In this document: piece after piece, positions 1 to 64,000 of the stretch
How positions within the stretch are numbered: position 1 is the first letter of the stretch
How the letters are laid out: each line of letters begins with the position of its first letter
Assembly (NCBI RefSeq): GCF_000217715.1
Contig: NC_015666.1
Span: 942,270-1,006,269 of the forward strand
Direction of reading: 5' to 3'
DNA length: 64,000 nucleotides
DNA from: Halopiger xanaduensis SH-6
GTDB lineage: Archaea; Halobacteriota; Halobacteria; Halobacteriales; Natrialbaceae
Position numbers and translations under genes: made by a program
The notes under the pieces: generated by a model
The model's database searches: none
The model's input: the letters and a program-made list of their open reading frames with translations, nothing else
What the model was told of the DNA's origin: nothing

Positions 1-2
1 AT

Positions 3-2213
3 CGCGACCCCGAAACGCTCCTCGAGGAGATGGCCGAGGCCGACGCGGCGCGCGACGCGGACGCCGACGACGCGACCGAGACCGTCGACCGCGTGCTTTC
101 GAAGTGGCTCGCGGCCTTCCTCGACGAGGGGCAGGCCAAGTGGCCGATGCCGAACCGCGAGGAGGGGTTCTACGCCGCCTGGCGCTCGGTCGCGCCCTAC
201 GACGGCGACGTGCCGGGCTGCGACGATCCCGGCGACCTCCCGGAGACGGCGACCGAGGCGCTCGAGTCGGTCCTCGGCGACTATCCCGAAGACCGGTGGA
301 CCGACATCGCCGAGCACCACTTCGCCGCGCTGCCGGGCTGGACCGGCTTCATCAAGCAGCGCGTCGACGACGAAACCGACCCCTGGCAGGCCGAGTATCC
401 GATCACGCTACGTGACTACCTCGCGGTGCGGCTGACGCTCGCGGACCTGCTGGACGCGCCGATCGAGCCTGCGAACGACGAGCGCGGTGCCGACGCCGGC
501 GACGGAGCGGACGACAGCGAGGAGGTGCTCCCGATCCCTGAAATCTGGCTGACCGCCTGGGAGAAGAGCTACCGCGAGCGCCTGCTCGAGCAGATCGACG
601 GCTCGGTGACCGATCCCGCCGACGCGGACAAGTCGTCGCGGCCGGCCGCCCAGCTGGTGTTCTGCATCGACACGCGCTCGGAGATCATCCGCCGCCACAT
701 CGAGGACCAGGGGTCCTACGAGACCCACGGCTACGCCGGCTTCTTCGGCGTGCCGATGCGGTACCGCGGCTACGACGCGAAAGCCGACGTCGACGCCTGT
801 CCGCCGATCGTCGACGCCGAGCACCGCGTGGTCGACCGGCCCGACGACCCGGAGACGACGGCGAAACGCGACCGCTGGAAGGGGCTCGCGACGGCGACCC
901 GGAAACACTTCAAGCGGCTCAAGGCCAACGCCGTCGCCGCGTTCCCGTTCGTCGAGGGCGGCGGCGCCGCCTACGGCTCGGCGATGGCCGCGCGGACGCT
1001 CGCCCCCTCGGCGATCGCCTCGCTCGAGAGCGCCGTCGCGGACCGCGTCCCGAGCCGGCACGAGTTCTGTTCGCCCGCGATCGACTACGACGACCACGAC
1101 GACCACAGCCACGCCGACCACGACCTCCCGCAAGGGATGAGCCTCGAGCAGAAGGTCGGGTACGCGGAGAACGCCTTCGCGCTCATGGGCTGGACGGAGT
1201 TCGCCCGCCTGGTCGTCTTCGCCGGCCATGCCAGCGAGACGACGAATAACCCGTTCGACTCGAGTCTCGACTGCGGGGCCTGTGCCGGCAACCCCGGCGG
1301 CCCGAACGCCCGCGTGCTCGCAACAATCTGCAACGACCCGGACGTGCAGGCCGAACTCCGCGAACGCGGGTTCCACATCCCCGACGACACGGTCTTCCTC
1401 GCCGGCGAGCACAACACGACGACCGACGAGATCACCCTGTTCGACGGCGCGGTCCCCGAGAGCCACCGCGAGGATCTCGAGCAGCTGCGCGCCGACCTCG
1501 AGCGCGCACAGGCCGGCGCGGCGGCCGAGCGCCTCGAGTCGATGACCGACGAGACCGACGTCGACCCCGAGGAGGCCGTCGCGGAAGTCGAGCGCAAGGC
1601 CGCCGACTGGGCCGAAACCCGCCCCGAGTGGGGGCTGGCCGGCAACGCCTCCTTCGTCATCGGCCCGCGCGAGCTGACCGACGACGAGAACCTGGACGGC
1701 CGCGCGTTCCTCCACTCCTACGACTGGACGACCGACCCCGAGGGCGACGCGCTCGAGGCGATCATGACCGGCCCGCTGGTGGTCACCCAGTGGATCAACA
1801 ACCAGTACTACTTCGCGACGGTGGACAACGGCGTCTACGGCAGCGGCTCGAAGGTCACGCAGAACGCGCTCGGAAACGTCGGCGTCGTGCAGGGCAACGG
1901 CGGCGACCTGATGACCGGCCTCCCGCTTCAGTCGCTGCAACTCTCCGACGACGAGTCGTACCACCAGCCGCTCCGCCTGACGGCGGTCATCCACGCGCCC
2001 GTCGAGCGCGTGACCGACATCCTCCAGCGTCACGACGAGGTCGCCGAACTGCTCGACAACGGCTGGATCGCCGATCTGACGGTCGTCGATCCCGAGCAGG
2101 ACAACGAGGCGTTCCACTACCAGGGTACTCTCGAGTGGACCTCGCAGTCACAGGCGGCGACGGCGGCCCGCGGTCAGGAACAGGGTCAGATTTCACCAAC
2201 GGCGCAGGACTAG
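3..2213 (+). CDS. dabA: DabA (DUF2309) inorganic carbon transporter subunit, 5'-truncated by window
   Basis: C-terminal part of the zinc-containing, carbonic-anhydrase-like subunit of the DAB inorganic carbon accumulation system. In that system DabA sits on the membrane with DabB, a proton-channel subunit related to NuoL/MrpA. The reading frame is open at the left edge, so the true start lies upstream and the ATG at 30 is probably internal. The four zinc ligands of the family are visible. A C-x-D motif has Cys at 663 and Asp at 669. A His lies at 1227 (GHASETTNN), and a Cys lies at 1272 (DCGACAGN) exactly 15 residues later, which is the family spacing. DabB would be expected just upstream, outside the window. 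A beta-carbonic anhydrase lies 0.4 kb downstream on the other strand, which fits a CO2/bicarbonate theme. Assignment is firm; transport activity in this organism is inferred. Confidence 0.93.
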   Translation, partial: RDPETLLEEMAEADAARDADADDATETVDRVLSKWLAAFLDEGQAKWPMPNREEGFYAAWRSVAPYDGDVPGCDDPGDLPETATEALESVLGDYPEDRWTDIAEHHFAALPGWTGFIKQRVDDETDPWQAEYPITLRDYLAVRLTLADLLDAPIEPANDERGADAGDGADDSEEVLPIPEIWLTAWEKSYRERLLEQIDGSVTDPADADKSSRPAAQLVFCIDTRSEIIRRHIEDQGSYETHGYAGFFGVPMRYRGYDAKADVDACPPIVDAEHRVVDRPDDPETTAKRDRWKGLATATRKHFKRLKANAVAAFPFVEGGGAAYGSAMAARTLAPSAIASLESAVADRVPSRHEFCSPAIDYDDHDDHSHADHDLPQGMSLEQKVGYAENAFALMGWTEFARLVVFAGHASETTNNPFDSSLDCGACAGNPGGPNARVLATICNDPDVQAELRERGFHIPDDTVFLAGEHNTTTDEITLFDGAVPESHREDLEQLRADLERAQAGAAAERLESMTDETDVDPEEAVAEVERKAADWAETRPEWGLAGNASFVIGPRELTDDENLDGRAFLHSYDWTTDPEGDALEAIMTGPLVVTQWINNQYYFATVDNGVYGSGSKVTQNALGNVGVVQGNGGDLMTGLPLQSLQLSDDESYHQPLRLTAVIHAPVERVTDILQRHDEVAELLDNGWIADLTVVDPEQDNEAFHYQGTLEWTSQSQAATAARGQEQGQISPTAQD

Positions 2214-2288
2214 GACTGACGGCTGCTCACTGAGGGCAGGGTACTGACTCTTCTCGTCCGTCTCGTCCTCGTCGGTGCGACGCCGCCG

Positions 2289-2507
2289 TTACAGTTCCTC
2301 GCGCTTCTCGAGCTGGTGGATCGTAATCGAGATGAAGTAGACGACCATGAACAGCAGGAAGCCGACGACGAGGCCGCCCAGCTCTCGAGCGCCGATTCCG
2401 GCCGGCGAGAGCACCGCGAGCGTCGCCAGCCCGATGACGAAGATCACGGCGACGAACGCGCCGACGGCGTAGTAGAAGCCGACGTCGGACTCGAGGAGCG
2501 AGCGCAT
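2289..2507 (-). CDS. Small two-helix membrane protein
   Basis: Unrecognised 72-residue protein with two hydrophobic segments, roughly residues 11-34 (YYAVGAFVAVIFVIGLATLAV) and 44-63 (GLVVGFLLFMVVYFISITI), followed by a charged tail (HQLEKREEL). The start ATG at 2507 lies about 25 nt from a TATA-like stretch (CGTTTTACC on the minus strand, near 2530-2538). A much longer ORF in this frame runs back over the carbonic anhydrase, but its upstream part is arginine-rich antisense shadow. The gene lies between convergent dabA and the carbonic anhydrase gene on its own strand. A link to carbon uptake is positional only. Confidence 0.72.
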   Translation of the reverse strand: MRSLLESDVGFYYAVGAFVAVIFVIGLATLAVLSPAGIGARELGGLVVGFLLFMVVYFISITIHQLEKREEL

Positions 2508-2602
2508 GCCCGATACGTTTTCCGGGAGTGGTAAAACGGTGTCGACGGCCGGCTCGCGCGAGCGGATGGCGGTCGACGCCGATGCCAGGGGTTGTACTCG
2601 AG

Positions 2603-3391
2603 TCAGGCCAGCAGGCTGACGGCCGCCGGCTCGTACCCCTCCGGAACGCGCTCGCGGATCGCCGCCGGATCGGTCTCGCCGTCGACGTTGATCAGGTACG
2701 CGCGGCCATCGACGTCGCCGTAGATTCCCTGAAAGTCGTAGACGAAGCCGTAGATGGCGACGTCGTCCGGAATCTCCTCGGCCTCCCGGAGGAACTCCAC
2801 CTGCCGGTTGACGTTGTACTCGACGAGCCGGTTGACGACCGTCTCCTCGTCCGCGTCGGCGTCGACGGCGCCGCTCTCTATGGCCTCTTCGACGACGGGG
2901 ACGAGCATTTCGACCCATTTGTCGACGCCCTGGGGGCCGGGCATGTCGCCGCCCGTCGCGACCCGGTAGGCCGCCGTGACGGCGCCGCAGCCGGTGTGGC
3001 CGACGACGGCCGCGACCGCGGTCTCGGTGTGGTGGATCGGATAGAGGATTCCGCCGTCGACGATCCGCTCGCCGTCGTCCTCGTCCCAGACCTGGTTGCC
3101 GATGTTGCTCGGGGTGAAGACCGCGCCGGGGTGGTCGACCCCCCACATGTGCTCCTGCGGAACCCGCGAGTCCGAGCAACAGATCGCGACGACGCCCGGG
3201 TGCTGGCTCGTCTGGACGTCCTCGAAGTAGTCCTCGGGTAGCGAGTCGACGTGGCGCCGGTTGCCCGCGAGCAGGGTCTCGAGGGGGTCGTGGTCGCGAT
3301 TCCGCGCCGAACCGGGGTCGGAATCGACGGATGCTGCGCTCGCGTCGGCGTTCCCCCCGTCGCGATCGCTCCCGTCGTCGTCGGTCGCCAT
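2603..3391 (-). CDS. Beta-class carbonic anhydrase
   Basis: Catalyses reversible hydration of CO2 to bicarbonate in the cytoplasm. The 262-residue protein has the two beta-CA zinc motifs: C72-S-D74-S-R76 (inside AICCSDSRVP) and H132-T-G-C135-G. The ligands are therefore Cys72, His132 and Cys135, with Asp74 and Arg76 forming the usual dyad. The first 35 residues are acidic and low in complexity, typical of haloarchaeal extensions. I chose the ATG at 3391 rather than the longer frame to 3553 because the upstream part is arginine-rich and overlaps the promoter region of the divergent oxidoreductase. Its proximity to dabA suggests a joint role in inorganic carbon supply. Beta-CA assignment is firm; the pairing is inference. 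Confidence 0.93.
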   Translation of the reverse strand: MATDDDGSDRDGGNADASAASVDSDPGSARNRDHDPLETLLAGNRRHVDSLPEDYFEDVQTSQHPGVVAICCSDSRVPQEHMWGVDHPGAVFTPSNIGNQVWDEDDGERIVDGGILYPIHHTETAVAAVVGHTGCGAVTAAYRVATGGDMPGPQGVDKWVEMLVPVVEEAIESGAVDADADEETVVNRLVEYNVNRQVEFLREAEEIPDDVAIYGFVYDFQGIYGDVDGRAYLINVDGETDPAAIRERVPEGYEPAAVSLLA

Positions 3392-3448
3392 ACAGTACCG
3401 TACGCGGGCGGCGGTGAAAAAGCTCCCACGCCGGCCGGGGTCGGCGGC

Positions 3449-3472
3449 ACGCCTCGAGCGCGCTCGAGGCGT
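3449..3472. repeat. 24-bp perfect palindrome between divergent genes
   Basis: Each half reads acgcctcgagcg and the second half is its exact reverse complement. It lies 58 bp before the carbonic anhydrase start and 80 bp before the oxidoreductase start, in the only intergenic space between these divergent genes. It could be an operator or a hairpin in a leader. The centre repeats the ctcgag word that is common in this genome, so chance contributes, but 12 exact pairs is long. Confidence 0.6.
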
Positions 3473-3551
3473 CTCGCCCCGCTCGAGCGCAGCACCGGCA
3501 CTGCCTTCCGCGAGCCGTCGTTTCATCCGTCGCCGCCCACTACGACCCGAC

Positions 3552-4568
3552 ATGGCAGAAACCAGACAGTGGCGACTCGCCAGCCGCCCGACCGGCGAAC
3601 CGACCCGCGAGAACTTCGACCTCGTGACCGTCGATCGCCCCGAACCCGGTCCGGGCGAGGTCCTCGTGAAGACCCTCTACCAGTCCGTCGACCCCTACAT
3701 GCGCGGCCGCATGCGCGACGAGGAATCCTACGCCGAGCCGTGGGACGTCGGCGATCCGATGCAGGCCGGCATCGTCGGCGAGGTCGTCCAGTCCGAGGCC
3801 GACGACTTCGACGAGGGCGACGTCGTCACCGGCAACCTCCTGTGGGCCGAGCACGCCGTCGCGGACGCCGACGAACTCCGGCCCGTGAATCCGGAGCTCG
3901 GCCCCGTCTCGACCGCGCTGGGCGTCCTCGGCATGCCAGGCATCACGGGCTACTTCGGCATGCTCGACGTGGCCGATCCCTCGCCGGGCGAGACGGTCGT
4001 CGTCTCCGCCGCGGCGGGCGCGGTCGGCTCCGTCGCCGGCCAGATCGCCCGGCTCTCGGGCGCCCGCGTGGTCGGCACCGCCGGCAGCGAGGAGAAGATC
4101 GACTGGCTGACCGACGAGCTCGGCTTCGACGCCGCGATCAACTACAAGGAAACCGACGACCTCGAGGCCGCGGTGGCCGAGGCCTGCCCCGACGGCGTCG
4201 ACGCCTACTTCGACAACGTCGGCGGCCCGATCACCGACGCCGTCTGGCCCTTGCTGAACGTCGACGCCCGCGTCGCCGTCTGCGGCCAGATCTCGCTGTA
4301 CAACGAGACCGAGGTGCCGACCGGGCCGCGCAAGCTGAGCAAACTTATCGAGTCCCGCGCTCGCGTGGAGGGCTTCCTCGTCGGCGACTACCAGAGCCGG
4401 TGGGGCGAAGCGCTCGAGTCCCTCTCGGAATTCATCCAGCAGGACGACCTGCACTACCGCGAGAACGTCGTCGACGGCTTCGAGAACGCGCCCGACGCCT
4501 TCCTCGGCCTGTTCGAGGGCGAGAACATCGGGAAACAGCTCGTCAAGGTCGCCGAGCGCGGCGAGTAG
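3552..4568 (+). CDS. NADPH-dependent MDR-superfamily oxidoreductase (YncB/CurA-like)
   Basis: Zinc-independent medium-chain reductase of the leukotriene B4 dehydrogenase / CurA group, which reduces alpha,beta-unsaturated carbonyls with NADPH. It has 338 residues, the usual length. The N-terminal GroES-like part contains VDPYMRGRM (residues 47-54), a hallmark of this subgroup. The Rossmann part has AAAGAVGSVAGQ (153-164) and later YFDNVGG. There are no structural zinc cysteines. The ATG at 3552 is chosen over the longer frame from 3261, whose extra N terminus is arginine-rich and lies antisense to the carbonic anhydrase start. A TATA-like CGTTTCATCC lies about 30 nt upstream. The substrate cannot be read from sequence. 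Confidence 0.88.
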   Translation: MAETRQWRLASRPTGEPTRENFDLVTVDRPEPGPGEVLVKTLYQSVDPYMRGRMRDEESYAEPWDVGDPMQAGIVGEVVQSEADDFDEGDVVTGNLLWAEHAVADADELRPVNPELGPVSTALGVLGMPGITGYFGMLDVADPSPGETVVVSAAAGAVGSVAGQIARLSGARVVGTAGSEEKIDWLTDELGFDAAINYKETDDLEAAVAEACPDGVDAYFDNVGGPITDAVWPLLNVDARVAVCGQISLYNETEVPTGPRKLSKLIESRARVEGFLVGDYQSRWGEALESLSEFIQQDDLHYRENVVDGFENAPDAFLGLFEGENIGKQLVKVAERGE

Positions 4569-4706
4569 ACTGGCCGCTCGATCGCTCGAGGTGCCTTCCC
4601 GAACTCGAGCGATCTCGTAAACCGGAGCTATTTTCGCCCCGCCGCGTCCACGGTCGCGTATCGCCGTCGATCGCACCCGCACTCGCCGATCCCGCTACTG
4701 ATACCA

Positions 4707-5564
4707 ATGCGCTTGCTCGAGTCGAACGCAATGCCGGACGTCGACCTCGACATGGACCGCGATCTGGACGTCGAGACGATCGACCTGCCGGACGGCCGCA
4801 CGCTCGCGTACGCGACCCACGGCCGCGAGGACGGCGCGCCGCTGGTCTTTCACCACGGCGTCCCGGGATCGTGCGCCCTCGGCGCGGTCCTCTCCTACGC
4901 CGCTCGCCAGCGAGGCGTCCGCGTGATCGCGCCGAGTCGCCCCGGCTACGGTCGCTCCGATCCCCGCCCCGACGGCACGCTCGAGACGTGGGCCGACGAC
5001 TGCCGCCACCTCGCCGACGAACTCGGCCTCGAGTCGTTCGCCGTCGCCGGCTTCTCGGGGGGCGGACCCCCCGCGCTGGCCGTCGCCGATCGGTTCCCGG
5101 ACCGGGTCACCGCCGCGGGCGCCGTCAGCGCGCCGGTCCCCGAGACCGAGGGACCGCTCGCGTCGCTCGCCCGATTTCCGCGGGTGCTGGGGATCGCGTT
5201 GCGCTGTACCCGGCTGCTCGCGCGGCGCCGCGGCGACGCGTTCGTCGTCGACCAACTTACCGAGCGCAACATCGACGACGTTACCGCACAGATCGTCGGC
5301 CACGATTTCCGGACCGGACTGGCGGACCGGCCGTCGGGTGCAGTTCGGGAAAGTCAGTTTCTGGCCGGCGACTGGTCGCTCCCCGAGCCCGAACCCGACG
5401 TCCCGACGACGGTCTGGCACGGCACCGAGGACGAAAACGTCCCGCTCGAGCCCGTCGAACGCGTCTACGCGGACCGCTCGACCGTCACGTTCCGGACGGT
5501 CGAGAACGACCACCTCGGCACGTTGCTGGCGGTTCGGTCTCCCGTCGTTGAACTCACGCGGTGA
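4707..5564 (+). CDS. Alpha/beta hydrolase
   Basis: Cytosolic serine hydrolase of the alpha/beta fold, 285 residues if started at 4707. HHGVPGS (residues 49-55) forms the oxyanion-hole loop. The nucleophile elbow is GFSGGG with Ser117. The acid is Asp at about 242 (HGTEDENVP) and the histidine is His269 (ENDHLGT), so the catalytic triad is complete. A second in-frame ATG at 4731 would give a shorter, equally acidic N terminus; I cannot decide between them. The closest match by feel is the haloarchaeal 'alpha/beta fold hydrolase' group near haloalkane dehalogenases and proline iminopeptidases. Substrate is unknown. Confidence 0.87.
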   Translation: MRLLESNAMPDVDLDMDRDLDVETIDLPDGRTLAYATHGREDGAPLVFHHGVPGSCALGAVLSYAARQRGVRVIAPSRPGYGRSDPRPDGTLETWADDCRHLADELGLESFAVAGFSGGGPPALAVADRFPDRVTAAGAVSAPVPETEGPLASLARFPRVLGIALRCTRLLARRRGDAFVVDQLTERNIDDVTAQIVGHDFRTGLADRPSGAVRESQFLAGDWSLPEPEPDVPTTVWHGTEDENVPLEPVERVYADRSTVTFRTVENDHLGTLLAVRSPVVELTR

Positions 5565-5667
5565 CGGCGGACCGAGGCTTTGCGTACCGTCCATTCTCCG
5601 CTCCAACTAGCGGACAGCACCGGCGTATAATAACAAATTACTAACTGATCGTGCATCACGGTTCGGT

Positions 5668-5859
5668 ATGGATCGAACTGATTCGCTGCTCGTCCTCATC
5701 GCGGCGCTGCTGGCGTTGATTCTCGTGGAGATCGGCGAAGGCAAACTGACCGGACTTCTCGCGCTGCTCGCGTTCGCTGCGATCGCGCTGTCTGTGCTCG
5801 GGTACGCCCTCATCGCCGTTCTCGAGGCAATCTTTCCCGAAGCGAAGAACAAGCCGTAA
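5668..5859 (+). CDS. Small hydrophobic membrane protein
   Basis: A 63-residue protein with two near-continuous hydrophobic stretches (LLVLIAALLALILVEI and LLALLAFAAIALSVLGYALIAVLEAIF) joined by a short EGKL turn, so probably a hairpin in the membrane. Upstream lies an AT-rich block (CGTATAATAAC, about 5624-5632) that could be the promoter, placed 36-44 nt before the ATG. Its 3' end is 17 bp from the convergent ABC permease. I recognise no family. Confidence 0.65.
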   Translation: MDRTDSLLVLIAALLALILVEIGEGKLTGLLALLAFAAIALSVLGYALIAVLEAIFPEAKNKP

Positions 5860-5875
5860 CGACGTCGGACTGCCG

Positions 5876-6679
5876 TCAGTCCGTCAGCCCGTAGCCGGTC
5901 TTGAACAGGTAGACGTCGATCGCGAGGACGACGGCCGTAACCGTCGTCAGCACGCCCAGCGAGAACAGCGGGGCGAGATCGGCGTAGGGCGCCGGAAGGA
6001 TTCCGACCTCGATCAGATCCGAGTAGCCCAACAGTCCGTACCGGACGCTGTCGACCATGTAGACCATCGGATTCACCAGCGATATCTGGACCTGCCAGGC
6101 CTGTTCGAACGTCTCGAGCGAGTAGAAGACGGCGCCGAAGAACACCAGCGGCCGCAGGATAAACTGGTTCATGACGGTCAGATCGTCGAAGTCGCGGGCG
6201 ACGAGCCCGCCGATGATCCCGAGGCCGGCGAACAGCGCCGTAATGATGACCATCGTGGCGACGAGGAAGAGGCCGTGCTCGATGCTGATAGGCACGAACA
6301 GGCGGCCGACGACGGCGATGATAACGCCGACGATCAGTCCCCGCACCGCGCTGGCCGCGACGTAGGCGACGACCATCTCCGCGTACGACAGCGGCGAGGT
6401 CAGGGTCTCGTGGATGTACTCGTTCCACCTGCCGTGGAAGATCGAGAACGAGGCGTTCTCGAAGGCGTTCGAGATGGCCCCCAGGACGATGAGCCCGGGG
6501 ACGATAAAGAGGATGTACGGGAAGCCCGCGATCTCGTCGATCCGGCCGCCGAGGATGAGTCCGAAGACGGCGAAGTAGAGCACGTTCGTGATCGCCGGCG
6601 GCATGAACGTGTTCTTGGGCCGGCGGACGAACCGCAGCACCTCGCGCCGGAACAGCGCGCGGAAGCCGACCGACAGCAT
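5876..6679 (-). CDS. ABC-2 type transporter permease
   Basis: Membrane subunit of an ABC exporter, 267 residues with six hydrophobic segments. Between the second and third segments lies the ABC-2 signature region (FHGRWNEYIHETLTSPLSY). The C terminus ends in a long helix (LTTVTAVVLAIDVYLFKTGYG). The start ATG overlaps the stop of the upstream ATPase by one base (6679), which indicates translational coupling in a two-gene operon. Resembles the DrrB/NodJ-type permeases used for drugs, lipids or polysaccharides. The cargo is unknown. Confidence 0.92.
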   Translation of the reverse strand: MLSVGFRALFRREVLRFVRRPKNTFMPPAITNVLYFAVFGLILGGRIDEIAGFPYILFIVPGLIVLGAISNAFENASFSIFHGRWNEYIHETLTSPLSYAEMVVAYVAASAVRGLIVGVIIAVVGRLFVPISIEHGLFLVATMVIITALFAGLGIIGGLVARDFDDLTVMNQFILRPLVFFGAVFYSLETFEQAWQVQISLVNPMVYMVDSVRYGLLGYSDLIEVGILPAPYADLAPLFSLGVLTTVTAVVLAIDVYLFKTGYGLTD

Positions 6680-7692
6680 CAGGCGACCCCCTCCTGTTCG
6701 CGTTCGGCGGTTTCACCGCGCTCGCCGTTCTCGCCGTCACCGGCGCTCGAGGCCGACGACCGCGTCACCGTCCGGTCCTCGCTTCGGGTGAGGTCGACGA
6801 AGATCTCCTCGAGCGACGTGCGCGTGATCTCGAGGTCGGCGATCTCGTACCCTTTCGCCTCGAGATCGTTGAGCAGCCGCGGGGCGGTCGAGCCGCCGTC
6901 GTCGACGCGGACCTCGAGGCGGTCGCCGTCGAGCGTCGTCTCGTGGGCGTACTCGGCACTCACGTCGGGCGTCATCGACGGCGCCGACTCGAGGCGCACC
7001 GAGATGGTGTCGGTGCCGCGCTCCTTGAGTTCGTCCGGCGTCGCGACGGTCACCTTCCGCCCCTCGTTCATGATCGCGACCCGGTCGCAGAGCCGTTCGG
7101 CCTCCTCGATGTAGTGGGTCGTCAGCAGGACCGTCGTCCCCTCCTCGTTGAGCTCGGTGACGAGCTCCCAGAGGTCGTGGCGCAACTGGACGTCGACCCC
7201 GGCCGTCGGCTCGTCCAGAATGAGCAGATCGGGGTCGGTGACGAGCGCGCGGGCGAGCAGCAGTCGGCGCTTCATCCCGCCGGAGAGCCAGTCGAAGCGC
7301 TCGTTGCGCTTGTCGTAGATCCCGACGCGCTTGAGGACTTCGTCGGCCCGCTCGGCGGCCTCGTCCTCGGGGATTCCGTGGTAGCCGGCCTTGTGCATCA
7401 AGACTTCCTTGATGGGGAAGAAGCGGTCGACGTTGAACTCTTGGGGCGCGAGCCCGATCGCGTCGCGGGCCTCGCGGTAGTCCGCCTCGACGTCGTAGCC
7501 GAAGACCCGCGCTTCGCCGCCGGTCTTACGGACCAGGCCGACCAGCGTGTTGATGAACGTCGTCTTGCCCGCGCCGTTGGGGCCGAGCAGGCCGAAGAAT
7601 TCGCCCTCCTCGACGGTCAGCGAGAGCTCCTGCAGGGCGCGCAAGTCCCCGTACTCCTTCACGAGATCGACGGTCTCGATGGCCGGTGGCAT
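6679..7692 (-). CDS. ABC exporter ATP-binding protein
   Basis: ATPase partner of the downstream permease. Walker A is GPNGAGKTT (residues 37-45), the signature is LSGGM (136-140), Walker B is LLILDEP (156-162) and the switch histidine is His193. These match the DrrA/CcmA-like group of ABC-2 exporters. After the core (about residue 225) comes a C-terminal regulatory extension with a DUF4162-like feel (VRLESAPSMTPD... to about 310), then an acidic/serine tail, giving 337 residues. A TATA-like TATTCTTAAC lies about 30 nt upstream on the minus strand. First gene of the operon. Confidence 0.94.
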   Translation of the reverse strand: MPPAIETVDLVKEYGDLRALQELSLTVEEGEFFGLLGPNGAGKTTFINTLVGLVRKTGGEARVFGYDVEADYREARDAIGLAPQEFNVDRFFPIKEVLMHKAGYHGIPEDEAAERADEVLKRVGIYDKRNERFDWLSGGMKRRLLLARALVTDPDLLILDEPTAGVDVQLRHDLWELVTELNEEGTTVLLTTHYIEEAERLCDRVAIMNEGRKVTVATPDELKERGTDTISVRLESAPSMTPDVSAEYAHETTLDGDRLEVRVDDGGSTAPRLLNDLEAKGYEIADLEITRTSLEEIFVDLTRSEDRTVTRSSASSAGDGENGERGETAEREQEGVA

Positions 7693-7807
7693 CGGCGAAT
7701 CGTCGGCTCCGGCCGCGGTTAAGAATATTGGTCTCGGCCCTCGAGACGGGAGTTTCGGCCGGTTTTGCCGGGTTTTCTCGAATCGTGCGGTCGCCGGTCC
7801 GCAGCCG

Positions 7808-8986
7808 TCAGTCCGCGGTCTGGGGCGATCGAGACGGATTCAAGGCGCCGCTCTTCTGGACGATGTCGAAGGCGGTCATCACGTCCGTCCGCGAGATCAG
7901 CCCGACGAGATCGCCGTTCTCCACGACGAGGAGGCGACCGATATCGTTCGCGCGCATGCGATCGATCGCCGCCATCGCGTCCGAATCCGGCGCGATCGTC
8001 TCGAGGTCGGTCGTCATCACGTCTTCGACCGTGTAGGCGTCGCGCTCGACCGGCTCGATCTCGCGGGCGTCGGTCAGCGTCACGAGTCCGACCAGCCGAT
8101 CCCCGGCGCCGTCGCGTTCGATAACCGGATAGCCCGTGTGGCGCTCGCTGAACATCCGCCGGATGAGATCGGCGATCGACGCCTCCGGTTCGACCGTGTG
8201 GAGGTCGCTCGCCGGCGTCATGATATCGGAGACGGTGACGTCCTGGAAGGCGGCCTTCATCGTCACCTGCTGGGCCTCGCTCGAGGCCGCGATGTAGACG
8301 AAGAAGGCGACGCCGACGAGGATGATGTTCACGGGCGGAATGATCCCGAAGATTCCCATGAGGACCGCGAAGAACTTCCCGACGCTGGCGGCCTGCTGGG
8401 TGGCCTTCGCGTAGGGTCTCGAGCGGGCGAGGAACGCGCGCAGGACGCGCCCGCCGTCCATCGGAAACGCGGGGAGCATGTTGAAGCCCGCCAGCGCGAC
8501 GTTCAAGATCGCCAGGTAGGCGAGGACGAACCGGGCGCCGTCTAGCCCGGCGGGCGTCACGGAAAACAGGCCGTAGGAGACGACGCCGACCAGCACGGAG
8601 ACGATCGGCCCCGCGATCGCGATGGCGAACTCCTGGCGCCAGTCCTCGGGCATCTCGGTGAACTGGGCGACGCCGCCGAACAGCCAGAGGGTGATCGAGT
8701 CGATCGGAAACCCGTACCGCCGGGCGGTCAGCGAGTGACCGAGTTCGTGGAGAACGACGCCGACGAACAGGCCGAGCGCCGCGGCGAGGCCGAAGATCCA
8801 GGGGTTCGCCCCCGCGGTCACGGCGTCGACGCTGATTCCGGCGCCGAGCACGGCGTTGAGTACCTCCGAGACCTGCTCGATCTGGACGCCGATGAGGTAG
8901 GCGAACAGCGGGAGCACCAGGAGGAACGTGAGATCCAACTTGATCGGGATTCCGAACAGGGACCCGATCCGAAAGCTCCGCATCAT
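7808..8986 (-). CDS. Site-2 protease family (M50) metalloprotease with CBS domains
   Basis: Intramembrane zinc protease, 392 residues. HELGH is at residues 80-84 in a membrane segment, and the second zinc site lies in NMLPAFPMDGGR with Asp177. About five to six membrane helices are followed by two CBS domains (roughly 255-315 and 320-385), which in this family bind adenine nucleotides and gate activity. The start is MMRSFRIG at 8986: a TATA-like TTTAAG sits about 27-30 nt upstream, inside the longer 429-residue frame, so the longer form is unlikely. Divergently transcribed from a small winged-helix gene. Natural substrates are unknown. Confidence 0.93.
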   Translation of the reverse strand: MMRSFRIGSLFGIPIKLDLTFLLVLPLFAYLIGVQIEQVSEVLNAVLGAGISVDAVTAGANPWIFGLAAALGLFVGVVLHELGHSLTARRYGFPIDSITLWLFGGVAQFTEMPEDWRQEFAIAIAGPIVSVLVGVVSYGLFSVTPAGLDGARFVLAYLAILNVALAGFNMLPAFPMDGGRVLRAFLARSRPYAKATQQAASVGKFFAVLMGIFGIIPPVNIILVGVAFFVYIAASSEAQQVTMKAAFQDVTVSDIMTPASDLHTVEPEASIADLIRRMFSERHTGYPVIERDGAGDRLVGLVTLTDAREIEPVERDAYTVEDVMTTDLETIAPDSDAMAAIDRMRANDIGRLLVVENGDLVGLISRTDVMTAFDIVQKSGALNPSRSPQTAD

Positions 8987-9069
8987 GCTGTATGGTACCC
9001 GCGCCCGCTCCTTAAACACGCTGCTGGCCCGAGGTTCCGCTGCTCGTTCCGGCGCGTCCCACAGCCGGG

Positions 9070-9085
9070 GATTCGTTCTCGAATC
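9070..9085. promoter_or_regulatory. Inverted repeat between divergent M50 protease and wHTH genes
   Basis: gattcg-ttct-cgaatc is a perfect six-base inverted repeat in the 206-bp divergent promoter region. The TATA-like ttatac at 9164-9169 serves the rightward gene. Because that gene encodes a DNA-binding protein, the repeat is a candidate autoregulatory or shared operator. This is weak evidence by itself. Confidence 0.3.
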
Positions 9086-9192
9086 GAGGACGGTCACCCC
9101 TGATTCAAGACATATTATCGCATACTTATCGAATAGTCCGTATAACCACCTTGCACCATAGAGTTATACAGGAGTTCGTGGACGGTGGATGT

Positions 9193-9435
9193 ATGCTATC
9201 AGAAACGCAACAGCGTTCTCCGACCGAAATCGACCCGCTACCGCCCGAACTCGAGTCCTCGCAGGGCAAACTCGTCTACCTGTTCCTCGAGTCGACCGGC
9301 GGCGCGACGGTGACCGACCTGCACCGATCGCTGGGGATGCAGAAGATGGCGATCCTGAGCGTGCTCGAGGCGCTCTCGGCGCAGGGCCTCGTCGAGCGGA
9401 CGGGGACGGAGTACGCGCCGGTGGCGGCGAACTGA
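9193..9435 (+). CDS. Small winged-helix DNA-binding protein
   Basis: An 80-residue protein consisting almost entirely of one winged helix-turn-helix. A helix (QGKLVYLFLESTGG) is followed by the turn (TVTDLHRSLGMQKMAILSVLEALSAQGLVER) and a short wing. It looks like TrmB/MarR-type minimal regulators in haloarchaea. The ATG at 9193 lies 24-29 nt after TATA-like ttatac (9164-9169), so the transcript is probably leaderless. A longer frame would need a TTG start before that TATA box. It is divergent from the site-2 protease and may regulate it or itself; that is inference from position. Confidence 0.8.
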   Translation: MLSETQQRSPTEIDPLPPELESSQGKLVYLFLESTGGATVTDLHRSLGMQKMAILSVLEALSAQGLVERTGTEYAPVAAN

Positions 9436-9634
9436 GCGGCGGGAGTCTCGGTAGCCGCGCCCGACCGCGCGCATCTACGCTCTATCCTCTCTGCGGTTCG
9501 ACCTCGAGCGACCGTCAGAATGCGACCGATTCTCACGCTTCGGCCCCGTCACCGCTCCGGTAGCCGCCCTGCTGGAGGCGACGGTTCGAAGCCTTTATCC
9601 GCACGGTAGGCTTCCGTTTTCGTAAGTAACCACC

Positions 9635-10165
9635 ATGTCCGACAAACCTGCCTCCATGTACCGGGAGATCAGTAAGCCGGCATACACGCGCCGCGAATAC
9701 ATTACTGGCATCCCGGGTTCGAAGATCGCACAGCACAAGATGGGCGACGTCAGCAAGGACCCCGAGGATTACCCGATCCAGATCAGCCTCATCACCGAGG
9801 AAGAGGTCCAGATCCGCCACGGATCGCTCGAGGCCTCGCGCCTCTCGGCAAATCGCCACATGCTGAAAAACGCCGGCGAGAACAACTACAAGATGATCCT
9901 GCGCAAGTTCCCCCACCACGTCATCCGGGAGAACAAGCAGGCGACCGGCGCGGGTGCGGACCGTGTGTCCGACGGGATGCGCCAGGCGTTCGGGAAGATC
10001 GTCGGCACCGCGGCTCGCATCGACGAGGGCGAGCGCATCTTCACCGTCTGGTGTGACGTCGACGACGCCGAGTTCGCCAAGGACGCGTTCCGCCGCGCCT
10101 ACAACAAGATCTCGCCGCCGTGCCGTATCGTCGTCGAGAAGGGCGAAGAGAAGCTGATCGCATAA
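9635..10165 (+). CDS. rpl10e: Large-subunit ribosomal protein L10e (uL16)
   Basis: Archaeal/eukaryotic L10e, equivalent to bacterial L16, at the A-site side of the 50S subunit. The 176-residue length is usual. Diagnostic segments are [20 protein letters not shown] at the N terminus, [21 protein letters not shown], and [18 protein letters not shown]-like CTTTATCC (9592-9599) precedes the ATG by about 40 nt. It stands alone, which is usual for this gene in haloarchaea, and is followed by an unusual hairpin-rich intergenic region. Confidence 0.97.
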
Positions 10166-10571
10166 CGAAGTTTTGCTCTGCGGGCCGCCGTTGGCGGCCC
10201 TCGGCAAAATCTCCAAAAGAGCGCTACGCGCTCTTTTGGACCTCGCGGAGCTTCGCTCCGCTCAGATTCGATTAAAAACACTCCTCCCTCCGTTCTCTCG
10301 CTTCGTAGCGGCGCGTAGCGCCGCAGTCGCTCGTTCACATCAGTCGTCGGCCCGCTCGTTCGCTCCGCTCACTCGCGGTCAGTAACGGTGTGACAGCCTG
10401 CCCTCCCCCGTTGAGCGAAACTTTCAATTTCGCGATGCTCGGAAGAGCTTGCTCTTCCGTTGGGTCGCGCGGCTCTCGCAGGTGCTCGAGCCGCGCTCCC
10501 GGCCGGTCAGAACGATCGGCCGATTGCGGCAACAGTAACGCCCTTTTCTCACAACATGATATGAAGGGAAC
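10166..10571. repeat. Hairpin-rich intergenic block
   Basis: This 406-bp gene-free stretch holds five compact inverted repeats. They are gggccgcc-gtt-ggcggccc (10182-10200), ccaaaagagcgc-tac-gcgctcttttgg with 12 perfect pairs (10213-10239), gcggagc-ttc-gctccgc (10245-10261), gcggcgc-gta-gcgccgc (10308-10324) and cggaagag-cttg-ctcttccg (10440-10459). Four have three-base loops. The first could terminate rpl10e transcription; the rest look like a degenerate repetitive element. The right edge carries the promoter of the next gene (CCCTTTTCTC near 10540). No ORF here has normal coding character. Confidence 0.8.
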
Positions 10572-10793
10572 ATGGGGATTCGGGAGAAGGTGCTCTCGAC
10601 CGACTGGGACGAGTGGAACCATCCGAGACGCGCGATCCTTTTTCTCGTTCTCGTTGCCGGCGTCGCAGGTGGGATAGCCTCGGCCGTCCTCAAGCTGGTT
10701 CCCGGACCGCGGTTCGTCGGCATCGTCGTCGCGTCGTTCTGCGCCGGTGCGATCGTACTGATCGCGGGAACGATACTCGCCGCGGTCGATTGA
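10572..10793 (+). CDS. Small two-TM membrane protein
   Basis: A 73-residue protein with a charged N terminus (MGIREKVLSTDWDEWNHPRR) and two hydrophobic helices, about residues 21-43 and 48-71, ending in D. A TATA-like CCCTTTTCTC lies about 28 nt upstream of the ATG, which supports this start and a leaderless transcript. Family unknown to me; it resembles small conserved haloarchaeal membrane proteins. Confidence 0.72.
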   Translation: MGIREKVLSTDWDEWNHPRRAILFLVLVAGVAGGIASAVLKLVPGPRFVGIVVASFCAGAIVLIAGTILAAVD

Positions 10794-10874
10794 GGGACCG
10801 CATCTGATCTGCGCGCCGTTCCACATCCGGCCGTCTCGAGCACCTTTTTGCCCGCTCATTCCCGAGTAGTGCGT

Positions 10875-11753
10875 ATGATCGATCTCGCGGTCGCCAACGC
10901 GAAGGAAACGTTTCAGCGGATGGCGGAGCCGCTGGCCGAGCGCGGCATCCGGGTTCACCACGTGCCCGCGAGCGAGCGCGCGGTGGATCTGACCGACCCG
11001 CCGTGGGAGCCCGACGAGTACGACGTCGGCTTCGTCTATCCCGGGCGACTTATGGAGGGCGGCGTCGCCGACGCCCTGCTCGAGATTCCGTGGCTCAACG
11101 ACCACGAAACTGTCCTCACCTCCAGAAACAAGGCGGAGGTGCTCGCTCGCCTCGAGCGGGCCGACCTGCCGGTCCCGAAGTCGGTGTACGTCTCGAATGA
11201 CGTCGGCGAAGCGGAGCTGACCGACGTCTTCGAGCGGTTCGAGCCGCCGGTGGTGGTCAAGCCAAATTCGACCACGCGCGGCGTCGGGGTCGCGAAGGCC
11301 CACGACCTGGACTCGTTTTTGGGGATCTGCGACTACCTCTCGCTGGTCCACGACTACAAGGCGACAGGGGACCGCTCGTTTCTGGTGCAGGAGTACCTCC
11401 CCGACGCGGTCGACTACCGCGTGATGGTGCTGGAAGGCGAGTACGTCGGCGCGGTCGAGCGACGACTGCCTGACGATGCCGTCACAGAGGGACAGTGGAA
11501 GCACAACGTCCACCGGGGGGCCAAGGCGACGGGGGTTGAACTGCCCGACGAACACAGGGAACTGGCCGAGGCCGTCGCCGCGGCGCTCGAGATTCCGTTC
11601 CTGGGTGTCGACCTGCTCGAGACCGAGGATCGGCTGGTGGTCAACGAGACGAACGCGCGGCCGACGATCGACGAGGCGACGAAGTACGAGCCGGGATTTT
11701 ACGATCGGCTCGCGGACGCGATTCGCGGCGTTGCGGAGCGCGGGAACGAGTAG
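10875..11753 (+). CDS. RimK-type ATP-grasp ligase
   Basis: ATP-grasp carboxylate-amine ligase of the RimK/LysX/CofF type, 292 residues. The central domain has VVVKPNSTTRGVGV (nucleotide-binding loop), FLVQEYLP, VDYRVMVLEGEYVGAVER, and the metal-binding end LGVDLLE...VVNETNARPTID. Such enzymes add amino acids to carrier proteins, coenzyme F420 or ribosomal protein tails; which applies here cannot be read from the sequence. The start at 10875 follows TATA-like ACCTTTTTGCC (10840-10849) by about 27 nt, favouring it over the upstream codon at 10848. Some haloarchaeal homologues are annotated as lysine biosynthesis LysX, but no amino-group-carrier gene is nearby. Confidence 0.88.
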   Translation: MIDLAVANAKETFQRMAEPLAERGIRVHHVPASERAVDLTDPPWEPDEYDVGFVYPGRLMEGGVADALLEIPWLNDHETVLTSRNKAEVLARLERADLPVPKSVYVSNDVGEAELTDVFERFEPPVVVKPNSTTRGVGVAKAHDLDSFLGICDYLSLVHDYKATGDRSFLVQEYLPDAVDYRVMVLEGEYVGAVERRLPDDAVTEGQWKHNVHRGAKATGVELPDEHRELAEAVAAALEIPFLGVDLLETEDRLVVNETNARPTIDEATKYEPGFYDRLADAIRGVAERGNE

Positions 11754-11877
11754 TCGTCGGCGCTGACGGATCCGCTCGGTCGCGGGACGGACGCGGACGG
11801 GCGGAGCCGCAAACGAAACCACCATCGCGGTTCGCCCGACCGGAGAACAAGCCGCGACGGTGACCGCGACGTTCTGC

Positions 11878-12279
11878 TTACTCGAGACTGATGTCGGACG
11901 ATTCCTCGGCGGGGTCGAAGACGACCTCGAGAACGCCGTTGTTGTACGTTGCGGAGGCGGTGTGTTCGTTGACGCGGGTCGGCAGCGAGACGCGCTCGTC
12001 GTACTGGCGGTGGTCGCTGCCGGCGGAGATGGTTAGGGTCTTGCCGTCGCACTCGAGTTCGATGTTGTCCTTCTCCACGCCGGGGAGGTCCGCGACGACG
12101 CGGATCTCGTCGTCGGTCTCGTGGATGTCGACGTGGGTGTCGGCGCCGAAGCCGCTGTCGGCGGTGCTCGAGGTGTTGAAGTCGACGTTCCCGTCGGCAC
12201 CGTTCATCATCTCGTTCATCATCCGTTCGATTTCGCGAAACAGGTCGTCGAAGGGTTCGTCGCGGTCGTCTCGGCGCAT
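11878..12279 (-). CDS. Hsp20/alpha-crystallin small heat-shock protein
   Basis: ATP-independent chaperone of 133 residues. A short N-terminal region with DDLFREIERMMNEMMNG is followed by an alpha-crystallin domain (VDIHETDDEIRVVADLPGVEKDNIELE to YNNGVLEVVFD). The family's A-x-x-x-n-G-V-L motif is present as ATYNNGVLEV. The C-terminal I-x-I/V tail is represented by DISLE. The ATG at 12279 is chosen because the upstream alternative is TTG. A T-rich box (TTTTTGC, about 12304-12310) stands about 27 nt before it. Convergent with the RimK-like gene. Confidence 0.92.
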   Translation of the reverse strand: MRRDDRDEPFDDLFREIERMMNEMMNGADGNVDFNTSSTADSGFGADTHVDIHETDDEIRVVADLPGVEKDNIELECDGKTLTISAGSDHRQYDERVSLPTRVNEHTASATYNNGVLEVVFDPAEESSDISLE

Positions 12280-12410
12280 GGGTGTGTATAAGAAGGGGAG
12301 GTGCAAAAACTTTCCCCGCGGTTCGATCGGTGAGCGGCGGTCGGCGCTCGAGCGGTCGTCGGTCTCACTGCGAGACGGACCGCGATTCGGGCTGGTCTCG
12401 GGTGTGTATC

Positions 12411-13496
12411 TCAGTCGTCCGACGAGACCCGCTCTGTAGGCCGTTGTTCGGCGGTGAGATTCTCGCGGCCGCAGAGTCGACCGAGGTCGATGCCGAGCGT
12501 CTCGTTCGTCAGCGACCGGCTCTCGGGACCGTCGAGGAGTCCCGTGAGCGCGCGGATCGCGTCGACGTTCTCCGGCACCACGTCGGCTTCCTGGTGGATC
12601 GCCTGCATGCAGTACAGGTCCCGTCCCTGCAGCGTGATCGACTCGCCCCAGATGCAGTTCTCCCAGATGTCGCCGCGGGGGCGGCCCGCGTCCATCGCGA
12701 AGTCCTTGAGCGTCCCGGCGCCGTCGATGCCGGCGTACTCCGGAATCGTGAGGAGGCGATCCTCCGCGCGGAACAGGTCGCGAACGTCGTCGACGCCGTC
12801 GGGGTCGTCCTCGAGAGTGACGTTGACGGCGTGGACGTGCATCATCGTCGTGGGGACCTTCAGGCCGATGGTGTCGATGTCGAGTTCGGGAAAAACGGTC
12901 TGGACGTCGGGGCCGTGGTGTGAGGGGATCGAAACCGGGTCAGGAACCGTGTCGTTGATCGGGCCACGCCCGGTCTGGTCGGGGTCGCCGCCCCGGCGGA
13001 CCAGCGTGACGCGGGCCTTGTCGATGCCGTAGGTCTCGTGCAGCGGCGCGAGAAACCGTGAGAGGCCGGTCGTGTTGCAGGAGACGACGCGGGCGTAGTC
13101 GGCGTCCTCGGCTTCCGCGAAGTTCGCTCGAGCGTTGAAGCTCACTTCGGCGACGGTCGCGTCCTCGCCGCCCTGGAAGATCGCGGGGGTGTCGTGGCGT
13201 TCGTACAGCGGGCGGTTCTCGGCGCCGACGCCGGAGGGCGTGGCATCGACGATCACGTCGCTTTCCGCGACGAGGTCGTCGGCCGTGCCGGCCAGGTCGA
13301 TGCCGATCTCGCGGAACCCGTCGGCGCGGTCCTCGTCGGCGGCGTAGACGGGGTAGTCCGCTTCCGCGGCCCCGACGGCCACGTAATCCGGACTCCGTTT
13401 CGCGACCCCGCGGACCGTCATGTCGGGTTGCGCCCGAACTGCGTCCGCAACGCGTTTGCCGATGGTTCCGTACCCGTTGATGCCGACCCGTATCAT
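12411..13496 (-). CDS. gapII: Type II (archaeal) glyceraldehyde-3-phosphate dehydrogenase
   Basis: Archaeal phosphorylating GAPDH that interconverts glyceraldehyde-3-phosphate and 1,3-bisphosphoglycerate with NAD(P). It has 361 residues. The Rossmann start is [15 protein letters not shown], and the catalytic cysteine is Cys140 in [18 protein letters not shown] and [11 protein letters not shown] are typical of the archaeal type and absent from the bacterial type. In Haloferax the type II enzyme serves gluconeogenesis while type I serves glycolysis. The same division is likely here, given the divergent type I gene next door. A TATA-like CAGTTATGAG (13521-13530, minus strand) is about 25-30 nt from the start. 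Confidence 0.95.
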
Positions 13497-13755
13497 ACGG
13501 TTCGTTCTCCACCGCGAACGCTCATAACTGTTTTGCAGGAAATTGATAGATCTTAACTCGAAATTGAGTTACTCGAGTAAAATCGCAACAGGGGAGTGTG
13601 TGAACTAGTACACACCAAGGGAAACTCACATATAAGGAATGTGGTAGTAGAGAAACTTCCAGCAGCCGCCGGGATGCTGATATATCTGTATCGATCGTTT
13701 ACCAACGTTTCGAAAGGGGCAACAACTTTAACGACGGGGCGCGTACTACTCGAAT
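13497..13755. promoter_or_regulatory. Divergent gapII/gapI promoter region with candidate operators
   Basis: The leftward TATA-like box lies at about 13523-13529 and the rightward one is ctttaac at 13726-13732. Between them are taactc-N6-gagtta (13554-13571), ttactcgagtaa (13569-13580, perfect) and gtgtgt-N8-acacac (13596-13615). At the rightward start, TACT-N7-GAGTG (13747-13762) overlaps the ATG. It is one base off the TACT-N7/8-GAGTA motif reported for TrmB in Halobacterium. The AACTC/GAGTT words are repeated unusually often for this GC-rich DNA. Regulatory function is inferred. Confidence 0.6.
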
Positions 13756-14829
13756 ATGAGTGAACATTCGTACAGCGGTGGCGCGGGGTCGGACGGAGCG
13801 CTTCGAATCGGCCTCAACGGGTTCGGCCGAATCGGGCGAAACGTCCTGCGTGCGTCGCTGTCCGACGACAACGTCGAGATCGTCGCCATCAACGACGTGA
13901 TGGACGCGGACGACATGGAGTATCTGCTCCGATACGACTCGGTCCACGGCCGACTCGACGACGTTTCCCGCGACGGCGACACGCTCCACATCGGCGACCG
14001 CGAGATCGAACTGCTCTCCGAGCGCGACCCGGCCCAACTGCCCTGGGACGAACTCGACATCGACGTCGCCTTCGAGGCGACCGGCCTGTTCCGTACCTAC
14101 GACGACGCCGCCCAGCACCTTGAAGCCGGCGCCGACAAGGTCGTCATCTCGGCGCCGCCGAAGGGCGAGAAGGAGGTTCCGATGTTCGTCTACGGCGTCA
14201 ACCACGACGAGTACGACGGCGAAGACATCGTCTCGAACGCCTCCTGTACCACGAACTCCGTCGCGCCGGTCGCGAAGGTGCTCGACGAGGAGTTCGGCAT
14301 CGAGTCCGGTCTGCTGACGACCGTCCACGCCTACACCGGCACGCAGAGCATCGTCGACGGTCCGAGCAGCAAGCGCCGCCGCGGCCGCGCCGCCGCCGAG
14401 AACATCATCCCGACCACCACGGGCGCCGCCATCGCGGCCACCGAAGTCCTGCCCGAACTCGAGGGCAAGCTCGACGGGATGGCGATCCGCGTCCCCGTCC
14501 CGAACGGCTCGATCACGGACTTCACCGTCGACCTCGAGGAGGACGTCACGAAGGAGGAACTCGAGGAAGCGTTCCGCGACGCGGCAGATAACGAACTCGC
14601 CGGCATCCTGGGCTACACCGACGAGGAAATCGTCTCGCGGGACATCATCGGCCTGCCGTTCTCCTCGTACGTCGACCTGGAGGCCTCGATGGTGCTGGAG
14701 GACGGCCTCGTGAAGGTCCTGACCTGGTACGACAACGAGTACGGCTTCTCGAACCGGATGCTCGACCTCGCGACGTACGTCGCCGCCGAAGCGGACGACG
14801 TCGACGCCGAGGAAGCGGTCGCACAGTAA
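13756..14829 (+). CDS. gapI: Type I glyceraldehyde-3-phosphate dehydrogenase
   Basis: Bacterial-type GAPDH, 357 residues. The NAD-binding start is RIGLNGFGRIGRNV, the catalytic Cys164 lies in NASCTTNSVAP, and His191 lies in TTVHAYTGTQ. DGPSSKRRRGRAAAENIIP and WYDNEYGFSNRM are family signatures. In haloarchaea this form is associated with glycolytic (Entner-Doudoroff) flux. pgk begins 81 bp downstream with its own TATA-like box, so the two may be co-regulated rather than strictly co-transcribed. A short N-terminal extension (MSEHSYSGGAGSDGA) precedes the domain. The ATG is 24-30 nt after ctttaac. Confidence 0.97.
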   Translation: MSEHSYSGGAGSDGALRIGLNGFGRIGRNVLRASLSDDNVEIVAINDVMDADDMEYLLRYDSVHGRLDDVSRDGDTLHIGDREIELLSERDPAQLPWDELDIDVAFEATGLFRTYDDAAQHLEAGADKVVISAPPKGEKEVPMFVYGVNHDEYDGEDIVSNASCTTNSVAPVAKVLDEEFGIESGLLTTVHAYTGTQSIVDGPSSKRRRGRAAAENIIPTTTGAAIAATEVLPELEGKLDGMAIRVPVPNGSITDFTVDLEEDVTKEELEEAFRDAADNELAGILGYTDEEIVSRDIIGLPFSSYVDLEASMVLEDGLVKVLTWYDNEYGFSNRMLDLATYVAAEADDVDAEEAVAQ

Positions 14830-14910
14830 GCCGACGCCCCATCGGTCCCCGTCTCCGTCTATCGAACTTTTAAGCCCGTTCGCAGCCCTCTTTTCGCTAC
14901 GATCAACACC

Positions 14911-16119
14911 ATGACGACGTTCAAGACGCTCGACGACCTCGAGGCAGGACAGCAGCTACTGGTACGCATCGACATCAACGCCCCCGTCGAGGACGGGGTC
15001 GTTCAGGATAACCGCCGGTTCGCCCGCCACGCGGAGACGCTCGCGGAACTCCTCGAGAACGACCACGCGGTCGCCGTCCTCGCCCACCAGGGCCGGCCCG
15101 GCCGGGACACCTTCGTCTCGCTGGAGCAACACGCCGACATCCTCGCGGACCACCTCGACCGGGACGTCGACTTCGTCGCGGACACCTTCGGTGAGGACGC
15201 CCTTACGGCCATCGACGACCTCGAGTCCGGCGACGTGCTCGTGCTCGAGAACGCCCGGATGTGCGACGAGGAACTCCCCGAGGAGGAGCCCGAGGTCAAG
15301 GCCGAGACGGAGTTCGTCCAGACGCTGGCGCCCGAGTTCGACGCCTACGTCAACGACGCCTACTCGGCGGCCCACCGCTCGCACGCCTCGCTGGTCGGCT
15401 TCCCGCTCGTGATGGACGCCTACGCGGGCCGCGTGATGGAGGCCGAATATACGGCTAACTCCGCGATCCAGGAGCAGGAGTTCGACGGCCCCGTCACGAT
15501 GGTGCTGGGCGGGACGAAGGCCGAGGACCTCATCCCCGTCATCGAGCGGGTCGACGACACCGTCGACCGGTTCTGTCTGGGCGGCATCGTCGGCGAACTG
15601 TTCCTGCGCGCGGCCGGCCACGACGTCGGCTACGACGTCGAGGGCACCGAGTTCTTCGACCACCAGTGGGAAGATCATCAGGAGACGATCGAACGCGTTC
15701 TCGAGGAGTACGGCGACCGACTGCACCTCGCGAGCGACCTCGCCTACGAGGACGACGGCGAGCGCGCCGAGGAGGCCGTCGAGGACATCGAGAAGGAGAC
15801 GTCCTATCTGGACGTCGGCTCCGACACCGCCGACGAGTACGCCGGCCTCGTCCGCGAGTCGGAGGCCGTCTTCGTCAAGGGCGCGCTGGGCGTCTTCGAG
15901 GACGAGCGGTTCGCCGACGGCACCGTCGACGTGCTCTCGGCCATCGCGGAGACCGACTGCTTCTCCGTGATCGGCGGCGGCGACACCTCCCGCTCGATCG
16001 AGATGTACGGCCTCGAGGAGGACGACTTCGGGCACGTCTCGGTCGCCGGCGGCGCCTACGTCCGCGCGCTGACCGGCGAGGGGCTGGTCGGCGTCGACGT
16101 ACTGGAACGCGCGGCCTGA
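14911..16119 (+). CDS. pgk: Phosphoglycerate kinase
   Basis: Converts 1,3-bisphosphoglycerate and ADP to 3-phosphoglycerate and ATP, or the reverse. It has 402 residues. Signatures are LLVRIDINAPVEDG (N-terminal substrate site), VLAHQGRPGR, VNDAYSAAHRSHAS, MVLGGTKAEDLIP and the C-terminal nucleotide loop FSVIGGGDTSRSIEMYG. TATA-like CTTTTAAGC (14867-14875) lies about 40 nt before the ATG, so the leader would be short but not absent. Follows gapI in the same direction and completes a lower-glycolysis cassette. Confidence 0.97.
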   Translation: MTTFKTLDDLEAGQQLLVRIDINAPVEDGVVQDNRRFARHAETLAELLENDHAVAVLAHQGRPGRDTFVSLEQHADILADHLDRDVDFVADTFGEDALTAIDDLESGDVLVLENARMCDEELPEEEPEVKAETEFVQTLAPEFDAYVNDAYSAAHRSHASLVGFPLVMDAYAGRVMEAEYTANSAIQEQEFDGPVTMVLGGTKAEDLIPVIERVDDTVDRFCLGGIVGELFLRAAGHDVGYDVEGTEFFDHQWEDHQETIERVLEEYGDRLHLASDLAYEDDGERAEEAVEDIEKETSYLDVGSDTADEYAGLVRESEAVFVKGALGVFEDERFADGTVDVLSAIAETDCFSVIGGGDTSRSIEMYGLEEDDFGHVSVAGGAYVRALTGEGLVGVDVLERAA

Positions 16120-16194
16120 ACTGCAACCCCGTTCAGGCAGCCTGACTCTCACCTATCCTTACCTTCTTGGTGACCGCGCCCCCATCGGTTCGCA

Positions 16195-17040
16195 GTGGCG
16201 ACCGAAACCGAACCCGATCCCGGTTCCGACGAGCGATCCCGATACGTCGACGCGAGTGGCGACCCCGAGGCGGCCGTCGACGACGGGAACGGCGACGGCG
16301 CCGATCCCGACACCCGCGCCCTCGCCCTCGAGGAGGCCCGCACGACCTTCGACTACCAGGTCGAGCGCCTGCGGGAGATCGACGCCAAGGCGATCGAGAT
16401 CCTGAAGGCGAACCTGCTGATCATCGGCGTCTTCGTCACCGGGCTGTCGGTCGTCGGGCAGACCGACATCGACGTGCGGGCGTTCGTCAACCCCCACACC
16501 GCGTTCGGCGCCGTCCTCATGCTCGTCTCGACGGCGATCGCCGGCGTCACCTACACCACCTCGAACCTGCGCGGCGGCGTCGGCCGGGACGCCCTCGAGG
16601 CGGCGCTTTCCGACGGCGCGTTCGCCGAGCGACTCGTGCGCAGCTACGGGGAGTGGATCGAGTACAACGCCGCGGTGACGGCGGTCAACGACGTGCTCGT
16701 CACGATCACGGTGCTGCTGATCGTCGATTCGTTCGTCTTCGTCGTGGTCGGGATCGGCGTCGGCGCAGCCGATCTTTCGCCGATCGGCGTCTGGACGTCG
16801 TTCGCCGGGCTGACGCTCGTCCTCGGCTACCTGACGCACGTCGCCTATCAGATGGATCACGTCGGCTCCGTCGGTTCGAGCGAGGATCCGACTACGGCGA
16901 CGTTCGACGGGGTTCGCCTCTCGAAGGGCGCGACGCGCGGGCAGAGCCACGACGCGCTCCGGCGGACCGTCCGGGCGCGCGACGAAGGGACGACCGAGGC
17001 CGACGAGCGCGAGCGACATTCCCGCGAAGGGAAGACATAA
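16195..17040 (+). CDS. Four-TM membrane protein with acidic N terminus
   Basis: Starts with GTG; 281 residues. An acidic, disordered N terminus (1-45) leads into an amphipathic helix (EEARTTFDYQVERLREIDAKAIEILKAN) and then TM1 (LLIIGVFVTGLSVVG) and TM2 (about 100-120). After a loop come TM3 (VLVTITVLLIVDSFVFVVVGIGVG) and TM4 (VWTSFAGLTLVLGYLTHVAYQ). The tail is charged. A helix feeding directly into two TM pairs resembles membrane effectors or SLATT-like proteins, but no nucleotide cyclase or sensor gene is adjacent. Function is unknown to me. It is followed 25 bp later by the aminopeptidase gene on the same strand. Confidence 0.72.
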   Translation: MATETEPDPGSDERSRYVDASGDPEAAVDDGNGDGADPDTRALALEEARTTFDYQVERLREIDAKAIEILKANLLIIGVFVTGLSVVGQTDIDVRAFVNPHTAFGAVLMLVSTAIAGVTYTTSNLRGGVGRDALEAALSDGAFAERLVRSYGEWIEYNAAVTAVNDVLVTITVLLIVDSFVFVVVGIGVGAADLSPIGVWTSFAGLTLVLGYLTHVAYQMDHVGSVGSSEDPTTATFDGVRLSKGATRGQSHDALRRTVRARDEGTTEADERERHSREGKT

Positions 17041-17065
17041 CCCGCCGCTCGCCCCACGTTGAACC

Positions 17066-18043
17066 ATGTCCGATTCTGCGGATTCCGATGCCGACCGTCG
17101 AACGGCGGCCCGGACGGCCGTCGAGCAGTGTCTCGAACTCGAGTCCGACGAATCTTGCGTCGTCGTCACCGACGACAAGCGCGAACCCATCGGCGAAGTT
17201 CTCTACGAGGTCGCGAGCGAGATCACCGACGACGCGACGATCGTCCGCTACCCGCCGGGCGAGCAACACGGCGCCGAGCCGCCGGCACCCGTCGCGGCCG
17301 CACTCGCCGGTGCGGACGCCTTCCTCGCGCCGACGACGAAGAGCCTGAGCCACACCCGCGCCCGCTCCGACGCGACCGACGAGGGCGCTCGCGGCGCGAC
17401 GCTGCCGGGAATCACCGAGGAGGTGTTCCTCACCGGCCTCGACGCCGACTACGACCGCATTCGCGAGGAGTGCGAACGGATGGTAGACCGGGTCTCCGGC
17501 GCCGACGAGGTCCGCGTTACGACCGACCGCGGAACCGACATCACGTTCGCGCTGGGCGATCGTGACTGGTTCGACGACACCGGCGACGTGAGCGAACCCG
17601 GCGCCTTCTCCAATCTCCCCGCCGGCGAGGTTTTCATCAGCCCCGAGTCCGCCGAGGGCACCTACGTCGTCGACGGAACGATGCGCCCCCACGGGCTGCT
17701 CGAGGAGGGACAGGAACTCGAGTTCGTCGTCGAGGACGGCCTCGTCACCGAGATTTCGGACGACGAGATCCGCCGGCAGGTGGAGGAGGCGGCCGAAGAG
17801 GTCGGCGACGCGGCCTACAACCTCGCCGAACTCGGCATCGGGACGAACGTCGGCGTCACCGACCTCGTGGGCTCCGTCCTGCTGGACGAGAAGGCCGCGG
17901 GGACGGTCCACATCGCCATCGGCGACAACGCCGGCATCGGCGGCGAGACGGAGGCGCCGCTGCACCTCGACGGTATCGTCCGTGATCCAACCGTCTTCGT
18001 CGACGGCGAGGAGATCGAACTGCCGACGCCGAGCGAGCAGTAG
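17066..18043 (+). CDS. M29-like aminopeptidase
   Basis: A 325-residue protein resembling thermophilic metallo-aminopeptidases (family M29, AmpS/PepS-like), haloarchaeal form. C-terminal features include FSNLPAGEVFISPES, YNLAELGIGTN, GTVHIAIGDNAGIGG and LHLDGIVRDPTV. These carry the Glu, Glu, His and Asp residues expected for a two-metal site. The N-terminal Rossmann-like half is more divergent and acidic. The upstream membrane protein ends only 25 bp before, so a shared transcript is possible. Peptidase activity is inferred from family. Confidence 0.85.
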   Translation: MSDSADSDADRRTAARTAVEQCLELESDESCVVVTDDKREPIGEVLYEVASEITDDATIVRYPPGEQHGAEPPAPVAAALAGADAFLAPTTKSLSHTRARSDATDEGARGATLPGITEEVFLTGLDADYDRIREECERMVDRVSGADEVRVTTDRGTDITFALGDRDWFDDTGDVSEPGAFSNLPAGEVFISPESAEGTYVVDGTMRPHGLLEEGQELEFVVEDGLVTEISDDEIRRQVEEAAEEVGDAAYNLAELGIGTNVGVTDLVGSVLLDEKAAGTVHIAIGDNAGIGGETEAPLHLDGIVRDPTVFVDGEEIELPTPSEQ

Positions 18044-18108
18044 CGTCGACGTCCCGTCTTCGATTTTCTATCGAACGTTAAAGTCGCTCGAGCGCATCGT
18101 CGTGTTCA

Positions 18109-19095
18109 ATGCCCGACACGCTGAACGAGGACGAACGCGAGTCAGGGTCCGACCTCGAGCCCGCCGACGCCTTCGCCGCGCTCGGGAATCCGATCCGCGT
18201 CGAGATTCTGCGCGCGTTTCTCGAGCGCGCGCAGGCGGAGGGAGAGTCCGCCGAGCCGGTCGTCCGGTTCTCGACGCTGCGAAAGACCGTCGGGATCAGG
18301 GACTCGGGGCAGTTCCGATACCATCTCGAGCAGCTTCGGGGGCAGTTCATCGAGAAGTGCGACGGGGACGGCGCGGACGCCGGCGGCTACCGACTCACGT
18401 ACGCCGGCTCGGAGGTGATCAACGCGATCATCGCCGGCACCTACACGGACAGCGAACGGCGCGGCCCCGCTGCCCTCGAGAGCGCCTGCGGCCGCTGCGG
18501 GACGGCCGCCCGCGCGAGCTATCGGGACGGCGTACTCGAGGTGACCTGCGAGAACGACCACCCGCTGTTCCTCTGGGCGCTCCCGCCGAACGCGGCGGCC
18601 GACGCCTCGCTCGAGGAGATCGTCGACTTGGCGACGACGCTCGCCGTCCAGTCGTACGAACTCGTCGCCGACGGAACCTGCTCGGAGTGTTACTCGCCGG
18701 TCGAGCCGGGGATTCGGCTGCTCGAGGGGTGCGACACGGAGACGGACACGGACGACGACGCCACCCCTACCACCGTCGACGGCCGATCCGTTCGCTTCAC
18801 CGCGCGCTGCGACGCCTGCGGCGCCGGGTGGGACGCCCCGGTCGGCTTCGTCCTGTTCACCCATCCGCGGGTCGAGTCCCTTTATCACCGACGGGGACGG
18901 CCGATCCGCAGCCAGTACTGGTGGGACCTCGAGGTCGTCAGCGGCGACGGGGAGGTTGCGATTCTCGAGGCCGACGACGAGCCACAGCGCGTCCGATTGA
19001 CCGTCGACGTCGGCGACGCACAGGTTCGCGCGACGATCGACGACACGGCGCAGGTCGTCGCCCTCGAGATCGACCGGTCTGCGACGGACGAGTGA
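18109..19095 (+). CDS. ArsR-type winged-helix protein with zinc-ribbon motifs
   Basis: A 328-residue haloarchaeal regulator. The N-terminal winged helix (DAFAALGNPIRVEILRAF...GQFRYHLEQLRGQFIEK, about 23-85) is ArsR-like. The middle holds a CGRCG...C pair (about 125-145), then CSECYSP and CDACGAGW, so four Cys knuckles could make one or two zinc ribbons. The C terminus is beta-rich. Matches the group labelled DUF7347/DUF7351 in haloarchaeal annotation, as I recall. TATA-like sequence TTTTCTATCG lies further upstream. Target genes unknown. Confidence 0.82.
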   Translation: MPDTLNEDERESGSDLEPADAFAALGNPIRVEILRAFLERAQAEGESAEPVVRFSTLRKTVGIRDSGQFRYHLEQLRGQFIEKCDGDGADAGGYRLTYAGSEVINAIIAGTYTDSERRGPAALESACGRCGTAARASYRDGVLEVTCENDHPLFLWALPPNAAADASLEEIVDLATTLAVQSYELVADGTCSECYSPVEPGIRLLEGCDTETDTDDDATPTTVDGRSVRFTARCDACGAGWDAPVGFVLFTHPRVESLYHRRGRPIRSQYWWDLEVVSGDGEVAILEADDEPQRVRLTVDVGDAQVRATIDDTAQVVALEIDRSATDE

Positions 19096-19159
19096 CAGAC
19101 GGTCTATAGAAACTCCCTTCGCCAAAGCTTGATTCGCTCGCCGGTGCAAGTGTCAGCGC

Positions 19160-20242
19160 ATGGAGACGCGCCACCCGCTCTCTTCCGATCCCGAGCCCGA
19201 ATCCGCGGACGATCCGGAGCGACTCTCCGGCATCCGCCGGTTCGTTCCGAGTCCGACGTTGATCGCCACCCTCGGGTTCCTCTCGGTGCCCGGGTTTCTG
19301 TACGAACCGCTCGAGGGGCTGCAAGTATTCGCACTCTTTTTCCTGGCCGGACTGTGGCCGCTCGTCGCCGGAATTGGCGGGTTCGTCTACGGGGCGGTGA
19401 CGCGCGACGGCGGGGCCGAGGCCGACACTGACGCCGAACCCGACGCCGACGCAGCGGAGCCGACCGACTGGATCGATTCGGGCGACCGGGGCGTCAACGC
19501 CCGCGCCCTTTTTTCGATGCTCGTCCTGCAGTTTCAGCCGATCCTCTTCGTCACGGGAATCCTCCAGCTGGCCGGCCACATCCCGATCCTCGCTCGCTAC
19601 CGGGGCGACCTGCCGTCGGCCGAGACCCACGAGAGCGACGTCGACTACCGGCTCCCGCTTGAGGGGACCTGGACCGTCGTCAACGGCAGTCCGGACCGCG
19701 AGTACTCCCACTCGTGGGGAATCCTCACCCAGCGGTACGCCTACGATTTCGTGATTACCGACGAGGACGGTCGGACGACCGCGGGCGAGCGCGGGCCGCC
19801 CGAGGAGTACTACTGCTTCGGCGAGCCGATCCTCGCGCCGGCCGACGGCGTCGTGGTCAGCACCCGGAACGACCACCGCGACTACCACCGGACGAACGGG
19901 TGGATGGATCCGCTCCAGCGCTCCATTCTCGGCAATCACGTCGTTATCGACCACGAGAACGGTGAGTACAGCGTGCTGGCGCACCTCCAGCAGGGCAGCG
20001 TCGCCGTCGAACCCGGCGAGCGCGTGGAGCGCGGCCAGCAAATCGCCCGCTGCGGCAACTCCGGAAACACGACCGAACCCCACCTTCACTTCCACCTGCA
20101 GGATCGATCGTCGTTCTTCCTCGGGATGGGGCTCCCGATCCGGTTCGACGACGTCCGCACCGACCACCCGCGGACCGGCCCCGAAACGCACGACGAGGTG
20201 TACGTCCACGCGGGCCAGCGGGTGGCACACGTCGGCGAGTGA
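19160..20242 (+). CDS. M23 (LytM-like) metallopeptidase, membrane-anchored
   Basis: A 360-residue protein. Two hydrophobic helices near the N terminus (TLIATLGFLSVPGFL, LQVFALFFLAGLWPLVAGIGGFVYGAV) and a third segment (about 115-135) anchor it. The C-terminal M23 domain has YAYDFV with its Asp, GNHVVIDHENGEYSVLAHL, GERVERGQQIARCGNSG and the zinc motif HLHFH (308-312). Haloarchaea lack peptidoglycan, so the substrate is not murein; roles in surface-protein or bacteriocin-like turnover are possible. The His of the first zinc motif is not obvious, so catalytic competence is uncertain. Confidence 0.86.
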   Translation: METRHPLSSDPEPESADDPERLSGIRRFVPSPTLIATLGFLSVPGFLYEPLEGLQVFALFFLAGLWPLVAGIGGFVYGAVTRDGGAEADTDAEPDADAAEPTDWIDSGDRGVNARALFSMLVLQFQPILFVTGILQLAGHIPILARYRGDLPSAETHESDVDYRLPLEGTWTVVNGSPDREYSHSWGILTQRYAYDFVITDEDGRTTAGERGPPEEYYCFGEPILAPADGVVVSTRNDHRDYHRTNGWMDPLQRSILGNHVVIDHENGEYSVLAHLQQGSVAVEPGERVERGQQIARCGNSGNTTEPHLHFHLQDRSSFFLGMGLPIRFDDVRTDHPRTGPETHDEVYVHAGQRVAHVGE

Positions 20243-20340
20243 GCACGCGTCGCGCGGCTCGGGCTCGAGCGACGGTTCGGGACGGGTAGTGGCGGGGACG
20301 GTCCAATCGCCTTTTCAATGCGTGGCGTCTAGAGCGTGCT

Positions 20341-21015
20341 ATGAGCGATACATCGTCATCGGAGATCCCCGACCGGGTCCCCACGCCCTGTCCCTCGTGC
20401 TCGCCGGAGCTCGAGACGGTCCACGAGGTCTTAACCGCCAGCGAGGGCGGCGGGACCGTCACGGTCCGCTGCAGCGAGTGCGGGCACGTCCACAAGGTAC
20501 AGCCCGAACAGGAGCGCGAGGTCACCCTCGACGTCGTCGTCTCGCAGGACGACGAGTCCTTCACCGCGAACGTCACCACGCCCGAGGACGAGACCGTCGA
20601 AGTCGGCGACGAGTTCATCTTAGAGACCGAGGAGGTCCTCTCGACGGTTCGCGTGACCAGCGTCGAACTCGAGGGCCACCGCCGGGTTGAGGAGGCACCG
20701 GTCGACGAGATCGCGACGGTCTGGTCCCGCGAGGTCGACAACGTCGCGGTCAACGTCACGGTTCACCCGCAGGACGGTCGACGGGACGACAGCCGCTCCA
20801 TTACGGTCCACGTTCCCGGCGACTACGAGTTCGAGGTCGGCGCGGTTGAGGAGTTCGGCGACGACGAGATCGAGATCGACGCCTTCGTCGTCCGCGACGA
20901 CGCGACGGGATACGATCGCGACCGCTACGAGATGGAGGGCGACACGGTCCTCGCGAAGGACGCCAAGCGCGTCTACGCCTACGATCAGACGACCAGCGCC
21001 TGGTCGGCCTGGTAA
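20341..21015 (+). CDS. HVO_0476-type zinc finger protein
   Basis: A 224-residue haloarchaeal protein. An N-terminal zinc ribbon (PCPSCSPELETVHEV...VRCSECGHVHKV) has two CxxC pairs. It is followed by acidic all-beta domains with segments like SITVHVPGDYEFEVG and YEMEGDTVLAKDAKRVYAYD. Matches the conserved haloarchaeal family named after HVO_0476; its role is unproven, and the ribbon suggests nucleic-acid or protein binding. The 98-bp upstream space has a TATA-like CCTTTTCAATG about 30 nt before the ATG. Confidence 0.85.
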   Translation: MSDTSSSEIPDRVPTPCPSCSPELETVHEVLTASEGGGTVTVRCSECGHVHKVQPEQEREVTLDVVVSQDDESFTANVTTPEDETVEVGDEFILETEEVLSTVRVTSVELEGHRRVEEAPVDEIATVWSREVDNVAVNVTVHPQDGRRDDSRSITVHVPGDYEFEVGAVEEFGDDEIEIDAFVVRDDATGYDRDRYEMEGDTVLAKDAKRVYAYDQTTSAWSAW

Positions 21016-21046
21016 CGCTCCGCTCAAGGATTCTCTTTTCGCGTGA

Positions 21047-22006
21047 TCAGTCGTCAGCCTGTCCCGTCGTGACGGGCTGTGGGGACTGCGTCGTTGCTGT
21101 CGATGTGACGGCTGCGAGCCGATGCACGAGCGAACTACTCACGATCTGTTGTACAACGTGGAACGCGGTGATCCCGGCGACGATCGCGCCGCCGCCGAAC
21201 ATCGCGCCGACCATCACCGAGACGCTCAGATTCTTCATCGAACTCGAGAAGAGCACGCTGATACAGTCGTCACTGCGCAGCCCGCGGGCGTACAGGACGT
21301 ACGCGAGGCCGGCGCTGAGCCCCAGTGCGGCCACCGCGAGGCCGCTCACGAACGCGAGTTCCAGCACGTCGATCGCGCCGCCCGACGCGCCGACGCCGGC
21401 GTAAATCAGGATTCCGATCGTCGCGAGGGAGAACGCGTCCAACCGATCGTCGGAGATGGCGTCGTCTGGAACGAAAACCGCGAGGAGTCCGCCGCCGAGG
21501 ATGATCGCGCCGAGGTCGACGAGGATCTCGGACGCGGCGATATCGACCGTCGAGTCGGCGAACAGCGCGATGAGCGACGGCATCGCGAGCGGTGCGATGA
21601 GCAGCGAAACGAGGGCGATAACGGTCGCCAGCAGCGCGTTCCCGCCGCTCAAGCGCGTCCAGATGATCGAGCTACCGGCGGTCAGCGGCGCGGCGAGGAC
21701 GATGAGGACGCCGAGCAAGAGGTCCCCCGACAGCACCGTTGCAGCGACCGGATACAGCGCGAGCGGCGTGAGCAGGTAGAGACAGCCGAGCGAGAGCACG
21801 ACGGGCACCGACACATTTCGCCCCCGTCCCGTCAACGCAGCGGAGTCGAACCCGTAAAACGACGTGAAGATCAAACCGGCGACGAGAGCGGGGATGGTCG
21901 GTTGGAGCGGCGCAGCGAGTGTCGGAGCCACCACGCCAGCGAGCGTCGCAGCGAGAACGACGAGAAGCGACCGTTGCGATCGAACGACCTTCCGGAGTAC
22001 ATCCAT
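21047..22006 (-). CDS. Bile acid:sodium symporter (BASS/SBF) family transporter
   Basis: An integral membrane protein of 319 residues with about ten hydrophobic segments. It has the SBF-like pattern LVAGLIFTSFYGFDS..., a central LAAPLTAGSSIIWTRLSGGNALLA loop resembling the family's first crossover, and SSSMKNLSVSVMVGAMFGGG as the second crossover. Family members import bile acids, pantoate or keto-acids with sodium; the substrate here is unknown. The start MDVLRK at 22006 follows TATA-like GAATACTCG by about 25 nt, so longer forms up to 22132 are unlikely. Convergent with the HVO_0476-type gene. Confidence 0.85.
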   Translation of the reverse strand: MDVLRKVVRSQRSLLVVLAATLAGVVAPTLAAPLQPTIPALVAGLIFTSFYGFDSAALTGRGRNVSVPVVLSLGCLYLLTPLALYPVAATVLSGDLLLGVLIVLAAPLTAGSSIIWTRLSGGNALLATVIALVSLLIAPLAMPSLIALFADSTVDIAASEILVDLGAIILGGGLLAVFVPDDAISDDRLDAFSLATIGILIYAGVGASGGAIDVLELAFVSGLAVAALGLSAGLAYVLYARGLRSDDCISVLFSSSMKNLSVSVMVGAMFGGGAIVAGITAFHVVQQIVSSSLVHRLAAVTSTATTQSPQPVTTGQADD

Positions 22007-22197
22007 ATTGACCGATAGCAGCGAGTATTCGACAGGCCCGACATAGGTCTTCTCAACCCTGCGCGATCGCATTTTTGTGCTGTCATATTGCCGCGTCGCC
22101 ACCGGACACTCGAGTTCGCGCCCAACACCCACTCGAGGACGGCGGGGCCGGCATTCGCGCCCACCATCCTATTGCGTGTGCTCCGCTAGACACGACC

Positions 22198-22872
22198 ATG
22201 TTCGATCGGTTCCGCTCGAGCGCCGACGGCGACGCCGACTCCGACGACGGCGAGTACGAGGCCGCCCGCGAGCGCATGGTTCGAACCGTCGCCCACAGAG
22301 TCGCGGACGATCGGGTCCTCGAGGCCCTCGAGGACGTCCCGCGCCACGAGTTCGTCCCGCCGGATCGACGGGGCGAGGCCTACGCGGATCGCCCGCTGCC
22401 GATCGGGGACGGACAGACGATCAGCGCGCCCCACATGGTCGCGGTCATGGCCGACCGGCTCGACCTCGAGCCCGGCGACGAGGTCCTCGAGATCGGCACC
22501 GGCTGCGGCTACCACGCGGCCGTCACCGCCGAGATCGTCGGACCGGAGAACGTCTACAGCGTCGAGTACGGCGAGCAACTCGCCGAGCAGGCCCGAGCAC
22601 GGCTCGAGGAAATCGGATACGGCGAGATCGACGTCCGCATCGGCGACGGCCGCAACGGTTGGGCGGAACAGGCCCCCTACGACGCGGCGTACTTCACCTG
22701 CGCGACGGCGGAACTTCCGGAGCCGGTCGTCGAACAAGTCCGCCCCGGCGGCCGCATCCTCGCACCCGTCGGGACCGGCCGCCAGACGCTCGTCCAGGCC
22801 GACAAGCGCGCGGACGGCTCGCTCGAGCGGACGGAACACGGCGGCGTCCGGTTCGTGCAGATGCGCGGCTGA
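22198..22872 (+). CDS. pcm: Protein-L-isoaspartate O-methyltransferase
   Basis: Repairs isoaspartyl residues using S-adenosylmethionine. A 224-residue cytosolic protein with the PIMT hallmarks VPRHEFVPP (47-55), GQTISAPHMVAVM (72-84) and SAM motif I VLEIGTGCGYHAAV. PYDAAYFTCATAELPEPVVEQVRPGGRILAPVG covers the post-motif region. The ATG at 22198 is chosen because the longer frame from 22075 carries non-acidic residues unlike this gene. A second PIMT-like gene follows 107 bp later on the same strand. Confidence 0.95.
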   Translation: MFDRFRSSADGDADSDDGEYEAARERMVRTVAHRVADDRVLEALEDVPRHEFVPPDRRGEAYADRPLPIGDGQTISAPHMVAVMADRLDLEPGDEVLEIGTGCGYHAAVTAEIVGPENVYSVEYGEQLAEQARARLEEIGYGEIDVRIGDGRNGWAEQAPYDAAYFTCATAELPEPVVEQVRPGGRILAPVGTGRQTLVQADKRADGSLERTEHGGVRFVQMRG

Positions 22873-22979
22873 CGGGCTCGAGTTCGCGGTCGCCGACGCC
22901 TGTCGAGGGCCGAAACCGCACGAGAGAAGGCGGGTAGCGCAAGCGCGCCATTCATAACTGCCGATCGAATACCGCGAGT

Positions 22980-23741
22980 ATGGACCCCGCGGTACTCCGG
23001 GAAGACATGGTCGACGGCCTCGAGTCCGCCGCGAAGGACGTCCTCCGGGACGAGGCCGTCGCCGTCGCCATGCGCGACGTGCCCCGCCACGAGTTCGTCG
23101 ACGACGAGCGAGCGGCCTACGCCGATCGCGAGCACGAAGTCTTCGGCACCCGCGTGCTCGCACCGAGCACGGCCGCCCGCATGCTGCAGGCGCTCGACCT
23201 CGAGGAGGGTCACTCCGTACTGATCGTCGGCGCGGGCGTCGGCTACACGGCCGCCGTCGCTGCCGAACTCGCCGGCGAGGCGAACGTCCACGCGATCGAC
23301 ATCGCCCGCCCGCTCGTCTACGAAGCGCGGGGCAACCTCGCGTCGGCCGGCTACGAGGGCGTCCTCGTCGACCGCCGCGACGGCGCCGACGGCCTCCCCG
23401 AGTACGCCCCGTTCGACCGCATCCTGCTCGAGGCCGCGGCCGTCGACCCGCCGCGGGCGCTGCGCAAGCAACTGGCCGACGACGGCCGCCTCGTACTCCC
23501 GCGGGGCTCGCAGTCGCAACGTCTCGAGGTCGTGACGGCCGACGGCGATCGCGAGCGGCGCGGCCCCGTCGCCTTCGATCCGCTGCTCGTGGAGGGCGAA
23601 CAGTCCGGCGCCGTCGAGCGCAATCGGACGGCCCGCGAGGACGTCGAGCACGCCCAGCGCCGCGCGGAGTCGCGCCGGGGCTGGGAACAGGACTGGATCG
23701 AGTGGGACGAAGCGATCGACTCGCAGTCACGGCCGCGGTAA
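22980..23741 (+). CDS. PIMT-like methyltransferase paralogue
   Basis: A 253-residue relative of the upstream pcm. VPRHEFVDD (34-42) and the SAM loop LIVGAGVGYTAAV (81-93) are kept. The substrate loop that reads GQTISAPH in true PIMT reads FGTRVLAPST here, and the C terminus is longer and rich in Arg/Glu/Gln (to SQSRPR). So the SAM fold is clear but isoaspartate repair is doubtful. The tandem arrangement suggests ancient duplication and specialisation, a pair also seen in other haloarchaea as I recall. Function unknown. Confidence 0.85.
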   Translation: MDPAVLREDMVDGLESAAKDVLRDEAVAVAMRDVPRHEFVDDERAAYADREHEVFGTRVLAPSTAARMLQALDLEEGHSVLIVGAGVGYTAAVAAELAGEANVHAIDIARPLVYEARGNLASAGYEGVLVDRRDGADGLPEYAPFDRILLEAAAVDPPRALRKQLADDGRLVLPRGSQSQRLEVVTADGDRERRGPVAFDPLLVEGEQSGAVERNRTAREDVEHAQRRAESRRGWEQDWIEWDEAIDSQSRPR

Positions 23742-23939
23742 GGCTCTAATCACAGTAGGCACTCGAAGTTGTCCGCTCACAGCACAGCTACCGCTCTCGA
23801 GAACAAGTCGCCCGAAGCAAGTGGGGGTGGGGGATTGGGGGTGGCGATAGCCTATCGCAGATCGCCATTTCTTCGTACGGGTTGATCGGGGTTAAATATA
23901 ATTTCTATCTGTTTAGCGCCCTCGCGATTCCGGTACTAA

Positions 23940-26072
23940 TTAACTAGAGTCGCCGTCGAACGCCAGCGAGACCAGCTTTCGCTGGGCCGCCCGCAGGTGG
24001 TAGTGGTACGTCGGCGCCGATACCGACAGCGTCGCAGCAAGATCCTCGCCGGTGGTCTCGCGGGGCCACTCGAAGAAGCCGCTGTAGTGGGCCGCCTGCA
24101 GCGCCTCGAGCTGTTTCTCGGTCAGCCGTTCCTCGATGTGGGTATCGAGTTGGCGCGCCGAGAGCGTGGTCGTCTCGCGGCGCGCCTCGAGTTCGGTCTC
24201 CGGATAGGTCTCGGCGATCGATTCGACGAGCGATCGCGGTTCGACGCGCTGGGGCACCTCGAGCGTCAGCGTCGTCGCACCGTCCTCGCCGATCGCGGTT
24301 CGTAGGGCGACGTCGTATCCCCGCAGAATCTCGAAGAACGGCGTCGGTTCGACGGTCACTTCGAACAGGGACTCGTCGTCGCCGTCGCTGACTTCCGAGA
24401 CGCTCGTGACCGACGCTTTGTCCGCGACGAGCTCGGGTATCGCCGCCGTCGTCGGCGCGCTGACGAACGTCACGATCTCGTCGCCGCGGTCGATGACTCC
24501 CTCGAGCGCAACGGGACCGTCGACGCGCTCGGTGACGCGGTTGAGCAACATCCGCGGGTCCGTACACCGGAGTTCGAGTTCGAGCCGGCTGTCGGTCAGT
24601 AGCGCGCGCGTCCGCTCGACCGAGCGGATCGCGTGGCCGATCGTCTCCCCGAGTTCGCTCAACACGTCGCGTTCGCCGCCGCCGATCGCGTCCGCGCCGC
24701 CGACGTGGACGACCAGCACGCCGCGCTGGCGCTCGTCGTCGACGAGCGGCACCGCCAGCACCGTCTGGAAACCGTACGTCAGCGCCTCCTTTCGCCGCCG
24801 GTTCCAGGTGTCGTCCTCGAGGACGTTCTCGACGACGCGGACGTCGTTCGTCTCGAGCGCATCTCGGACGAGTTCGACTTCGGGCGAATACGGCGCATCG
24901 TCCCGGATTCGATCGACGTAGGCGGCGTCGATGCCGGCCCACGCGGTCGGCGCGGGCGGCTCGTCGTCGGTCGTCGCGAGCCAGGCGAACCGGTACCGGT
25001 CGGTGTCGGCGAGGCGTTCGCAGACGATCGATTCGATCTCCTCGCGCGTCGCGGCCTGCGCGATGCCGTGGTTGATCTCGCGGACGATCTCGTTGATGTG
25101 GTTGAGCCGCGTCAACTCCTCGTTCTTCCGGGTGAGCGTCCGGTCGCGGTCCCGGAGCAGTTGCTCCCGCTCGGCCCGGTCGAGCGCGGCTTCGGTGTTC
25201 GCCGCCAGAATGTGCAGGAGTTCGGTCATCGTCTCGTCGAACCCGTCGGCGTCCTCCGTCCGCGCGATCAGCACGCCGTGGGTGCCGAGCGGGACGATCA
25301 GTTCGCTCCGGCCGCGATCGGTCCGCGGCGTCGGTGCCGGATCCTGCCCCGCTTCCGCCACCTCGTCGCACTCGAGGTCCTCGTAGTAGGCGCTGTCCCC
25401 CTCCGAGAACGCGTCCCAGACCCGGCTTTCGCCCCGTTGCATCGTCGCCACGGGCTCGGCCAGCGTCTGCGAATCGGTCGCGGCCGCGCGCTCGAGGCGG
25501 CCGGCCGTCGGGTCGAACGCGTAGGCGACGGCCAGGGGCACGTCGAGGATGTCGCCGGCGGTGTCGACCGCCGACCGGTAGATCTCGGCCTTGCTCTCGG
25601 CCCGCATCAGGTCCCGCGTCGTCTCGTGGAGCGTCGTCAGCGTCCGCTCGTAGCGGCGCTCGCTTTCCCGGAGTTCCGTCTCGGCCCGGTACTGTGAGAC
25701 GGCGTTCGTGATCTGGTTGGCCAGCAGCGTGTACTGTTCGTCGCCGGTTCCCTTCTGGAGGTACTGGGTCACGCCCGCGGCGATCGCCTCGCTGGCGACC
25801 TCCTCGGAGCCGCGCCCGGTAAAGAGGATGAAGGGGAGATCGGGATCGTCCTCGCGAACCCGCTCTAACAGTTCGAGGCCGCTCATCGCCGGCATCTCGT
25901 AGTCACTGACGATGCAGTCGATCGCGCGCTGTTCGAGCAACTCGAGGGCCTCGTCGGCGCTGGTCGCCGGGACGGCGTCGATCGCCTCGCGTTCGCGCTC
26001 GAGCATCTCTTCGGCGAGCGCCGCGAAGCCGGGCTCGTTGTCGACGACGAGGACGGTAATCGGGTTCGTCAT
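23940..26072 (-). CDS. Response-regulator/GAF/bacterio-opsin-activator HTH regulator
   Basis: A 710-residue haloarchaeal multi-domain regulator. A receiver domain (1-122) has phosphoacceptor Asp57 (VSDYEMP), Thr85 (FTGRG) and Lys107 (LQKG). It is followed by two GAF-like sensor regions (about 140-300 and 330-480). Then comes the bacterio-opsin-activator region and a C-terminal HTH_10 (LTEKQLEALQAAHYSGFFEWPRE to YHYHLRAAQRKL). No histidine kinase is adjacent, so its phosphodonor is unknown. The ATG at 26072 stands about 25 nt after TATA-like GAATTACACG; the longer frame to 26198 is not needed. Probable targets are unknown. Confidence 0.92.
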   Translation of the reverse strand: MTNPITVLVVDNEPGFAALAEEMLEREREAIDAVPATSADEALELLEQRAIDCIVSDYEMPAMSGLELLERVREDDPDLPFILFTGRGSEEVASEAIAAGVTQYLQKGTGDEQYTLLANQITNAVSQYRAETELRESERRYERTLTTLHETTRDLMRAESKAEIYRSAVDTAGDILDVPLAVAYAFDPTAGRLERAAATDSQTLAEPVATMQRGESRVWDAFSEGDSAYYEDLECDEVAEAGQDPAPTPRTDRGRSELIVPLGTHGVLIARTEDADGFDETMTELLHILAANTEAALDRAEREQLLRDRDRTLTRKNEELTRLNHINEIVREINHGIAQAATREEIESIVCERLADTDRYRFAWLATTDDEPPAPTAWAGIDAAYVDRIRDDAPYSPEVELVRDALETNDVRVVENVLEDDTWNRRRKEALTYGFQTVLAVPLVDDERQRGVLVVHVGGADAIGGGERDVLSELGETIGHAIRSVERTRALLTDSRLELELRCTDPRMLLNRVTERVDGPVALEGVIDRGDEIVTFVSAPTTAAIPELVADKASVTSVSEVSDGDDESLFEVTVEPTPFFEILRGYDVALRTAIGEDGATTLTLEVPQRVEPRSLVESIAETYPETELEARRETTTLSARQLDTHIEERLTEKQLEALQAAHYSGFFEWPRETTGEDLAATLSVSAPTYHYHLRAAQRKLVSLAFDGDSS

Positions 26073-26328
26073 AGGATCGATCGGGGGCGACGTGTAATTC
26101 GCGCTCGAATGATGACGGGACCGGTACGTAAGTTGATCGGACGATCCTCGTCGACGGCCTGCGACCGAATTCGGGGCGCGAATCGGGCCCGGACGCACAA
26201 GCGGCGCTGTTCAGCCGTCAGAAATCGTGATCGGTCTCCGACTACTGCGATCAGTGTTGATCGTTCTAACAGTCGGCTACAACCCTCGAGCCGAAGTCCT
26301 CACTCAGAACGTTGTTCGCGGAAGAAGA

Positions 26329-26401
26329 CGCCCGAGGCGGGATTTGAACCCGCGTCACGACCGTGACAGGGTCGTATGATGGGCCACTACACCACCCGGG
26401 C
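26329..26401 (-). tRNA. tRNA-Asp(GTC), copy 1
   Basis: Cloverleaf on the minus strand: acceptor GCCCGGG with CTCGGGC, D-arm GTGTAGTGGCCCATCATAC, and anticodon arm CGACC-CTGTCAC-GGTCG giving GTC. T-arm GCGGG-TTCAAAT-CCCGC follows, with discriminator G. No encoded CCA. Its promoter box cttaag is at 26430-26435. This copy and copy 2 share flanks on both sides. Confidence 0.96.
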
Positions 26402-26429
26402 TCGCAATACGTCGTTCCCCGGTGAGAGA

Positions 26430-26435
26430 CTTAAG
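26430..26435 (-). promoter_or_regulatory. TATA-like box of tRNA-Asp copy 1 (repeated at 29312-29317)
   Basis: cttaag lies about 30 bp before the tRNA 5' end inside a shared flank (tacgtcgttccccggtgaga then gacttaaggg). The identical box precedes copy 2, but copy 3 lacks this flank and has gtattatgac instead. Confidence 0.6.
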
Positions 26436-26519
26436 GGTTGTGTTTCATCCCGCCGCCGGCGCGGCATTCTCGAGCGTGCGACGGTCTGTACCGGTCCCGC
26501 GCGCACCGAGCAACGCCCG

Positions 26520-28901
26520 TTAGTCGTCGACCGCGACGAGCGTCTCCGAGTCGGCCGAGTCGTCGTCGGCCTCGGCCTGGGTTTCGAAGTGGGCGGTCAA
26601 CGACTGTAGCTCCTGGGCGCGCTCCGAGAGGGACTCGGCGCTGTCGGAAATCTGGCTGATGGCGCTGGTTTGCTCCTCGGCGGCGGCCGAGACGTTCTGC
26701 GCCTCGTCGGCGGTCTGCTCGCTGACGGCGGCGATGTCGTCGACCATCGACGAGACTTCCTGGGCCGAATCGGCCTGATCGTCGGTCGCGTCGTTGATCG
26801 ACTGGATACCCGCGTTGGCGTCGTCGATCGAGTCGACGATCGACTCGAGGGTGTCGACGGTTCGGTCGATCGTCTCCCGGCCGTCCTCGATGCCGTCGCG
26901 CATTTCGAACATGTCGTCGGCGACGGACTCGGTCGACGCTTCGACGGTTTCGACGAGGTCCTCGACCTCCTCGGTGGCCTCGGCGGTCTCCTCCGCGAGC
27001 GACTTGACTTCGTTGGCGACGACCGCGAATCCGTCGCCGGCTTCGCCCGCCGTCGCGGCCTCGATGGAGGCGTTCAGGGCGAGCATGTTGGTTTCCTCGG
27101 CGATCTGGTCGATGAGTTCCACGACTTCGCCGATGCGCTCGACCTCCTCCTGGAGGGTCGCCATCTCCTCGGCGGTGTCGACGGCCTTGGATTCGATCCG
27201 ATCCATCTGCTCGACGACGTCGCTCGCGGCTTCCTGACCCTCCTGGCCGCGCTCGGCGGCCTGTTCGGACTGGTCGGCGACGGTGTTCGAGGAGGACGCG
27301 ATCTCCTCGACGGTCGCCGAGAGGTCGCTCATCTCCGCCGCCGCAGTGGTCAGCTTCTCGTTTTGGGTTTCCGCGCCGGCCGAAATCTCCTCGATGCTCT
27401 CGGCGACTTCGCCGCTCGAGGCGCGGATCTCTTCGGTGGAGGCGGTGACTTCCGAACTCTTCTCGTCGACCTGGTTGGCGACCGTTTGGATGCGCACGAC
27501 CATCGCCTCGATGTCGGTGAGCATCTCGTTGAACGCCCGGCCGATCTCGGTCATCGCCTCGCTCTCGCTGGCCGTCTCGAGTCGGCGAGTGAGGTCCCCG
27601 TCGGCGGCGGCTTCGATCGACTGCCGGTACTCGTCGGCCTTCTCCTCTAGGTGCTGGCTCAGCGCTTCGGCTTCCGCTTTGGCTTCCTGGGCCTCGGCCT
27701 TGGCCTGCTGGGCCTCCGCCTTCGACACCTCGGCCTGTTCGCGAGCCCGTTCGGCTTCCTGTGCCTGCTGTTCGACTTCGGTTAATCGTTCCTGCAACGT
27801 GTCCCGAATCCGGGCGAACAGACCGCCCAGCTGCCCGAACTCGTCGATCCGTGATTGATCGATTTCGACCTCGAGGTTGCCCTCCTCGATCGCTTCGGCG
27901 TAGCCGGTCATCTCCTCGAGGGAGTTGTTGACGTCGCGGGAGATCACCGCGCCGACGCCGACGAAGCCGACGATCGAGATACCGAGCAACAACAGAATGT
28001 TCCGGTTGACCGCGCTGGCCGTATCGAACACCTCGTTGTGCGGCGCGATGACGGTCACGTCCCAGTCTTTCTCACTGAGCGGCACCGTCGCCACGACGAC
28101 CTGATCGTCCCCGACGACGTCGTTCTCGGCCGTCACCTGATCGACGCGGGGACGCAGCGCGCCATCTTCTAAGTGCGACAGATCCCCCATCAGGAACGAT
28201 TCGTTGAGGATCGTCCCGGTGGTTTCGGCGAGCGTAATCTGGCCGTTCGTCGCGACGACCTCGATTTCGCCGCCGTCGATGGGCGACGTCAGGAGTTCGC
28301 TGCGCTCCTCGAGATTGATCACGAGGACGATCGCGTGGTCGTCCTGTCCGGCGACCGGACTGATGAACCCGATCCGCTTCTCGCCGTCGACGTCGTACGG
28401 TTCGAACGAGCGCACGTCGCCGCTCGAGCCGAACGCGTCTATGTCGACCGCCCAGGGACGAGTCGTTTCGTCGACCGTGTCGCCCTCCCGGTTGAACTGC
28501 GTGCTCACCTCGACCTCGTCGTTTTCCATGCTGTAGTAGTGGATCGCGTGGACGCTGTCCGGCAGGGCCTCGAGGTACGTTCGTAGCGACGCCCGAAGTT
28601 GGCTTTTGTCCGTGTTAGCGAGATTGACGCTATTGGAGATCTCCACGGTGTTGTCGTTCCGATCCTGAACGAACTTGTCGATCCCGTCGGCTTCGCGTTC
28701 CGCGGCGTTGAGGAGCGTCTCCTCCGCGTCCGATTCGACGCTCGCCTGGGCCTGCGTAAACGAGAAATAGCCCGCGCCGAGCAGGACGACGGTCACCACG
28801 AGAATCGCCGCGCCGACCTTGAAGAAGTAGCGACTCCGCAGCGTATCGTATATCCGCCGATGGAACGACTCGTCCGACGAGTCGTCTCGTGACGTTTGCA
28901 T
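26520..28901 (-). CDS. Methyl-accepting taxis transducer (Htr) with dCache-like sensor
   Basis: A 793-residue membrane transducer. TM1 (FFKVGAAILVVTVVLLGAGYF, about 24-44) is followed by an extracytoplasmic sensor domain (45-300, Cache-like) and TM2 (ILLLLGISIVGFVGVGAVI). A HAMP domain comes next, then a coiled coil of repeated QAEVSKAEAQQAKAEAQ type and a second HAMP-like segment (DGDLTRRLETASESEAMTEI). The cytoplasmic signalling hairpin tip is ETNMLALNASIEAATAGEAG with GFAVVANEVKSLAEE. It passes ligand signals to CheA/CheW; no che gene is in the window. It sits between two near-identical tRNA-Asp segments. TATA-like AATTATCG lies about 25 nt upstream. Confidence 0.95.
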   Translation of the reverse strand: MQTSRDDSSDESFHRRIYDTLRSRYFFKVGAAILVVTVVLLGAGYFSFTQAQASVESDAEETLLNAAEREADGIDKFVQDRNDNTVEISNSVNLANTDKSQLRASLRTYLEALPDSVHAIHYYSMENDEVEVSTQFNREGDTVDETTRPWAVDIDAFGSSGDVRSFEPYDVDGEKRIGFISPVAGQDDHAIVLVINLEERSELLTSPIDGGEIEVVATNGQITLAETTGTILNESFLMGDLSHLEDGALRPRVDQVTAENDVVGDDQVVVATVPLSEKDWDVTVIAPHNEVFDTASAVNRNILLLLGISIVGFVGVGAVISRDVNNSLEEMTGYAEAIEEGNLEVEIDQSRIDEFGQLGGLFARIRDTLQERLTEVEQQAQEAERAREQAEVSKAEAQQAKAEAQEAKAEAEALSQHLEEKADEYRQSIEAAADGDLTRRLETASESEAMTEIGRAFNEMLTDIEAMVVRIQTVANQVDEKSSEVTASTEEIRASSGEVAESIEEISAGAETQNEKLTTAAAEMSDLSATVEEIASSSNTVADQSEQAAERGQEGQEAASDVVEQMDRIESKAVDTAEEMATLQEEVERIGEVVELIDQIAEETNMLALNASIEAATAGEAGDGFAVVANEVKSLAEETAEATEEVEDLVETVEASTESVADDMFEMRDGIEDGRETIDRTVDTLESIVDSIDDANAGIQSINDATDDQADSAQEVSSMVDDIAAVSEQTADEAQNVSAAAEEQTSAISQISDSAESLSERAQELQSLTAHFETQAEADDDSADSETLVAVDD

Positions 28902-29210
28902 ACGTACTCATGTCATATACGATAATTAAGCTTGATGGCCCGTTTCCGGCGATATTTCGGGGGGCGTGCGGACTGTACCACGGGACTCTCGCTATCGTGT
29001 CCAGCTCGGCGGCCACCGTTGGGACGGAACGTGAACTCGAGACGAAGAAGCACTTAAGCGGGATTTGAACCGCCCGACCGTCGGTCGCGTCGTTCGCTCG
29101 TTCTGTCGTTCGAGCATCTTCGCGGGCGGTCTCGAGAGTGCAGACTGTCCCGCTTACGAGGGGCGAGGACATGCTCGCCAGTGCTGGTCGACGTTGATCG
29201 CGGAAGAAGA
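28902..29210. other. Intergenic region with tRNA-like T-arm remnant
   Basis: No gene is seen. At 29058-29071 the 14 bases gcgggatttgaacc match the T-arm region of the neighbouring tRNA-Asp genes (minus sense), preceded by gaagaag just as in copies 1 and 2. The cloverleaf does not continue, so it looks like a broken tRNA fragment. The right end (from 29191) is the start of the duplicated tRNA-Asp segment. Confidence 0.5.
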
Positions 29211-29326
29211 CGCCCGAGGCGGGATTTGAACCCGCGTCACGACCGTGACAGGGTCGTATGATGGGCCACTACACCACCCGGGCTTACAGTACGTCGTTCC
29301 CCGGTGAGAGACTTAAGGGTTCTGTT
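29191..29326. repeat. Direct repeat of tRNA-Asp segment (other copy 26309-26444)
   Basis: About 135 bp starting acgttg and running through the whole tRNA-Asp gene and 40 bp beyond (to cttaagggtt) is repeated 2,882 bp apart with only a handful of mismatches, all outside the tRNA. The two copies enclose the entire Htr transducer gene. Copy 3 of the tRNA does not share these flanks. Confidence 0.85.
29211..29283 (-). tRNA. tRNA-Asp(GTC), copy 2
   Basis: Identical in sequence to copy 1, with anticodon loop CTGTCAC read on the minus strand. It is preceded by the same cttaag promoter box (about 29312-29317) and followed by the same gaagaag flank. Confidence 0.96.
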
Positions 29327-29469
29327 CCGTATCGACGGCCGTGTAACGCACTCCGAACGGTTGCGGGATCGACATCGGCTGGTCGACAGGGGGATGGTAT
29401 TGCTGTCGCTACGATCTCTCGTAACTCGCACACTACGAACAACTATCCGACGTAGATTGCAGCAGAAAG

Positions 29470-29542
29470 CGCCCGAGGCGGGATTTGAACCCGCGTCACG
29501 ACCGTGACAGGGTCGTATGATGGGCCACTACACCACCCGGGC
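29470..29542 (-). tRNA. tRNA-Asp(GTC), copy 3
   Basis: Same tRNA sequence as copies 1 and 2 but with unrelated flanks. The upstream side on the minus strand has gtcataatacgtcc, an AT-richer box about 25-30 bp from the 5' end that may be its own promoter. Three copies for one anticodon fits the aspartate-rich haloarchaeal proteome. Confidence 0.96.
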
Positions 29543-29738
29543 CTACACTGCTTCCTTGGCCGGTGGACGTATTATGACTTTCCAATCGATCGCCGTATGG
29601 TACGGTGAATCGCCCCACGTCTGCGGATTTCCGTCCGGGAACGGGATACCTGTTGCTCGCGGCCATGCGTCACTCGAGTCGACGGATACCGATCGACGGC
29701 CGCACCGCTTCCCGAGTCGACCGTCGACGACTGAAAAG

Positions 29739-29809
29739 TGCGCCGACCGGGAATTGAACCCGGGCTATGAGCTTGGGAAGCTCATGTCCTACCACTAGAC
29801 CACCGGCGC
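29739..29809 (-). tRNA. tRNA-Gly(CCC)
   Basis: Minus-strand cloverleaf: acceptor GCGCCGG with TCGGCGC (one G-U), D-arm GTCTAGTGGTAGGAC, anticodon arm TGAGC-TTCCCAA-GCTCA giving CCC, T-arm CCGGG-TTCAATT-CCCGG, and discriminator A. It stands at the end of the tRNA group and is not followed by a shared flank. Confidence 0.95.
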
Positions 29810-30006
29810 GCTTCGTTACTTCGTTCCTCGCGCCCCGAGGCTCGCAGTTCCGATGGAACTGCTCACCACCGGCGCTTACTCCAATCTAGCTGCCGATTCC
29901 ACTTCAACGTAGCGTTCTCGATTCTCCGTCGAACCGAACCGACCGCTCGTCCACTTTTCCCGCTCGAGGGGAGGCTATTTGGCGCTGCCGTCCCTATCAC
30001 TGACAA

Positions 30007-30801
30007 ATGCTGGACCTTCGGTTCTCGGATGCGGAACTGGAACAGCGGCGCGAACACATTACCGAGTTCATCAGCGAGCGGGTCGACGCGGCGGGGGCCG
30101 ACGGCGCGGTCTTGGGGCTTTCGGGCGGCATCGACAGCACGCTCACGGGCTATCTCACCGTCGAGGCGCTCGGTCCCGAGAACGTCCACGGGCTCGTCCT
30201 CCCGGCTCACGTCAGCAGCGAGGGCAACATGAGCGACGCCGAACGGGTCGCGCAGGAGCTGGACATCACGTACGACGTCATCGAAATCGAGCCGATCGTC
30301 GACCAGCTTCTCTCGGCCTACCCCGAAGCGGAAGGCGACCGCGAGGCCGTCGGCAACGCTCGAGCGCGCGTCCGTGCGGTGCTGAACTACCTCGTCGCGA
30401 ACCACGAGAGCCGACTCGTCGTCGGCACCGGGAACCGGAGCGAAGCCGCCGTCGGCTACTTCACCAAGTACGGCGACGGCGCGGTCGACTGTCACCCGAT
30501 CGGGAACCTCTACAAGGGTCAAGTGCGCCAGCTCGCGCGCCACGTCGGCGTCCCCGAGGAACTGGCCGCCAAGACGGCGACGGCGGAGCTGTGGGCCGAC
30601 CAGACGGACGAGGACGAACTGGGGATCAGCTACGAGACGCTCGATTCGATCCTCGCGACCCACGTCGACGGGCCGCTGTCGGTCGCCGCGACCGCCCGCC
30701 TGCTCGAGGTCCAGGAGGAGACCGTCGAGCGAGTGCGGTCGATGTACGAACGCAGCGAGCACAAACGAAATGTGCCGCCGGCGCCGGAGCCGCTCGACTG
30801 A
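30007..30801 (+). CDS. nadE: NH3-dependent NAD+ synthetase
   Basis: Last step of NAD biosynthesis: amidates nicotinic acid adenine dinucleotide using ATP and ammonia. The 264-residue length is that of ammonia-dependent enzymes, and no glutaminase domain is present. The PP-loop is GLSGGIDST (37-45). VVGTGNRSEAAVGYFTKYGDGAVDCHPIG and LYKGQVRQLARH are conserved substrate regions, and the C terminus (YERSEHKRNVPPAPEPLD) closes the active site. A TATA-like GGCTATTTGG lies about 35 nt before the ATG. Convergent with the GNAT gene. Confidence 0.96.
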   Translation: MLDLRFSDAELEQRREHITEFISERVDAAGADGAVLGLSGGIDSTLTGYLTVEALGPENVHGLVLPAHVSSEGNMSDAERVAQELDITYDVIEIEPIVDQLLSAYPEAEGDREAVGNARARVRAVLNYLVANHESRLVVGTGNRSEAAVGYFTKYGDGAVDCHPIGNLYKGQVRQLARHVGVPEELAAKTATAELWADQTDEDELGISYETLDSILATHVDGPLSVAATARLLEVQEETVERVRSMYERSEHKRNVPPAPEPLD

Positions 30802-30827
30802 CCGCAACTGGTCGCGCTATCGATGCC

Positions 30828-31361
30828 CTACGCTTCTCGCCACTCGTCCGCGAGCAGGCCGTACCAGTGGGTGTCCTGGTACTCCCCGTCGATGAACTCG
30901 GCGTCGCGGTGAACCCCTTCCGGCGTGAAGCCGACCGACTCGAGCAGCGCCTGCGAGGCCTCGTTGCACTCGAAGACGCGGGCGGCGATGCGGTGGAGGC
31001 CGAGGTGGTCGAAGCCGTACTCGACGAGCAGCTCCGTCGCCGCCGAGCCGTACCCCTGCTCGTGGTGCTCGGGGGCGACCCAGTAGCCGAGCTCCGCGCG
31101 GCGGGCCTCCCACTCGATCGTGTGGAAGCCGATCGTGCCGACCGGCTCCGCGTCGGCGACGATCAGCAGGTTGACGCTGTCGTCGTCGCAGACGACGTTT
31201 TCGAAGAAGTCGCGTTCCTGTGCGCCGTTGACGGGTCTCGCGCGGCCGATCCCGCGCCAGACCCGCGGATCGTTGATCTTCGTCTGGAGAAACTCGAGGT
31301 CGTCCTCCTCGATCGGCCGCAGATCGACGCGCTCTCCGGGTAGAAACACCGTTTCGGGCAT
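30828..31361 (-). CDS. GNAT N-acetyltransferase (RimJ/RimL-like)
   Basis: A 177-residue GNAT-fold acetyltransferase. The opening VDLRPIEEDDLEFLQTKINDP is typical of RimJ/RimL relatives. The acetyl-CoA loop is YWVAPEHHEQGYGSAATELLVEYGF, and the late motif ARVFECNEASQALLESVGFTPEG is present. The acceptor could be a ribosomal-protein N terminus, another protein or a small amine; sequence does not say. Confidence 0.92.
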   Translation of the reverse strand: MPETVFLPGERVDLRPIEEDDLEFLQTKINDPRVWRGIGRARPVNGAQERDFFENVVCDDDSVNLLIVADAEPVGTIGFHTIEWEARRAELGYWVAPEHHEQGYGSAATELLVEYGFDHLGLHRIAARVFECNEASQALLESVGFTPEGVHRDAEFIDGEYQDTHWYGLLADEWREA

Positions 31362-31554
31362 ACGATCGTGTTATCTCGGTCCCACAAGAGTGTGTTCGAG
31401 GGGTGGTATCGCACCGCGTGCTGTTGCTCCGGCTGGTATCGCCGATTCCGGTGGCGCGGGTGTCGTCGGTTCGCAAACGACGGCGGTCCGGTCGGGCGAA
31501 CGACGACCGGGCGTTTCCAAAGGTCTTTGCCTCCTCCGTCGTAACCCCCCGCTA

Positions 31555-32406
31555 ATGGAAACGGCCGACAACTGTCGGCGTGCCGCCCGCGAAGCCGTTG
31601 CGGACGTCGAACCACCGCAGTTGCACGATCTCGTCGAATCCGTTCTCGACGGTGCATCGATGGTTCCAGGCGCACTCACCGTCACGAGCGCCGCCATGGC
31701 GTCCGGCGGTGCCGGGGCCGCCGGAACCGGGACGGGAACTGGAGCCGACGCCGACGGACCCCGCTCGTCCGCAGGCGAGCGCTACGCCGCCGCCCTCGAG
31801 GGCGAACCCGCCGAGAGCGACGCCGACGGGCTCGTTACGCACGCGGCCGGCGTCCAACTCATCTACGAGGGCCTGCGGCTCACGCGCACGCTGGCCCACG
31901 AGGAGCCCTGGCGCGGGGTCGAGGACGACGAGGCCGACCCGCAGTCTCCCCCCGACCAGGACGCAATCGAGAGCGACCTCGAGATCCTGGCCGCGGACAT
32001 CCTCGTCTCGCGGGGGTTCTACCTGCTCGCGCGAACCGACGCCGCGGACAAGGCGGTCCGGACGGTCCAGGCGTTCGGCCGCGACCAGACCAGACGCGAC
32101 GAGGTCGCCGCGGACGGCACCGGCGATCCCGCGGCGATCGACGCCAACCTCGAGCGGGACATCCTCGAACTCGCCGTCGAGACCGGCGCGGCCGCCGTCG
32201 GCCGCTCGCCTTCCACCCGACTGCTCGCACTCGCGGACGACCTCGCCGCCGGCGTCGGCACCGCCTTTCCGCCGGCCGCGGAGTGTCTGGCCGATCTCGA
32301 GCCGGCAGTCGGCGAGGAGCCGTTCGACGACCGGCCGCTCGAGTTCGACGATCGGTCGCTCGAGGACGGGCCGACCGATCGCGCGACGTCGGCGACGGAT
32401 CCGTAG
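31555..32406 (+). CDS. Haloarchaeal DUF7114-like helical protein
   Basis: A 283-residue, mostly helical acidic protein. Segments such as AAGVQLIYEGLRLTRTLAHEEPW, DLEILAADILVSRGFYLLARTDAADKAVRTVQAFGRDQ and LELAVETGAAAVG resemble the helix pattern of polyprenyl-diphosphate-synthase-like or squalene/phytoene-type folds, but the Asp-rich catalytic motifs are not there. I recall it as a conserved haloarchaeal family (DUF7114). The ATG at 31555 is taken because the longer frame upstream is antisense to the GNAT gene. Function unknown. Confidence 0.75.
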   Translation: METADNCRRAAREAVADVEPPQLHDLVESVLDGASMVPGALTVTSAAMASGGAGAAGTGTGTGADADGPRSSAGERYAAALEGEPAESDADGLVTHAAGVQLIYEGLRLTRTLAHEEPWRGVEDDEADPQSPPDQDAIESDLEILAADILVSRGFYLLARTDAADKAVRTVQAFGRDQTRRDEVAADGTGDPAAIDANLERDILELAVETGAAAVGRSPSTRLLALADDLAAGVGTAFPPAAECLADLEPAVGEEPFDDRPLEFDDRSLEDGPTDRATSATDP

Positions 32407-32559
32407 CCGTCTCGGTCGGTGTGTTCCGATTTTCAGTGGTCCGCGCTTCGGTAGCGCTCGCTTTCACTCTCGAGTGGTGGTTCGTGCCCCGGTACTGAGC
32501 CCCACGCCCGGTGGCAATCGAAACCCATAAAGTCGACTCCGGACAACGAAGGAATGCGC

Positions 32560-32631
32560 GCCTGGGTAGCTTAGCGGTAAAGCGCGTCCTTGGTAAGGAC
32601 GAGAGCCCGGGTTCAAATCCCGGCCTAGGCT
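32560..32631 (+). tRNA. tRNA-Thr(GGT)
   Basis: Acceptor GCCTGGG with CCTAGGC (one G-U), D-arm GCTTAGCGGTAAAGC, anticodon arm CGTCC-TTGGTAA-GGACG giving GGT, T-arm CCCGG-GTTCAAAT-CCCGG, discriminator T. No encoded CCA. It is followed by T-rich sequence (ttttctctcttc, 32651-32662) that may end transcription. An AT-richer stretch with the Mrr-like gene follows. Confidence 0.94.
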
Positions 32632-32807
32632 TAATCGGCCTTTCATCTCATTTTCTCTCTTCATCTAACTGCTGTTCCAGAATTCGCATATTTGCCAGAA
32701 TAATAATACTAAGTCTTCGATATAGCAGCCACTAATTGGTATAAGAAGATCTCAACAAACGAGCACGGGGCCGTATCCGTTAAGTCAACTGTAGTATCAT
32801 TCGCCCT

Positions 32808-33620
32808 ATGGCTGATTTGAGTGAGCCATCGCCATCACGTACGACGATCAAACGTCACTTGCAGGCGATGGATAACGAGAAATTCGAGCACTTTGTCGCT
32901 GATCTTTGGTCCCGCCACGGATGGAAAACGGTGGTCAGCCAGCAATCCCGCGACAAAAGTCTCGACGTTCTCGCGGAGAAAGAGACGCCGTATCATCAAC
33001 GGCACGCGATTCAGGCAAAGCGGTACCAGGAGGAAAATAACGTTGGTGGGCCGAAAGTATCCGAATATGCGAGTCTCCGCGATCAATTCGATGCCGACGT
33101 CGCGGTAGTTGTGACGACGAGCGGATTCACGGTGGATGCCCGAGAACGTTCCAAGACGTTGAACGTGAAATTAATTGATGGGGATGACCTCGTTGAGATG
33201 GTTGTACAAGCCGATGCACTGGACCTAGTAGCCGAATATTCCGACCATACATCGTCGCAACATCCCCATCCGGAGAACCAACATACGCGAAAAAGAGCAG
33301 ATCGCCAAAAGACGGGTAATGATGAAGATCTTTGGCTCGGGCTGATGATTTTGGGAGCGGTTCCCAGTACGATAGCGATCCTCTTTATCAGTTTTAGTGA
33401 GGTGCCGTCGGATTCGATTCTCGGTCACATATCGACAGCAGTAATAGTCGTTGCAGGTGGGATGACCGTAGTAGGAATTTATAAAGATATACTGCTACTC
33501 CGGCAGGCGCGTGTATCGTGGCACCCGGATCCGAAATGGTGGGCCGCTGGTGCGTTCTTCGTTCCCTATCTGACTGTCCCCATCTATCTGATTCGACGGT
33601 TCGATGAGTTGAATTCGTGA
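32808..33620 (+). CDS. Mrr-type nuclease domain fused to membrane helices
   Basis: A 270-residue protein. Residues 15-135 form an Mrr/restriction-endonuclease-like domain: LQAMDNEKFEHFVADLWSRHGW, then the PD-(D/E)xK core with Asp53 (DKSLDVLAE) and Gln69-x-Lys71 (IQAKRY), then VVVTTSGFTVDARERSK. The C-terminal half has three hydrophobic segments (about 168-190, 206-230, 243-260). Mrr proteins cut modified foreign DNA; a membrane-anchored form may act at entry. Codons and flanks are AT-richer than neighbours, and it lies 176 bp from tRNA-Thr, suggesting horizontal origin. No methylase is nearby. Confidence 0.85.
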   Translation: MADLSEPSPSRTTIKRHLQAMDNEKFEHFVADLWSRHGWKTVVSQQSRDKSLDVLAEKETPYHQRHAIQAKRYQEENNVGGPKVSEYASLRDQFDADVAVVVTTSGFTVDARERSKTLNVKLIDGDDLVEMVVQADALDLVAEYSDHTSSQHPHPENQHTRKRADRQKTGNDEDLWLGLMILGAVPSTIAILFISFSEVPSDSILGHISTAVIVVAGGMTVVGIYKDILLLRQARVSWHPDPKWWAAGAFFVPYLTVPIYLIRRFDELNS

Positions 33621-33722
33621 GGACGATCGATTTCAACGGGATGAATTCGAAGTCACGAAATCCCGTTCACGATCAGCGATAGGTAGACACACGATTTAGT
33701 GGTCGAACGTTGGACGGGTGGT

Positions 33723-34691
33723 ATGGCCGACGAATCCTCGTTTTCGACATCGACAGCGGACCTCGAGCCCGAGTTCGACCACGACGTCGACACAGCACTA
33801 GTAACGGGAGCGACCGGCGACGTCGGATCTTGGGTCGTCGACCGACTCGCCGACCGCGGCACGCACGTCGTCGGCATCGATCGCGAGCAACCTGAGGGCG
33901 TCCGCGCCAACGCCGACTTTCGGGCCGTGGACCTGACCGAGCAGGCGCCGACCTGGGAGACGATCTGCGAGGTCGAACCCGACGCAGTCGTCCACCTGGC
34001 CGCGATTTCGGACCCGCTGGACAACCCCGCGACGCGGGTCTTCGAGAACAACGTGACGAGCACGTACAACGTCCTGCAGGCGGCCGGCCGCGAGGGCGTC
34101 GATGTCGTCTGGAGTTCCTCGCAGGCGACCTACGGCGCGCTGTTCGCCGGCAGAGGGTGGCGACCCGACGCCCTGCCGATCGACGAGACTCACGAGCAGC
34201 GGCCGGCGGACTCCTACGGGCTGTCGAAACGCTGCGGCGAGGAGATCGCTCGAGCGACGGCCCGCGGGTACGATATCTCGGTCACGACGATCCGACCGGC
34301 GACGATCTTCACGCCCGAGAAGGTCCGGGCGCGGCCGGCGGAGGACGACTCCGACCTGACGACGGCCGAATCGAGCGGCGATTTCGGCTCCTACGTCGAC
34401 GTTCGGGACGTGGCTCGGATGGTCGAGGCGGCGCTGGCGGCCGACTCCGACGGCCACGAGGCCTTCCACTGCGTCGCGGACGAGAACTATCTGGGTCGGC
34501 CGACCGCCGAACTGGTCGAGGCGATCTGCGGCGATCTGCCGGCCGACTGCACCCTCGAGGGGAAGGAGGCGGCGCTCTCGAACGCGAAGGCGGCTGCGAT
34601 GCTCGGCTGGGAGCCGACGCATTCGTGGCCGGACTCCGGCGCTGACGCCGGAGGTGACTCGTCGGGGACTGACGGTCCAACCTGGCGCTAA
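33723..34691 (+). CDS. NAD-dependent epimerase/dehydratase (extended SDR)
   Basis: A 322-residue sugar-nucleotide-type extended SDR. The nucleotide loop is LVTGATGDVGSWVV. The catalytic region has WSSSQATYG and the YGLSK active-site motif (Y-x-x-x-K), then VTTIRPATIF and SYVDVRDVARMVEAAL. The ATG at 33723 is chosen over the codon at 33699 because TATA-like CGATTTAGTGG lies about 30 nt before it. No glycosyltransferases are nearby, so the substrate is unknown. The C-terminal tail is acidic and serine-rich. Confidence 0.9.
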   Translation: MADESSFSTSTADLEPEFDHDVDTALVTGATGDVGSWVVDRLADRGTHVVGIDREQPEGVRANADFRAVDLTEQAPTWETICEVEPDAVVHLAAISDPLDNPATRVFENNVTSTYNVLQAAGREGVDVVWSSSQATYGALFAGRGWRPDALPIDETHEQRPADSYGLSKRCGEEIARATARGYDISVTTIRPATIFTPEKVRARPAEDDSDLTTAESSGDFGSYVDVRDVARMVEAALAADSDGHEAFHCVADENYLGRPTAELVEAICGDLPADCTLEGKEAALSNAKAAAMLGWEPTHSWPDSGADAGGDSSGTDGPTWR

Positions 34692-34777
34692 CGCTTCGGC
34701 AGTGACCGCGTCGCGATCGGACTCGAGTCGCGGATCACATACTGTTAGTGCGTGCGAGCGCTACGACCCGCTGTACT

Positions 34778-35272
34778 GTGATCGTCGTCATCTGCGGGCC
34801 GCCGGGCGCGGGCAAAACGACTCTCACGAACCGCGTCCGGAAGCGGCTCGAGGCCCGCGACGTCCCCGTTCCCGTCCCCGTCGCCGTCGAGACCCTCCAC
34901 TCCGACGACTTCTCGAGCCGAACCTACGAACGGCTGTACGAACGGGCCCGCGACGCGGCCGCCGACGTCACCCTCGTCGACGGCACCTTTTACCGCCGCG
35001 AGTGGCAGACGCAGTTTCGCACGCTCCCCGACGTGCGGTTCGTCCACGTCACTGCGAGCCTCGAGACCTGCCTCGAGCGCAACCGAACCCGAGCGGATCC
35101 GATCGAGGAGCAGGGCGTCCACGTTGTCCACCGCGAGTTCGACGAGCCGGACGCCGAGGTGACGATCGACACCGACCGGCAGTCGATCCCCGAAGCTACC
35201 GGTCGGATTCTGACCGCGCTCGAGGGGTGGGGTTGGATCGACGGCGAACCGGACCCGGACCTCTCGGGGTAG
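34778..35272 (+). CDS. P-loop nucleotide kinase-like ATPase
   Basis: A 164-residue P-loop protein. Walker A is CGPPGAGKTTLTNRV immediately after the start, then LHSDDFSSRTYERLYERARDAAADVTLVDGTFYRREWQ, a kinase-like acceptor strand, and VTASLETCLERNRTRADPIEEQGVHVVHREFDEP. It resembles adenylylsulfate-kinase or seryl-tRNA-kinase (PSTK)-like kinases. I take a GTG start at 34778 because it puts the P-loop at the usual place and a TATA-like CATACTG lies 33-40 nt upstream. The 34748 frame adds ten non-conserved residues. Substrate unknown. Confidence 0.8.
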   Translation: MIVVICGPPGAGKTTLTNRVRKRLEARDVPVPVPVAVETLHSDDFSSRTYERLYERARDAAADVTLVDGTFYRREWQTQFRTLPDVRFVHVTASLETCLERNRTRADPIEEQGVHVVHREFDEPDAEVTIDTDRQSIPEATGRILTALEGWGWIDGEPDPDLSG

Positions 35273-35286
35273 GAGACGGACGGATC

Positions 35287-36303
35287 TTATCGACGGAACT
35301 CGAGCAGCGTCCCTTCGTCGGGACGCTCGGCGACGAGGCCGTCGGGCATCGCGTCCCAGTCGAGTTCGTCGGTGCCGGGTTCGGCGTCGGTCTCGAACCC
35401 CGGCTCGTCGGCCGGCTCCCGATCGCGGTACTCCTCGGGCGGCGCGTCGTGGGCGTAGACGCTCTCGGGGTGGTCGACCGACCAGACGTGCAGCACGCAG
35501 GGGGTGCGACACGGGATCGAGAGGTCCCCGTCTTCGTACTCCTGGCCGTAGACTTGCTGGTAGTACCACCACGCGGCGCGGCCGGGGAGGCCGGCGTGGT
35601 AGTGCCAGGGTGAACAGCGGTCGGACTGGTGTTCGTGGCTGTCGTCGCCCGTCTCGGCGTCGCCCGTCTCGGCGTCGCCGGACGATTGTCCCCCGTCGGC
35701 GCTGTATTCGCCGCTATTTTGCTCCCGCCAGACGGCCTCGTCTCCCTCGTAAACCGGCGGCGGGGGCTCGATCGCCTCGCCGTTTTCGGTCGCGATGAAC
35801 ATCGCGCCGATCGAGCGCCAGGACTGGTTGTCGACGAGTACCGACTCCGGCCGCTCGGGATTCAAAACCGTCGCGTCGCCGAGGAACTCCGGATTGATCC
35901 AGTGGGACCAGCTATCGTCGCCGTGCTCGAGCGTGTCGAAGTAGGGCTTGTACCCTGCGTCGATGAGCGTTCCCGCGGTCGGATACCGGGTCTCGAGCGA
36001 CTCGCGAACAGCCTCCTGAAGCTCGATTGTCGCCGGGTGGTCGTCGGCACAGCCCTCCATCGTCGCGCCCTCGCAGTGACCCGTGCTCGGCTCGGGGGTG
36101 GCGTCCGGACAGGGGTCGTCGATCGGGAGGTCGTCGAGCAGGCCGCCGTCGCCGCTGCCGTCGGCGTCGGTCGCTCCCGCGTTCCCGGCTCCGACCACCG
36201 GCAGCGCGAGCGCACCGCTCGAGGCTTTCAGCAGGGTGCGTCGGGTGGGTACCGGCCCGTCCGATTCGTCCGCGTCCGCCGACCCGTCGGTCGCGTCTGT
36301 CAT
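35287..36303 (-). CDS. Tat-exported His-rich protein of unknown function
   Basis: A 338-residue secreted protein. The N terminus has a twin-arginine signal, TRRTLLKASSGALALPVVGAG, after a 25-residue acidic lead; cleavage is probably near AGA. The mature part has Cys-rich spots (DDPCPD, HCEGATMEGCADD, CSPWHYHAGLPGRAAWWYYQQ) and conserved-looking aromatic stretches such as DDSWSHWINPEFLGD and CVLHVWSVDHPESVYAHDAP. The His/Trp/Cys mix suggests metal binding, which is inference. It is unlike any family I can name. Convergent with the P-loop kinase gene. Confidence 0.78.
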   Translation of the reverse strand: MTDATDGSADADESDGPVPTRRTLLKASSGALALPVVGAGNAGATDADGSGDGGLLDDLPIDDPCPDATPEPSTGHCEGATMEGCADDHPATIELQEAVRESLETRYPTAGTLIDAGYKPYFDTLEHGDDSWSHWINPEFLGDATVLNPERPESVLVDNQSWRSIGAMFIATENGEAIEPPPPVYEGDEAVWREQNSGEYSADGGQSSGDAETGDAETGDDSHEHQSDRCSPWHYHAGLPGRAAWWYYQQVYGQEYEDGDLSIPCRTPCVLHVWSVDHPESVYAHDAPPEEYRDREPADEPGFETDAEPGTDELDWDAMPDGLVAERPDEGTLLEFRR

Positions 36304-36402
36304 AGCAGCGTGTCGCACACCTCCGACCGCCGTAAAACCGTGTTGCCGGTCGGAGCGACAGTACGGTCAGTTGATCGAAGGCGCGGAGAGCTGAACTCGC
36401 AG

Positions 36403-37452
36403 CTACTCGAGTCGCGCACCCGTCCCCGACCGCTCGAGCCCCGCGAGATCGATTCGGCCGTCGGGCATCGGAACGCCGTCGTAGGGATCCTCGGCGAGCA
36501 ACAGCGCGCCGTCGAGGTCGGCGTAGTCCAGCAGCGGCGCGAGGTGACAGGCCGCCGCAATCGAGGCGTCGGACTCGGTCATACAGCCGAGCATGACCTC
36601 GAGACCGTGCGCGCGTGCGGTGCTGATCATCCGCCGGGCCTCCCGCAGCCCCCCGCACTTCATCAGCTTCAGGTTCGCGATGTCGCACCGATCAGCGATC
36701 CGCGGCACGTCCTCGAGCGTAACGCAGGACTCGTCGGCGGCGATCGGCAGCGGCGAGCGCTCGTAGACGAACCGCAGCCCCTCGGGGTTCTCCGCGGGGA
36801 CGGGCTGTTCGACGAACTCGAGGTCGTACTCGGCGAGCCGCTCGATCCGCGCGACCGCCTCGCGGGGCGTCCAGGCCTCGTTGGCGTCGACGAACAGGTC
36901 GACCTCGGGCGCGACATCCCGGATCGTCTCGACGATCTCGATATCGCGGTCCGTCCCCAGTTTGACCTTGAGCCGACCGTAGCCGCGCTCGAGCGCCGTC
37001 TCGGTCTTCTCGCGCATCGTCTCGAGGTCGTCGAGGCCGATCGTGTAGGAGGTCTCGAGCGTCTCGGCGGGATCGAGGCCCCAGTAGCGGTAGAGCGGCA
37101 CCTCGAGTCGCTTCGCCACGAGGTCGTGGCAGGCGATGCTCACGGCGGTCCGGGCAGCCGGGTTGCGTTCGACCGTCTCGCGCATGCGGCGTTCGATCCG
37201 CTCGAGCTGGTGGGTATCGCCGACGTCTTCGACGACCGCGAGCAGGTCGGGAAGCACCGCCTCGACGGTCGCCGCGGTCTCGCCGTAGTGGGCGGAGGGG
37301 CCGGCGGCGCCGATGCCCACGTTCCCGTCCCCGTCTTCGACGTGCACCGTTACGACTTCGGTTTCGGATCGCGTGCCGCGGGAGATGCCGAACGGGTACT
37401 CGAGGGGGAGCGCGTGTCGTTCGAAGCGCGTCTCGAGGTCGGTGTCGGCCAT
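36403..37452 (-). CDS. dgcA: Enolase-superfamily dipeptide epimerase / DgcA-like racemase
   Basis: A 349-residue enolase-superfamily enzyme of the L-Ala-D/L-Glu epimerase (muconate-lactonizing) subgroup. Motifs in order: LKVKLG (first catalytic Lys), FVDANEAW, EFVEQP and ADESCVTL (metal ligands Asp, Glu, Asp), ANLKLMKCGG (second Lys). The DUF1611 gene upstream ends 6 bp before this start, so they form an operon. In marine bacteria the equivalent pair, DgcN plus DgcA, converts D-glutamate to L-glutamate by N-acetylation and then racemisation. That role is likely but not proven here; an ordinary dipeptide epimerase is the alternative. Confidence 0.87.
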   Translation of the reverse strand: MADTDLETRFERHALPLEYPFGISRGTRSETEVVTVHVEDGDGNVGIGAAGPSAHYGETAATVEAVLPDLLAVVEDVGDTHQLERIERRMRETVERNPAARTAVSIACHDLVAKRLEVPLYRYWGLDPAETLETSYTIGLDDLETMREKTETALERGYGRLKVKLGTDRDIEIVETIRDVAPEVDLFVDANEAWTPREAVARIERLAEYDLEFVEQPVPAENPEGLRFVYERSPLPIAADESCVTLEDVPRIADRCDIANLKLMKCGGLREARRMISTARAHGLEVMLGCMTESDASIAAACHLAPLLDYADLDGALLLAEDPYDGVPMPDGRIDLAGLERSGTGARLE

Positions 37453-37458
37453 CGCGAA

Positions 37459-38481
37459 TCAGTCCTCCAGCAGCGCCTCGAGCACCGCGTCGGTGTCGAA
37501 GCGGATGACGTCCGTCGCCGGCGCGTCGAGTTCGTCGGCGTATTCGGCGACCGCGTCTTCGGCCGCGTCGTCCTCGAGGTCCGAGGTGTTGATCGCGCCG
37601 GCGGCGATCTCGGCGTCGCTGACGGGCGCGGAGAGGCGCTCGTAGAGGTCGACGTAGGTCGAGATCGGCGGCAGCTCGAACGACTCGTAGCCGTGGATGG
37701 TCTCCTGGCCGGCGTTGTGACACAGCACCAGTTTGTCGGGCATCGCGCCGTGGAGGATGCCGCAGGTGACCGCCGAGTAGGCGGGGTGGACGATGCTGCC
37801 CTGGCCCTCGACGAACAGGTAGTCGTGTTCGTTCCCTTTCTCGAGGATCATCTCCTCGACGGCGCCCGCGGTGAAGTCGCTGACGACGCGGTCGATCGGG
37901 TTCCCCCAGCCCTCGATCATGATGCCGGTCTGGCCGGTGGGGATCACGGCGGCGTCGTACCCCGCGTCGCGGGCGTTGCGGGCCAGTTCCATCGTCGTCG
38001 TCATCTTCCCGGTCGAGCAGTCGGTGCCGACGGTGAGGATCACGTCGGCGTCGACCTCGCCGGCGACGCCCTCGCTGACCGTCAGGTCTTCGGGGGGTTT
38101 CCGGACGTCCCGGAGTTCGCAGCCGTGTTCCTCGGCCAGGCGGGCGAACTCCTCGTCCTCGGCGAGGAAGTAGTGCAGCCCCGAGACGATGTCGCAGCCG
38201 CGCTCGAGGGCCGTCTCCACGTCCTCGCGCCAACTCTCGTCGAATTCGCCGCCGATCGGGGAGATACCGATCAGCAGGGTGTCGATCTCGTCGGCCTCGA
38301 GGTCGTCGGTGCCCTCGACGATGGGCGCGTCCTGTACGTCGGGGACGAAGTCGGCGACGCGCTCGCCGGCGTTGTCGCGGTCTAACACGGCGGCGACGTC
38401 GTAGTCGCCGTACCGGAGGACGCCGAGTGCGGTCTTTGCCCGGTGGGGAAACTTCTCGTGGGAGAGAATCGCGATTGCCAT
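37459..38481 (-). CDS. dgcN: DUF1611 (DgcN family) D-amino-acid N-acetyltransferase-like protein
   Basis: A 340-residue P-loop-containing DUF1611 protein. The N-terminal Rossmann-like half (AIAILSHEKFPHRAKTALGVLRYG...GISPIGGEF) leads to the Walker-A-like VGTDCSTGKMTTTMEL and then PTGQTGIMIEGWGNPID and EGQGSIVHPAYSAVT. DgcN was described as an N-acetyltransferase for D-glutamate paired with DgcA. Its start at 38481 follows TATA-like GCTTTAAGTG (about 38506-38515). First gene of the pair. No D-amino-acid transporter is adjacent. Confidence 0.87.
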   Translation of the reverse strand: MAIAILSHEKFPHRAKTALGVLRYGDYDVAAVLDRDNAGERVADFVPDVQDAPIVEGTDDLEADEIDTLLIGISPIGGEFDESWREDVETALERGCDIVSGLHYFLAEDEEFARLAEEHGCELRDVRKPPEDLTVSEGVAGEVDADVILTVGTDCSTGKMTTTMELARNARDAGYDAAVIPTGQTGIMIEGWGNPIDRVVSDFTAGAVEEMILEKGNEHDYLFVEGQGSIVHPAYSAVTCGILHGAMPDKLVLCHNAGQETIHGYESFELPPISTYVDLYERLSAPVSDAEIAAGAINTSDLEDDAAEDAVAEYADELDAPATDVIRFDTDAVLEALLED

Positions 38482-38567
38482 ATCGACGAGATAGACGAGC
38501 CGGCACTTAAAGCGACTCAATGGTGCCGGGACGTGACGGCCGACGGAGGACTTTTCGACCGCTCACA

Positions 38568-39530
38568 TCACAGCACGTGCAACTCCGTCGTCCAGAACGA
38601 GTGGTGAGCGTCCTCGAGCGCCGGCTTCGGGTCGCCGGTCGCGTCGACCGCGGCGGTCGCGTCGGGCTCGAGTTCGGGACCGGATTCGTCGACCAGCGTG
38701 TCCACGACGCCGCGCTGGCCGACGAGGAAGAGTCGATCGACGGCCGCGCGGCCTGATTGCGCTTGCGCGCCGACGTACTCCTCGAGCGTCTCTCGACACT
38801 CGTCTAAGTGCTCGTCGATCTGCTCGTTGCGGAGTCGCTCGAAGCGGGCCTGCGAGAAGCCCCCCTTCGAGTGGCTGCCCTTCACGTCGCTCTCGAAGCC
38901 GCGGTAGTCGACCCGCTCGCCGTCCTCGTAGATCCCGAGCGCGAACAGGTCGGTCCGAACCACCGCGAGCGCGTAGCGCCCGGTCGGCAGGAACCACTCC
39001 CGCTCGAAGGCGAACCGGTCGTTCCAGCCGGGGTCGCGGTCGTCGGGGAGCACCGGCGGCTCGAGCGCCACCGAGACGAGGCCGGCGTCGTCGACGCAGC
39101 AGACGCAGGGGGCGGCGTCGGCGAGCAGGGTAGTTCGATCGCCCAGCAGGTCGGTGAGATCACCGTCGAGATCGTCCCGGTCGGCGTCTGCCGCTACAAC
39201 GGTCGTCAGCGCGCCTTCGGCATCGCTGCGAAACGACTCGAGCCGGTCCAGCACGTCCTCGAGCCGCCGCCCGCGGAGGCGCTCGCGTCGACGGATCTCG
39301 ACGCCGCCGGCGCCGTCGTCGTCGACCTGCTCGAGTTCCCCTTCGAGTTGGGCGATCCGGTCCTCGAGCCGGTTTACCTCCTCCTCGGCTTCCTGTCTGG
39401 CTCGTGCGGCCTCGGCTCGGCGTTCGGACTCGGCTTCGTAGCGTTCGCGCAGTCGGTCGGTCTCGTCCTCGAGTTCGTCGATGCGCTCCTTGAGTTCGGC
39501 GCGGCCGAGCAGCACGTCGAGGTCGAACAT
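38568..39530 (-). CDS. Vms1/Ankzf1-type peptidyl-tRNA hydrolase (VLRF1 domain)
   Basis: A 320-residue archaeal release-factor-like protein. A coiled-coil N terminus (ERIDELEDETDRLRERYEAESERRAEA, to about 75) precedes a VLRF1 domain with SDVKGSHSKGGFSQARFERLR. The GxxQ-type catalytic loop is GGFSQ, like the GGQ loop of release factor 1. The C terminus has DRLFLVGQRGVVDTLV. In yeast Vms1 frees stalled nascent chains from 60S-bound tRNA; archaeal relatives probably do the same at stalled ribosomes. Divergent from nothing; the next gene starts 86 bp beyond its stop on the same strand. Confidence 0.86.
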   Translation of the reverse strand: MFDLDVLLGRAELKERIDELEDETDRLRERYEAESERRAEAARARQEAEEEVNRLEDRIAQLEGELEQVDDDGAGGVEIRRRERLRGRRLEDVLDRLESFRSDAEGALTTVVAADADRDDLDGDLTDLLGDRTTLLADAAPCVCCVDDAGLVSVALEPPVLPDDRDPGWNDRFAFEREWFLPTGRYALAVVRTDLFALGIYEDGERVDYRGFESDVKGSHSKGGFSQARFERLRNEQIDEHLDECRETLEEYVGAQAQSGRAAVDRLFLVGQRGVVDTLVDESGPELEPDATAAVDATGDPKPALEDAHHSFWTTELHVL

Positions 39531-39624
39531 CCGACCGAAAGCGTGAGGCGAGCGTACTTCTAGGTCCCGGTTCCGCGTCTAGTTCCGAATTCGGTCGGGT
39601 ACCCAAGTGCCGGCGTTCGGGCGC

Positions 39625-40020
39625 TCAGGTACCGGCGTTCGGATAATCGTCAGTATCCGGTACCGCCGCCGTTCCCGGCTCCCAGCCGCCGGCGTACTCG
39701 AGCAGTTGTCGCGCCCGCTCGCGCCGCGCGAGGAACACCTCCTGCAGAGCGGGCGGGTTCCGGATCTCGGTGCCCTCGAGCAGCGATTCGGGCAGCGCGA
39801 GCGTGTTCGCCGGCACGCCCTCGTCCCCGTGGACCGGGAAGTGCTGGGACTCGAGTTTCATCACCAGCGGCGAATCCAGCGGCTCGAGGCCCTCGCCGCT
39901 CGCGTAGACTTCCTCGTTGATCCGCTCGTGTTGCTCACGCTGCATGAGTGCCCGATCTCGATCGGTCGGGGTCACGTAGAGGCGACCGAGGTAGTAGCTC
40001 CGTGAGAACACTTCGAACAT
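39625..40020 (-). CDS. DUF5802 family protein
   Basis: A 131-residue cytosolic haloarchaeal protein. The opening MFEVFSRSYYLGRLYVTP is the characteristic start of the family I know as DUF5802. The middle is helical (QREQHERINEEVYASGEG) and MKLESQHFPVHGDEGVPANTLALP is conserved in type. The start at 40020 lies about 28 nt after GTTATATC (40046-40053, minus strand), favouring it over 40035. Function unknown. Confidence 0.85.
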   Translation of the reverse strand: MFEVFSRSYYLGRLYVTPTDRDRALMQREQHERINEEVYASGEGLEPLDSPLVMKLESQHFPVHGDEGVPANTLALPESLLEGTEIRNPPALQEVFLARRERARQLLEYAGGWEPGTAAVPDTDDYPNAGT

Positions 40021-40367
40021 GCTAACTATACACATGGTACGGCGAGATATAACTATTTGCGAACAGATTTAAACCGTATCGCTATCAACGGTCTTTCCCG
40101 ACACCTGATCCGTCTCCTCGCCGATCGAACGGGCGATTTCTTCGGGTGAGACCGACCGAAAACCGACCGTTACTTGCACCGTGTCGGCCGCCGAATCGGT
40201 TCGTCTTTCGGTGCGATCGGTTGCAATTATGAAGTACCGCAAATGCCAATCGAGGGCGTCTGCGAGGCGATTAAACGCTCCAGACGTTTCTCGTTTCGTC
40301 GCTGTCGCTCGTAAACGGTCCGAACGAAGCTCCGACTTTTTAGTGGATTCGGCGCAAGGATCGGTCG
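40021..40367. other. Intergenic region between DUF5802 and secreted-protein genes
   Basis: Apart from the possible small ORF (40069-40179) this holds the leftward promoter (GTTATATC, 40046-40053) and, near 40338-40344, a rightward T-rich box (actttttag) about 28 nt before the next start. I see no repeat or RNA gene. Confidence 0.5.
40069..40179 (-). CDS. Possible 36-residue ORF
   Basis: A minus-strand frame from GTG at 40179 to TAA at 40069 encodes an acidic, well-formed short peptide with VGFRSVSPEEIARSIGEE near the start. Its residue mix resembles real haloarchaeal proteins more than shadow frames do, and it ends just before the promoter of the DUF5802 gene. The same frame stays open further upstream without ATG. 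No promoter is clear within 30 nt. It may be a small gene or the end of a decayed one. Confidence 0.3.
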   Translation of the reverse strand: MQVTVGFRSVSPEEIARSIGEETDQVSGKTVDSDTV

Positions 40368-41588
40368 ATGACCTCCACTCGGGTAGTCGGTCTTCTCGCC
40401 GTTGCCGTCGTCATCGGTCTCGCGGTTGCGCCGGCCGCCAGCGGCGCGCTCGCGAACGTCGCCGACGGTGACGCCGATTCGACAGGGGGTGGCGAACCGA
40501 ACGCGACCGTCTCCACGTTCATGCAATCGACCGCCGCGGACGCCGAGCATTCGGTCGAGTCCGGCATGTTCGAAGCCGCGTACGAGAACGCAGCCGCCGA
40601 GCAACGTGACGAGATCGTCACCGACCGCGTCGACGACCTCGAGGCGCGACTCGCGACTCTCGAGACCGAACGCGAGCAGCTCCGGTCCGAGGATAACCGT
40701 ACCGGCGCGTATCAGGCACGGATGACCAGACTCGCGGTCGAGATTTCGGCGCTCGAGCGCTCGATCGAGCAAACCGAACCGCGGGCTGCCGAGGCCGGCG
40801 TCGACAACAAGCGCCTCGAGACGCTCCGGTCGAACGCGTCCGCACTCGCTGACGACGACGTCGCGGCGACGGCGCAGGGAATCCCCGGACTGGAGCGCCA
40901 GCCCGGCGGGCCGCCGGCCGACCGCGGTCCGAATGCGACCACTCCGGGCGCAGGTAACGGTGGCCCGCCGGAACGGGCAGCGGGAAACCAGACACCACCT
41001 GGCCAGGCCGGCAACCAGACGCCGCCCGGTCAAGCTGGCAACCAGACGCCGCCCGGTCAAGCTGGCAACCAGACGCCGCCCGGTCAAGCTGGCAACCAGA
41101 CGCCGCCCGGTCAAGCCGGCAATCAGACGCCCCCAGGACAGGCTGACAACCAGACGCCCGGGAATCAGGGGCCGCCGGATACCGCCGGCAATGGAGCAGC
41201 GCCCGGCGCCGACAAGGCACCTTCGAATAGCGGAAGCTCGGAAAACGGGCAGTCGAACAACGGCGACTCGAGTGACAACACGGGAAACGGCTCCGGCACT
41301 GACGCCTCGAACGGGAACGCTCCCGATCACGAGCGCGATCGGTCGAACACCGGCAACGGCACGGGAAATAGCGACAGTGACGGGACATCCGATACCTCCT
41401 CTCCGTCAGACAGGGGGAACGGAAACGAGAACCCGTCGGACGGTGACAACGGAACCGGTGGAAACAGCGGTAACAGCGATCAGAGCAGTAACAGCGGGAA
41501 TAGCGGAAACGGCGGAAACAGTGAAAACAGCGGCAACGGCGGGAACAACGACAGTCAGAATCCCAACGACAACCCCGGGAACCAGTAG
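40368..41588 (+). CDS. Secreted Asn/Gly/Ser-rich surface protein with 9-residue repeats
   Basis: A 406-residue exported protein. A Sec signal (MTSTRVVGLLAVAVVIGLAV, cleavage near ASG-A) is followed by a helical domain (45-180) like haloarchaeal DUF7096 proteins, with EARLATLETEREQLRSEDN as a coiled coil. Then come six copies of GNQTPPGQA plus a degenerate seventh, and a low-complexity tail of about 150 residues of Asn, Gly, Ser, Asp. N-x-S/T sequons recur (NQT, NGT, NAT). No PGF-CTERM or C-terminal anchor is visible. It is probably N-glycosylated and surface-associated or released. TATA-like actttttag is about 28 nt upstream. Confidence 0.82.
   Translation: MTSTRVVGLLAVAVVIGLAVAPAASGALANVADGDADSTGGGEPNATVSTFMQSTAADAEHSVESGMFEAAYENAAAEQRDEIVTDRVDDLEARLATLETEREQLRSEDNRTGAYQARMTRLAVEISALERSIEQTEPRAAEAGVDNKRLETLRSNASALADDDVAATAQGIPGLERQPGGPPADRGPNATTPGAGNGGPPERAAGNQTPPGQAGNQTPPGQAGNQTPPGQAGNQTPPGQAGNQTPPGQAGNQTPPGQADNQTPGNQGPPDTAGNGAAPGADKAPSNSGSSENGQSNNGDSSDNTGNGSGTDASNGNAPDHERDRSNTGNGTGNSDSDGTSDTSSPSDRGNGNENPSDGDNGTGGNSGNSDQSSNSGNSGNGGNSENSGNGGNNDSQNPNDNPGNQ
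40983..41144 (+). repeat. Six tandem 27-bp repeats coding GNQTPPGQA
   Basis: Units start at 40983, 41010, 41037, 41064, 41091 and 41118. Units 2-4 are identical and unit 5 differs only in its last base. Units 1 and 6 diverge, and a broken unit follows at 41145. The identical middle units indicate recent expansion by slippage or recombination. Confidence 0.93.
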
Positions 41589-41701
41589 CACTGTTCGTTG
41601 CACGCACCCCACCGATATCGCCCGTCGCGGGCGAACGGCTTGAAGTCCTCCCCCGGAACGAGCAGACACCCTTTTCAGCGCCGACATCATACGCTCGGGC
41701 G

Positions 41702-42379
41702 ATGGACTCCGCCGCGCTGTTGGATTTACTGGGGAACGAAAACCGGCGGCGAATTCTCCGGTTACTCGCCCGCAAACCCTGCTACGTAACCGAGATCTCC
41801 GAGTATCTCGGAGTGAGTCCGAAAGCGGTCATCGAACACCTGCGCAAGCTCGAGGACGCGGGCTTGATCGAGAGCCACGTCGACGAGCAGCGCCGCAAGT
41901 ACTTCCACATCGCCCGGAACGTCCGGCTCGAGGTGAACGTCTCACCGTACGGGTTCGCGAGCAAGAGCGCCTATCCCGCGAACAGCAGCTTCGATATCAC
42001 GACCTGTCGGCACCTCACGCTGGACGTTTCCTGGAGCGACACCGACGACTTAGACGAGTTGCTGCACGCGCTCGAGGACCTCGAGCAACTGGAGAACGAA
42101 CTCTCGCTGGCCCAGCGGTGGGTGCAGGGCCGGCTGTGCGACGTGCTCGATCGGATCTCCGAGAACGTCGGCACCGGTCCCGAGAGCCGAATCTACGCGG
42201 ATCTACTGGCGAGCATCCGATCGGAACCCAAATCGGTCGGCGACCTGAGCGAGGAGATCGACGCGCCGCGCGAGGTCGTCGCGGAACTCCTCGAGTCGAT
42301 GGCCGACGAGGGGATCGTCCGGCGGACCGAACGCGGCTGGGAGTTGACGACCGAGGCGGAGACGGAACCGAACGGGTGA
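41702..42379 (+). CDS. ArsR-family winged-helix regulator with second HTH
   Basis: A 225-residue regulator. The N-terminal ArsR-like winged helix (LDLLGNENRRRILRLLARKPCYVTEISEYLGVSPKAVIEHLRKLEDAGLIES) is followed by a middle region (VSPYGFASKSAYP) and a helical linker (LEDLEQLENELSLAQRWVQGRL). A second winged helix (ADLLASIRSEPKSVGDLSEEIDAPREVVAELLESMADEGIV) closes the protein. TATA-like CCCTTTTCAGC lies about 30 nt before the ATG. It shares no operon; target genes unknown. The GenBank-style name would be ArsR family transcriptional regulator. Confidence 0.87.
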   Translation: MDSAALLDLLGNENRRRILRLLARKPCYVTEISEYLGVSPKAVIEHLRKLEDAGLIESHVDEQRRKYFHIARNVRLEVNVSPYGFASKSAYPANSSFDITTCRHLTLDVSWSDTDDLDELLHALEDLEQLENELSLAQRWVQGRLCDVLDRISENVGTGPESRIYADLLASIRSEPKSVGDLSEEIDAPREVVAELLESMADEGIVRRTERGWELTTEAETEPNG

Positions 42380-42439
42380 CGTCTCGGCTCGAGTTGTGAG
42401 GTCGCTCTCACGCCGACTTCGGGTCGGACCGACGGTCGT

Positions 42440-43198
42440 TCAGTCGATATCGCGCGCGAGCCCGTTGCGCAGATCGCGGCCGAAGTAGTACCCGACGAGC
42501 GTGGCGACCAGCCCGACCGTCGCACCGACGGCGAGGACGGCCTGAGCCGACCCCGCGACCGCGAAGAACGCGTGGGTGACCAGCGACGAGACCGCGCCGA
42601 CCGAGATCCCGGCGGCGGTCAGCTCGAGGTAGCGCCGTTTCGACGCCAGCAGGCCGACGAGGAAGGCCGTCGCGAACATGCCGATCATTCGGCCGGCGAC
42701 GGGGAGCACCGTCCAGCCGACCAGCAGTCCGGCACCGACGACCAGAAGCATCGCCAGAAACTCCTTCGGCGAGAAGTACTGACTCGGCGAGAGGGAGGGT
42801 GTGAGCCGTTCGCGGAGCGACGATTGCCGACTGGCAGTTGCATCTGACGACCCGCCGAACGGCACCCACGACGGCAGTCTCGATTTCGCGTCCGCGTCTG
42901 CGTTCGGGGCTGCTCCCGCACCCGTCTCCGCAGTTGCGCTCGCGCCCGCCGACTCGCTCGCGAGCGGATCGGTTCCGAGTCCGCCGTCCAGCGGATCCTC
43001 GAGTGATCCGGGCTCCGATCCAGAACCGGACGAGGCGGAGGCCGAGGAGCTACCGGCGTCCGCGCTCGAGTCGGTTCCGGACCCGGCCTCGCCGCCGGTC
43101 TCCTCGAGCAGTCGCTCCGTCTCCTCGAGGACGTCTGCGGGCGAGCGGGCGTCCTCGTCCCGCCGACTTTCGGTGACCTCGTCCGAACGGTCGCTCAT
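42440..43198 (-). CDS. Membrane protein with long acidic N-terminal region
   Basis: A 252-residue protein. Residues 1-125 are disordered and rich in Ser, Ala, Asp and Glu. Then SPKEFLAMLLVVGAGLLVGWTVLPV begins a domain with four hydrophobic segments: LLVVGAGLLVGWTVL, IGMFATAFLVGLLAS, TAAGISVGAVSSLVTHAFFAVAG and VLAVGATVGLVATLVGYYFG. It ends RDLRNGLARDID. Starts at 43198 (MSDRSDEV); the frame to 43273 would add non-acidic sequence. No known family recognised; a membrane-anchored scaffold is one possibility. Confidence 0.78.
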   Translation of the reverse strand: MSDRSDEVTESRRDEDARSPADVLEETERLLEETGGEAGSGTDSSADAGSSSASASSGSGSEPGSLEDPLDGGLGTDPLASESAGASATAETGAGAAPNADADAKSRLPSWVPFGGSSDATASRQSSLRERLTPSLSPSQYFSPKEFLAMLLVVGAGLLVGWTVLPVAGRMIGMFATAFLVGLLASKRRYLELTAAGISVGAVSSLVTHAFFAVAGSAQAVLAVGATVGLVATLVGYYFGRDLRNGLARDID

Positions 43199-43352
43199 AT
43201 GACATCCCACGGTCGCCGAGGTCATGGACCTTTCCCCGCGTATCCGATCGGGGAATCGGCCCGACGTCGGCAATCACAACGGCGCAGTTCGACGGTAGCG
43301 GACCCAGCGGACGTGATGACACTTTATCACGAATGCGCTGGTAGCGAGACAG

Positions 43353-43592
43353 GTGAACGTCGAACTGATCGCGATGGGCATTCTCGCGATCGCGCTCGGG
43401 GTGGGATTGCTCTCGCTCGCGCGCCGGTTCTATCCGCGACTCGAGTTCGGGGCGGACACGATGGAGACGATCCGGCTGCTGACGGCCTTGATCGTCGGGA
43501 TCCTCGTCCTGACCGGGCTCGGGCTGATCGCGGTCGGGATCGTCACGCCGCTGACGGCGGCGCACGCGTCCGGCTCGCTCTCGCCGCGCTGA
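43353..43592 (+). CDS. Small two-TM membrane protein, GTG start
   Basis: A 79-residue protein with a hydrophobic N-terminal helix (LIAMGILAIALGVGLLSLA), a short loop (RRFYPRLEFGADTMET) and a second helix (LLTALIVGILVLTGLGLIAVGIVTPL). The GTG at 43353 lies about 25-31 nt after TATA-like ACTTTATCACG, which argues that it is the true, leaderless start. No family assigned. Confidence 0.68.
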   Translation: MNVELIAMGILAIALGVGLLSLARRFYPRLEFGADTMETIRLLTALIVGILVLTGLGLIAVGIVTPLTAAHASGSLSPR

Positions 43593-43669
43593 TCGGCCGG
43601 CGGCCCCGGCCGCGACGGGAATAGAACGGAAAGCGTGCCTTCAAGTCCGACGGCGCGCAACACTGGCGC

Positions 43670-44935
43670 ATGAATCCAGGCGATCGCGTTCGGGTCGACC
43701 GCGAAGATCGCACGTACGAAGGCGTCGTGCTCCCCTCGAGCACGGACGACCACCTCGTAGTGAAACTCGAGGGCGGCTACAACGTCGGGGTCGACCGCGA
43801 CGAGGCCGCAGTCGAGGTGCTCGCGGAGGGCGCCTACGAGATCGACGGCACCGACTCCGTTGGGAGCGAGGACGACGAGGACGGAGAGGCCTCCGAGATC
43901 GAGTTCGACGAGGACCTGCCGACGATCTCGCTGATCTCGACCGGCGGGACCATCGCCTCGACGGTCGACTACCGAACCGGCGCCGTCACGGCGCAGTTCG
44001 ACGCCGAGGACGTCCTGCGGGCCGTCCCCGATCTGGCGGGCCGCGCGAACTACCGCGGCCGCGTCGTCGCCAACATCCTCTCGGAGAACATGGAGCCGCC
44101 GATCTGGCGGGAACTCGCCGAGGCGGTCCGCGAGGAGATCGAGGCCGGCGCCGACGGCGTCGTCGTCATGCACGGGACCGACACGATGCAGTACTCCGCC
44201 GCCGCGCTCGCGTTCATGCTCGAGACGCCGGTCCCGATCGTCTTCACGGGCAGCCAGCGCTCGGCGGACCGTCCCTCCTCCGATAACGTGATGAACGCCG
44301 TCTCGGCCGTCGAAGCAGCCAAGAGCGACTGCGCCGAGGTGCTGGTCTGCATGCACGGCTCCGAGAGCGACGACGTCTGCGCGCTCCACCGCGGCACCCG
44401 CGTCCGGAAGAACCACACCTCCCGGCGCGACGCCTTCGAGACGATCGGCGCGGAGTCGCTGGGAACCGTCGACTACGAAACTGAGACCGTCGAATTCCGC
44501 CGCGACTATCAGCAGCGCGGCGACACCGACCTCGCAATCGAGCCCGAACTCGAGGACGACGTCGAACTTCTGAAGTTCACGCCCGGCATGGATCCCCAGT
44601 TCCTCGACGTCGTCGAGGGGTCGGAAGGCCTGATCATCGAGGGGACCGGCCTCGGACACGTCCACACGGACCTCATCCCCCGCATCGAGGAACTGATCGA
44701 GGACGGGACGACCGTCGTCATGACGAGTCAGTGCCTCGAGGGTCGGGTCTGCGACCGCGTCTACGATACGGGCCGCGACCTGCTGGACGCCGGCGTCATC
44801 GAGGCCGGCGACACCCTGCCCGGCACCGCGAAGGTCAAGCTGATGTGGGCGCTCGAGAACAGCGCGGACGTCGAGGAGGCGATGAGCACCTCGCTGGCCG
44901 GCGAACTGCAGGAGCGCTCCGTCCCCTGGGAATAG
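43670..44935 (+). CDS. gatD: Glu-tRNA(Gln) amidotransferase subunit D
   Basis: Asparaginase-like subunit of the archaeal GatDE enzyme. It hydrolyses glutamine so that GatE can convert Glu-tRNA(Gln) to Gln-tRNA(Gln). It has 421 residues. An N-terminal SH3-like domain (about 1-75) is followed by the amidase domain with TGGTIAS (91-97) and HGTDTM (168-173). MGSQ-type region FTGSQRSADRPSSDNVMNA and SQCLEGRV complete it. GatE is not in the window. TATA-like CCTTCAAGTCC lies about 30 nt before the ATG. Confidence 0.96.
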   Translation: MNPGDRVRVDREDRTYEGVVLPSSTDDHLVVKLEGGYNVGVDRDEAAVEVLAEGAYEIDGTDSVGSEDDEDGEASEIEFDEDLPTISLISTGGTIASTVDYRTGAVTAQFDAEDVLRAVPDLAGRANYRGRVVANILSENMEPPIWRELAEAVREEIEAGADGVVVMHGTDTMQYSAAALAFMLETPVPIVFTGSQRSADRPSSDNVMNAVSAVEAAKSDCAEVLVCMHGSESDDVCALHRGTRVRKNHTSRRDAFETIGAESLGTVDYETETVEFRRDYQQRGDTDLAIEPELEDDVELLKFTPGMDPQFLDVVEGSEGLIIEGTGLGHVHTDLIPRIEELIEDGTTVVMTSQCLEGRVCDRVYDTGRDLLDAGVIEAGDTLPGTAKVKLMWALENSADVEEAMSTSLAGELQERSVPWE

Positions 44936-45065
44936 GACGGACACGGCTGCGTTTGGTGTCTTCGATGCCGTTTCGATACTCGAGACTCGATTCTGCGGCC
45001 CAACGGACCCAAACCGACCGACTGCGAAGCGACGGATCTACACCGAAACGAGCGAACGACTCAGT

Positions 45066-46007
45066 ATGAACATCCGACGCGCGACACACGACGATTACGA
45101 GGCCGTCGCCGACTTCACGAGCGACATCTGGACGGACCGCGGCGGCGACTACATCCCGCGGATCTACCACGACTGGCTCGAGGACGAACCCGGCCAGGGC
45201 AAGAAGACCTTCCTCGCCGAAATCGACGGCGAGGCCGCCGGCATCGTGCAGGCGGTGATGCTCTCCGAGGACGAGGCCTGGTTCCAGGGGATGCGCGTCG
45301 CCGCCGAGCACCGCCGCAAGGGCGTGAGCACTCGGCTCAACGAGGCGTGTTTCGAGTGGGCCCGCGAGCACGGTGCGACCGTCGCGCGGGTGATGATCTT
45401 CTCGTGGAACGCGGCTTCCTTCGGCGCGACGCGAGCCAACGGCTACGAGCCGCTCGCCGAGTTCCGGTTCGCACAGCCCGACCCCGCAACCGACGCGGAC
45501 CTCGATGCGGAGCTGGACGGATATCGCGTCTCGAGCGATCCGACGGCCGCGTGGCGCTACTGGACCCACAGCGACGCCCGCGAGCACCTCGACGGGCTCG
45601 GCCTCGCCCCCGAAGAGTCGTGGGCCGTCCGCGAACTGACGCGCGAGGATTTCGACCGGCTCGCGGACGAGAGCGCCGTCTTCGCGGTCGAAAGCGAGGA
45701 CGGGCTCGCAGGTGCCGCCTACCGGTCGCGGACCTACGAGCGCACGGTCGACGACGCGGAGGGCGACTCGAGCGAAGACGAACCGACCACCGAAACGTGG
45801 GCCGAGTACGGCGTCGGCGCGTGGAACAGCGTCGACGCCGCGCGGGCGCTGTTCGCGGCCATCGCTCGAGACGCGGCCGACTGCGGCGCGGACAAGACGC
45901 GCGTGCTGATCCCGGAAACGCCGCGGTACGTCACCGATGCGCCCTACGCCGGCGTCGGCATCTCCGAAGAGCCGGACTTCGTGCTCGGCATCGATCTCAC
46001 GACCTGA
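45066..46007 (+). CDS. GNAT N-acetyltransferase, two-lobed
   Basis: A 313-residue protein. The first GNAT domain (MNIRRATHDDYEAVADFTSDIW...MRVAAEHRRKGVSTRLNEACFEWAREHG) carries the acetyl-CoA loop R-x-x-G-V/x-S. The C-terminal half (about 160-313) is a degenerate second lobe with GVGAWNSVDAARALFAAIARDA and VLIPETPRYVTDAPYAGVG. The substrate is unknown. The gene is convergent with samp1, 18 bp from its stop. Confidence 0.88.
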   Translation: MNIRRATHDDYEAVADFTSDIWTDRGGDYIPRIYHDWLEDEPGQGKKTFLAEIDGEAAGIVQAVMLSEDEAWFQGMRVAAEHRRKGVSTRLNEACFEWAREHGATVARVMIFSWNAASFGATRANGYEPLAEFRFAQPDPATDADLDAELDGYRVSSDPTAAWRYWTHSDAREHLDGLGLAPEESWAVRELTREDFDRLADESAVFAVESEDGLAGAAYRSRTYERTVDDAEGDSSEDEPTTETWAEYGVGAWNSVDAARALFAAIARDAADCGADKTRVLIPETPRYVTDAPYAGVGISEEPDFVLGIDLTT

Positions 46008-46025
46008 TAAACGACGATCGGTCCG

Positions 46026-46310
46026 TTACCCGCCGCTGACCGGCGGGAACAGCGCCAGTTCGTCGCCCTCTTCGAGTTCCGTCTCGAGGCCCTCCTCCTC
46101 GCGGACGTTCGTGCCGTTGCGCAGGACGTTGATCTGTGATCGGAGGTCGTCGCCCTCCTCGTCGAGCACGCGACCCTCGAGTTCGGCGTGCTCCGCAAGG
46201 AGGGCGTCGAGGGCGTCCCCGACGGTATCGCCGGCGGCCGCGTCGACGGTTACGTGTTTGTCGCCCGTCCGTTCGGCGAGGTCGGCGAAGAGTTTCCACT
46301 CGATAGGCAT
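46026..46310 (-). CDS. samp1: Ubiquitin-like small archaeal modifier protein SAMP1
   Basis: A 94-residue beta-grasp protein of the MoaD/ThiS fold. The opening EWKLFADLAERTG, the middle RSQINVLRNGTNV and the C terminus LALFPPVSGG match SAMP1 of Haloferax, which is conjugated to protein lysines and also supplies sulfur for molybdopterin. The diglycine end is exposed and ready for activation by the E1-like UbaA. UbaA is not in the window. The ATG at 46310 is chosen; the codon at 46337 would add MPPAPIPPR. Confidence 0.94.
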   Translation of the reverse strand: MPIEWKLFADLAERTGDKHVTVDAAAGDTVGDALDALLAEHAELEGRVLDEEGDDLRSQINVLRNGTNVREEEGLETELEEGDELALFPPVSGG

Positions 46311-46366
46311 ACGTGGCGGTATCGGTGCCGGCGGCAAGTAGCTACCGCTCCGCGGGACGGGAGCGG

Positions 46367-47710
46367 TCAGTCCGATCGGGTCGGATCTCGGGTCGGCTCG
46401 GCCGTCCGATCCCGCTCTCGCTCTCGCTCTCGAGAGCGACCCTGCTCGTCGCGGCCGTCATCGCCGTCGCCGTCGCCACCGTCGGTCCGCTCGGTCTCCG
46501 CGATGCGCCGCAGCGCGTCCGGTCGACCCAGGACGTAGGCGGTGTCGCCGGCCTCGAGTCGAACGTCCGCAGCCGGCAACGCGACCGGGTCGCCGTCGCC
46601 GGCCCGCTCGAGGGCGACAACCAGTACCGGCAGCGAGCCGACCGCCTCGCCGGCGAGCCCGCTGTCGGCGTCGATGGGGAGCGTCGTCACGGTGTCGTTG
46701 GCCGTCCGGAGCAGGGAGACGAGTTCCCGCTCCGTCCCGGGGGTGTCCGGCCGGGTGACGAGCCGATAGTCGGCGCCGGGCTCGAGCGCGGCGGCGTCGT
46801 CGGCGTCGACGGCGACGGTCGCCACGTCGCCGGCGGTCGCGCGGAGTTCGCCCTCGGCGAGCCGCCGCATCGGGCCGCTGGTGCCGTTGTTCTCGTCGCC
46901 GCTGTCGCCCTTTCCGTCCCCGCCGTCGCGCCCCCAGATGCGGACGGTATCACCCGGACTGGCGTCCGGTGCGGGATCGCCGCTGACGGCGACGGCGACG
47001 GTCCCCGGCGCGAGCGTCGGCCCGATCCCCGCCGGCCGGCTGCCGACCGCGAGGTACTCGACCGTCTTTTTCGAGGTGAGTTCGACCTCGACGTAGCCGA
47101 TCCCGTGATCGCGCTCGAGGCGGTCGATCAGCCGCTCCCGCAACTGGTCGGCGGGGAGCCGTCGCGGGAAGAGGAACGTTTCGCCCGCTAATTCCGCCTT
47201 CGTCGCCTCGTCGACGGGGTCGTAGCCGTCGACGTCCTCGATCTCCTCGGGGAGTTCGACGCTGACGACCCGGCCCGCCGACCGGAGCAGTTGGCCGACG
47301 TCGTTGATCGTCCGCGGCGCGGTGACCAGGAACATCTCTCGAGCGAGGTAGTCGCCCGTCCGGCGGCCGGCGTCGGCGGCGATCCCGCTGGCGACGAGCG
47401 CGGCGATCGTGATGACGGCGGCTTCGGGCTCGAGCATCTCCGACTGCCCGAGCACCGCGTCCCGCAGCGCGGCCTGCGTGTTCATCAGGAGCGCGACGGG
47501 CGAGATGCCGAGCAGTATCGCGACGCCGTCGGGGATCTCGTCGTCGCTGTACCAGCGGAACGCGATAGCCGCGATCGCCCCCGTTCCGGCCGCGAGCAGG
47601 CTGAACCCGATGATGCCGATTACCGCGTCGAGCAGCGTCTCGGACGAGATCGATTGCAGGTCCTCTATTCCAATGGCGGAGAGGTCGATCATCGGTGTCG
47701 GGCCGATCAT
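46367..47710 (-). CDS. Membrane protein with TrkA-C (RCK_C)-like domains, second of pair
   Basis: A 447-residue protein. Three hydrophobic segments at the N terminus (AVIGIIGFSLLAAGTGAIAAIAF, GVAILLGISPVALLMN, AVITIAALVASGIAA) precede a cytosolic region of beta-rich segments. Two stretches, ATVAVDADDAAALEPGADYRLV and PVALPAADVRLEAGDTAYVLGRP, resemble RCK_C/TrkA-C lobes. The tail is a highly charged R/E/D repeat. Its start overlaps the stop of the upstream gene by 4 bp (47707-47710). Together they stand back-to-back with a K+ channel gene, so a role in ion transport is likely; direct function unknown. Confidence 0.8.
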   Translation of the reverse strand: MIGPTPMIDLSAIGIEDLQSISSETLLDAVIGIIGFSLLAAGTGAIAAIAFRWYSDDEIPDGVAILLGISPVALLMNTQAALRDAVLGQSEMLEPEAAVITIAALVASGIAADAGRRTGDYLAREMFLVTAPRTINDVGQLLRSAGRVVSVELPEEIEDVDGYDPVDEATKAELAGETFLFPRRLPADQLRERLIDRLERDHGIGYVEVELTSKKTVEYLAVGSRPAGIGPTLAPGTVAVAVSGDPAPDASPGDTVRIWGRDGGDGKGDSGDENNGTSGPMRRLAEGELRATAGDVATVAVDADDAAALEPGADYRLVTRPDTPGTERELVSLLRTANDTVTTLPIDADSGLAGEAVGSLPVLVVALERAGDGDPVALPAADVRLEAGDTAYVLGRPDALRRIAETERTDGGDGDGDDGRDEQGRSRERERERDRTAEPTRDPTRSD

Positions 47711-48966
47711 CGTGCGATCCCTCCGGCCCCGCTTTCGAGCACCGCGTCGACGAGCCCCTCGGGACCGACGACGAACGCCTCGTCGCCGACCTCGAGGCGG
47801 CGCTCGAGGCCGGGCGCGAACACCCAGCCGCGGCGCCGGCCGTCGGTGTCGCTCTCCCGCCGGCGAGCTGCGAGGATCTGCACTTCGGGATTCTCGTGGA
47901 TTTCCTCGGCGACCGCCGGCGTATCGACGGTGAGTCGCTGGATCGCGTAGCCGGCCCGTTTGACCAGCGCGAAGGCCTCGAACTCGTGGCTCGTACCGCG
48001 CGAGCGGACGATCAGCCGGGCGTCGTCGACCTCGAGCAGGGGCTTCACGTCCCGGCGCGGGACGGCAACGGTGACCCGGCCCGGTCCGCCGGCGGTCGAC
48101 CGGTTCGGCGTGGACGGTTCGGGTTCGGGCCGCTCACCGCCGTCCGGAACAGCCGTCTCCTCCGTCTCCGCGTCGGCCGCCGCCGCGGCGTCCGCGGCCC
48201 GCTCGAGGTCGATCTCGCTGCGGGCGCTGAGCACGGTCCCGGTCGTCGAGCGATCGCCCGCGCGGATCGTCACCTCGTCGCCGCGCGCCAGTCCCGTCGG
48301 CACCAGCGTCGTCAGCGAGATGGCGCGCTGGCCCGCCGGCACGCGCCGCGAGAGGCCGCCGGAGGGCGGCGCCGCCGCGATCGTCGCCCGCGCCTGTTCG
48401 TCGAGGCTCACGTCGACGTCCGCGAGTTCGTGCTCCGTTCGGAGCCGCTCCTCGAGGCGCGTCTCGAGTTCCGACAGCGGGAGGTCGGCGGGGAGCTTCC
48501 AGGAGCCGCCCTTGATCGTCGCCCGGAGGTCGGGCGACAGCGGCGGATAGCCCTCCATGTCGTGGATCTCGCCCGTCGGCCGAACCGTGACCTGGCCGAC
48601 GGTGCCGACGAGTTCGACGACGTCGGCCGACAGCGTCCGCTGGCGGAGCGACGTAAACGAGAGGCGGTGGGGCAGATTCATGCCGAGCGTATCGCCCTGG
48701 CTGTGAGCGTACAGCGAGAGCATGAGGACGACGAGGACGGCGACCAGCAGGCGGGGCGACTGGGCGATCGTGGGTTCGACCAGGCCCATGAGTCCGCCCT
48801 GCACGCTGGCGATCGACAGCGAGAGCACGACCACACCGAACCCGGGCAGGGTCACGCCCGTGAAATAGCGGACGAGAAAGCCGAGCGAACCGGCGACGAG
48901 CGCGGGAACGATGCCGGTCAGGAGACCGAGATAGATACCGAGTAAGACTTCGACCGGAAGCGCCAT
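47707..48966 (-). CDS. Membrane protein with TrkA-C (RCK_C)-like domains, first of pair
   Basis: A 419-residue protein. Hydrophobic segments EVLLGIYLGLLTGIVPALVAGSLGF, LPGFGVVVLSLSIASVQGG and LLVAVLVVLMLSLYAHSQG are followed by a cytosolic half. DEQARATIAAAPPSGG and VPRRDVKPLLEVDDARLIVRSRG show the repeated beta pattern. The end LERRLEVGDEAFVVGPEGLVDAV is a typical TrkA-C closing motif. TATA-like GGTTTAACC (48989-48996) supports the start at 48966. Divergent from the K+ channel gene, 126 bp away, so one regulatory region may serve both. Confidence 0.82.
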   Translation of the reverse strand: MALPVEVLLGIYLGLLTGIVPALVAGSLGFLVRYFTGVTLPGFGVVVLSLSIASVQGGLMGLVEPTIAQSPRLLVAVLVVLMLSLYAHSQGDTLGMNLPHRLSFTSLRQRTLSADVVELVGTVGQVTVRPTGEIHDMEGYPPLSPDLRATIKGGSWKLPADLPLSELETRLEERLRTEHELADVDVSLDEQARATIAAAPPSGGLSRRVPAGQRAISLTTLVPTGLARGDEVTIRAGDRSTTGTVLSARSEIDLERAADAAAAADAETEETAVPDGGERPEPEPSTPNRSTAGGPGRVTVAVPRRDVKPLLEVDDARLIVRSRGTSHEFEAFALVKRAGYAIQRLTVDTPAVAEEIHENPEVQILAARRRESDTDGRRRGWVFAPGLERRLEVGDEAFVVGPEGLVDAVLESGAGGIAR

Positions 48967-49092
48967 TGTGGGCAACTGTACCGGATCGGTTAAACCAGTA
49001 CCGACGTCGCCTCGGCCCGGCGCCGCTCGGGATGTCTCCGCTCGAGGCGGCGAACGGAGACGTTTAACTGACCCCGACGCAGACGGGTGGGT

Positions 49093-50277
49093 ATGGTCGA
49101 CGACGGGTCGGGACGCTCGCGGTTGCCCGAGGACTGGCAGCGGCTCCTCTCGATTCGCGTGACGATCGTTCTCGCGTTGACCGTCGCCGTGCTCTCGGTC
49201 GCGACGGCGCTCGTCAACATCCAGACGAACGTCGTCGGCGGACCGCTGGCCGAGTACGTTCCCGAGGCGATTCAAAGCGCCGCCGCCTTCACCGGCGCGC
49301 TGACCGGGTTCCTGATGCTCGGGAGCGCGCTCACGCTCCGGCGGGGCCTCCGCGCGGGCTGGTGGGCCACCCTGCTGTTGCTCCCGTTGACCGCAGCGCA
49401 GGGCCTGCTCCAGTCGAGCCAGTATTCGATGCCGCTGGTCGTGCTCTCGCTGGTGACCGTCCCCGTCTTGCTGCTCAGCCGCAAGCGGTTCACCAACTCG
49501 CTCTCGCTGACGACGACCCAGATCGCCGCCGGCTTCGCCCTGCTGGGCGTCCAGGCCTACGGTACCATCGGCGCCTACGCGCTCCGCGAGGACTTCGAGG
49601 GAATCAGCAACATCCTCGACGCCTTCTACTTCACGCTGATCACCTCGAGCACGGTCGGCTACGGCGACATCACGCCCGATCAGGGCTCGACCGAAGCGAT
49701 GCTGTTTACGATGTCCGTGCTCGTGCTCGGCGTGGCCAGCTTCGGTATCGCTATCGGGGCGCTGGTCGGCCCGGCGATCCAGACCCGCATCACGAAGACA
49801 CTCGGACGCATGAGCGACTCACAACTCGAGCTGCTCGAGGATCACCTCCTCGTGCTCGGCTACGGCGAACTGACGGAACCGATCGTCGACGAACTCGCGG
49901 CCAACGACCGGGAGTTCGTCGTCGTCACCACCGACGCCGCGGCGGACGAACTCGCGGACCGCGACGTGCCGGTCGTCACCGGCGACCCCAGCGACGAGGC
50001 CCCGCTGGAACGGGCGAAGATCGAGCGGGCGGCGGGCATCCTCGTCGCCACGAACGAGGACGCCCGGGACGCGCTGGCGATCCTCACCGCGCGGCAACTC
50101 GCGCCGAAGACCCGCATCGTCGCCGCCGCAACGGACCGCGAGAACACGAAGAAACTCGAGCACGCCGGTGCCGACGCGGTGATCAGTCCGTCGCTGCTGG
50201 GCGGGCACCTGCTGGTTCGCTCGGCGCTGGGCGGCGACGACTCGGAGCTGATCGACCGCATTCTCGAGAACGAGTAG
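49093..50277 (+). CDS. Potassium channel with TrkA-N (RCK) domain
   Basis: A 394-residue channel. N-terminal hydrophobic segments are followed by the pore loop with selectivity filter TVGYGD (in FTLITSSTVGYGDITPDQG) and an inner helix (LFTMSVLVLGVASFGIAIGALVG). The cytosolic RCK domain begins LLVLGYGELTEPIVDELAAND. It continues with VVTGDPSDEAPLERAKIERAAGILVAT and GADAVISPSLLGGHLLVRS. About five TM segments precede the pore, more than the usual two, in line with the voltage-gated-like Kch group. Start at 49093 follows CGTTTAACTG by about 27-34 nt. Confidence 0.94.
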   Translation: MVDDGSGRSRLPEDWQRLLSIRVTIVLALTVAVLSVATALVNIQTNVVGGPLAEYVPEAIQSAAAFTGALTGFLMLGSALTLRRGLRAGWWATLLLLPLTAAQGLLQSSQYSMPLVVLSLVTVPVLLLSRKRFTNSLSLTTTQIAAGFALLGVQAYGTIGAYALREDFEGISNILDAFYFTLITSSTVGYGDITPDQGSTEAMLFTMSVLVLGVASFGIAIGALVGPAIQTRITKTLGRMSDSQLELLEDHLLVLGYGELTEPIVDELAANDREFVVVTTDAAADELADRDVPVVTGDPSDEAPLERAKIERAAGILVATNEDARDALAILTARQLAPKTRIVAAATDRENTKKLEHAGADAVISPSLLGGHLLVRSALGGDDSELIDRILENE

Positions 50278-50296
50278 CGGCGGCCGCCCGTTCCCG

Positions 50297-51721
50297 CTAG
50301 CGCCGGCGACCCCGGTGGACGATCGCCACGTCCGCCTCGAGGTCGCTCACCTTCTCGAACGTCGGCGGCGAGACGAACCGCGAGGCGGCCGACCGGTCGG
50401 TGCTCGAGCCGAGGAAGACCACGTCGTACTGCGAATCGACCCGCGAGAGGTACCGCGCGACGGGTTCGGTGACGACGTGGGTGTCGAAGCGGCCGTCGAA
50501 GGCGTCGACGAGGTTCGCCAGCGTGTTCTCGGCTCGTCGGCGCCTGGATTCGCGTTTGATGCAGGTACAGACGCCGACGGGTTGGGTGCGGCCGGCCAGT
50601 CGCAGCGCGAAGTCGACCATCGCGCGGGCGGTGTCGCCGGCCCCGCGAACCGGTACCAGCACCTGCCGCCACCGCTCGCGGCCGTCGCTCGCGCGGAAGG
50701 CGATGACGTCGATCTCGCTGTCGAATAGTCCCCGGATGAACGGCGAGAGGCCGCCCCTGTCGTCTTCGGCGTACGGCGTGACGATGAGGTCGCAGTTTTG
50801 CTCCCTGGCGGTCTGGAGGACGAGCCGCGCCGACGGCTCGCGCCGGTCGTCGCCGGCGACGATGACCTCGCAGGGGACGTCGTACCGCGACTCGAGTTCC
50901 TCGGCGAGCCGTTCGACGGCGTCGACGGTTTCGGTCGTTCGCTCGTCGCCGTCGGGTTCGGCCGGCGAGGACGAATCGTCGTCACCCTGGTAGACCGTCT
51001 CGAAGAGCACGACTTTCCCCGCCTCGTGCGCGCCGGCGAGTTCGGCGGCGAAGCGGGCCACCGTCTCGGGGTCGACGCCCGAGGCCGCACACCCCTCGCT
51101 CATCGGCACGAGCACGTGATCGTCGCCGCTGGTCGTCCGGTAGAGGTAGCGGGCGCGTTGCTCGTAGAACCGATCGCGCCAGACGACGAACGTCGCCGCG
51201 ACGAACGCGCTCGAGACGACGAGCCCGAGCACGTAGGCCAGTCGGGCGTTCCCGGTTACGAGCACCAGCAGCGCGGTCGAGAACGCGGTCGGTTCCTCGA
51301 GGTCGAGCGCCCAGGTGCAAGCGCCGGTGAAGAAGATTCCCAGGGCCGCGCCGGCGGCGCTGACGGTGCCGCTGTGGAGTCCCAACTCGCCGACGACCGC
51401 GAGCGCGACCCAGCCACAGAGTGCGCCGACGGTCATACCGCCGACGAACGTCCACGGGTCCGAGTACCGTCCTTCGGGATCGGCGAAGAGGGTGTACGTT
51501 CCGGAAGCCAGCGGCGGGAACAAGAGGAAGGAAACGATCGCCGTCGCGTTCGAGAGCCACGTGACGGCCCCGATGAGCAGCGGCACGAAGACGAGCACCG
51601 AGAGGTGCAACAGGTTCCGCGTCCGTTCGAGCCACCGCAGGACAGCGTCGAGTTCGCGCCGCTCCAGGCGGCGCAGTCGTCTCGCGAGTGCAGCCAGTCG
51701 CGCTCGCAGCGTCTCGAGCAT
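50297..51721 (-). CDS. HPP family membrane domain fused to UspA domains
   Basis: A 474-residue protein. A positively charged N-terminal helix (ARLAALARRLRRLERRELD) precedes about five hydrophobic segments. GVLLFP-like VSFLLFPPLASGTYTLFADPEGRYSDPWTFVGG is the HPP-family hallmark region. The cytosolic half (about 210-474) holds two UspA-like folds, the first with VLVPMSEGCAASGVDPETVARFAAELA, the second with QVLVPVRGAGDTARAMVDFALRLAG. Membrane HPP plus stress-protein domain suggests a regulated transporter. The short 3' neighbour K+ channel is convergent. The longer frame to 51964 is unlikely. Confidence 0.85.
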   Translation of the reverse strand: MLETLRARLAALARRLRRLERRELDAVLRWLERTRNLLHLSVLVFVPLLIGAVTWLSNATAIVSFLLFPPLASGTYTLFADPEGRYSDPWTFVGGMTVGALCGWVALAVVGELGLHSGTVSAAGAALGIFFTGACTWALDLEEPTAFSTALLVLVTGNARLAYVLGLVVSSAFVAATFVVWRDRFYEQRARYLYRTTSGDDHVLVPMSEGCAASGVDPETVARFAAELAGAHEAGKVVLFETVYQGDDDSSSPAEPDGDERTTETVDAVERLAEELESRYDVPCEVIVAGDDRREPSARLVLQTAREQNCDLIVTPYAEDDRGGLSPFIRGLFDSEIDVIAFRASDGRERWRQVLVPVRGAGDTARAMVDFALRLAGRTQPVGVCTCIKRESRRRRAENTLANLVDAFDGRFDTHVVTEPVARYLSRVDSQYDVVFLGSSTDRSAASRFVSPPTFEKVSDLEADVAIVHRGRRR

Positions 51722-51827
51722 CACTGCCTGCCATTTCGCTCCGCGACGAAAACTGTTGGTTCTGCAGCGAGTACGGCGGCGCGATCGGCCGCGGTGCGAT
51801 ACATTCACCCGATTTCTCACAACAGGC

Positions 51828-51834
51828 ATATACC
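51828..51834 (+). promoter_or_regulatory. TATA-like box catatac
   Basis: It lies 27-33 bp before the GTG start of the small HalOD1 gene and is one of the clearer archaeal TATA boxes in the window. Its spacing to GTG rather than to any ATG is the main reason for the chosen start. Confidence 0.55.
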
Positions 51835-51860
51835 GGTGTGGGCTGTTACCAGTACTATTG

Positions 51861-52118
51861 GTGTCCTCAGTGAGCAACGTCGTGATCCGCCACCGATTCG
51901 ACTGGTCGAATACGTCACCGAGCAGCGCTATTATCGCCGCGATCGCCGCGATCGAGAACGTCAATCCGATGCATCTCGATCTCGTCCTCTACCGTCACAT
52001 CGATCCCACCGCACTCGATACGCTCGTCGCGACCGACGAACGAATTGCAGTATCGTTCTCCCTCGACGACTACCTGATTTCGATCGAGGGAAGCGACCTC
52101 ACCGTTCGGAATCGCTGA
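51861..52118 (+). CDS. HalOD1 output-domain protein
   Basis: An 85-residue protein that is a single HalOD1 domain, a haloarchaeal output module often attached to receiver domains. The pattern RFDWSNTSPSSAIIAAIAAIENVNP, then LVLYRHIDPTALDTLVA and AVSFSLDDYLISIEGSDLTV, matches. The longer frame from 51315 runs over the HPP gene and is ignored. GTG at 51861 is leaderless relative to catatac. Neighbours are two regulators on the other strand, TrmB-like and DUF7344. Confidence 0.8.
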   Translation: MSSVSNVVIRHRFDWSNTSPSSAIIAAIAAIENVNPMHLDLVLYRHIDPTALDTLVATDERIAVSFSLDDYLISIEGSDLTVRNR

Positions 52119-52185
52119 GATCGACGCGACGGACGTCTCGGACCCGCGACGGTGCCCGTCGGCGAGACGGTCCGGCCCGCCGGCG

Positions 52186-53004
52186 TTACCGTCCCGGATC
52201 GTCGACGGCGGCCAGTCCCGACGACACTAACCGTCGAAGCAGGACGACCATCCCGTTTCCGAGTCCGCCGGCGAATATCGCCTGTTCGGACGCGTCGTCG
52301 TCGCTCGAGCCGGGGTAGTAGGAGCTGATGAGGAGTCTGGTTTGATCGACGAGCAGGATTCTGCTGATCGCGATCTCGTTGACCGTCGCCCGTCCGTGGA
52401 GCCAGTTGAGGTTCGTTTCGAACACGCGCGTGCTCGGGAACTCCTCCTCCAGTCGCTCGGTGATCTCGGCCGTCTGTCCGCCGAGGAGAGTCGAGACGCC
52501 CCGATCGCTGGCGTCGGCGAGGGCGGAATAGAGGGTCTCGGACAGGATTCGCTCGTCGACGACGAGCAGCGCGACCTCGGATTCGGCGCTCTCGATGAGG
52601 TCGATTGTCCGCGATTCGATCGCTTCGTGGCCCGTGAGCGACCAGACCTCCTGTATTTCGTCGTCGTCCGCCGCCGTCTCCTGGCGTTCGATCCGCTCGA
52701 GGTGGGACTCGAGGGTATCGATCCGGCTGTTGTATTTCTGTCGGAGCGTTCGCACCGCCTCGTCGATGCCGACGGATCGGTACTGTTGGGGATTGGAATG
52801 TTGTACTTCGACCAATCCCTGCGACTCCAGAACGCGGACGGCGTCGTAGACTCGCGTCCGCGGAACCTCCGAAAGTTCGTGGATGTCTTTCGCTGTTCCG
52901 CTCGAGAGCTGCGTTAACGCCATAAAACAGCGCGCTTCGTACTCTTGCAAACCGAGTTCCTGGAGCAGACTAACGGCTTCTGCTGTAGTGTCGTCCTTTG
53001 TCAT
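52186..53004 (-). CDS. TrmB-family transcriptional regulator
   Basis: A 272-residue regulator. The N-terminal winged helix (LLQELGLQEYEARCFMALTQLSSGTAKDIHELSEVPRTRVYDAVRVLESQGLVEV) is TrmB-like, followed by a coiled coil (RQKYNSRIDTLESHLERIERQE). A C-terminal phospholipase-D-like fold (AIESRTIDLIESAESEVALLVVDERIL to LLISSYYPG) completes it. No sugar-binding Asp/Glu set is apparent, so the ligand may not be a sugar. A palindrome cggatatccg (53021-53030) sits 17-26 bp before its ATG and could be its own operator. Target genes unknown. Confidence 0.88.
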   Translation of the reverse strand: MTKDDTTAEAVSLLQELGLQEYEARCFMALTQLSSGTAKDIHELSEVPRTRVYDAVRVLESQGLVEVQHSNPQQYRSVGIDEAVRTLRQKYNSRIDTLESHLERIERQETAADDDEIQEVWSLTGHEAIESRTIDLIESAESEVALLVVDERILSETLYSALADASDRGVSTLLGGQTAEITERLEEEFPSTRVFETNLNWLHGRATVNEIAISRILLVDQTRLLISSYYPGSSDDDASEQAIFAGGLGNGMVVLLRRLVSSGLAAVDDPGR

Positions 53005-53324
53005 GGCCCAACCACGCGTCCGGATATCCGAACAGGCAGATTACGTAGTCACCGTGGAAAAGGATTCGTGTATGGCCTCTCTAACGCGACCGGCAAGTTA
53101 ATTTACTTCAGTAGGAGCAGAAAACAAATATTCACTCAGATCATCACACAAACTACTTCAGTACATACCCGCTACGGAGAATTGGCGCGTTCGTTACTGC
53201 CCAACCACGCGAACGCGCTACCTGCCACCGTTCGGTGGCAGTTTCGAGAGCAGGATAGGCGTCGCTATCGATGGTTGGTATTTCTGTCGGACCGTCTCGT
53301 TGACTACTGCGCTCGAGGGATACT
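53005..53324. other. Gene-free stretch with hairpin
   Basis: The left end holds the TrmB-family promoter with palindrome cggatatccg (53021-53030). In the middle, ctgccacc-gttc-ggtggcag (53222-53241) forms a perfect eight-pair stem; on the minus strand it lies about 85 bp beyond the DUF7344 stop and may be a terminator. The centre is AT-rich relative to the surroundings. I see no gene. Confidence 0.55.
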
Positions 53325-53642
53325 TTATACCATGCGAACGGGGAGTTCGTCGCGATGGTCGTCGAGCAGTTGGAGTATCGGCTCGATTTCGTCGAATCGA
53401 GGCCCTTTAGTGACAATTTGCTCGTCTCTCTCCCACTCGATTAACCCGTAGTCGGCCAGTTTCGGCAGGTGCACGTGGTGCTTGCTCGTCAGCACTGCCT
53501 CCGATTCCGACAGCGTCCACGGAACGTCGGGCAGTTCCGAGACGTCTTGCGGGTTGTGATCGATCAGTGCGAACAACAGTCGACGTCGATGGACGTCGGT
53601 CAGCGCGTCGAATAGTCGGTCCGCCGTTGTTTCCTCTCCCAT
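53325..53642 (-). CDS. DUF7344 winged-helix protein
   Basis: A 105-residue haloarchaeal HTH protein: DRLFDALTDVHRRRLLFALIDHN opens the domain, and SKHHVHLPKLADYGLIEWERDEQIVTKGPRFDEI is the recognition helix and wing. This is the pattern of the DUF7344 regulators, which occur in many paralogues. Start at 53642. Probably a local regulator; no target can be deduced. Confidence 0.82.
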   Translation of the reverse strand: MGEETTADRLFDALTDVHRRRLLFALIDHNPQDVSELPDVPWTLSESEAVLTSKHHVHLPKLADYGLIEWERDEQIVTKGPRFDEIEPILQLLDDHRDELPVRMV

Positions 53643-53765
53643 GCGCCCGTATAACGCGGCGACGAGGTTAACGGTGCGACATTTTCACGCATCGAAGTTG
53701 TTTTGATTAACTGAGTGACCTTCAGCACTTCCGAGACGTTCGGCGACCGTCTTTCGGCGTCTCGA

Positions 53766-54419
53766 CTACCGTTCCTCCGACCTCGAGGTGGGGGCTCCCT
53801 CGAGAATCTCGACGCCGCTCGAGGCGCCGATCCGCTCGGCGCCGGCCTCGAGCATGGCGACGGCCTCGTCGTAGCTGCCGACGCCGCCGCTGGCCTTGAC
53901 GGGGAGGTACTCGCGCATGAGTTCGACGTCCTCGAGTTCGGCCCCGCCGTCGGCGAAGCCGGTCGACGTCTTGACCATCTTCGCGTCGGCCGCGACGGCG
54001 GCCTCGCAGGCCCGCCGTTTCTCCGCGTCGGAAAGCAGCGCCGTCTCGATTATGACCTTGACCGGGATCGGCACCGCGGCGACGATCTCGGCGAGTTCGG
54101 CGCGGACGACGTCGTCTTCGCCGGCTTTGAGCCGACCGACGTTGATGACGACGTCGAGTTCGTCCGCGCCGGCCTGCCAGGCGCGGACGCCCTCGCGGCG
54201 CTTGAGTTCGGGTTCGTTCTGGCCGTGCGGGAAGCCGACCACCGTCGCGAGCGTCACGTCGGGCGCGTAGTCGGCGGCCTCCTCGACGGCGTAGGGCGGA
54301 ATGCAGGCGTTCATGCCGTACTCCGCGGCCTCGTCGAGCACCGTCCGGACGTCCGCGGTCGTCGTCTCCGGGCCGAGGACGGTGTGATCGATCAGCGGGG
54401 CGAGTTCGCTGCGGTCCAT
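53766..54419 (-). CDS. deoC: Deoxyribose-phosphate aldolase
   Basis: Cleaves 2-deoxyribose-5-phosphate to acetaldehyde and glyceraldehyde-3-phosphate. A 217-residue TIM barrel. Motifs: [56 protein letters not shown] and the Schiff-base lysine in [14 protein letters not shown], closing with [14 protein letters not shown] and RIGASSG. TATA-like GGGTTTTTGACG lies about 27 nt upstream. Divergent from the R15P isomerase gene by 71 bp, so the two nucleoside-sugar genes share a promoter region. Confidence 0.96.
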
Positions 54420-54490
54420 AGCGGACCGACTCGCTGGATCGTCAAAAACCCGCCCGTTCCCTTTTGGTTCGGCGGGCGCAAGTCAGGGGT

Positions 54491-55537
54491 ATGAGCATGG
54501 ATTCGGATCAGCCCGACACCGACGTCACCGTCGCGCCGGCCGTCGCGGAAACCGCGGACGACATCGCCGAGATGCGGATCCGCGGCGCGGCGACGATCGC
54601 CGACGCGGCCGCCGAAGCGCTGGCCGTGCAGGCCGAGCGCTCCGAGGCGGAGACGCCGGCCGCCTTCCGCGAGCAGTTGCGGGCCGCCGCCCGAACCCTC
54701 TACGAGACCCGCCCGACCGCGGTCAGCCTCCCGAACGCCCTGCGGTACGTCCTCCGGGGGATGGAGGGCGAGACCGTCTCCGAACTCCGCGGGTCGACGA
54801 CCTCGCGCGCCGCAGAGTTCCGGGACGACTTAGAGCAAGCGCAGGCCACCCTCGGCGAGATCGGCGCCAACCGCCTGCGCGACGGCGACGTCGTGATGAC
54901 CCACTGCCACTCGACGGACGCCCTCTCCTGTATCGAGGCCGCCCTCGAGGACGGCAAGCACATCGAGGCGATCGTCAAGGAAACGCGACCCCGGAAGCAG
55001 GGCCACATCACGGCCCGCCAGCTGCGCGAGCTGGGCGTGCCGGTCACGCTGATCGTCGACAACGCGGCCCGCCGATACTTGGACGACGCGGATCACGTGC
55101 TGGTCGGCGCGGACAGCATCGCCGCCGACGGCAGCGTCATCAACAAGATCGGCACCAGCGGCCTGGCGGTCAACGCCCGCGAGCGCGGCGTGCCGGTGAT
55201 GGTCGCGGCGCAGACGATCAAGCTCCACCCCGACACGATGACGGGCCACACCGTCGCGATCGAGATGCGCGACGAACACGAGGTGCTGCCCGAGGACGAG
55301 CGAGCGGAGATCGTCGGCGACGGGACGGACTCGAGCGCCGAACCCGCCGCGGACGACGATGACGACGGCCTCACCGTCGAGAACCCCGCCTTCGACGTCA
55401 CCCCGCCCCGACACGTCGACGCGATCGTCACCGAGCGCGGCCAGTTCCCGCCCGAGAGCATCGTGACGCTGATGCGGGAACTGTTCGGCGAGACGACCGA
55501 CGAACCGTGGGAACGAGGCCGAGGCCGGGACCGCTGA
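54491..55537 (+). CDS. Ribose-1,5-bisphosphate isomerase
   Basis: A 348-residue eIF2B-related isomerase that converts ribose-1,5-bisphosphate to ribulose-1,5-bisphosphate. Diagnostic residues are Cys139 in VVMTHCHSTDALS and Asp208 in HVLVGADSI. The 69-residue spacing equals that of the characterised Thermococcus enzyme (Cys133, Asp202). RGAATIADAAAEALAVQA, ETRPRKQGHITARQL and GTSGLAVNARERGVPVMV complete the family pattern. The internal acidic insert (about 276-300) is haloarchaeal. No RuBisCO gene is in the window. With the nearby PfkB kinase and nucleoside phosphorylase it would channel nucleoside ribose. Confidence 0.93.
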   Translation: MSMDSDQPDTDVTVAPAVAETADDIAEMRIRGAATIADAAAEALAVQAERSEAETPAAFREQLRAAARTLYETRPTAVSLPNALRYVLRGMEGETVSELRGSTTSRAAEFRDDLEQAQATLGEIGANRLRDGDVVMTHCHSTDALSCIEAALEDGKHIEAIVKETRPRKQGHITARQLRELGVPVTLIVDNAARRYLDDADHVLVGADSIAADGSVINKIGTSGLAVNARERGVPVMVAAQTIKLHPDTMTGHTVAIEMRDEHEVLPEDERAEIVGDGTDSSAEPAADDDDDGLTVENPAFDVTPPRHVDAIVTERGQFPPESIVTLMRELFGETTDEPWERGRGRDR

Positions 55538-55631
55538 CTCGAACGGGAACGCGTCGGCCTCGAGTACCGTCTGCCGCGTCGAACAGTCGGTAATCGGAAA
55601 GTGTTAGTCGCTGGTGTGTACCACTACCTGT

Positions 55632-56453
55632 ATGGTATTACCAGAGGGGTTTGCCCTCCCGCCGTGGTACCTCCTCGTTCCGCTGCTGGTAGTGCTCGGC
55701 GGCACGCTCGCGCTGCTGTGGGCGCTCGAGCCGCCGGTCACCGATCGGACGGTCATTTCGTTCGCGCCGTGGATGATGTTCGGGTCGACGCTGCAGGTCC
55801 TGTACCGGCTCGAGGCCTTCCCCGACAGCATCGCGGTGCTGTTTACGGCGCCGAGCGTCTACCTCGTGACGGCGATCGTGGCGGGGCTGGTCTGGGTCGT
55901 GGGCATCTTCCTGCAGGCGGGCGGGCTCCAGCCGACGATCGAGCGCGTCGTCGGCGTCGCGGGCACCGGCTTCTTCGTCGTCTTCGCGATGTTCATCGTC
56001 CTCAGCGGCTGGAACGCCGGTTCGTTCTCGCCGTTCTGGCCAGTCATCGCCGTCGTCGTCGCCGGGATCGTGACCGCCCTCGCGTGGGTCGCGCTCGGCC
56101 TCTGGTTCACCGACGTCGCCGCGACGACGGGCGCGACCGGCGCGCTGGTCGTCTTCGGACAAACGATCGACGGCGTCTCGACGGCCGTCGGCTACGCCGT
56201 GCTGGGGTCCAGCGAGGAGGTCCCGCTCTCCCGGGCCATCCTCGAGGTCGGCAAATCGCTGCCGACCGCCGAGTACATCGGCGCCGGCTGGCTGTTCGTC
56301 CTCGTGAAGGTCGTCCTCGCGCTGGTCGTCCTCGGCCTGTTCAAGGAGTACGTCGAGGAGGAGCCCCGGCAGGCGCGGACGATCCTCGGGTTGCTGGCCG
56401 CTATCGGCCTCGGACCGGGGGTTCACAACACGTTGCTCTTTCTGGTAACGTAA
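55632..56453 (+). CDS. DUF63 family membrane protein
   Basis: A 273-residue integral membrane protein with about seven or eight TM segments: ALPPWYLLVPLLVVLGGTLALLWAL, LVTAIVAGLVWVVGIFLQ, GVAGTGFFVVFAMFIVLSGW, VIAVVVAGIVTALAWVALGLWF, TGALVVFGQTIDGVSTAVGYAVLG, FVLVKVVLALVVLGLF and others. APWMMFGSTLQVLYRLEAFP is a conserved loop. Archaeal DUF63 proteins are widespread and of unknown function. Starts at 55632. It lies between the R15P isomerase and PfkB genes on the same strand, so it may belong to the same locus. Confidence 0.86.
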   Translation: MVLPEGFALPPWYLLVPLLVVLGGTLALLWALEPPVTDRTVISFAPWMMFGSTLQVLYRLEAFPDSIAVLFTAPSVYLVTAIVAGLVWVVGIFLQAGGLQPTIERVVGVAGTGFFVVFAMFIVLSGWNAGSFSPFWPVIAVVVAGIVTALAWVALGLWFTDVAATTGATGALVVFGQTIDGVSTAVGYAVLGSSEEVPLSRAILEVGKSLPTAEYIGAGWLFVLVKVVLALVVLGLFKEYVEEEPRQARTILGLLAAIGLGPGVHNTLLFLVT

Positions 56454-56492
56454 ACTCTAGATTTTTCTCATCGGCGACCGTTTTTCCGACGA

Positions 56493-57383
56493 ATGGTACG
56501 GGTACTCTCCGCCGGTCACGTCAACTGGGACGTGACCCTCCGCGTCGATCGGCTCCCCGAAGCCGACGGCGAGGCGTCGATCCGCTCGCAACGTCAGTCC
56601 GGCGGCGGCAGCGCGGCTAACGTCGCCGCCGCCCTCGCCGGCCTCGAGGTCGACGCCGGTCTGATCGGCAGCGTCGGCGACGACGACAACGGCGTCCTCG
56701 CGCGACGCGACCTCGAGTCCGCGGGCGTCGACCTCGAGGGCGTCCGGATCGTCGAAGCGGGCCAGACGGCCGTCAAGTACCTGCTCGTCGACGACGACGG
56801 CGAGGTCGCGGTGCTCGGCAACGACGGCGTCAACGAGGCCGTCGGCCCGGAGGAAATCGACGAGCGTCGGATTCGGAACGCCGACCACGTCCACCTCACG
56901 AGTCAGCGTCCCGACACCGCCGCCGCCATCGCGCGAACGGCGAACGAGGCCGGGGTCACCGTCAGTTTCGACCCCGGCCGCCGGCTCGGGGACCGCGACT
57001 ACGGCGAGGCGCTCGCGGCCGCGGACGTCCTCTTCGCGAACGACCGGGAACTCGCGGCGCTGCTCGAGGACGAGTACGAGTACGTCGGCTCCGACTTCGA
57101 CGACCGGATCGTCGCCGTCAAACACGGGTCCGACGGCGCGGAAGTGCACACGCCGACCGGCTCGTACGTCCACCCGGGATTCGACGTCGACGCGGTCGAC
57201 ACGGCCGGCGCGGGCGACGCCTTCGCCGCCGGGTTCATCGCGACCTGGCTCACCGACGGCGACGTCGAACGCGCGCTCGAGTACGCGAACGCCTGCGGCG
57301 CGCTGACGGCCGGCCGAGAGGGGGCGCGCAGCGCGCCGACGGCGGATGCGGTCGCGGCGTTTCTCAGCGAGCGGTTTGATTAA
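56493..57383 (+). CDS. PfkB-family carbohydrate/nucleoside-sugar kinase
   Basis: A 296-residue ribokinase-fold kinase. The N-terminal substrate region is GHVNWDVTLRVDRLPEADG, then SGGGSAANVAAALAGLEVDAGLIGSVGDD. The C-terminal motif is VDTAGAGDAFAAGF with the catalytic Asp. Mid-region NDRELAALLED is the usual start of the PfkB inner helix. Its position 0.95 kb after the R15P isomerase and upstream of a nucleoside phosphorylase suggests it makes ribose-1,5-bisphosphate from ribose-1-phosphate; other sugars are possible. Ends 134 bp before the next gene. Confidence 0.92.
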   Translation: MVRVLSAGHVNWDVTLRVDRLPEADGEASIRSQRQSGGGSAANVAAALAGLEVDAGLIGSVGDDDNGVLARRDLESAGVDLEGVRIVEAGQTAVKYLLVDDDGEVAVLGNDGVNEAVGPEEIDERRIRNADHVHLTSQRPDTAAAIARTANEAGVTVSFDPGRRLGDRDYGEALAAADVLFANDRELAALLEDEYEYVGSDFDDRIVAVKHGSDGAEVHTPTGSYVHPGFDVDAVDTAGAGDAFAAGFIATWLTDGDVERALEYANACGALTAGREGARSAPTADAVAAFLSERFD

Positions 57384-57458
57384 AACGATTTATGATTGCC
57401 TTCGGGGGCGAATACGACGCTGTCGGGCGGTTCTCATCGGGTGCTGTCTGACGGTAAC

Positions 57459-57467
57459 TATATAAAT
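57459..57467 (+). promoter_or_regulatory. Strong TATA box tatataaat
   Basis: The best-matched archaeal TATA box in the window lies 51-59 bp before the HalOD1 start, implying a leader of about 30 nt. That leader holds GTCAC-N6-GTGAC (57494-57509) and ends with ggag (57510-57513), a rare Shine-Dalgarno-like site five bases before the ATG. Confidence 0.65.
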
Positions 57468-57517
57468 AGGGACGTTGGTCACCCGAATGAACAGTCACGG
57501 AGACGTGACGGAGAGAC

Positions 57518-57817
57518 ATGACGGATGGAAGGATACGCGAGTCCGACGAACGCCAGCGCGGTCGGCGGGTTCGATACGAGCGACCGGAAGGAGAGCCGCC
57601 GAGCATCGCTGCCGCGACGGCGCTGGCACGATACAACGACGAAGACGTCACCGCGGCCAGCACGCAACTGTACGATTACGTCGATCCGGAAGCGCTCGAC
57701 GCGCTGTTCGACGACACGTGCACTCGCGGCAGCCGCTCGGTCGCGGCCGTCGAGTTCGACGTCGACGGGGTGCGGGTGACCGTTCGCCCCGATCGCGTCG
57801 AGGTCGCCCCGAACTGA
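57518..57817 (+). CDS. HalOD1 output-domain protein
   Basis: A 99-residue protein with a single HalOD1 domain after a short charged lead. The pattern is PSIAAATALARYNDEDVTAASTQLYDYVDPEALDALFDDT, then VAAVEFDVDGVRVTVRPDRVEVAPN. The ggag four bases before the ATG makes this start likely, and tatataaat sits about 50 bp upstream. Overlapping longer frames in other phases are Arg-rich shadows. Lies within the nucleoside-sugar locus but is a common stand-alone regulator type. Confidence 0.83.
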   Translation: MTDGRIRESDERQRGRRVRYERPEGEPPSIAAATALARYNDEDVTAASTQLYDYVDPEALDALFDDTCTRGSRSVAAVEFDVDGVRVTVRPDRVEVAPN

Positions 57818-58012
57818 CTGTGCGTGGCGGGCGGGGGTGACCGGGGGTATCGTCTACGAACGCGGCGGGCGGCGCACGGCGACGGCTTCGAAGGCGGACG
57901 CTTTGCGGCGGGTGCTCGAGGTCGCGCGCCGCCGTCCGCGCCGTGGGTTCCGTTCCGTTGCGATGCTGCGGTTCTCGAACCTTTTTTCTCGTCACCGCGG
58001 AAACGCGCAGGC

Positions 58013-58741
58013 ATGGGAACGCAACCGCACCTGCTCGTCGAGGAAGGCGACCTGAACGACATCGCGCTCATCCCCGGCGATCCGGGACGAGTCGACCGCA
58101 TCGCCGACCACTGCGACGAGGCCGAGACGGTCGCGCAGAACCGCGAGTACAAACTCGTCAACGCGACCTACGAGGGTCGCGACCTGACGATCTGCTCGAC
58201 CGGCATCGGCTGTCCGTCGGCTGCGATCGCGATCGAGGAGATGGCCAACGTCGGCGTCGAGACGTTCGTCCGCGTCGGGACGACCGGCGCCCTCCAGTCG
58301 GAGATCGAGATCGGCGACATGATCGTCGCGACCGGCGCGGCGAAAAACGAGGGCACCTCGAAGCGCTACGAGGACGCCGAGTACCCCGCCGTGCCGGACT
58401 ACGACGTCCTCTCGGCGCTGGTCGACTCTGCGGAGACCAACGACGAGGACGTCCACGTCGGACCGATCGCCTCCGACGACGCCTTCTACGCCGAGACCGA
58501 CGAGTACGTCGCCGACTGGGAGGACGCGGGCCTGCTCTGCGTCGAGATGGAGGCCGCCGCGGTCTTCACGCTCGCGCGCCGGAAGGGACTGCGCGCCGGC
58601 GCGATCTGTACCGTCGACGGCAACCTCGTCGAGGGCACGCAGAAGGGGACCGACACCGAGGACGACGAACTCCCCGACAAGGCCAAGAACAACGTCGGCC
58701 GCGCGATCGACATCGCGCTCGAGGCTGCGACGGACCTGTAA
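58013..58741 (+). CDS. Nucleoside phosphorylase (uridine/guanosine phosphorylase-like)
   Basis: A 242-residue NP-1 family phosphorylase. GDPGRVDRIADHCDE is the phosphate/substrate loop, and CSTGIGCPSAAIAIEEM, VRVGTTGALQSEIEIGDMIVATGA and VEMEAAAVFTLARRKG are family motifs. It releases ribose-1-phosphate from a nucleoside; the base preference (uridine versus guanosine) is not evident. TATA-like CCTTTTTTCTC (57980-57988) lies about 25-33 nt before the ATG. Completes the putative ribose route with the PfkB kinase and R15P isomerase upstream. Confidence 0.93.
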   Translation: MGTQPHLLVEEGDLNDIALIPGDPGRVDRIADHCDEAETVAQNREYKLVNATYEGRDLTICSTGIGCPSAAIAIEEMANVGVETFVRVGTTGALQSEIEIGDMIVATGAAKNEGTSKRYEDAEYPAVPDYDVLSALVDSAETNDEDVHVGPIASDDAFYAETDEYVADWEDAGLLCVEMEAAAVFTLARRKGLRAGAICTVDGNLVEGTQKGTDTEDDELPDKAKNNVGRAIDIALEAATDL

Positions 58742-58757
58742 CGGCCGCGTAACGGTT

Positions 58758-58988
58758 TCACTCCCGTTCTCGCGATTCCACTCGAGCCCACGGATCGATC
58801 AGTAGGGAGTAGCCGAGAACGCCGCCGAAGACGACGAGGTAGTACGCCGTGACCGGCCAGCCGGCCGTCCGGAAGACGACCGTCGCCGCGACGACCCAGA
58901 CGACGACGACCGCGAGATCGACGAGATATCGTGCGGCGGTGTCACCGACCATTCGTTCTAGCACCCGTAACCGATCGGTCGCACCCAT
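58758..58988 (-). CDS. Small membrane protein
   Basis: A 76-residue protein with two hydrophobic segments (YLVDLAVVVVWVVAATVVF and TAYYLVVFGGVLGYSLLI) flanked by charged ends. The ATG at 58988 is 26-34 nt after TATA-like ACTTTTACC. Convergent with the nucleoside phosphorylase. No family recognised. Confidence 0.68.
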   Translation of the reverse strand: MGATDRLRVLERMVGDTAARYLVDLAVVVVWVVAATVVFRTAGWPVTAYYLVVFGGVLGYSLLIDPWARVESRERE

Positions 58989-59077
58989 GCACGCAGCCTC
59001 AACGAACGCGCTGGTAAAAGTTCGTCCCGGCGCGCTCACCCGGCTCGGCGCTGGCAGCCTCGGCACGATCGCACCCG

Positions 59078-60259
59078 TCAGAAGTGCAGCCCGTGCTCGT
59101 CCAGCAACTCGTGGGCCGCCGTTCCCCAGGTGAAGTCCGACCCCGGCCACCACGTCCGGGCGTTGTTGATCCCGCCGACGAGGACGTACTCCTCCGGATT
59201 CTCGGGGTCGGGATGGAAGTTGACGGAGCCGCTGTCGCCGTCGGTCAGGGTCTCCTCGTCGCCCCACACGAGCTGGCCGGGTTTGCAGACCTCGCCGGTG
59301 TAGCAGGTCATGGCGTTGACGCCCTTGATCTCCCCGGCGGTGTGGTCAGAGATCGCGCCGACCTTCTCGAGGGTCTCGTTCTGGGCCATCAGGTCGGCCA
59401 GCCCCAGCTGCGTGTACTGACCGATGACCGCGGGCGGCGAGGCGCGTTCGATCACCGACCCCGGCCGGTAGCCGTCGACGGGATCGATCTGTACGATATC
59501 GGCTGCCGGATAGCCGCGGGCGACCTCGCCGACCCGGTGCGGTTCGTCGTCGTGGCGGAGCCACAGGGGTTCGCCGCGGTGTTCGGTCTCCTTCGTCCCC
59601 TCCTCGCCGTACACGTGGTTCGAGGTCGCGAAGAACCGCGAGCCGCTTTGGGCGTCGAACAGGGCCGGCGTGAGCGTCCCGGCGCCGTAGTCGCTCTCGC
59701 AAACCACGCCGCCCGGGACGCGGTCGCGACCTAACTCCGGAAGCTGGTACGCCTGCTCGTGTTCGGGGTCCCGTTCGGGTGCCGGCGGCAGTTCGTCGAC
59801 GATATTGATGTCGATCGGGACGTTCGCGGCCACCTCCTCAAGTTGGTCGCTGACGTTCTCCTCGGTCGCTTCGACGGAGATCGCCGCCTCCGGCTGATCG
59901 TAGCTGCCCGGCACGACGAACGAGGAAACCAGCGGCGCCAGCCCCATATCGTGGATGGCGTCCTGCGCCTCGAACGCCAACCGTAGACTCTCCTGCCAGG
60001 CGACGGGGACGTCTTTCCGTCGCGGTTCGGTCGCGTCGCCGTCCGCGTCCGGGTGCGGCCGCGCCATCGCGTAGGTGATCGTTCCGAGGTCGCTCGAGGT
60101 GGCGTAGTTCGCCGTGCCGAGGCCCCAGACGAGCGTCACTGCGGCGCCGGTGTTAACGGCGGACCGTAGCAGTCGGCGACGTCCCAGCCCGCTCGTCTCG
60201 TCGCCGGGGGCTTCGTCGTCGGAGGTTTCGTCCGATCGGTCGTCGTTCGCGTTCGACAC
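59078..60259 (-). CDS. Tat-exported chymotrypsin-like serine protease
   Basis: A 393-residue secreted protease-fold protein. A twin-arginine signal (GRRRLLRSAVNTGAAVTLVWGLG) follows about 25 acidic residues. The mature domain has His in FATSNHVYGEEG, Asp in ADIVQIDPVDG and Ser in TLTDGDSGSVNF, a full S1-type triad. Two short Cys-bearing spots (VVCESDYGAG, MTCYTGEVCKPGQ) may form a disulfide. GTG at 60259 is the start because TATA-like CCTATAC (60286-60292) lies 27-33 bp before it and the upstream ATG falls inside that box. Substrate unknown. Confidence 0.86.
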   Translation of the reverse strand: MSNANDDRSDETSDDEAPGDETSGLGRRRLLRSAVNTGAAVTLVWGLGTANYATSSDLGTITYAMARPHPDADGDATEPRRKDVPVAWQESLRLAFEAQDAIHDMGLAPLVSSFVVPGSYDQPEAAISVEATEENVSDQLEEVAANVPIDINIVDELPPAPERDPEHEQAYQLPELGRDRVPGGVVCESDYGAGTLTPALFDAQSGSRFFATSNHVYGEEGTKETEHRGEPLWLRHDDEPHRVGEVARGYPAADIVQIDPVDGYRPGSVIERASPPAVIGQYTQLGLADLMAQNETLEKVGAISDHTAGEIKGVNAMTCYTGEVCKPGQLVWGDEETLTDGDSGSVNFHPDPENPEEYVLVGGINNARTWWPGSDFTWGTAAHELLDEHGLHF

Positions 60260-60361
60260 GTGGCCCCGGAGTACGATACGCAGCCGTATAGGCATTCGAG
60301 GTGGCCATCGCCTGCTGCAACGAAGGTGTGAGATGCCGAACAGTATCGTCGACGCGACTCC

Positions 60362-61252
60362 TCACTCGCCGCGCAACCCGTCGGCCAGCGTCGCCGCGGA
60401 CTCGGTGAGTTCCTCGGTCGTCCCGGCGGCGTCCTGCAGCGTCTCGTTGATCGCCGTGTAAAGGTCCTCGAACGCGACCGTTCCGTCGTCGCCCACCCGC
60501 GCCGCGGCGTCCCGCCGCTCGAGGTCGCAGATCGGACAGCGATCGACCTCGTCGCCCAGCGGCTCGAGACAGCCGTGACACCGATCGAGGCTCGCGGGGA
60601 CGGTTTCGGAGCGCGCGACGATCTCGCCGAGTTCGGTCTGCAGTCGCGTCGCGGCGTCGACGAGTTCCTCGAGCGGACCGACGAGGTCGTCCCGAATTGC
60701 CCCCTGCTCGATAGCCGAGAGTCGCTCGAGGCGGGAGGGGACGGAGTCGATCGCGAGCAGGACCTCGCGTCGGGCGGTGACGTATTCGCTGGCGGGGTCG
60801 CTCGCGCTCGCTGAGTCGTCGTCTTCTCCCCCGTCGGGGTCGACTGCTGACTCGTCGTCCGTAGCTGCACCGCCATCCGCAGCCGCACCTGCAGCCGCGA
60901 GTTCGCCGGGGAGCGACGTCGCCAGCGAGGCGAAGGAGGCGACCGCCGAGACGGTCACGCCCTGGCGCTGGGTCGTCTCGCGGGCGAGATCGAAGAGTTC
61001 CTCGCCGTTCGGACGGATCGGCTCGGCCGGGACCGGATTCTGCAGGGCGGTGAAACACGACGAACAGACGGTGACGAGGGCGCTCTCGTGAACCGCGCCC
61101 TCGAGCGGAACGTCGCCGACGGGGTAGCACCGAAGCGTCGACGGGTCGTCGCCGTCGGCGCCGCAGCGCCGACAGGTGCGGTCGTCTCGCTCGAGCACGG
61201 CGGCGCGGTCGCCGCGCCACTCGGGTTCGCGGTCGCGTTCGCGGGAAGTCAC
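60362..61252 (-). CDS. HNH-type and zinc-ribbon protein
   Basis: A 296-residue protein. The N terminus EWRGDRAAVLERDDRTCRRCGADG, followed by VHESALVTVCSSCFTALQN, is an HNH-like fold with two CxxC pairs and His. The second CxxC is a late ribbon (DRCHGCLEPLGDEVDRCPICDLERRD). The linker is helical with an acidic insertion. GTG at 61252 fits a TATA-like GTTTTTTGCC about 28 nt upstream; the longer frame overlaps the promoter of the divergent gene. Nuclease activity is plausible, not shown. Confidence 0.78.
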   Translation of the reverse strand: MTSRERDREPEWRGDRAAVLERDDRTCRRCGADGDDPSTLRCYPVGDVPLEGAVHESALVTVCSSCFTALQNPVPAEPIRPNGEELFDLARETTQRQGVTVSAVASFASLATSLPGELAAAGAAADGGAATDDESAVDPDGGEDDDSASASDPASEYVTARREVLLAIDSVPSRLERLSAIEQGAIRDDLVGPLEELVDAATRLQTELGEIVARSETVPASLDRCHGCLEPLGDEVDRCPICDLERRDAAARVGDDGTVAFEDLYTAINETLQDAAGTTEELTESAATLADGLRGE

Positions 61253-61387
61253 GGCCGAGCGAAGACAGCGCGGCGGCAAAAACGCTCCGGCTCCCGGCGT
61301 CGGGGCGCTGCCGTTCCAGTCCCGGGACCCGCTCGTTCCGTCGCAACCGTCCCCCGGAAACATAACCGAGGTCGTCGTAGATACGGT

Positions 61388-62158
61388 ATGGCCGACGACC
61401 CAGATCCAGATTCAGATCCAGACCCTGACCCAGATTCGGACCCGACGGACCGAGACGCCGACGCGACCCCGCCGGCGGCGGTCGACCTCGAGTTCGAGCG
61501 CGCCTACGACCGCGGGGACCTCGCGACGGTCTTCCGCTCGTTCGCAGCCGCGCTCGAGGACGGCGCGCCCGTCCGCATCGACGGAGACGAGGAGAGCGCC
61601 ACCGTCGCGGTGCCCTCGCGCGTCGTCGCCGAGTTCGAAGCCGAGCGCGACCCCGAAGACGAGCCGCCGGTCGCCGAACTGGGAGTCGACCTCGAGTGGG
61701 ACGATCCGGACGGCTCGAGCGTCCGTCTCGCATCGGAAGCGGGAACCGGCCACGAGAACGCCGTCGTGCTCGTCGGCGACGAGCGCCCGGACGACGAGTC
61801 GGCGACCGATTCGGCGATGGCGACGATGCCGCCGGAGGGCGTCGCCGGAACTGATGCCGAATCCGACGATAGCGGCCCCGAGTCGACCGCTGACGGCGCA
61901 TCAGCGGAGGATCAGGAGGCGACTTCCGAGCCGACCGCGGGAGAGCAAGCGCCCTCGAGCGGCCGCACCAGCCGGTTCGAGGTGTACCAGGACCGCGCCG
62001 ACGAGTGGCGCTGGCGGCTGGTCCACTGGAACGGCAACATCGTCGCCGACAGCGGCGAAGGGTACACGACGCGGAGCAACGCAAAGCGCGCCGCGCGAAG
62101 CGTCATGCGAACCGCGCCGACCGCGCGGGTCACGGACCGCGACGCGGACGAGAACTGA
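61388..62158 (+). CDS. Amphi-Trp domain protein with C-terminal DUF1508-like domain
   Basis: A 256-residue protein. It begins with Asp-Pro-rich DPDPDSDPDPDPDSDP, then an amphi-Trp-like region (FERAYDRGDLATVFRSFAAALEDGAPVRIDGDEE, to about 115). After a long acidic linker it ends in a DUF1508/YegP-like domain: FEVYQDRADEWRWRLVHWNGNIVADSGEGYTTRSNAKRAARS. The two domains are usual separately in haloarchaea. Start at 61388 lies about 25 nt after AACATAACC. Function unknown. Confidence 0.85.
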   Translation: MADDPDPDSDPDPDPDSDPTDRDADATPPAAVDLEFERAYDRGDLATVFRSFAAALEDGAPVRIDGDEESATVAVPSRVVAEFEAERDPEDEPPVAELGVDLEWDDPDGSSVRLASEAGTGHENAVVLVGDERPDDESATDSAMATMPPEGVAGTDAESDDSGPESTADGASAEDQEATSEPTAGEQAPSSGRTSRFEVYQDRADEWRWRLVHWNGNIVADSGEGYTTRSNAKRAARSVMRTAPTARVTDRDADEN

Positions 62159-62181
62159 CGATTCCGGTCGGTGAAGGCGGC

Positions 62182-62922
62182 CTACGGACGCAGACCGTCG
62201 ACTTCCACGTCGCCGTCGAGATCCACGTCGAGCGTCCGGTTCGCCGCCTCGTACTCGAACGCCGGCCGAGCGTCTTCAGGGATGGCGTTGTACGCCCGGA
62301 GAAACGAGACGACGCCGCGCTTGCCGCCGAAATCGCCGCGGTACCACCGAAAGAGCTTCGGGACCGAGGCGACGTTCTCGTCGGCGTCGTACTCGACGGT
62401 CTCCTCGAGAAACCACTCGACGTCGACGTCGAGATCGTCGTCGACGTCGGCCGGCGAGTAGACCGTGATCGGCGGCCGGTTCTCGATCCCGCGGGTCAGC
62501 GCGAAGTGGATCCGCGGATCGCACTCCTCGAGTCGGAACCGCCGCTCGAACGACGACGGGAACGGTCGCGGCAGGTAGCCCAGTCCCCACGGGTGCTTCG
62601 AGCTGCGCAACAGGCCGTGTTCGATGTCGTTGAGACTCAGCCACGCTCCGGCGACGGGAATCCGATCGCGGGCGACGAACTTCCAGCGGGCGAGTCGCCC
62701 CCCCTCGAGAAGCCCCGGGTCTTCCTCCAAGCGCAACTGGGCGTAGGCGTTGTAGCAGTTGAGCCAGAAGGCGAGTTTCCCCTCGCGAGTCGCCACTGCC
62801 CGCTCCAGTCGGTCGCGATCGAGCGTCGCCAGCCGATCGCGGAGCCGGTCGGTGTCGCCCTCGGTCTTGACCGCGTAGAGGAGATCGCCCGAGAGGGAGA
62901 GGGGATCGAGCTGAGTCGACAT
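62182..62922 (-). CDS. DUF547 family protein
   Basis: A 246-residue protein of the DUF547 family. GKLAFWLNCYNAYAQLRLEEDPG, WLSLNDIEHGLLRSSKHPWGLGY and CDPRIHFALTRGIENRPPITVYSP are the conserved motifs. Bacterial relatives have roles in surface or lipid biology; nothing is known in haloarchaea to my knowledge. TATA-like GACTTAAAGGG lies about 28 nt before the ATG at 62922. Divergent from the AI-2E transporter gene. Confidence 0.88.
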   Translation of the reverse strand: MSTQLDPLSLSGDLLYAVKTEGDTDRLRDRLATLDRDRLERAVATREGKLAFWLNCYNAYAQLRLEEDPGLLEGGRLARWKFVARDRIPVAGAWLSLNDIEHGLLRSSKHPWGLGYLPRPFPSSFERRFRLEECDPRIHFALTRGIENRPPITVYSPADVDDDLDVDVEWFLEETVEYDADENVASVPKLFRWYRGDFGGKRGVVSFLRAYNAIPEDARPAFEYEAANRTLDVDLDGDVEVDGLRP

Positions 62923-63043
62923 TCGTTCGTGGGTTCGACTACCACACCCTTTAAGTCGTGTGGCTGGTGGCGCCGACAGTCTCGCGGACGGATATGTCTA
63001 TCCAAGGCCCAGCTTTATTCGGCCGTACGTGGACGGATTCGGC

Positions 63044-64000
63044 GTGAACCTCAGTCGCGGCTATCTGCTGGCGCTCGTCCTCCTCTTCGCGTACCTGTCG
63101 TGGCAACTCGTCACGCCGTTCGTCCAGTACGTCCTCGCCGCAATCCTGCTCGCGTTCGTCCTCTATCCCGGCCAGCGGCGCCTCGAGAACCACATTCCGT
63201 CGTCGATCTCCGCGTTCATCCTCGTCGTGTTCGCAGTGCTCGGGTTTATCCTTCCCTTCGTCCTCGTCATCGCGCTGGTCGCCGAAGACGCCGCGATGAT
63301 GCTCGAGTCGCTCGATCCGTCGACCTTCCAACTGTCCGATATCGAGGAGGAAATCCAGGCGGAGACGGGGATGAGCGTCAATATCAGCGAAACTATCGCC
63401 GGCTCCGCGGAACAGATCGGGACCGTCGCGCTCGAGCGGACGACCGAGTGGTTCGGCGTCCTCACGCACGCGCTGATCGGCCTCGGACTCGCGCTTTTCC
63501 TGCTCTACTACCTGCTCAAGGACGGCGACGACCTGCTCGGGTGGATTCGGTCGACGACGCCGCTGCCGGACGACGTCCAGCACGACCTCTACGACGAACT
63601 CGCGGAGGTCATGTGGGCCGTTCTGGCCGGTCACGTCCTGATCGCGATCATCCAGGGATTCATCGCCGGCATCGGCCTGTTCGCGACGGGGATCCCCAAC
63701 GCGGCGTTCTGGACGTTCGTCATGATCATCCTCGCGTTGATCCCGCTAATCGGCTCGTTTCTGGTGTGGGGGCCCGCGGTCGGCTACCTGCTGGTGACGG
63801 GCGAGCCGGTTCTCGCCGTCGTGTTGTTCCTGTACAGTACCGTCATCGTCGGCGTCTCGGACGACTACCTCCGACCGATCGTCGTCGATCGGTACGCCCA
63901 GCTCAACCCCGCGATCATCATTCTCGGCGTCCTCGGCGGGATCTACGCGTTCGGCGTCATGGGACTGTTCTTCGGTCCCGTTCTGCTCGGCGCGCTGCTC
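63044..64000 (+). CDS. AI-2E family (PerM-like) transporter, 3'-truncated by window
   Basis: At least 319 residues of an AI-2E family membrane protein; the frame is still open at the right edge. Hydrophobic segments include GYLLALVLLFAYLSWQL, VQYVLAAILLAFVLYPG, SISAFILVVFAVLGFILPFVLVI and FIAGIGLFATGIPNAAFWTFVMIILALIPLIG. The conserved IPxIG-type loop and a GVSDDYLRPIVVDR loop are typical of the family. GTG at 63044 lies about 25-31 nt after TATA-like CTTTATTC (63013-63019). Some members are Na+/H+ antiporters; the substrate is not known here. Confidence 0.9.
   Translation, partial: MNLSRGYLLALVLLFAYLSWQLVTPFVQYVLAAILLAFVLYPGQRRLENHIPSSISAFILVVFAVLGFILPFVLVIALVAEDAAMMLESLDPSTFQLSDIEEEIQAETGMSVNISETIAGSAEQIGTVALERTTEWFGVLTHALIGLGLALFLLYYLLKDGDDLLGWIRSTTPLPDDVQHDLYDELAEVMWAVLAGHVLIAIIQGFIAGIGLFATGIPNAAFWTFVMIILALIPLIGSFLVWGPAVGYLLVTGEPVLAVVLFLYSTVIVGVSDDYLRPIVVDRYAQLNPAIIILGVLGGIYAFGVMGLFFGPVLLGALL

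Follow-up and report, generated by a model that had tools for sequence, protein, structure and literature searches.

The gene cluster and its surroundings

The stretch of DNA that we analysed, hereafter the window, comprises 64,000 nucleotides of a haloarchaeal chromosome (G000:C3:942270-1006269) from a Halopiger genome of 4.36 Mb, which is distributed over four contigs and is 99.98% complete. Between positions 53766 and 58741, a deoxyribose-phosphate aldolase gene (deoC) on the reverse strand is followed on the forward strand by genes for ribose-1,5-bisphosphate isomerase (R15Pi), a DUF63 membrane protein, a PfkB kinase, a HalOD1 domain protein and a nucleoside phosphorylase. A first-pass annotation had described this set within 5 kb, and we recovered each gene in its place with a strong family match (Table 1). 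Two start codons received minor corrections: DUF63 most likely begins at the ATG at position 55632, to judge from the family consensus MVLPxGF, and the phosphorylase most likely begins at the ATG at position 58013. The translation of deoC contains the Schiff-base motif VKTSTG.

The gene neighbourhood is kept across Natrialbaceae, and the genes flanking the locus were common only to L009 and L057, both Halobiforma. At the Natronococcus amylolyticus locus (L012), the distance between R15Pi and DUF63 is about 2.6 kb instead of the usual distance of about 0.1 kb, which suggests an insertion.

Table 1. Genes and candidate control elements of the locus, in window coordinates
Feature	Position	Strand	Remarks
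deoC, deoxyribose-phosphate aldolase	53766..54419	-	transcribed away from R15Pi gene; TIGR00126, 200 bits (cut-off 117)
Divergent promoter-like element CAAAAA(N)TTTTG, common to deoC and R15Pi	54443..54467	.	putative promoter
R15Pi, ribose-1,5-bisphosphate isomerase	54491..55537	+	TIGR00511, 457 bits (cut-off 314)
Promoter-like element upstream of DUF63	55591..55609	+	position kept in most haloarchaeal genomes scanned
DUF63 membrane protein (paralogue B)	55632..56453	+	PF01889, 62 bits (cut-off 25)
PfkB kinase, R1PK model	56493..57383	+	NF053626, 497 bits (cut-off 330)
TATA-like box TATATAAATAG upstream of HalOD1	57459..57469	+	read directly from the sequence
Inverted repeat GTCACGGAGACGTGAC (GTCAC-N6-GTGAC) just before HalOD1 start	57494..57509	.	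occurs once in the window
HalOD1 domain protein, possible regulator	57518..57817	+	PF18545, 71 bits (cut-off 26)
Nucleoside phosphorylase, Urdpase1-like	58013..58741	+	PF01048, 164 bits (cut-off 25)

Enzymes of the route and the probable fate of ribulose-1,5-bisphosphate

The isomerase translated from the ATG at position 54491 carries both catalytic residues, Cys139 and Asp208, with the 69-residue spacing claimed in the first-pass annotation; the corresponding pairs in the characterised enzymes are Cys133/Asp202 in Thermococcus kodakarensis and Cys135/Asp204 in Pyrococcus horikoshii. Furthermore, alignment of the protein with a solved structure, that of R15Pi from Pyrococcus (5yfj), gave an E-value of 1.9e-89. 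Because it belongs to a wider superfamily, matching PF01008 and, below their cut-offs, also MtnA models, we considered whether it could be an eIF2B-type protein or a methylthioribose-1-phosphate isomerase, in which case the cluster would encode no bisphosphate pathway. This is almost certainly not so: only the R15Pi model passes its equivalog-level cut-off, the top structure matches are solved R15Pi enzymes, and the catalytic cysteine, which eIF2B alpha has lost, is kept, while two other, weaker superfamily members elsewhere in the genome could take eIF2B- or MtnA-type roles. In crenarchaeal-type archaeal loci (L075-L078, L080-L083 and L086), two R15Pi-like genes stand in tandem, at some of the loci after a PfkB-like kinase gene.

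The PfkB kinase is probably a ribose-1-phosphate kinase (R1PK), since it scores above the R1PK equivalog cut-off. The phosphorylase reaches 220 bits against the 'uridine phosphorylase' model TIGR01718, below the cut-off of 280; as it stays below the cut-offs of the named substrate models, its substrate is not fixed by sequence. A characterised homologue prefers guanosine despite being annotated as a uridine phosphorylase (PMC9700705).

Subsequently, the whole genome was searched for the steps that would consume ribulose-1,5-bisphosphate (RuBP). Both enzymes named in the first-pass annotation, RuBP phosphatase and ribulose-1-phosphate aldolase, were found as adjacent genes outside the window. 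The phosphatase, a HAD hydrolase assigned as ribulose-1,5-bisphosphate 5-phosphatase, matches NF053830 with 388 bits (cut-off 330), and the gene directly after it encodes the aldolase, the sole class II aldolase of the genome (NF053831, 369.5 bits, cut-off 300). A glycolaldehyde reductase is encoded on contig C4 (NF053832, 627 bits, cut-off 550); the genome holds four Fe-ADH_2 matches, one of which, on C3, is glycerol-1-phosphate dehydrogenase (536 versus a cut-off of 413). The absence of RuBisCO, until then established for the window, extends to the whole genome, in which PF00016 found no match, and NMP phosphorylase gave only a partial TIGR03327 match across the genome (34.9 bits against a cut-off of 535).

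These above-cut-off models, the downstream genes and the absence of RuBisCO support salvage of nucleoside ribose through pentose bisphosphates, as first proposed, and we consider it very probable that the genes of the locus make up the upper half of a pathway already described, the non-carboxylating pentose bisphosphate pathway. Of the three findings that the first-pass annotation had named as refuting this reading, a RuBisCO gene elsewhere and a lack of neighbourhood conservation are contradicted outright, and a kinase restricted to other sugars is contradicted at sequence level. The gene content is observed directly, whereas curated families and published enzymes are the basis from which the single activities are inferred. 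The likely substrate of the phosphorylase is guanosine, which it would cleave to the free base and ribose-1-phosphate; R1PK would convert the latter to ribose-1,5-bisphosphate and R15Pi would form RuBP from it. RuBP phosphatase and then ribulose-1-phosphate aldolase would yield dihydroxyacetone phosphate and glycolaldehyde, and the reductase encoded on another contig would reduce glycolaldehyde to ethylene glycol. The divergent deoC would take care of deoxyribose phosphate.

This pathway is already published, and the Halopiger genome is one further complete case. Operons of R15Pi, kinase and phosphorylase in haloarchaea and the HAD-FucA pair were reported by Sato et al. 2022 (PMC9700705), together with enzyme assays for the same gene set. 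In comparison with that pathway of halophilic archaea, we found the same enzymes, with the phosphorylase recognised by its family and by a gene position like the published one, the same R15Pi/kinase/phosphorylase cluster with the HAD-FucA pair elsewhere, and the same lack of RuBisCO and NMP phosphorylase. Nothing in its enzyme content sets the Halopiger genome apart, so the pathway as such is an ordinary one. Neither deoC nor DUF63 is named in the main text of that report. The classical pentose bisphosphate pathway of Thermococcales likewise runs from nucleoside through ribose-1-phosphate and ribose-1,5-bisphosphate to RuBP by way of R15Pi, but it uses an ADP-dependent R1PK, RuBisCO and NMP phosphorylase, the last two of which the Halopiger genome lacks.

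We then surveyed 106 haloarchaeal genomes, each at least 95% complete, with counts that ignore kinship. R15Pi was present in 65 of them and R1PK in 78 (77 above the cut-off and one 3 bits below), while ribulose-1-phosphate aldolase exceeded its cut-off in 37 and RuBisCO was found in 36. Every aldolase-bearing genome also had R15Pi (37/37), and the 65 genomes with R15Pi divided into 29 with the aldolase only, 27 with RuBisCO only, eight with both and one with neither. These counts support the published rule, according to which the RuBP formed by R15Pi has one of two consumers, RuBisCO or the pair of phosphatase and aldolase.

In the genomes that combine R15Pi, RuBisCO and the aldolase (G131, G156, G171, G185, G213, G220, G221 and G234), RuBP could go either way. 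Fragmentary matches to the RuBisCO large subunit, possibly decaying genes, occurred in four genomes of the family to which the Halopiger genome belongs (G054, G103, G115 and G120), and G054 also has the aldolase.

Candidate control elements

The element between deoC and R15Pi recurs in most aligned Natrialbaceae loci as CAAAAA-cCCGCCCGatC-TTTT, with each of its T-rich boxes about 26-31 nt from the respective start codon. The general form AAAA-N6-22-TTTT was present between deoC and R15Pi in 8 of 21 loci and between deoC and DUF63 in 0 of 34.

Upstream of DUF63, the pattern [GCT]AA[ACG]NN[TG]TT occurred 33-37 nt before the start codon in 85 of 102 genomes, a count that ignores kinship and concerns a pattern chosen after inspection of the sequences; shuffled sequences gave a mean of 0.5 and a maximum of 5. 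An earlier, narrower expression (GGAA-N1-3-TT) had matched 23/102. Where R15Pi lies directly upstream of DUF63, the element was still present (29/32 genomes), and the same scan before other genes found it at R1PK in 2/56, at deoC in 1/73 and at the phosphorylase in 11/74. That DUF63 has the element and R1PK mostly does not suggests that the two form a transcription unit of their own with DUF63 as its first gene. The genes of the locus thus appear to be arranged in two or three transcription units rather than in one operon.

HalOD1, which the first-pass annotation had proposed as a control component, recurs at this position in 16 of 17 genomes belonging to the family of the Halopiger genome and in 4 of 8 of another. 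The TATAT core of its upstream box is kept in nearly all Natrialbaceae loci. The inverted repeat GTCAC-N6-GTGAC is expected 0.15 times by chance in the window. Of the loci L009-L079, 32 carry HalOD1, and 30 of these have exactly one copy of the repeat, just upstream of that gene. Within Natrialbaceae, it was noted upstream of HalOD1 at loci L009-L038, L057, L071 and L072. The repeat could also fold as an RNA hairpin (-9.6 kcal/mol, z-score -3.3), and it may therefore be an operator or a hairpin in a leader RNA; its arms are invariant, so covariation cannot tell the two apart. Conserved place, box and dyad together make local control by HalOD1 plausible within one lineage. With two conserved control-like DNA elements, regulation of the cluster becomes testable.

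Position and predicted structure of DUF63

The first-pass annotation had raised the question of whether DUF63 co-occurs with R15Pi. It does not do so in any specific sense: DUF63 paralogue B was present in 106/106 haloarchaeal genomes, 27 of which lack both R15Pi and R1PK, and is thus universal in haloarchaea whether the pathway is present or absent. A larger draw of 243 genomes contained the family without exception, usually in two copies, and it also occurs in methanogens.

Among the 78 genomes with R1PK, DUF63-B has that gene as a same-strand neighbour in 55, from eight families; among the 65 genomes with R15Pi, the isomerase gene is such a neighbour in 36. Within 4 kb of DUF63-B (n=106), the phosphorylase was found in 74 genomes, deoC in 66, R1PK in 56 and R15Pi in 38. 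Whenever deoC was near, it lay divergently upstream (66/66), while the phosphorylase (73/74) and R1PK (55/56) lay downstream on the same strand. An exclusive pair of DUF63 and R15Pi was rejected; DUF63 instead follows R1PK and the phosphorylase. In 24 of the 27 genomes without R15Pi and R1PK, deoC and/or the phosphorylase still stood beside DUF63-B. DUF63-B is therefore tied by position to the nucleoside-breakdown block and is unlikely to be a part specific to the pathway. The simplest reading is an older block of deoC, DUF63 and phosphorylase, into which the bisphosphate enzymes were optionally inserted. In eight genomes of family f6 (L186-L193), neither R1PK nor a Urdpase1-type phosphorylase is near DUF63, and a gene for NAD synthase lies just downstream instead.

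Against this background, a DUF63 protein dedicated to the pentose bisphosphate pathway, for example as an uptake system, appears improbable to us. Its place between R15Pi and R1PK in the Halopiger locus, its same-strand adjacency to R1PK elsewhere and the rarity of the upstream element before R1PK, as if both genes shared one transcript, speak for such a role, but its universality, its attachment to deoC and the phosphorylase where the pathway enzymes are missing, and its occurrence in methanogens argue against it. Nor is uptake, the example given in the first-pass annotation, specially indicated. Nucleoside uptake need not depend on DUF63, since another part of the genome encodes one substrate-binding protein of the BMP type, a class with members that serve nucleoside uptake (its best named NCBIfam match is weak and is no nucleoside model).

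There is a better chance, albeit one we would still bet against, that the position of DUF63 is inherited synteny devoid of functional meaning. Inherited synteny does contribute, since genes for an unrelated MiaB-like methylthiotransferase (42/106) and a K+ channel (36/106) are likewise kept nearby; moreover, 14 of the 106 genomes have none of the four nucleoside genes within 4 kb of DUF63-B. Conversely, DUF63 stays beside R1PK where R15Pi is distant or missing, the strands of deoC, phosphorylase and R1PK relative to it are nearly invariant, and short same-strand gaps between DUF63 and R1PK recur in eight families.

The protein itself matches the DUF63 family (PF01889) over most of its length, and the residues invariant in an alignment of 73 DUF63-B sequences include D186, T190, E201, K232 and N272. 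Its AlphaFold model has high confidence and is almost wholly helical (mean pLDDT 93.2, pTM 0.88). Sequence and profile searches of the PDB returned no relative, and a Foldseek comparison of the model with the PDB gave no match at E <=0.001 (best E 0.15, TM-scores up to about 0.33); the predicted fold would thus be new relative to the PDB only. In the literature, the DUF63 protein HVO_2859 is listed among OxsR ChIP-seq targets, and a literature search on nucleoside transport in haloarchaea returned nothing usable.

As a resident of the wider nucleoside-breakdown block, DUF63 may have a membrane function linked to the traffic of nucleosides, sugars or bases. We put forward, as a tentative and rather unlikely proposal, that DUF63-B provides a membrane component hitherto missing from nucleoside catabolism in haloarchaea, serving base export or the movement of nucleosides, sugars or ethylene glycol, with a fold absent from the PDB, and that the pentose bisphosphate enzymes are optional additions to an older block of deoC, DUF63 and phosphorylase. 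What the locus offers beyond the known pathway is a lead on DUF63, an uncharacterised and apparently universal membrane family of the haloarchaea.
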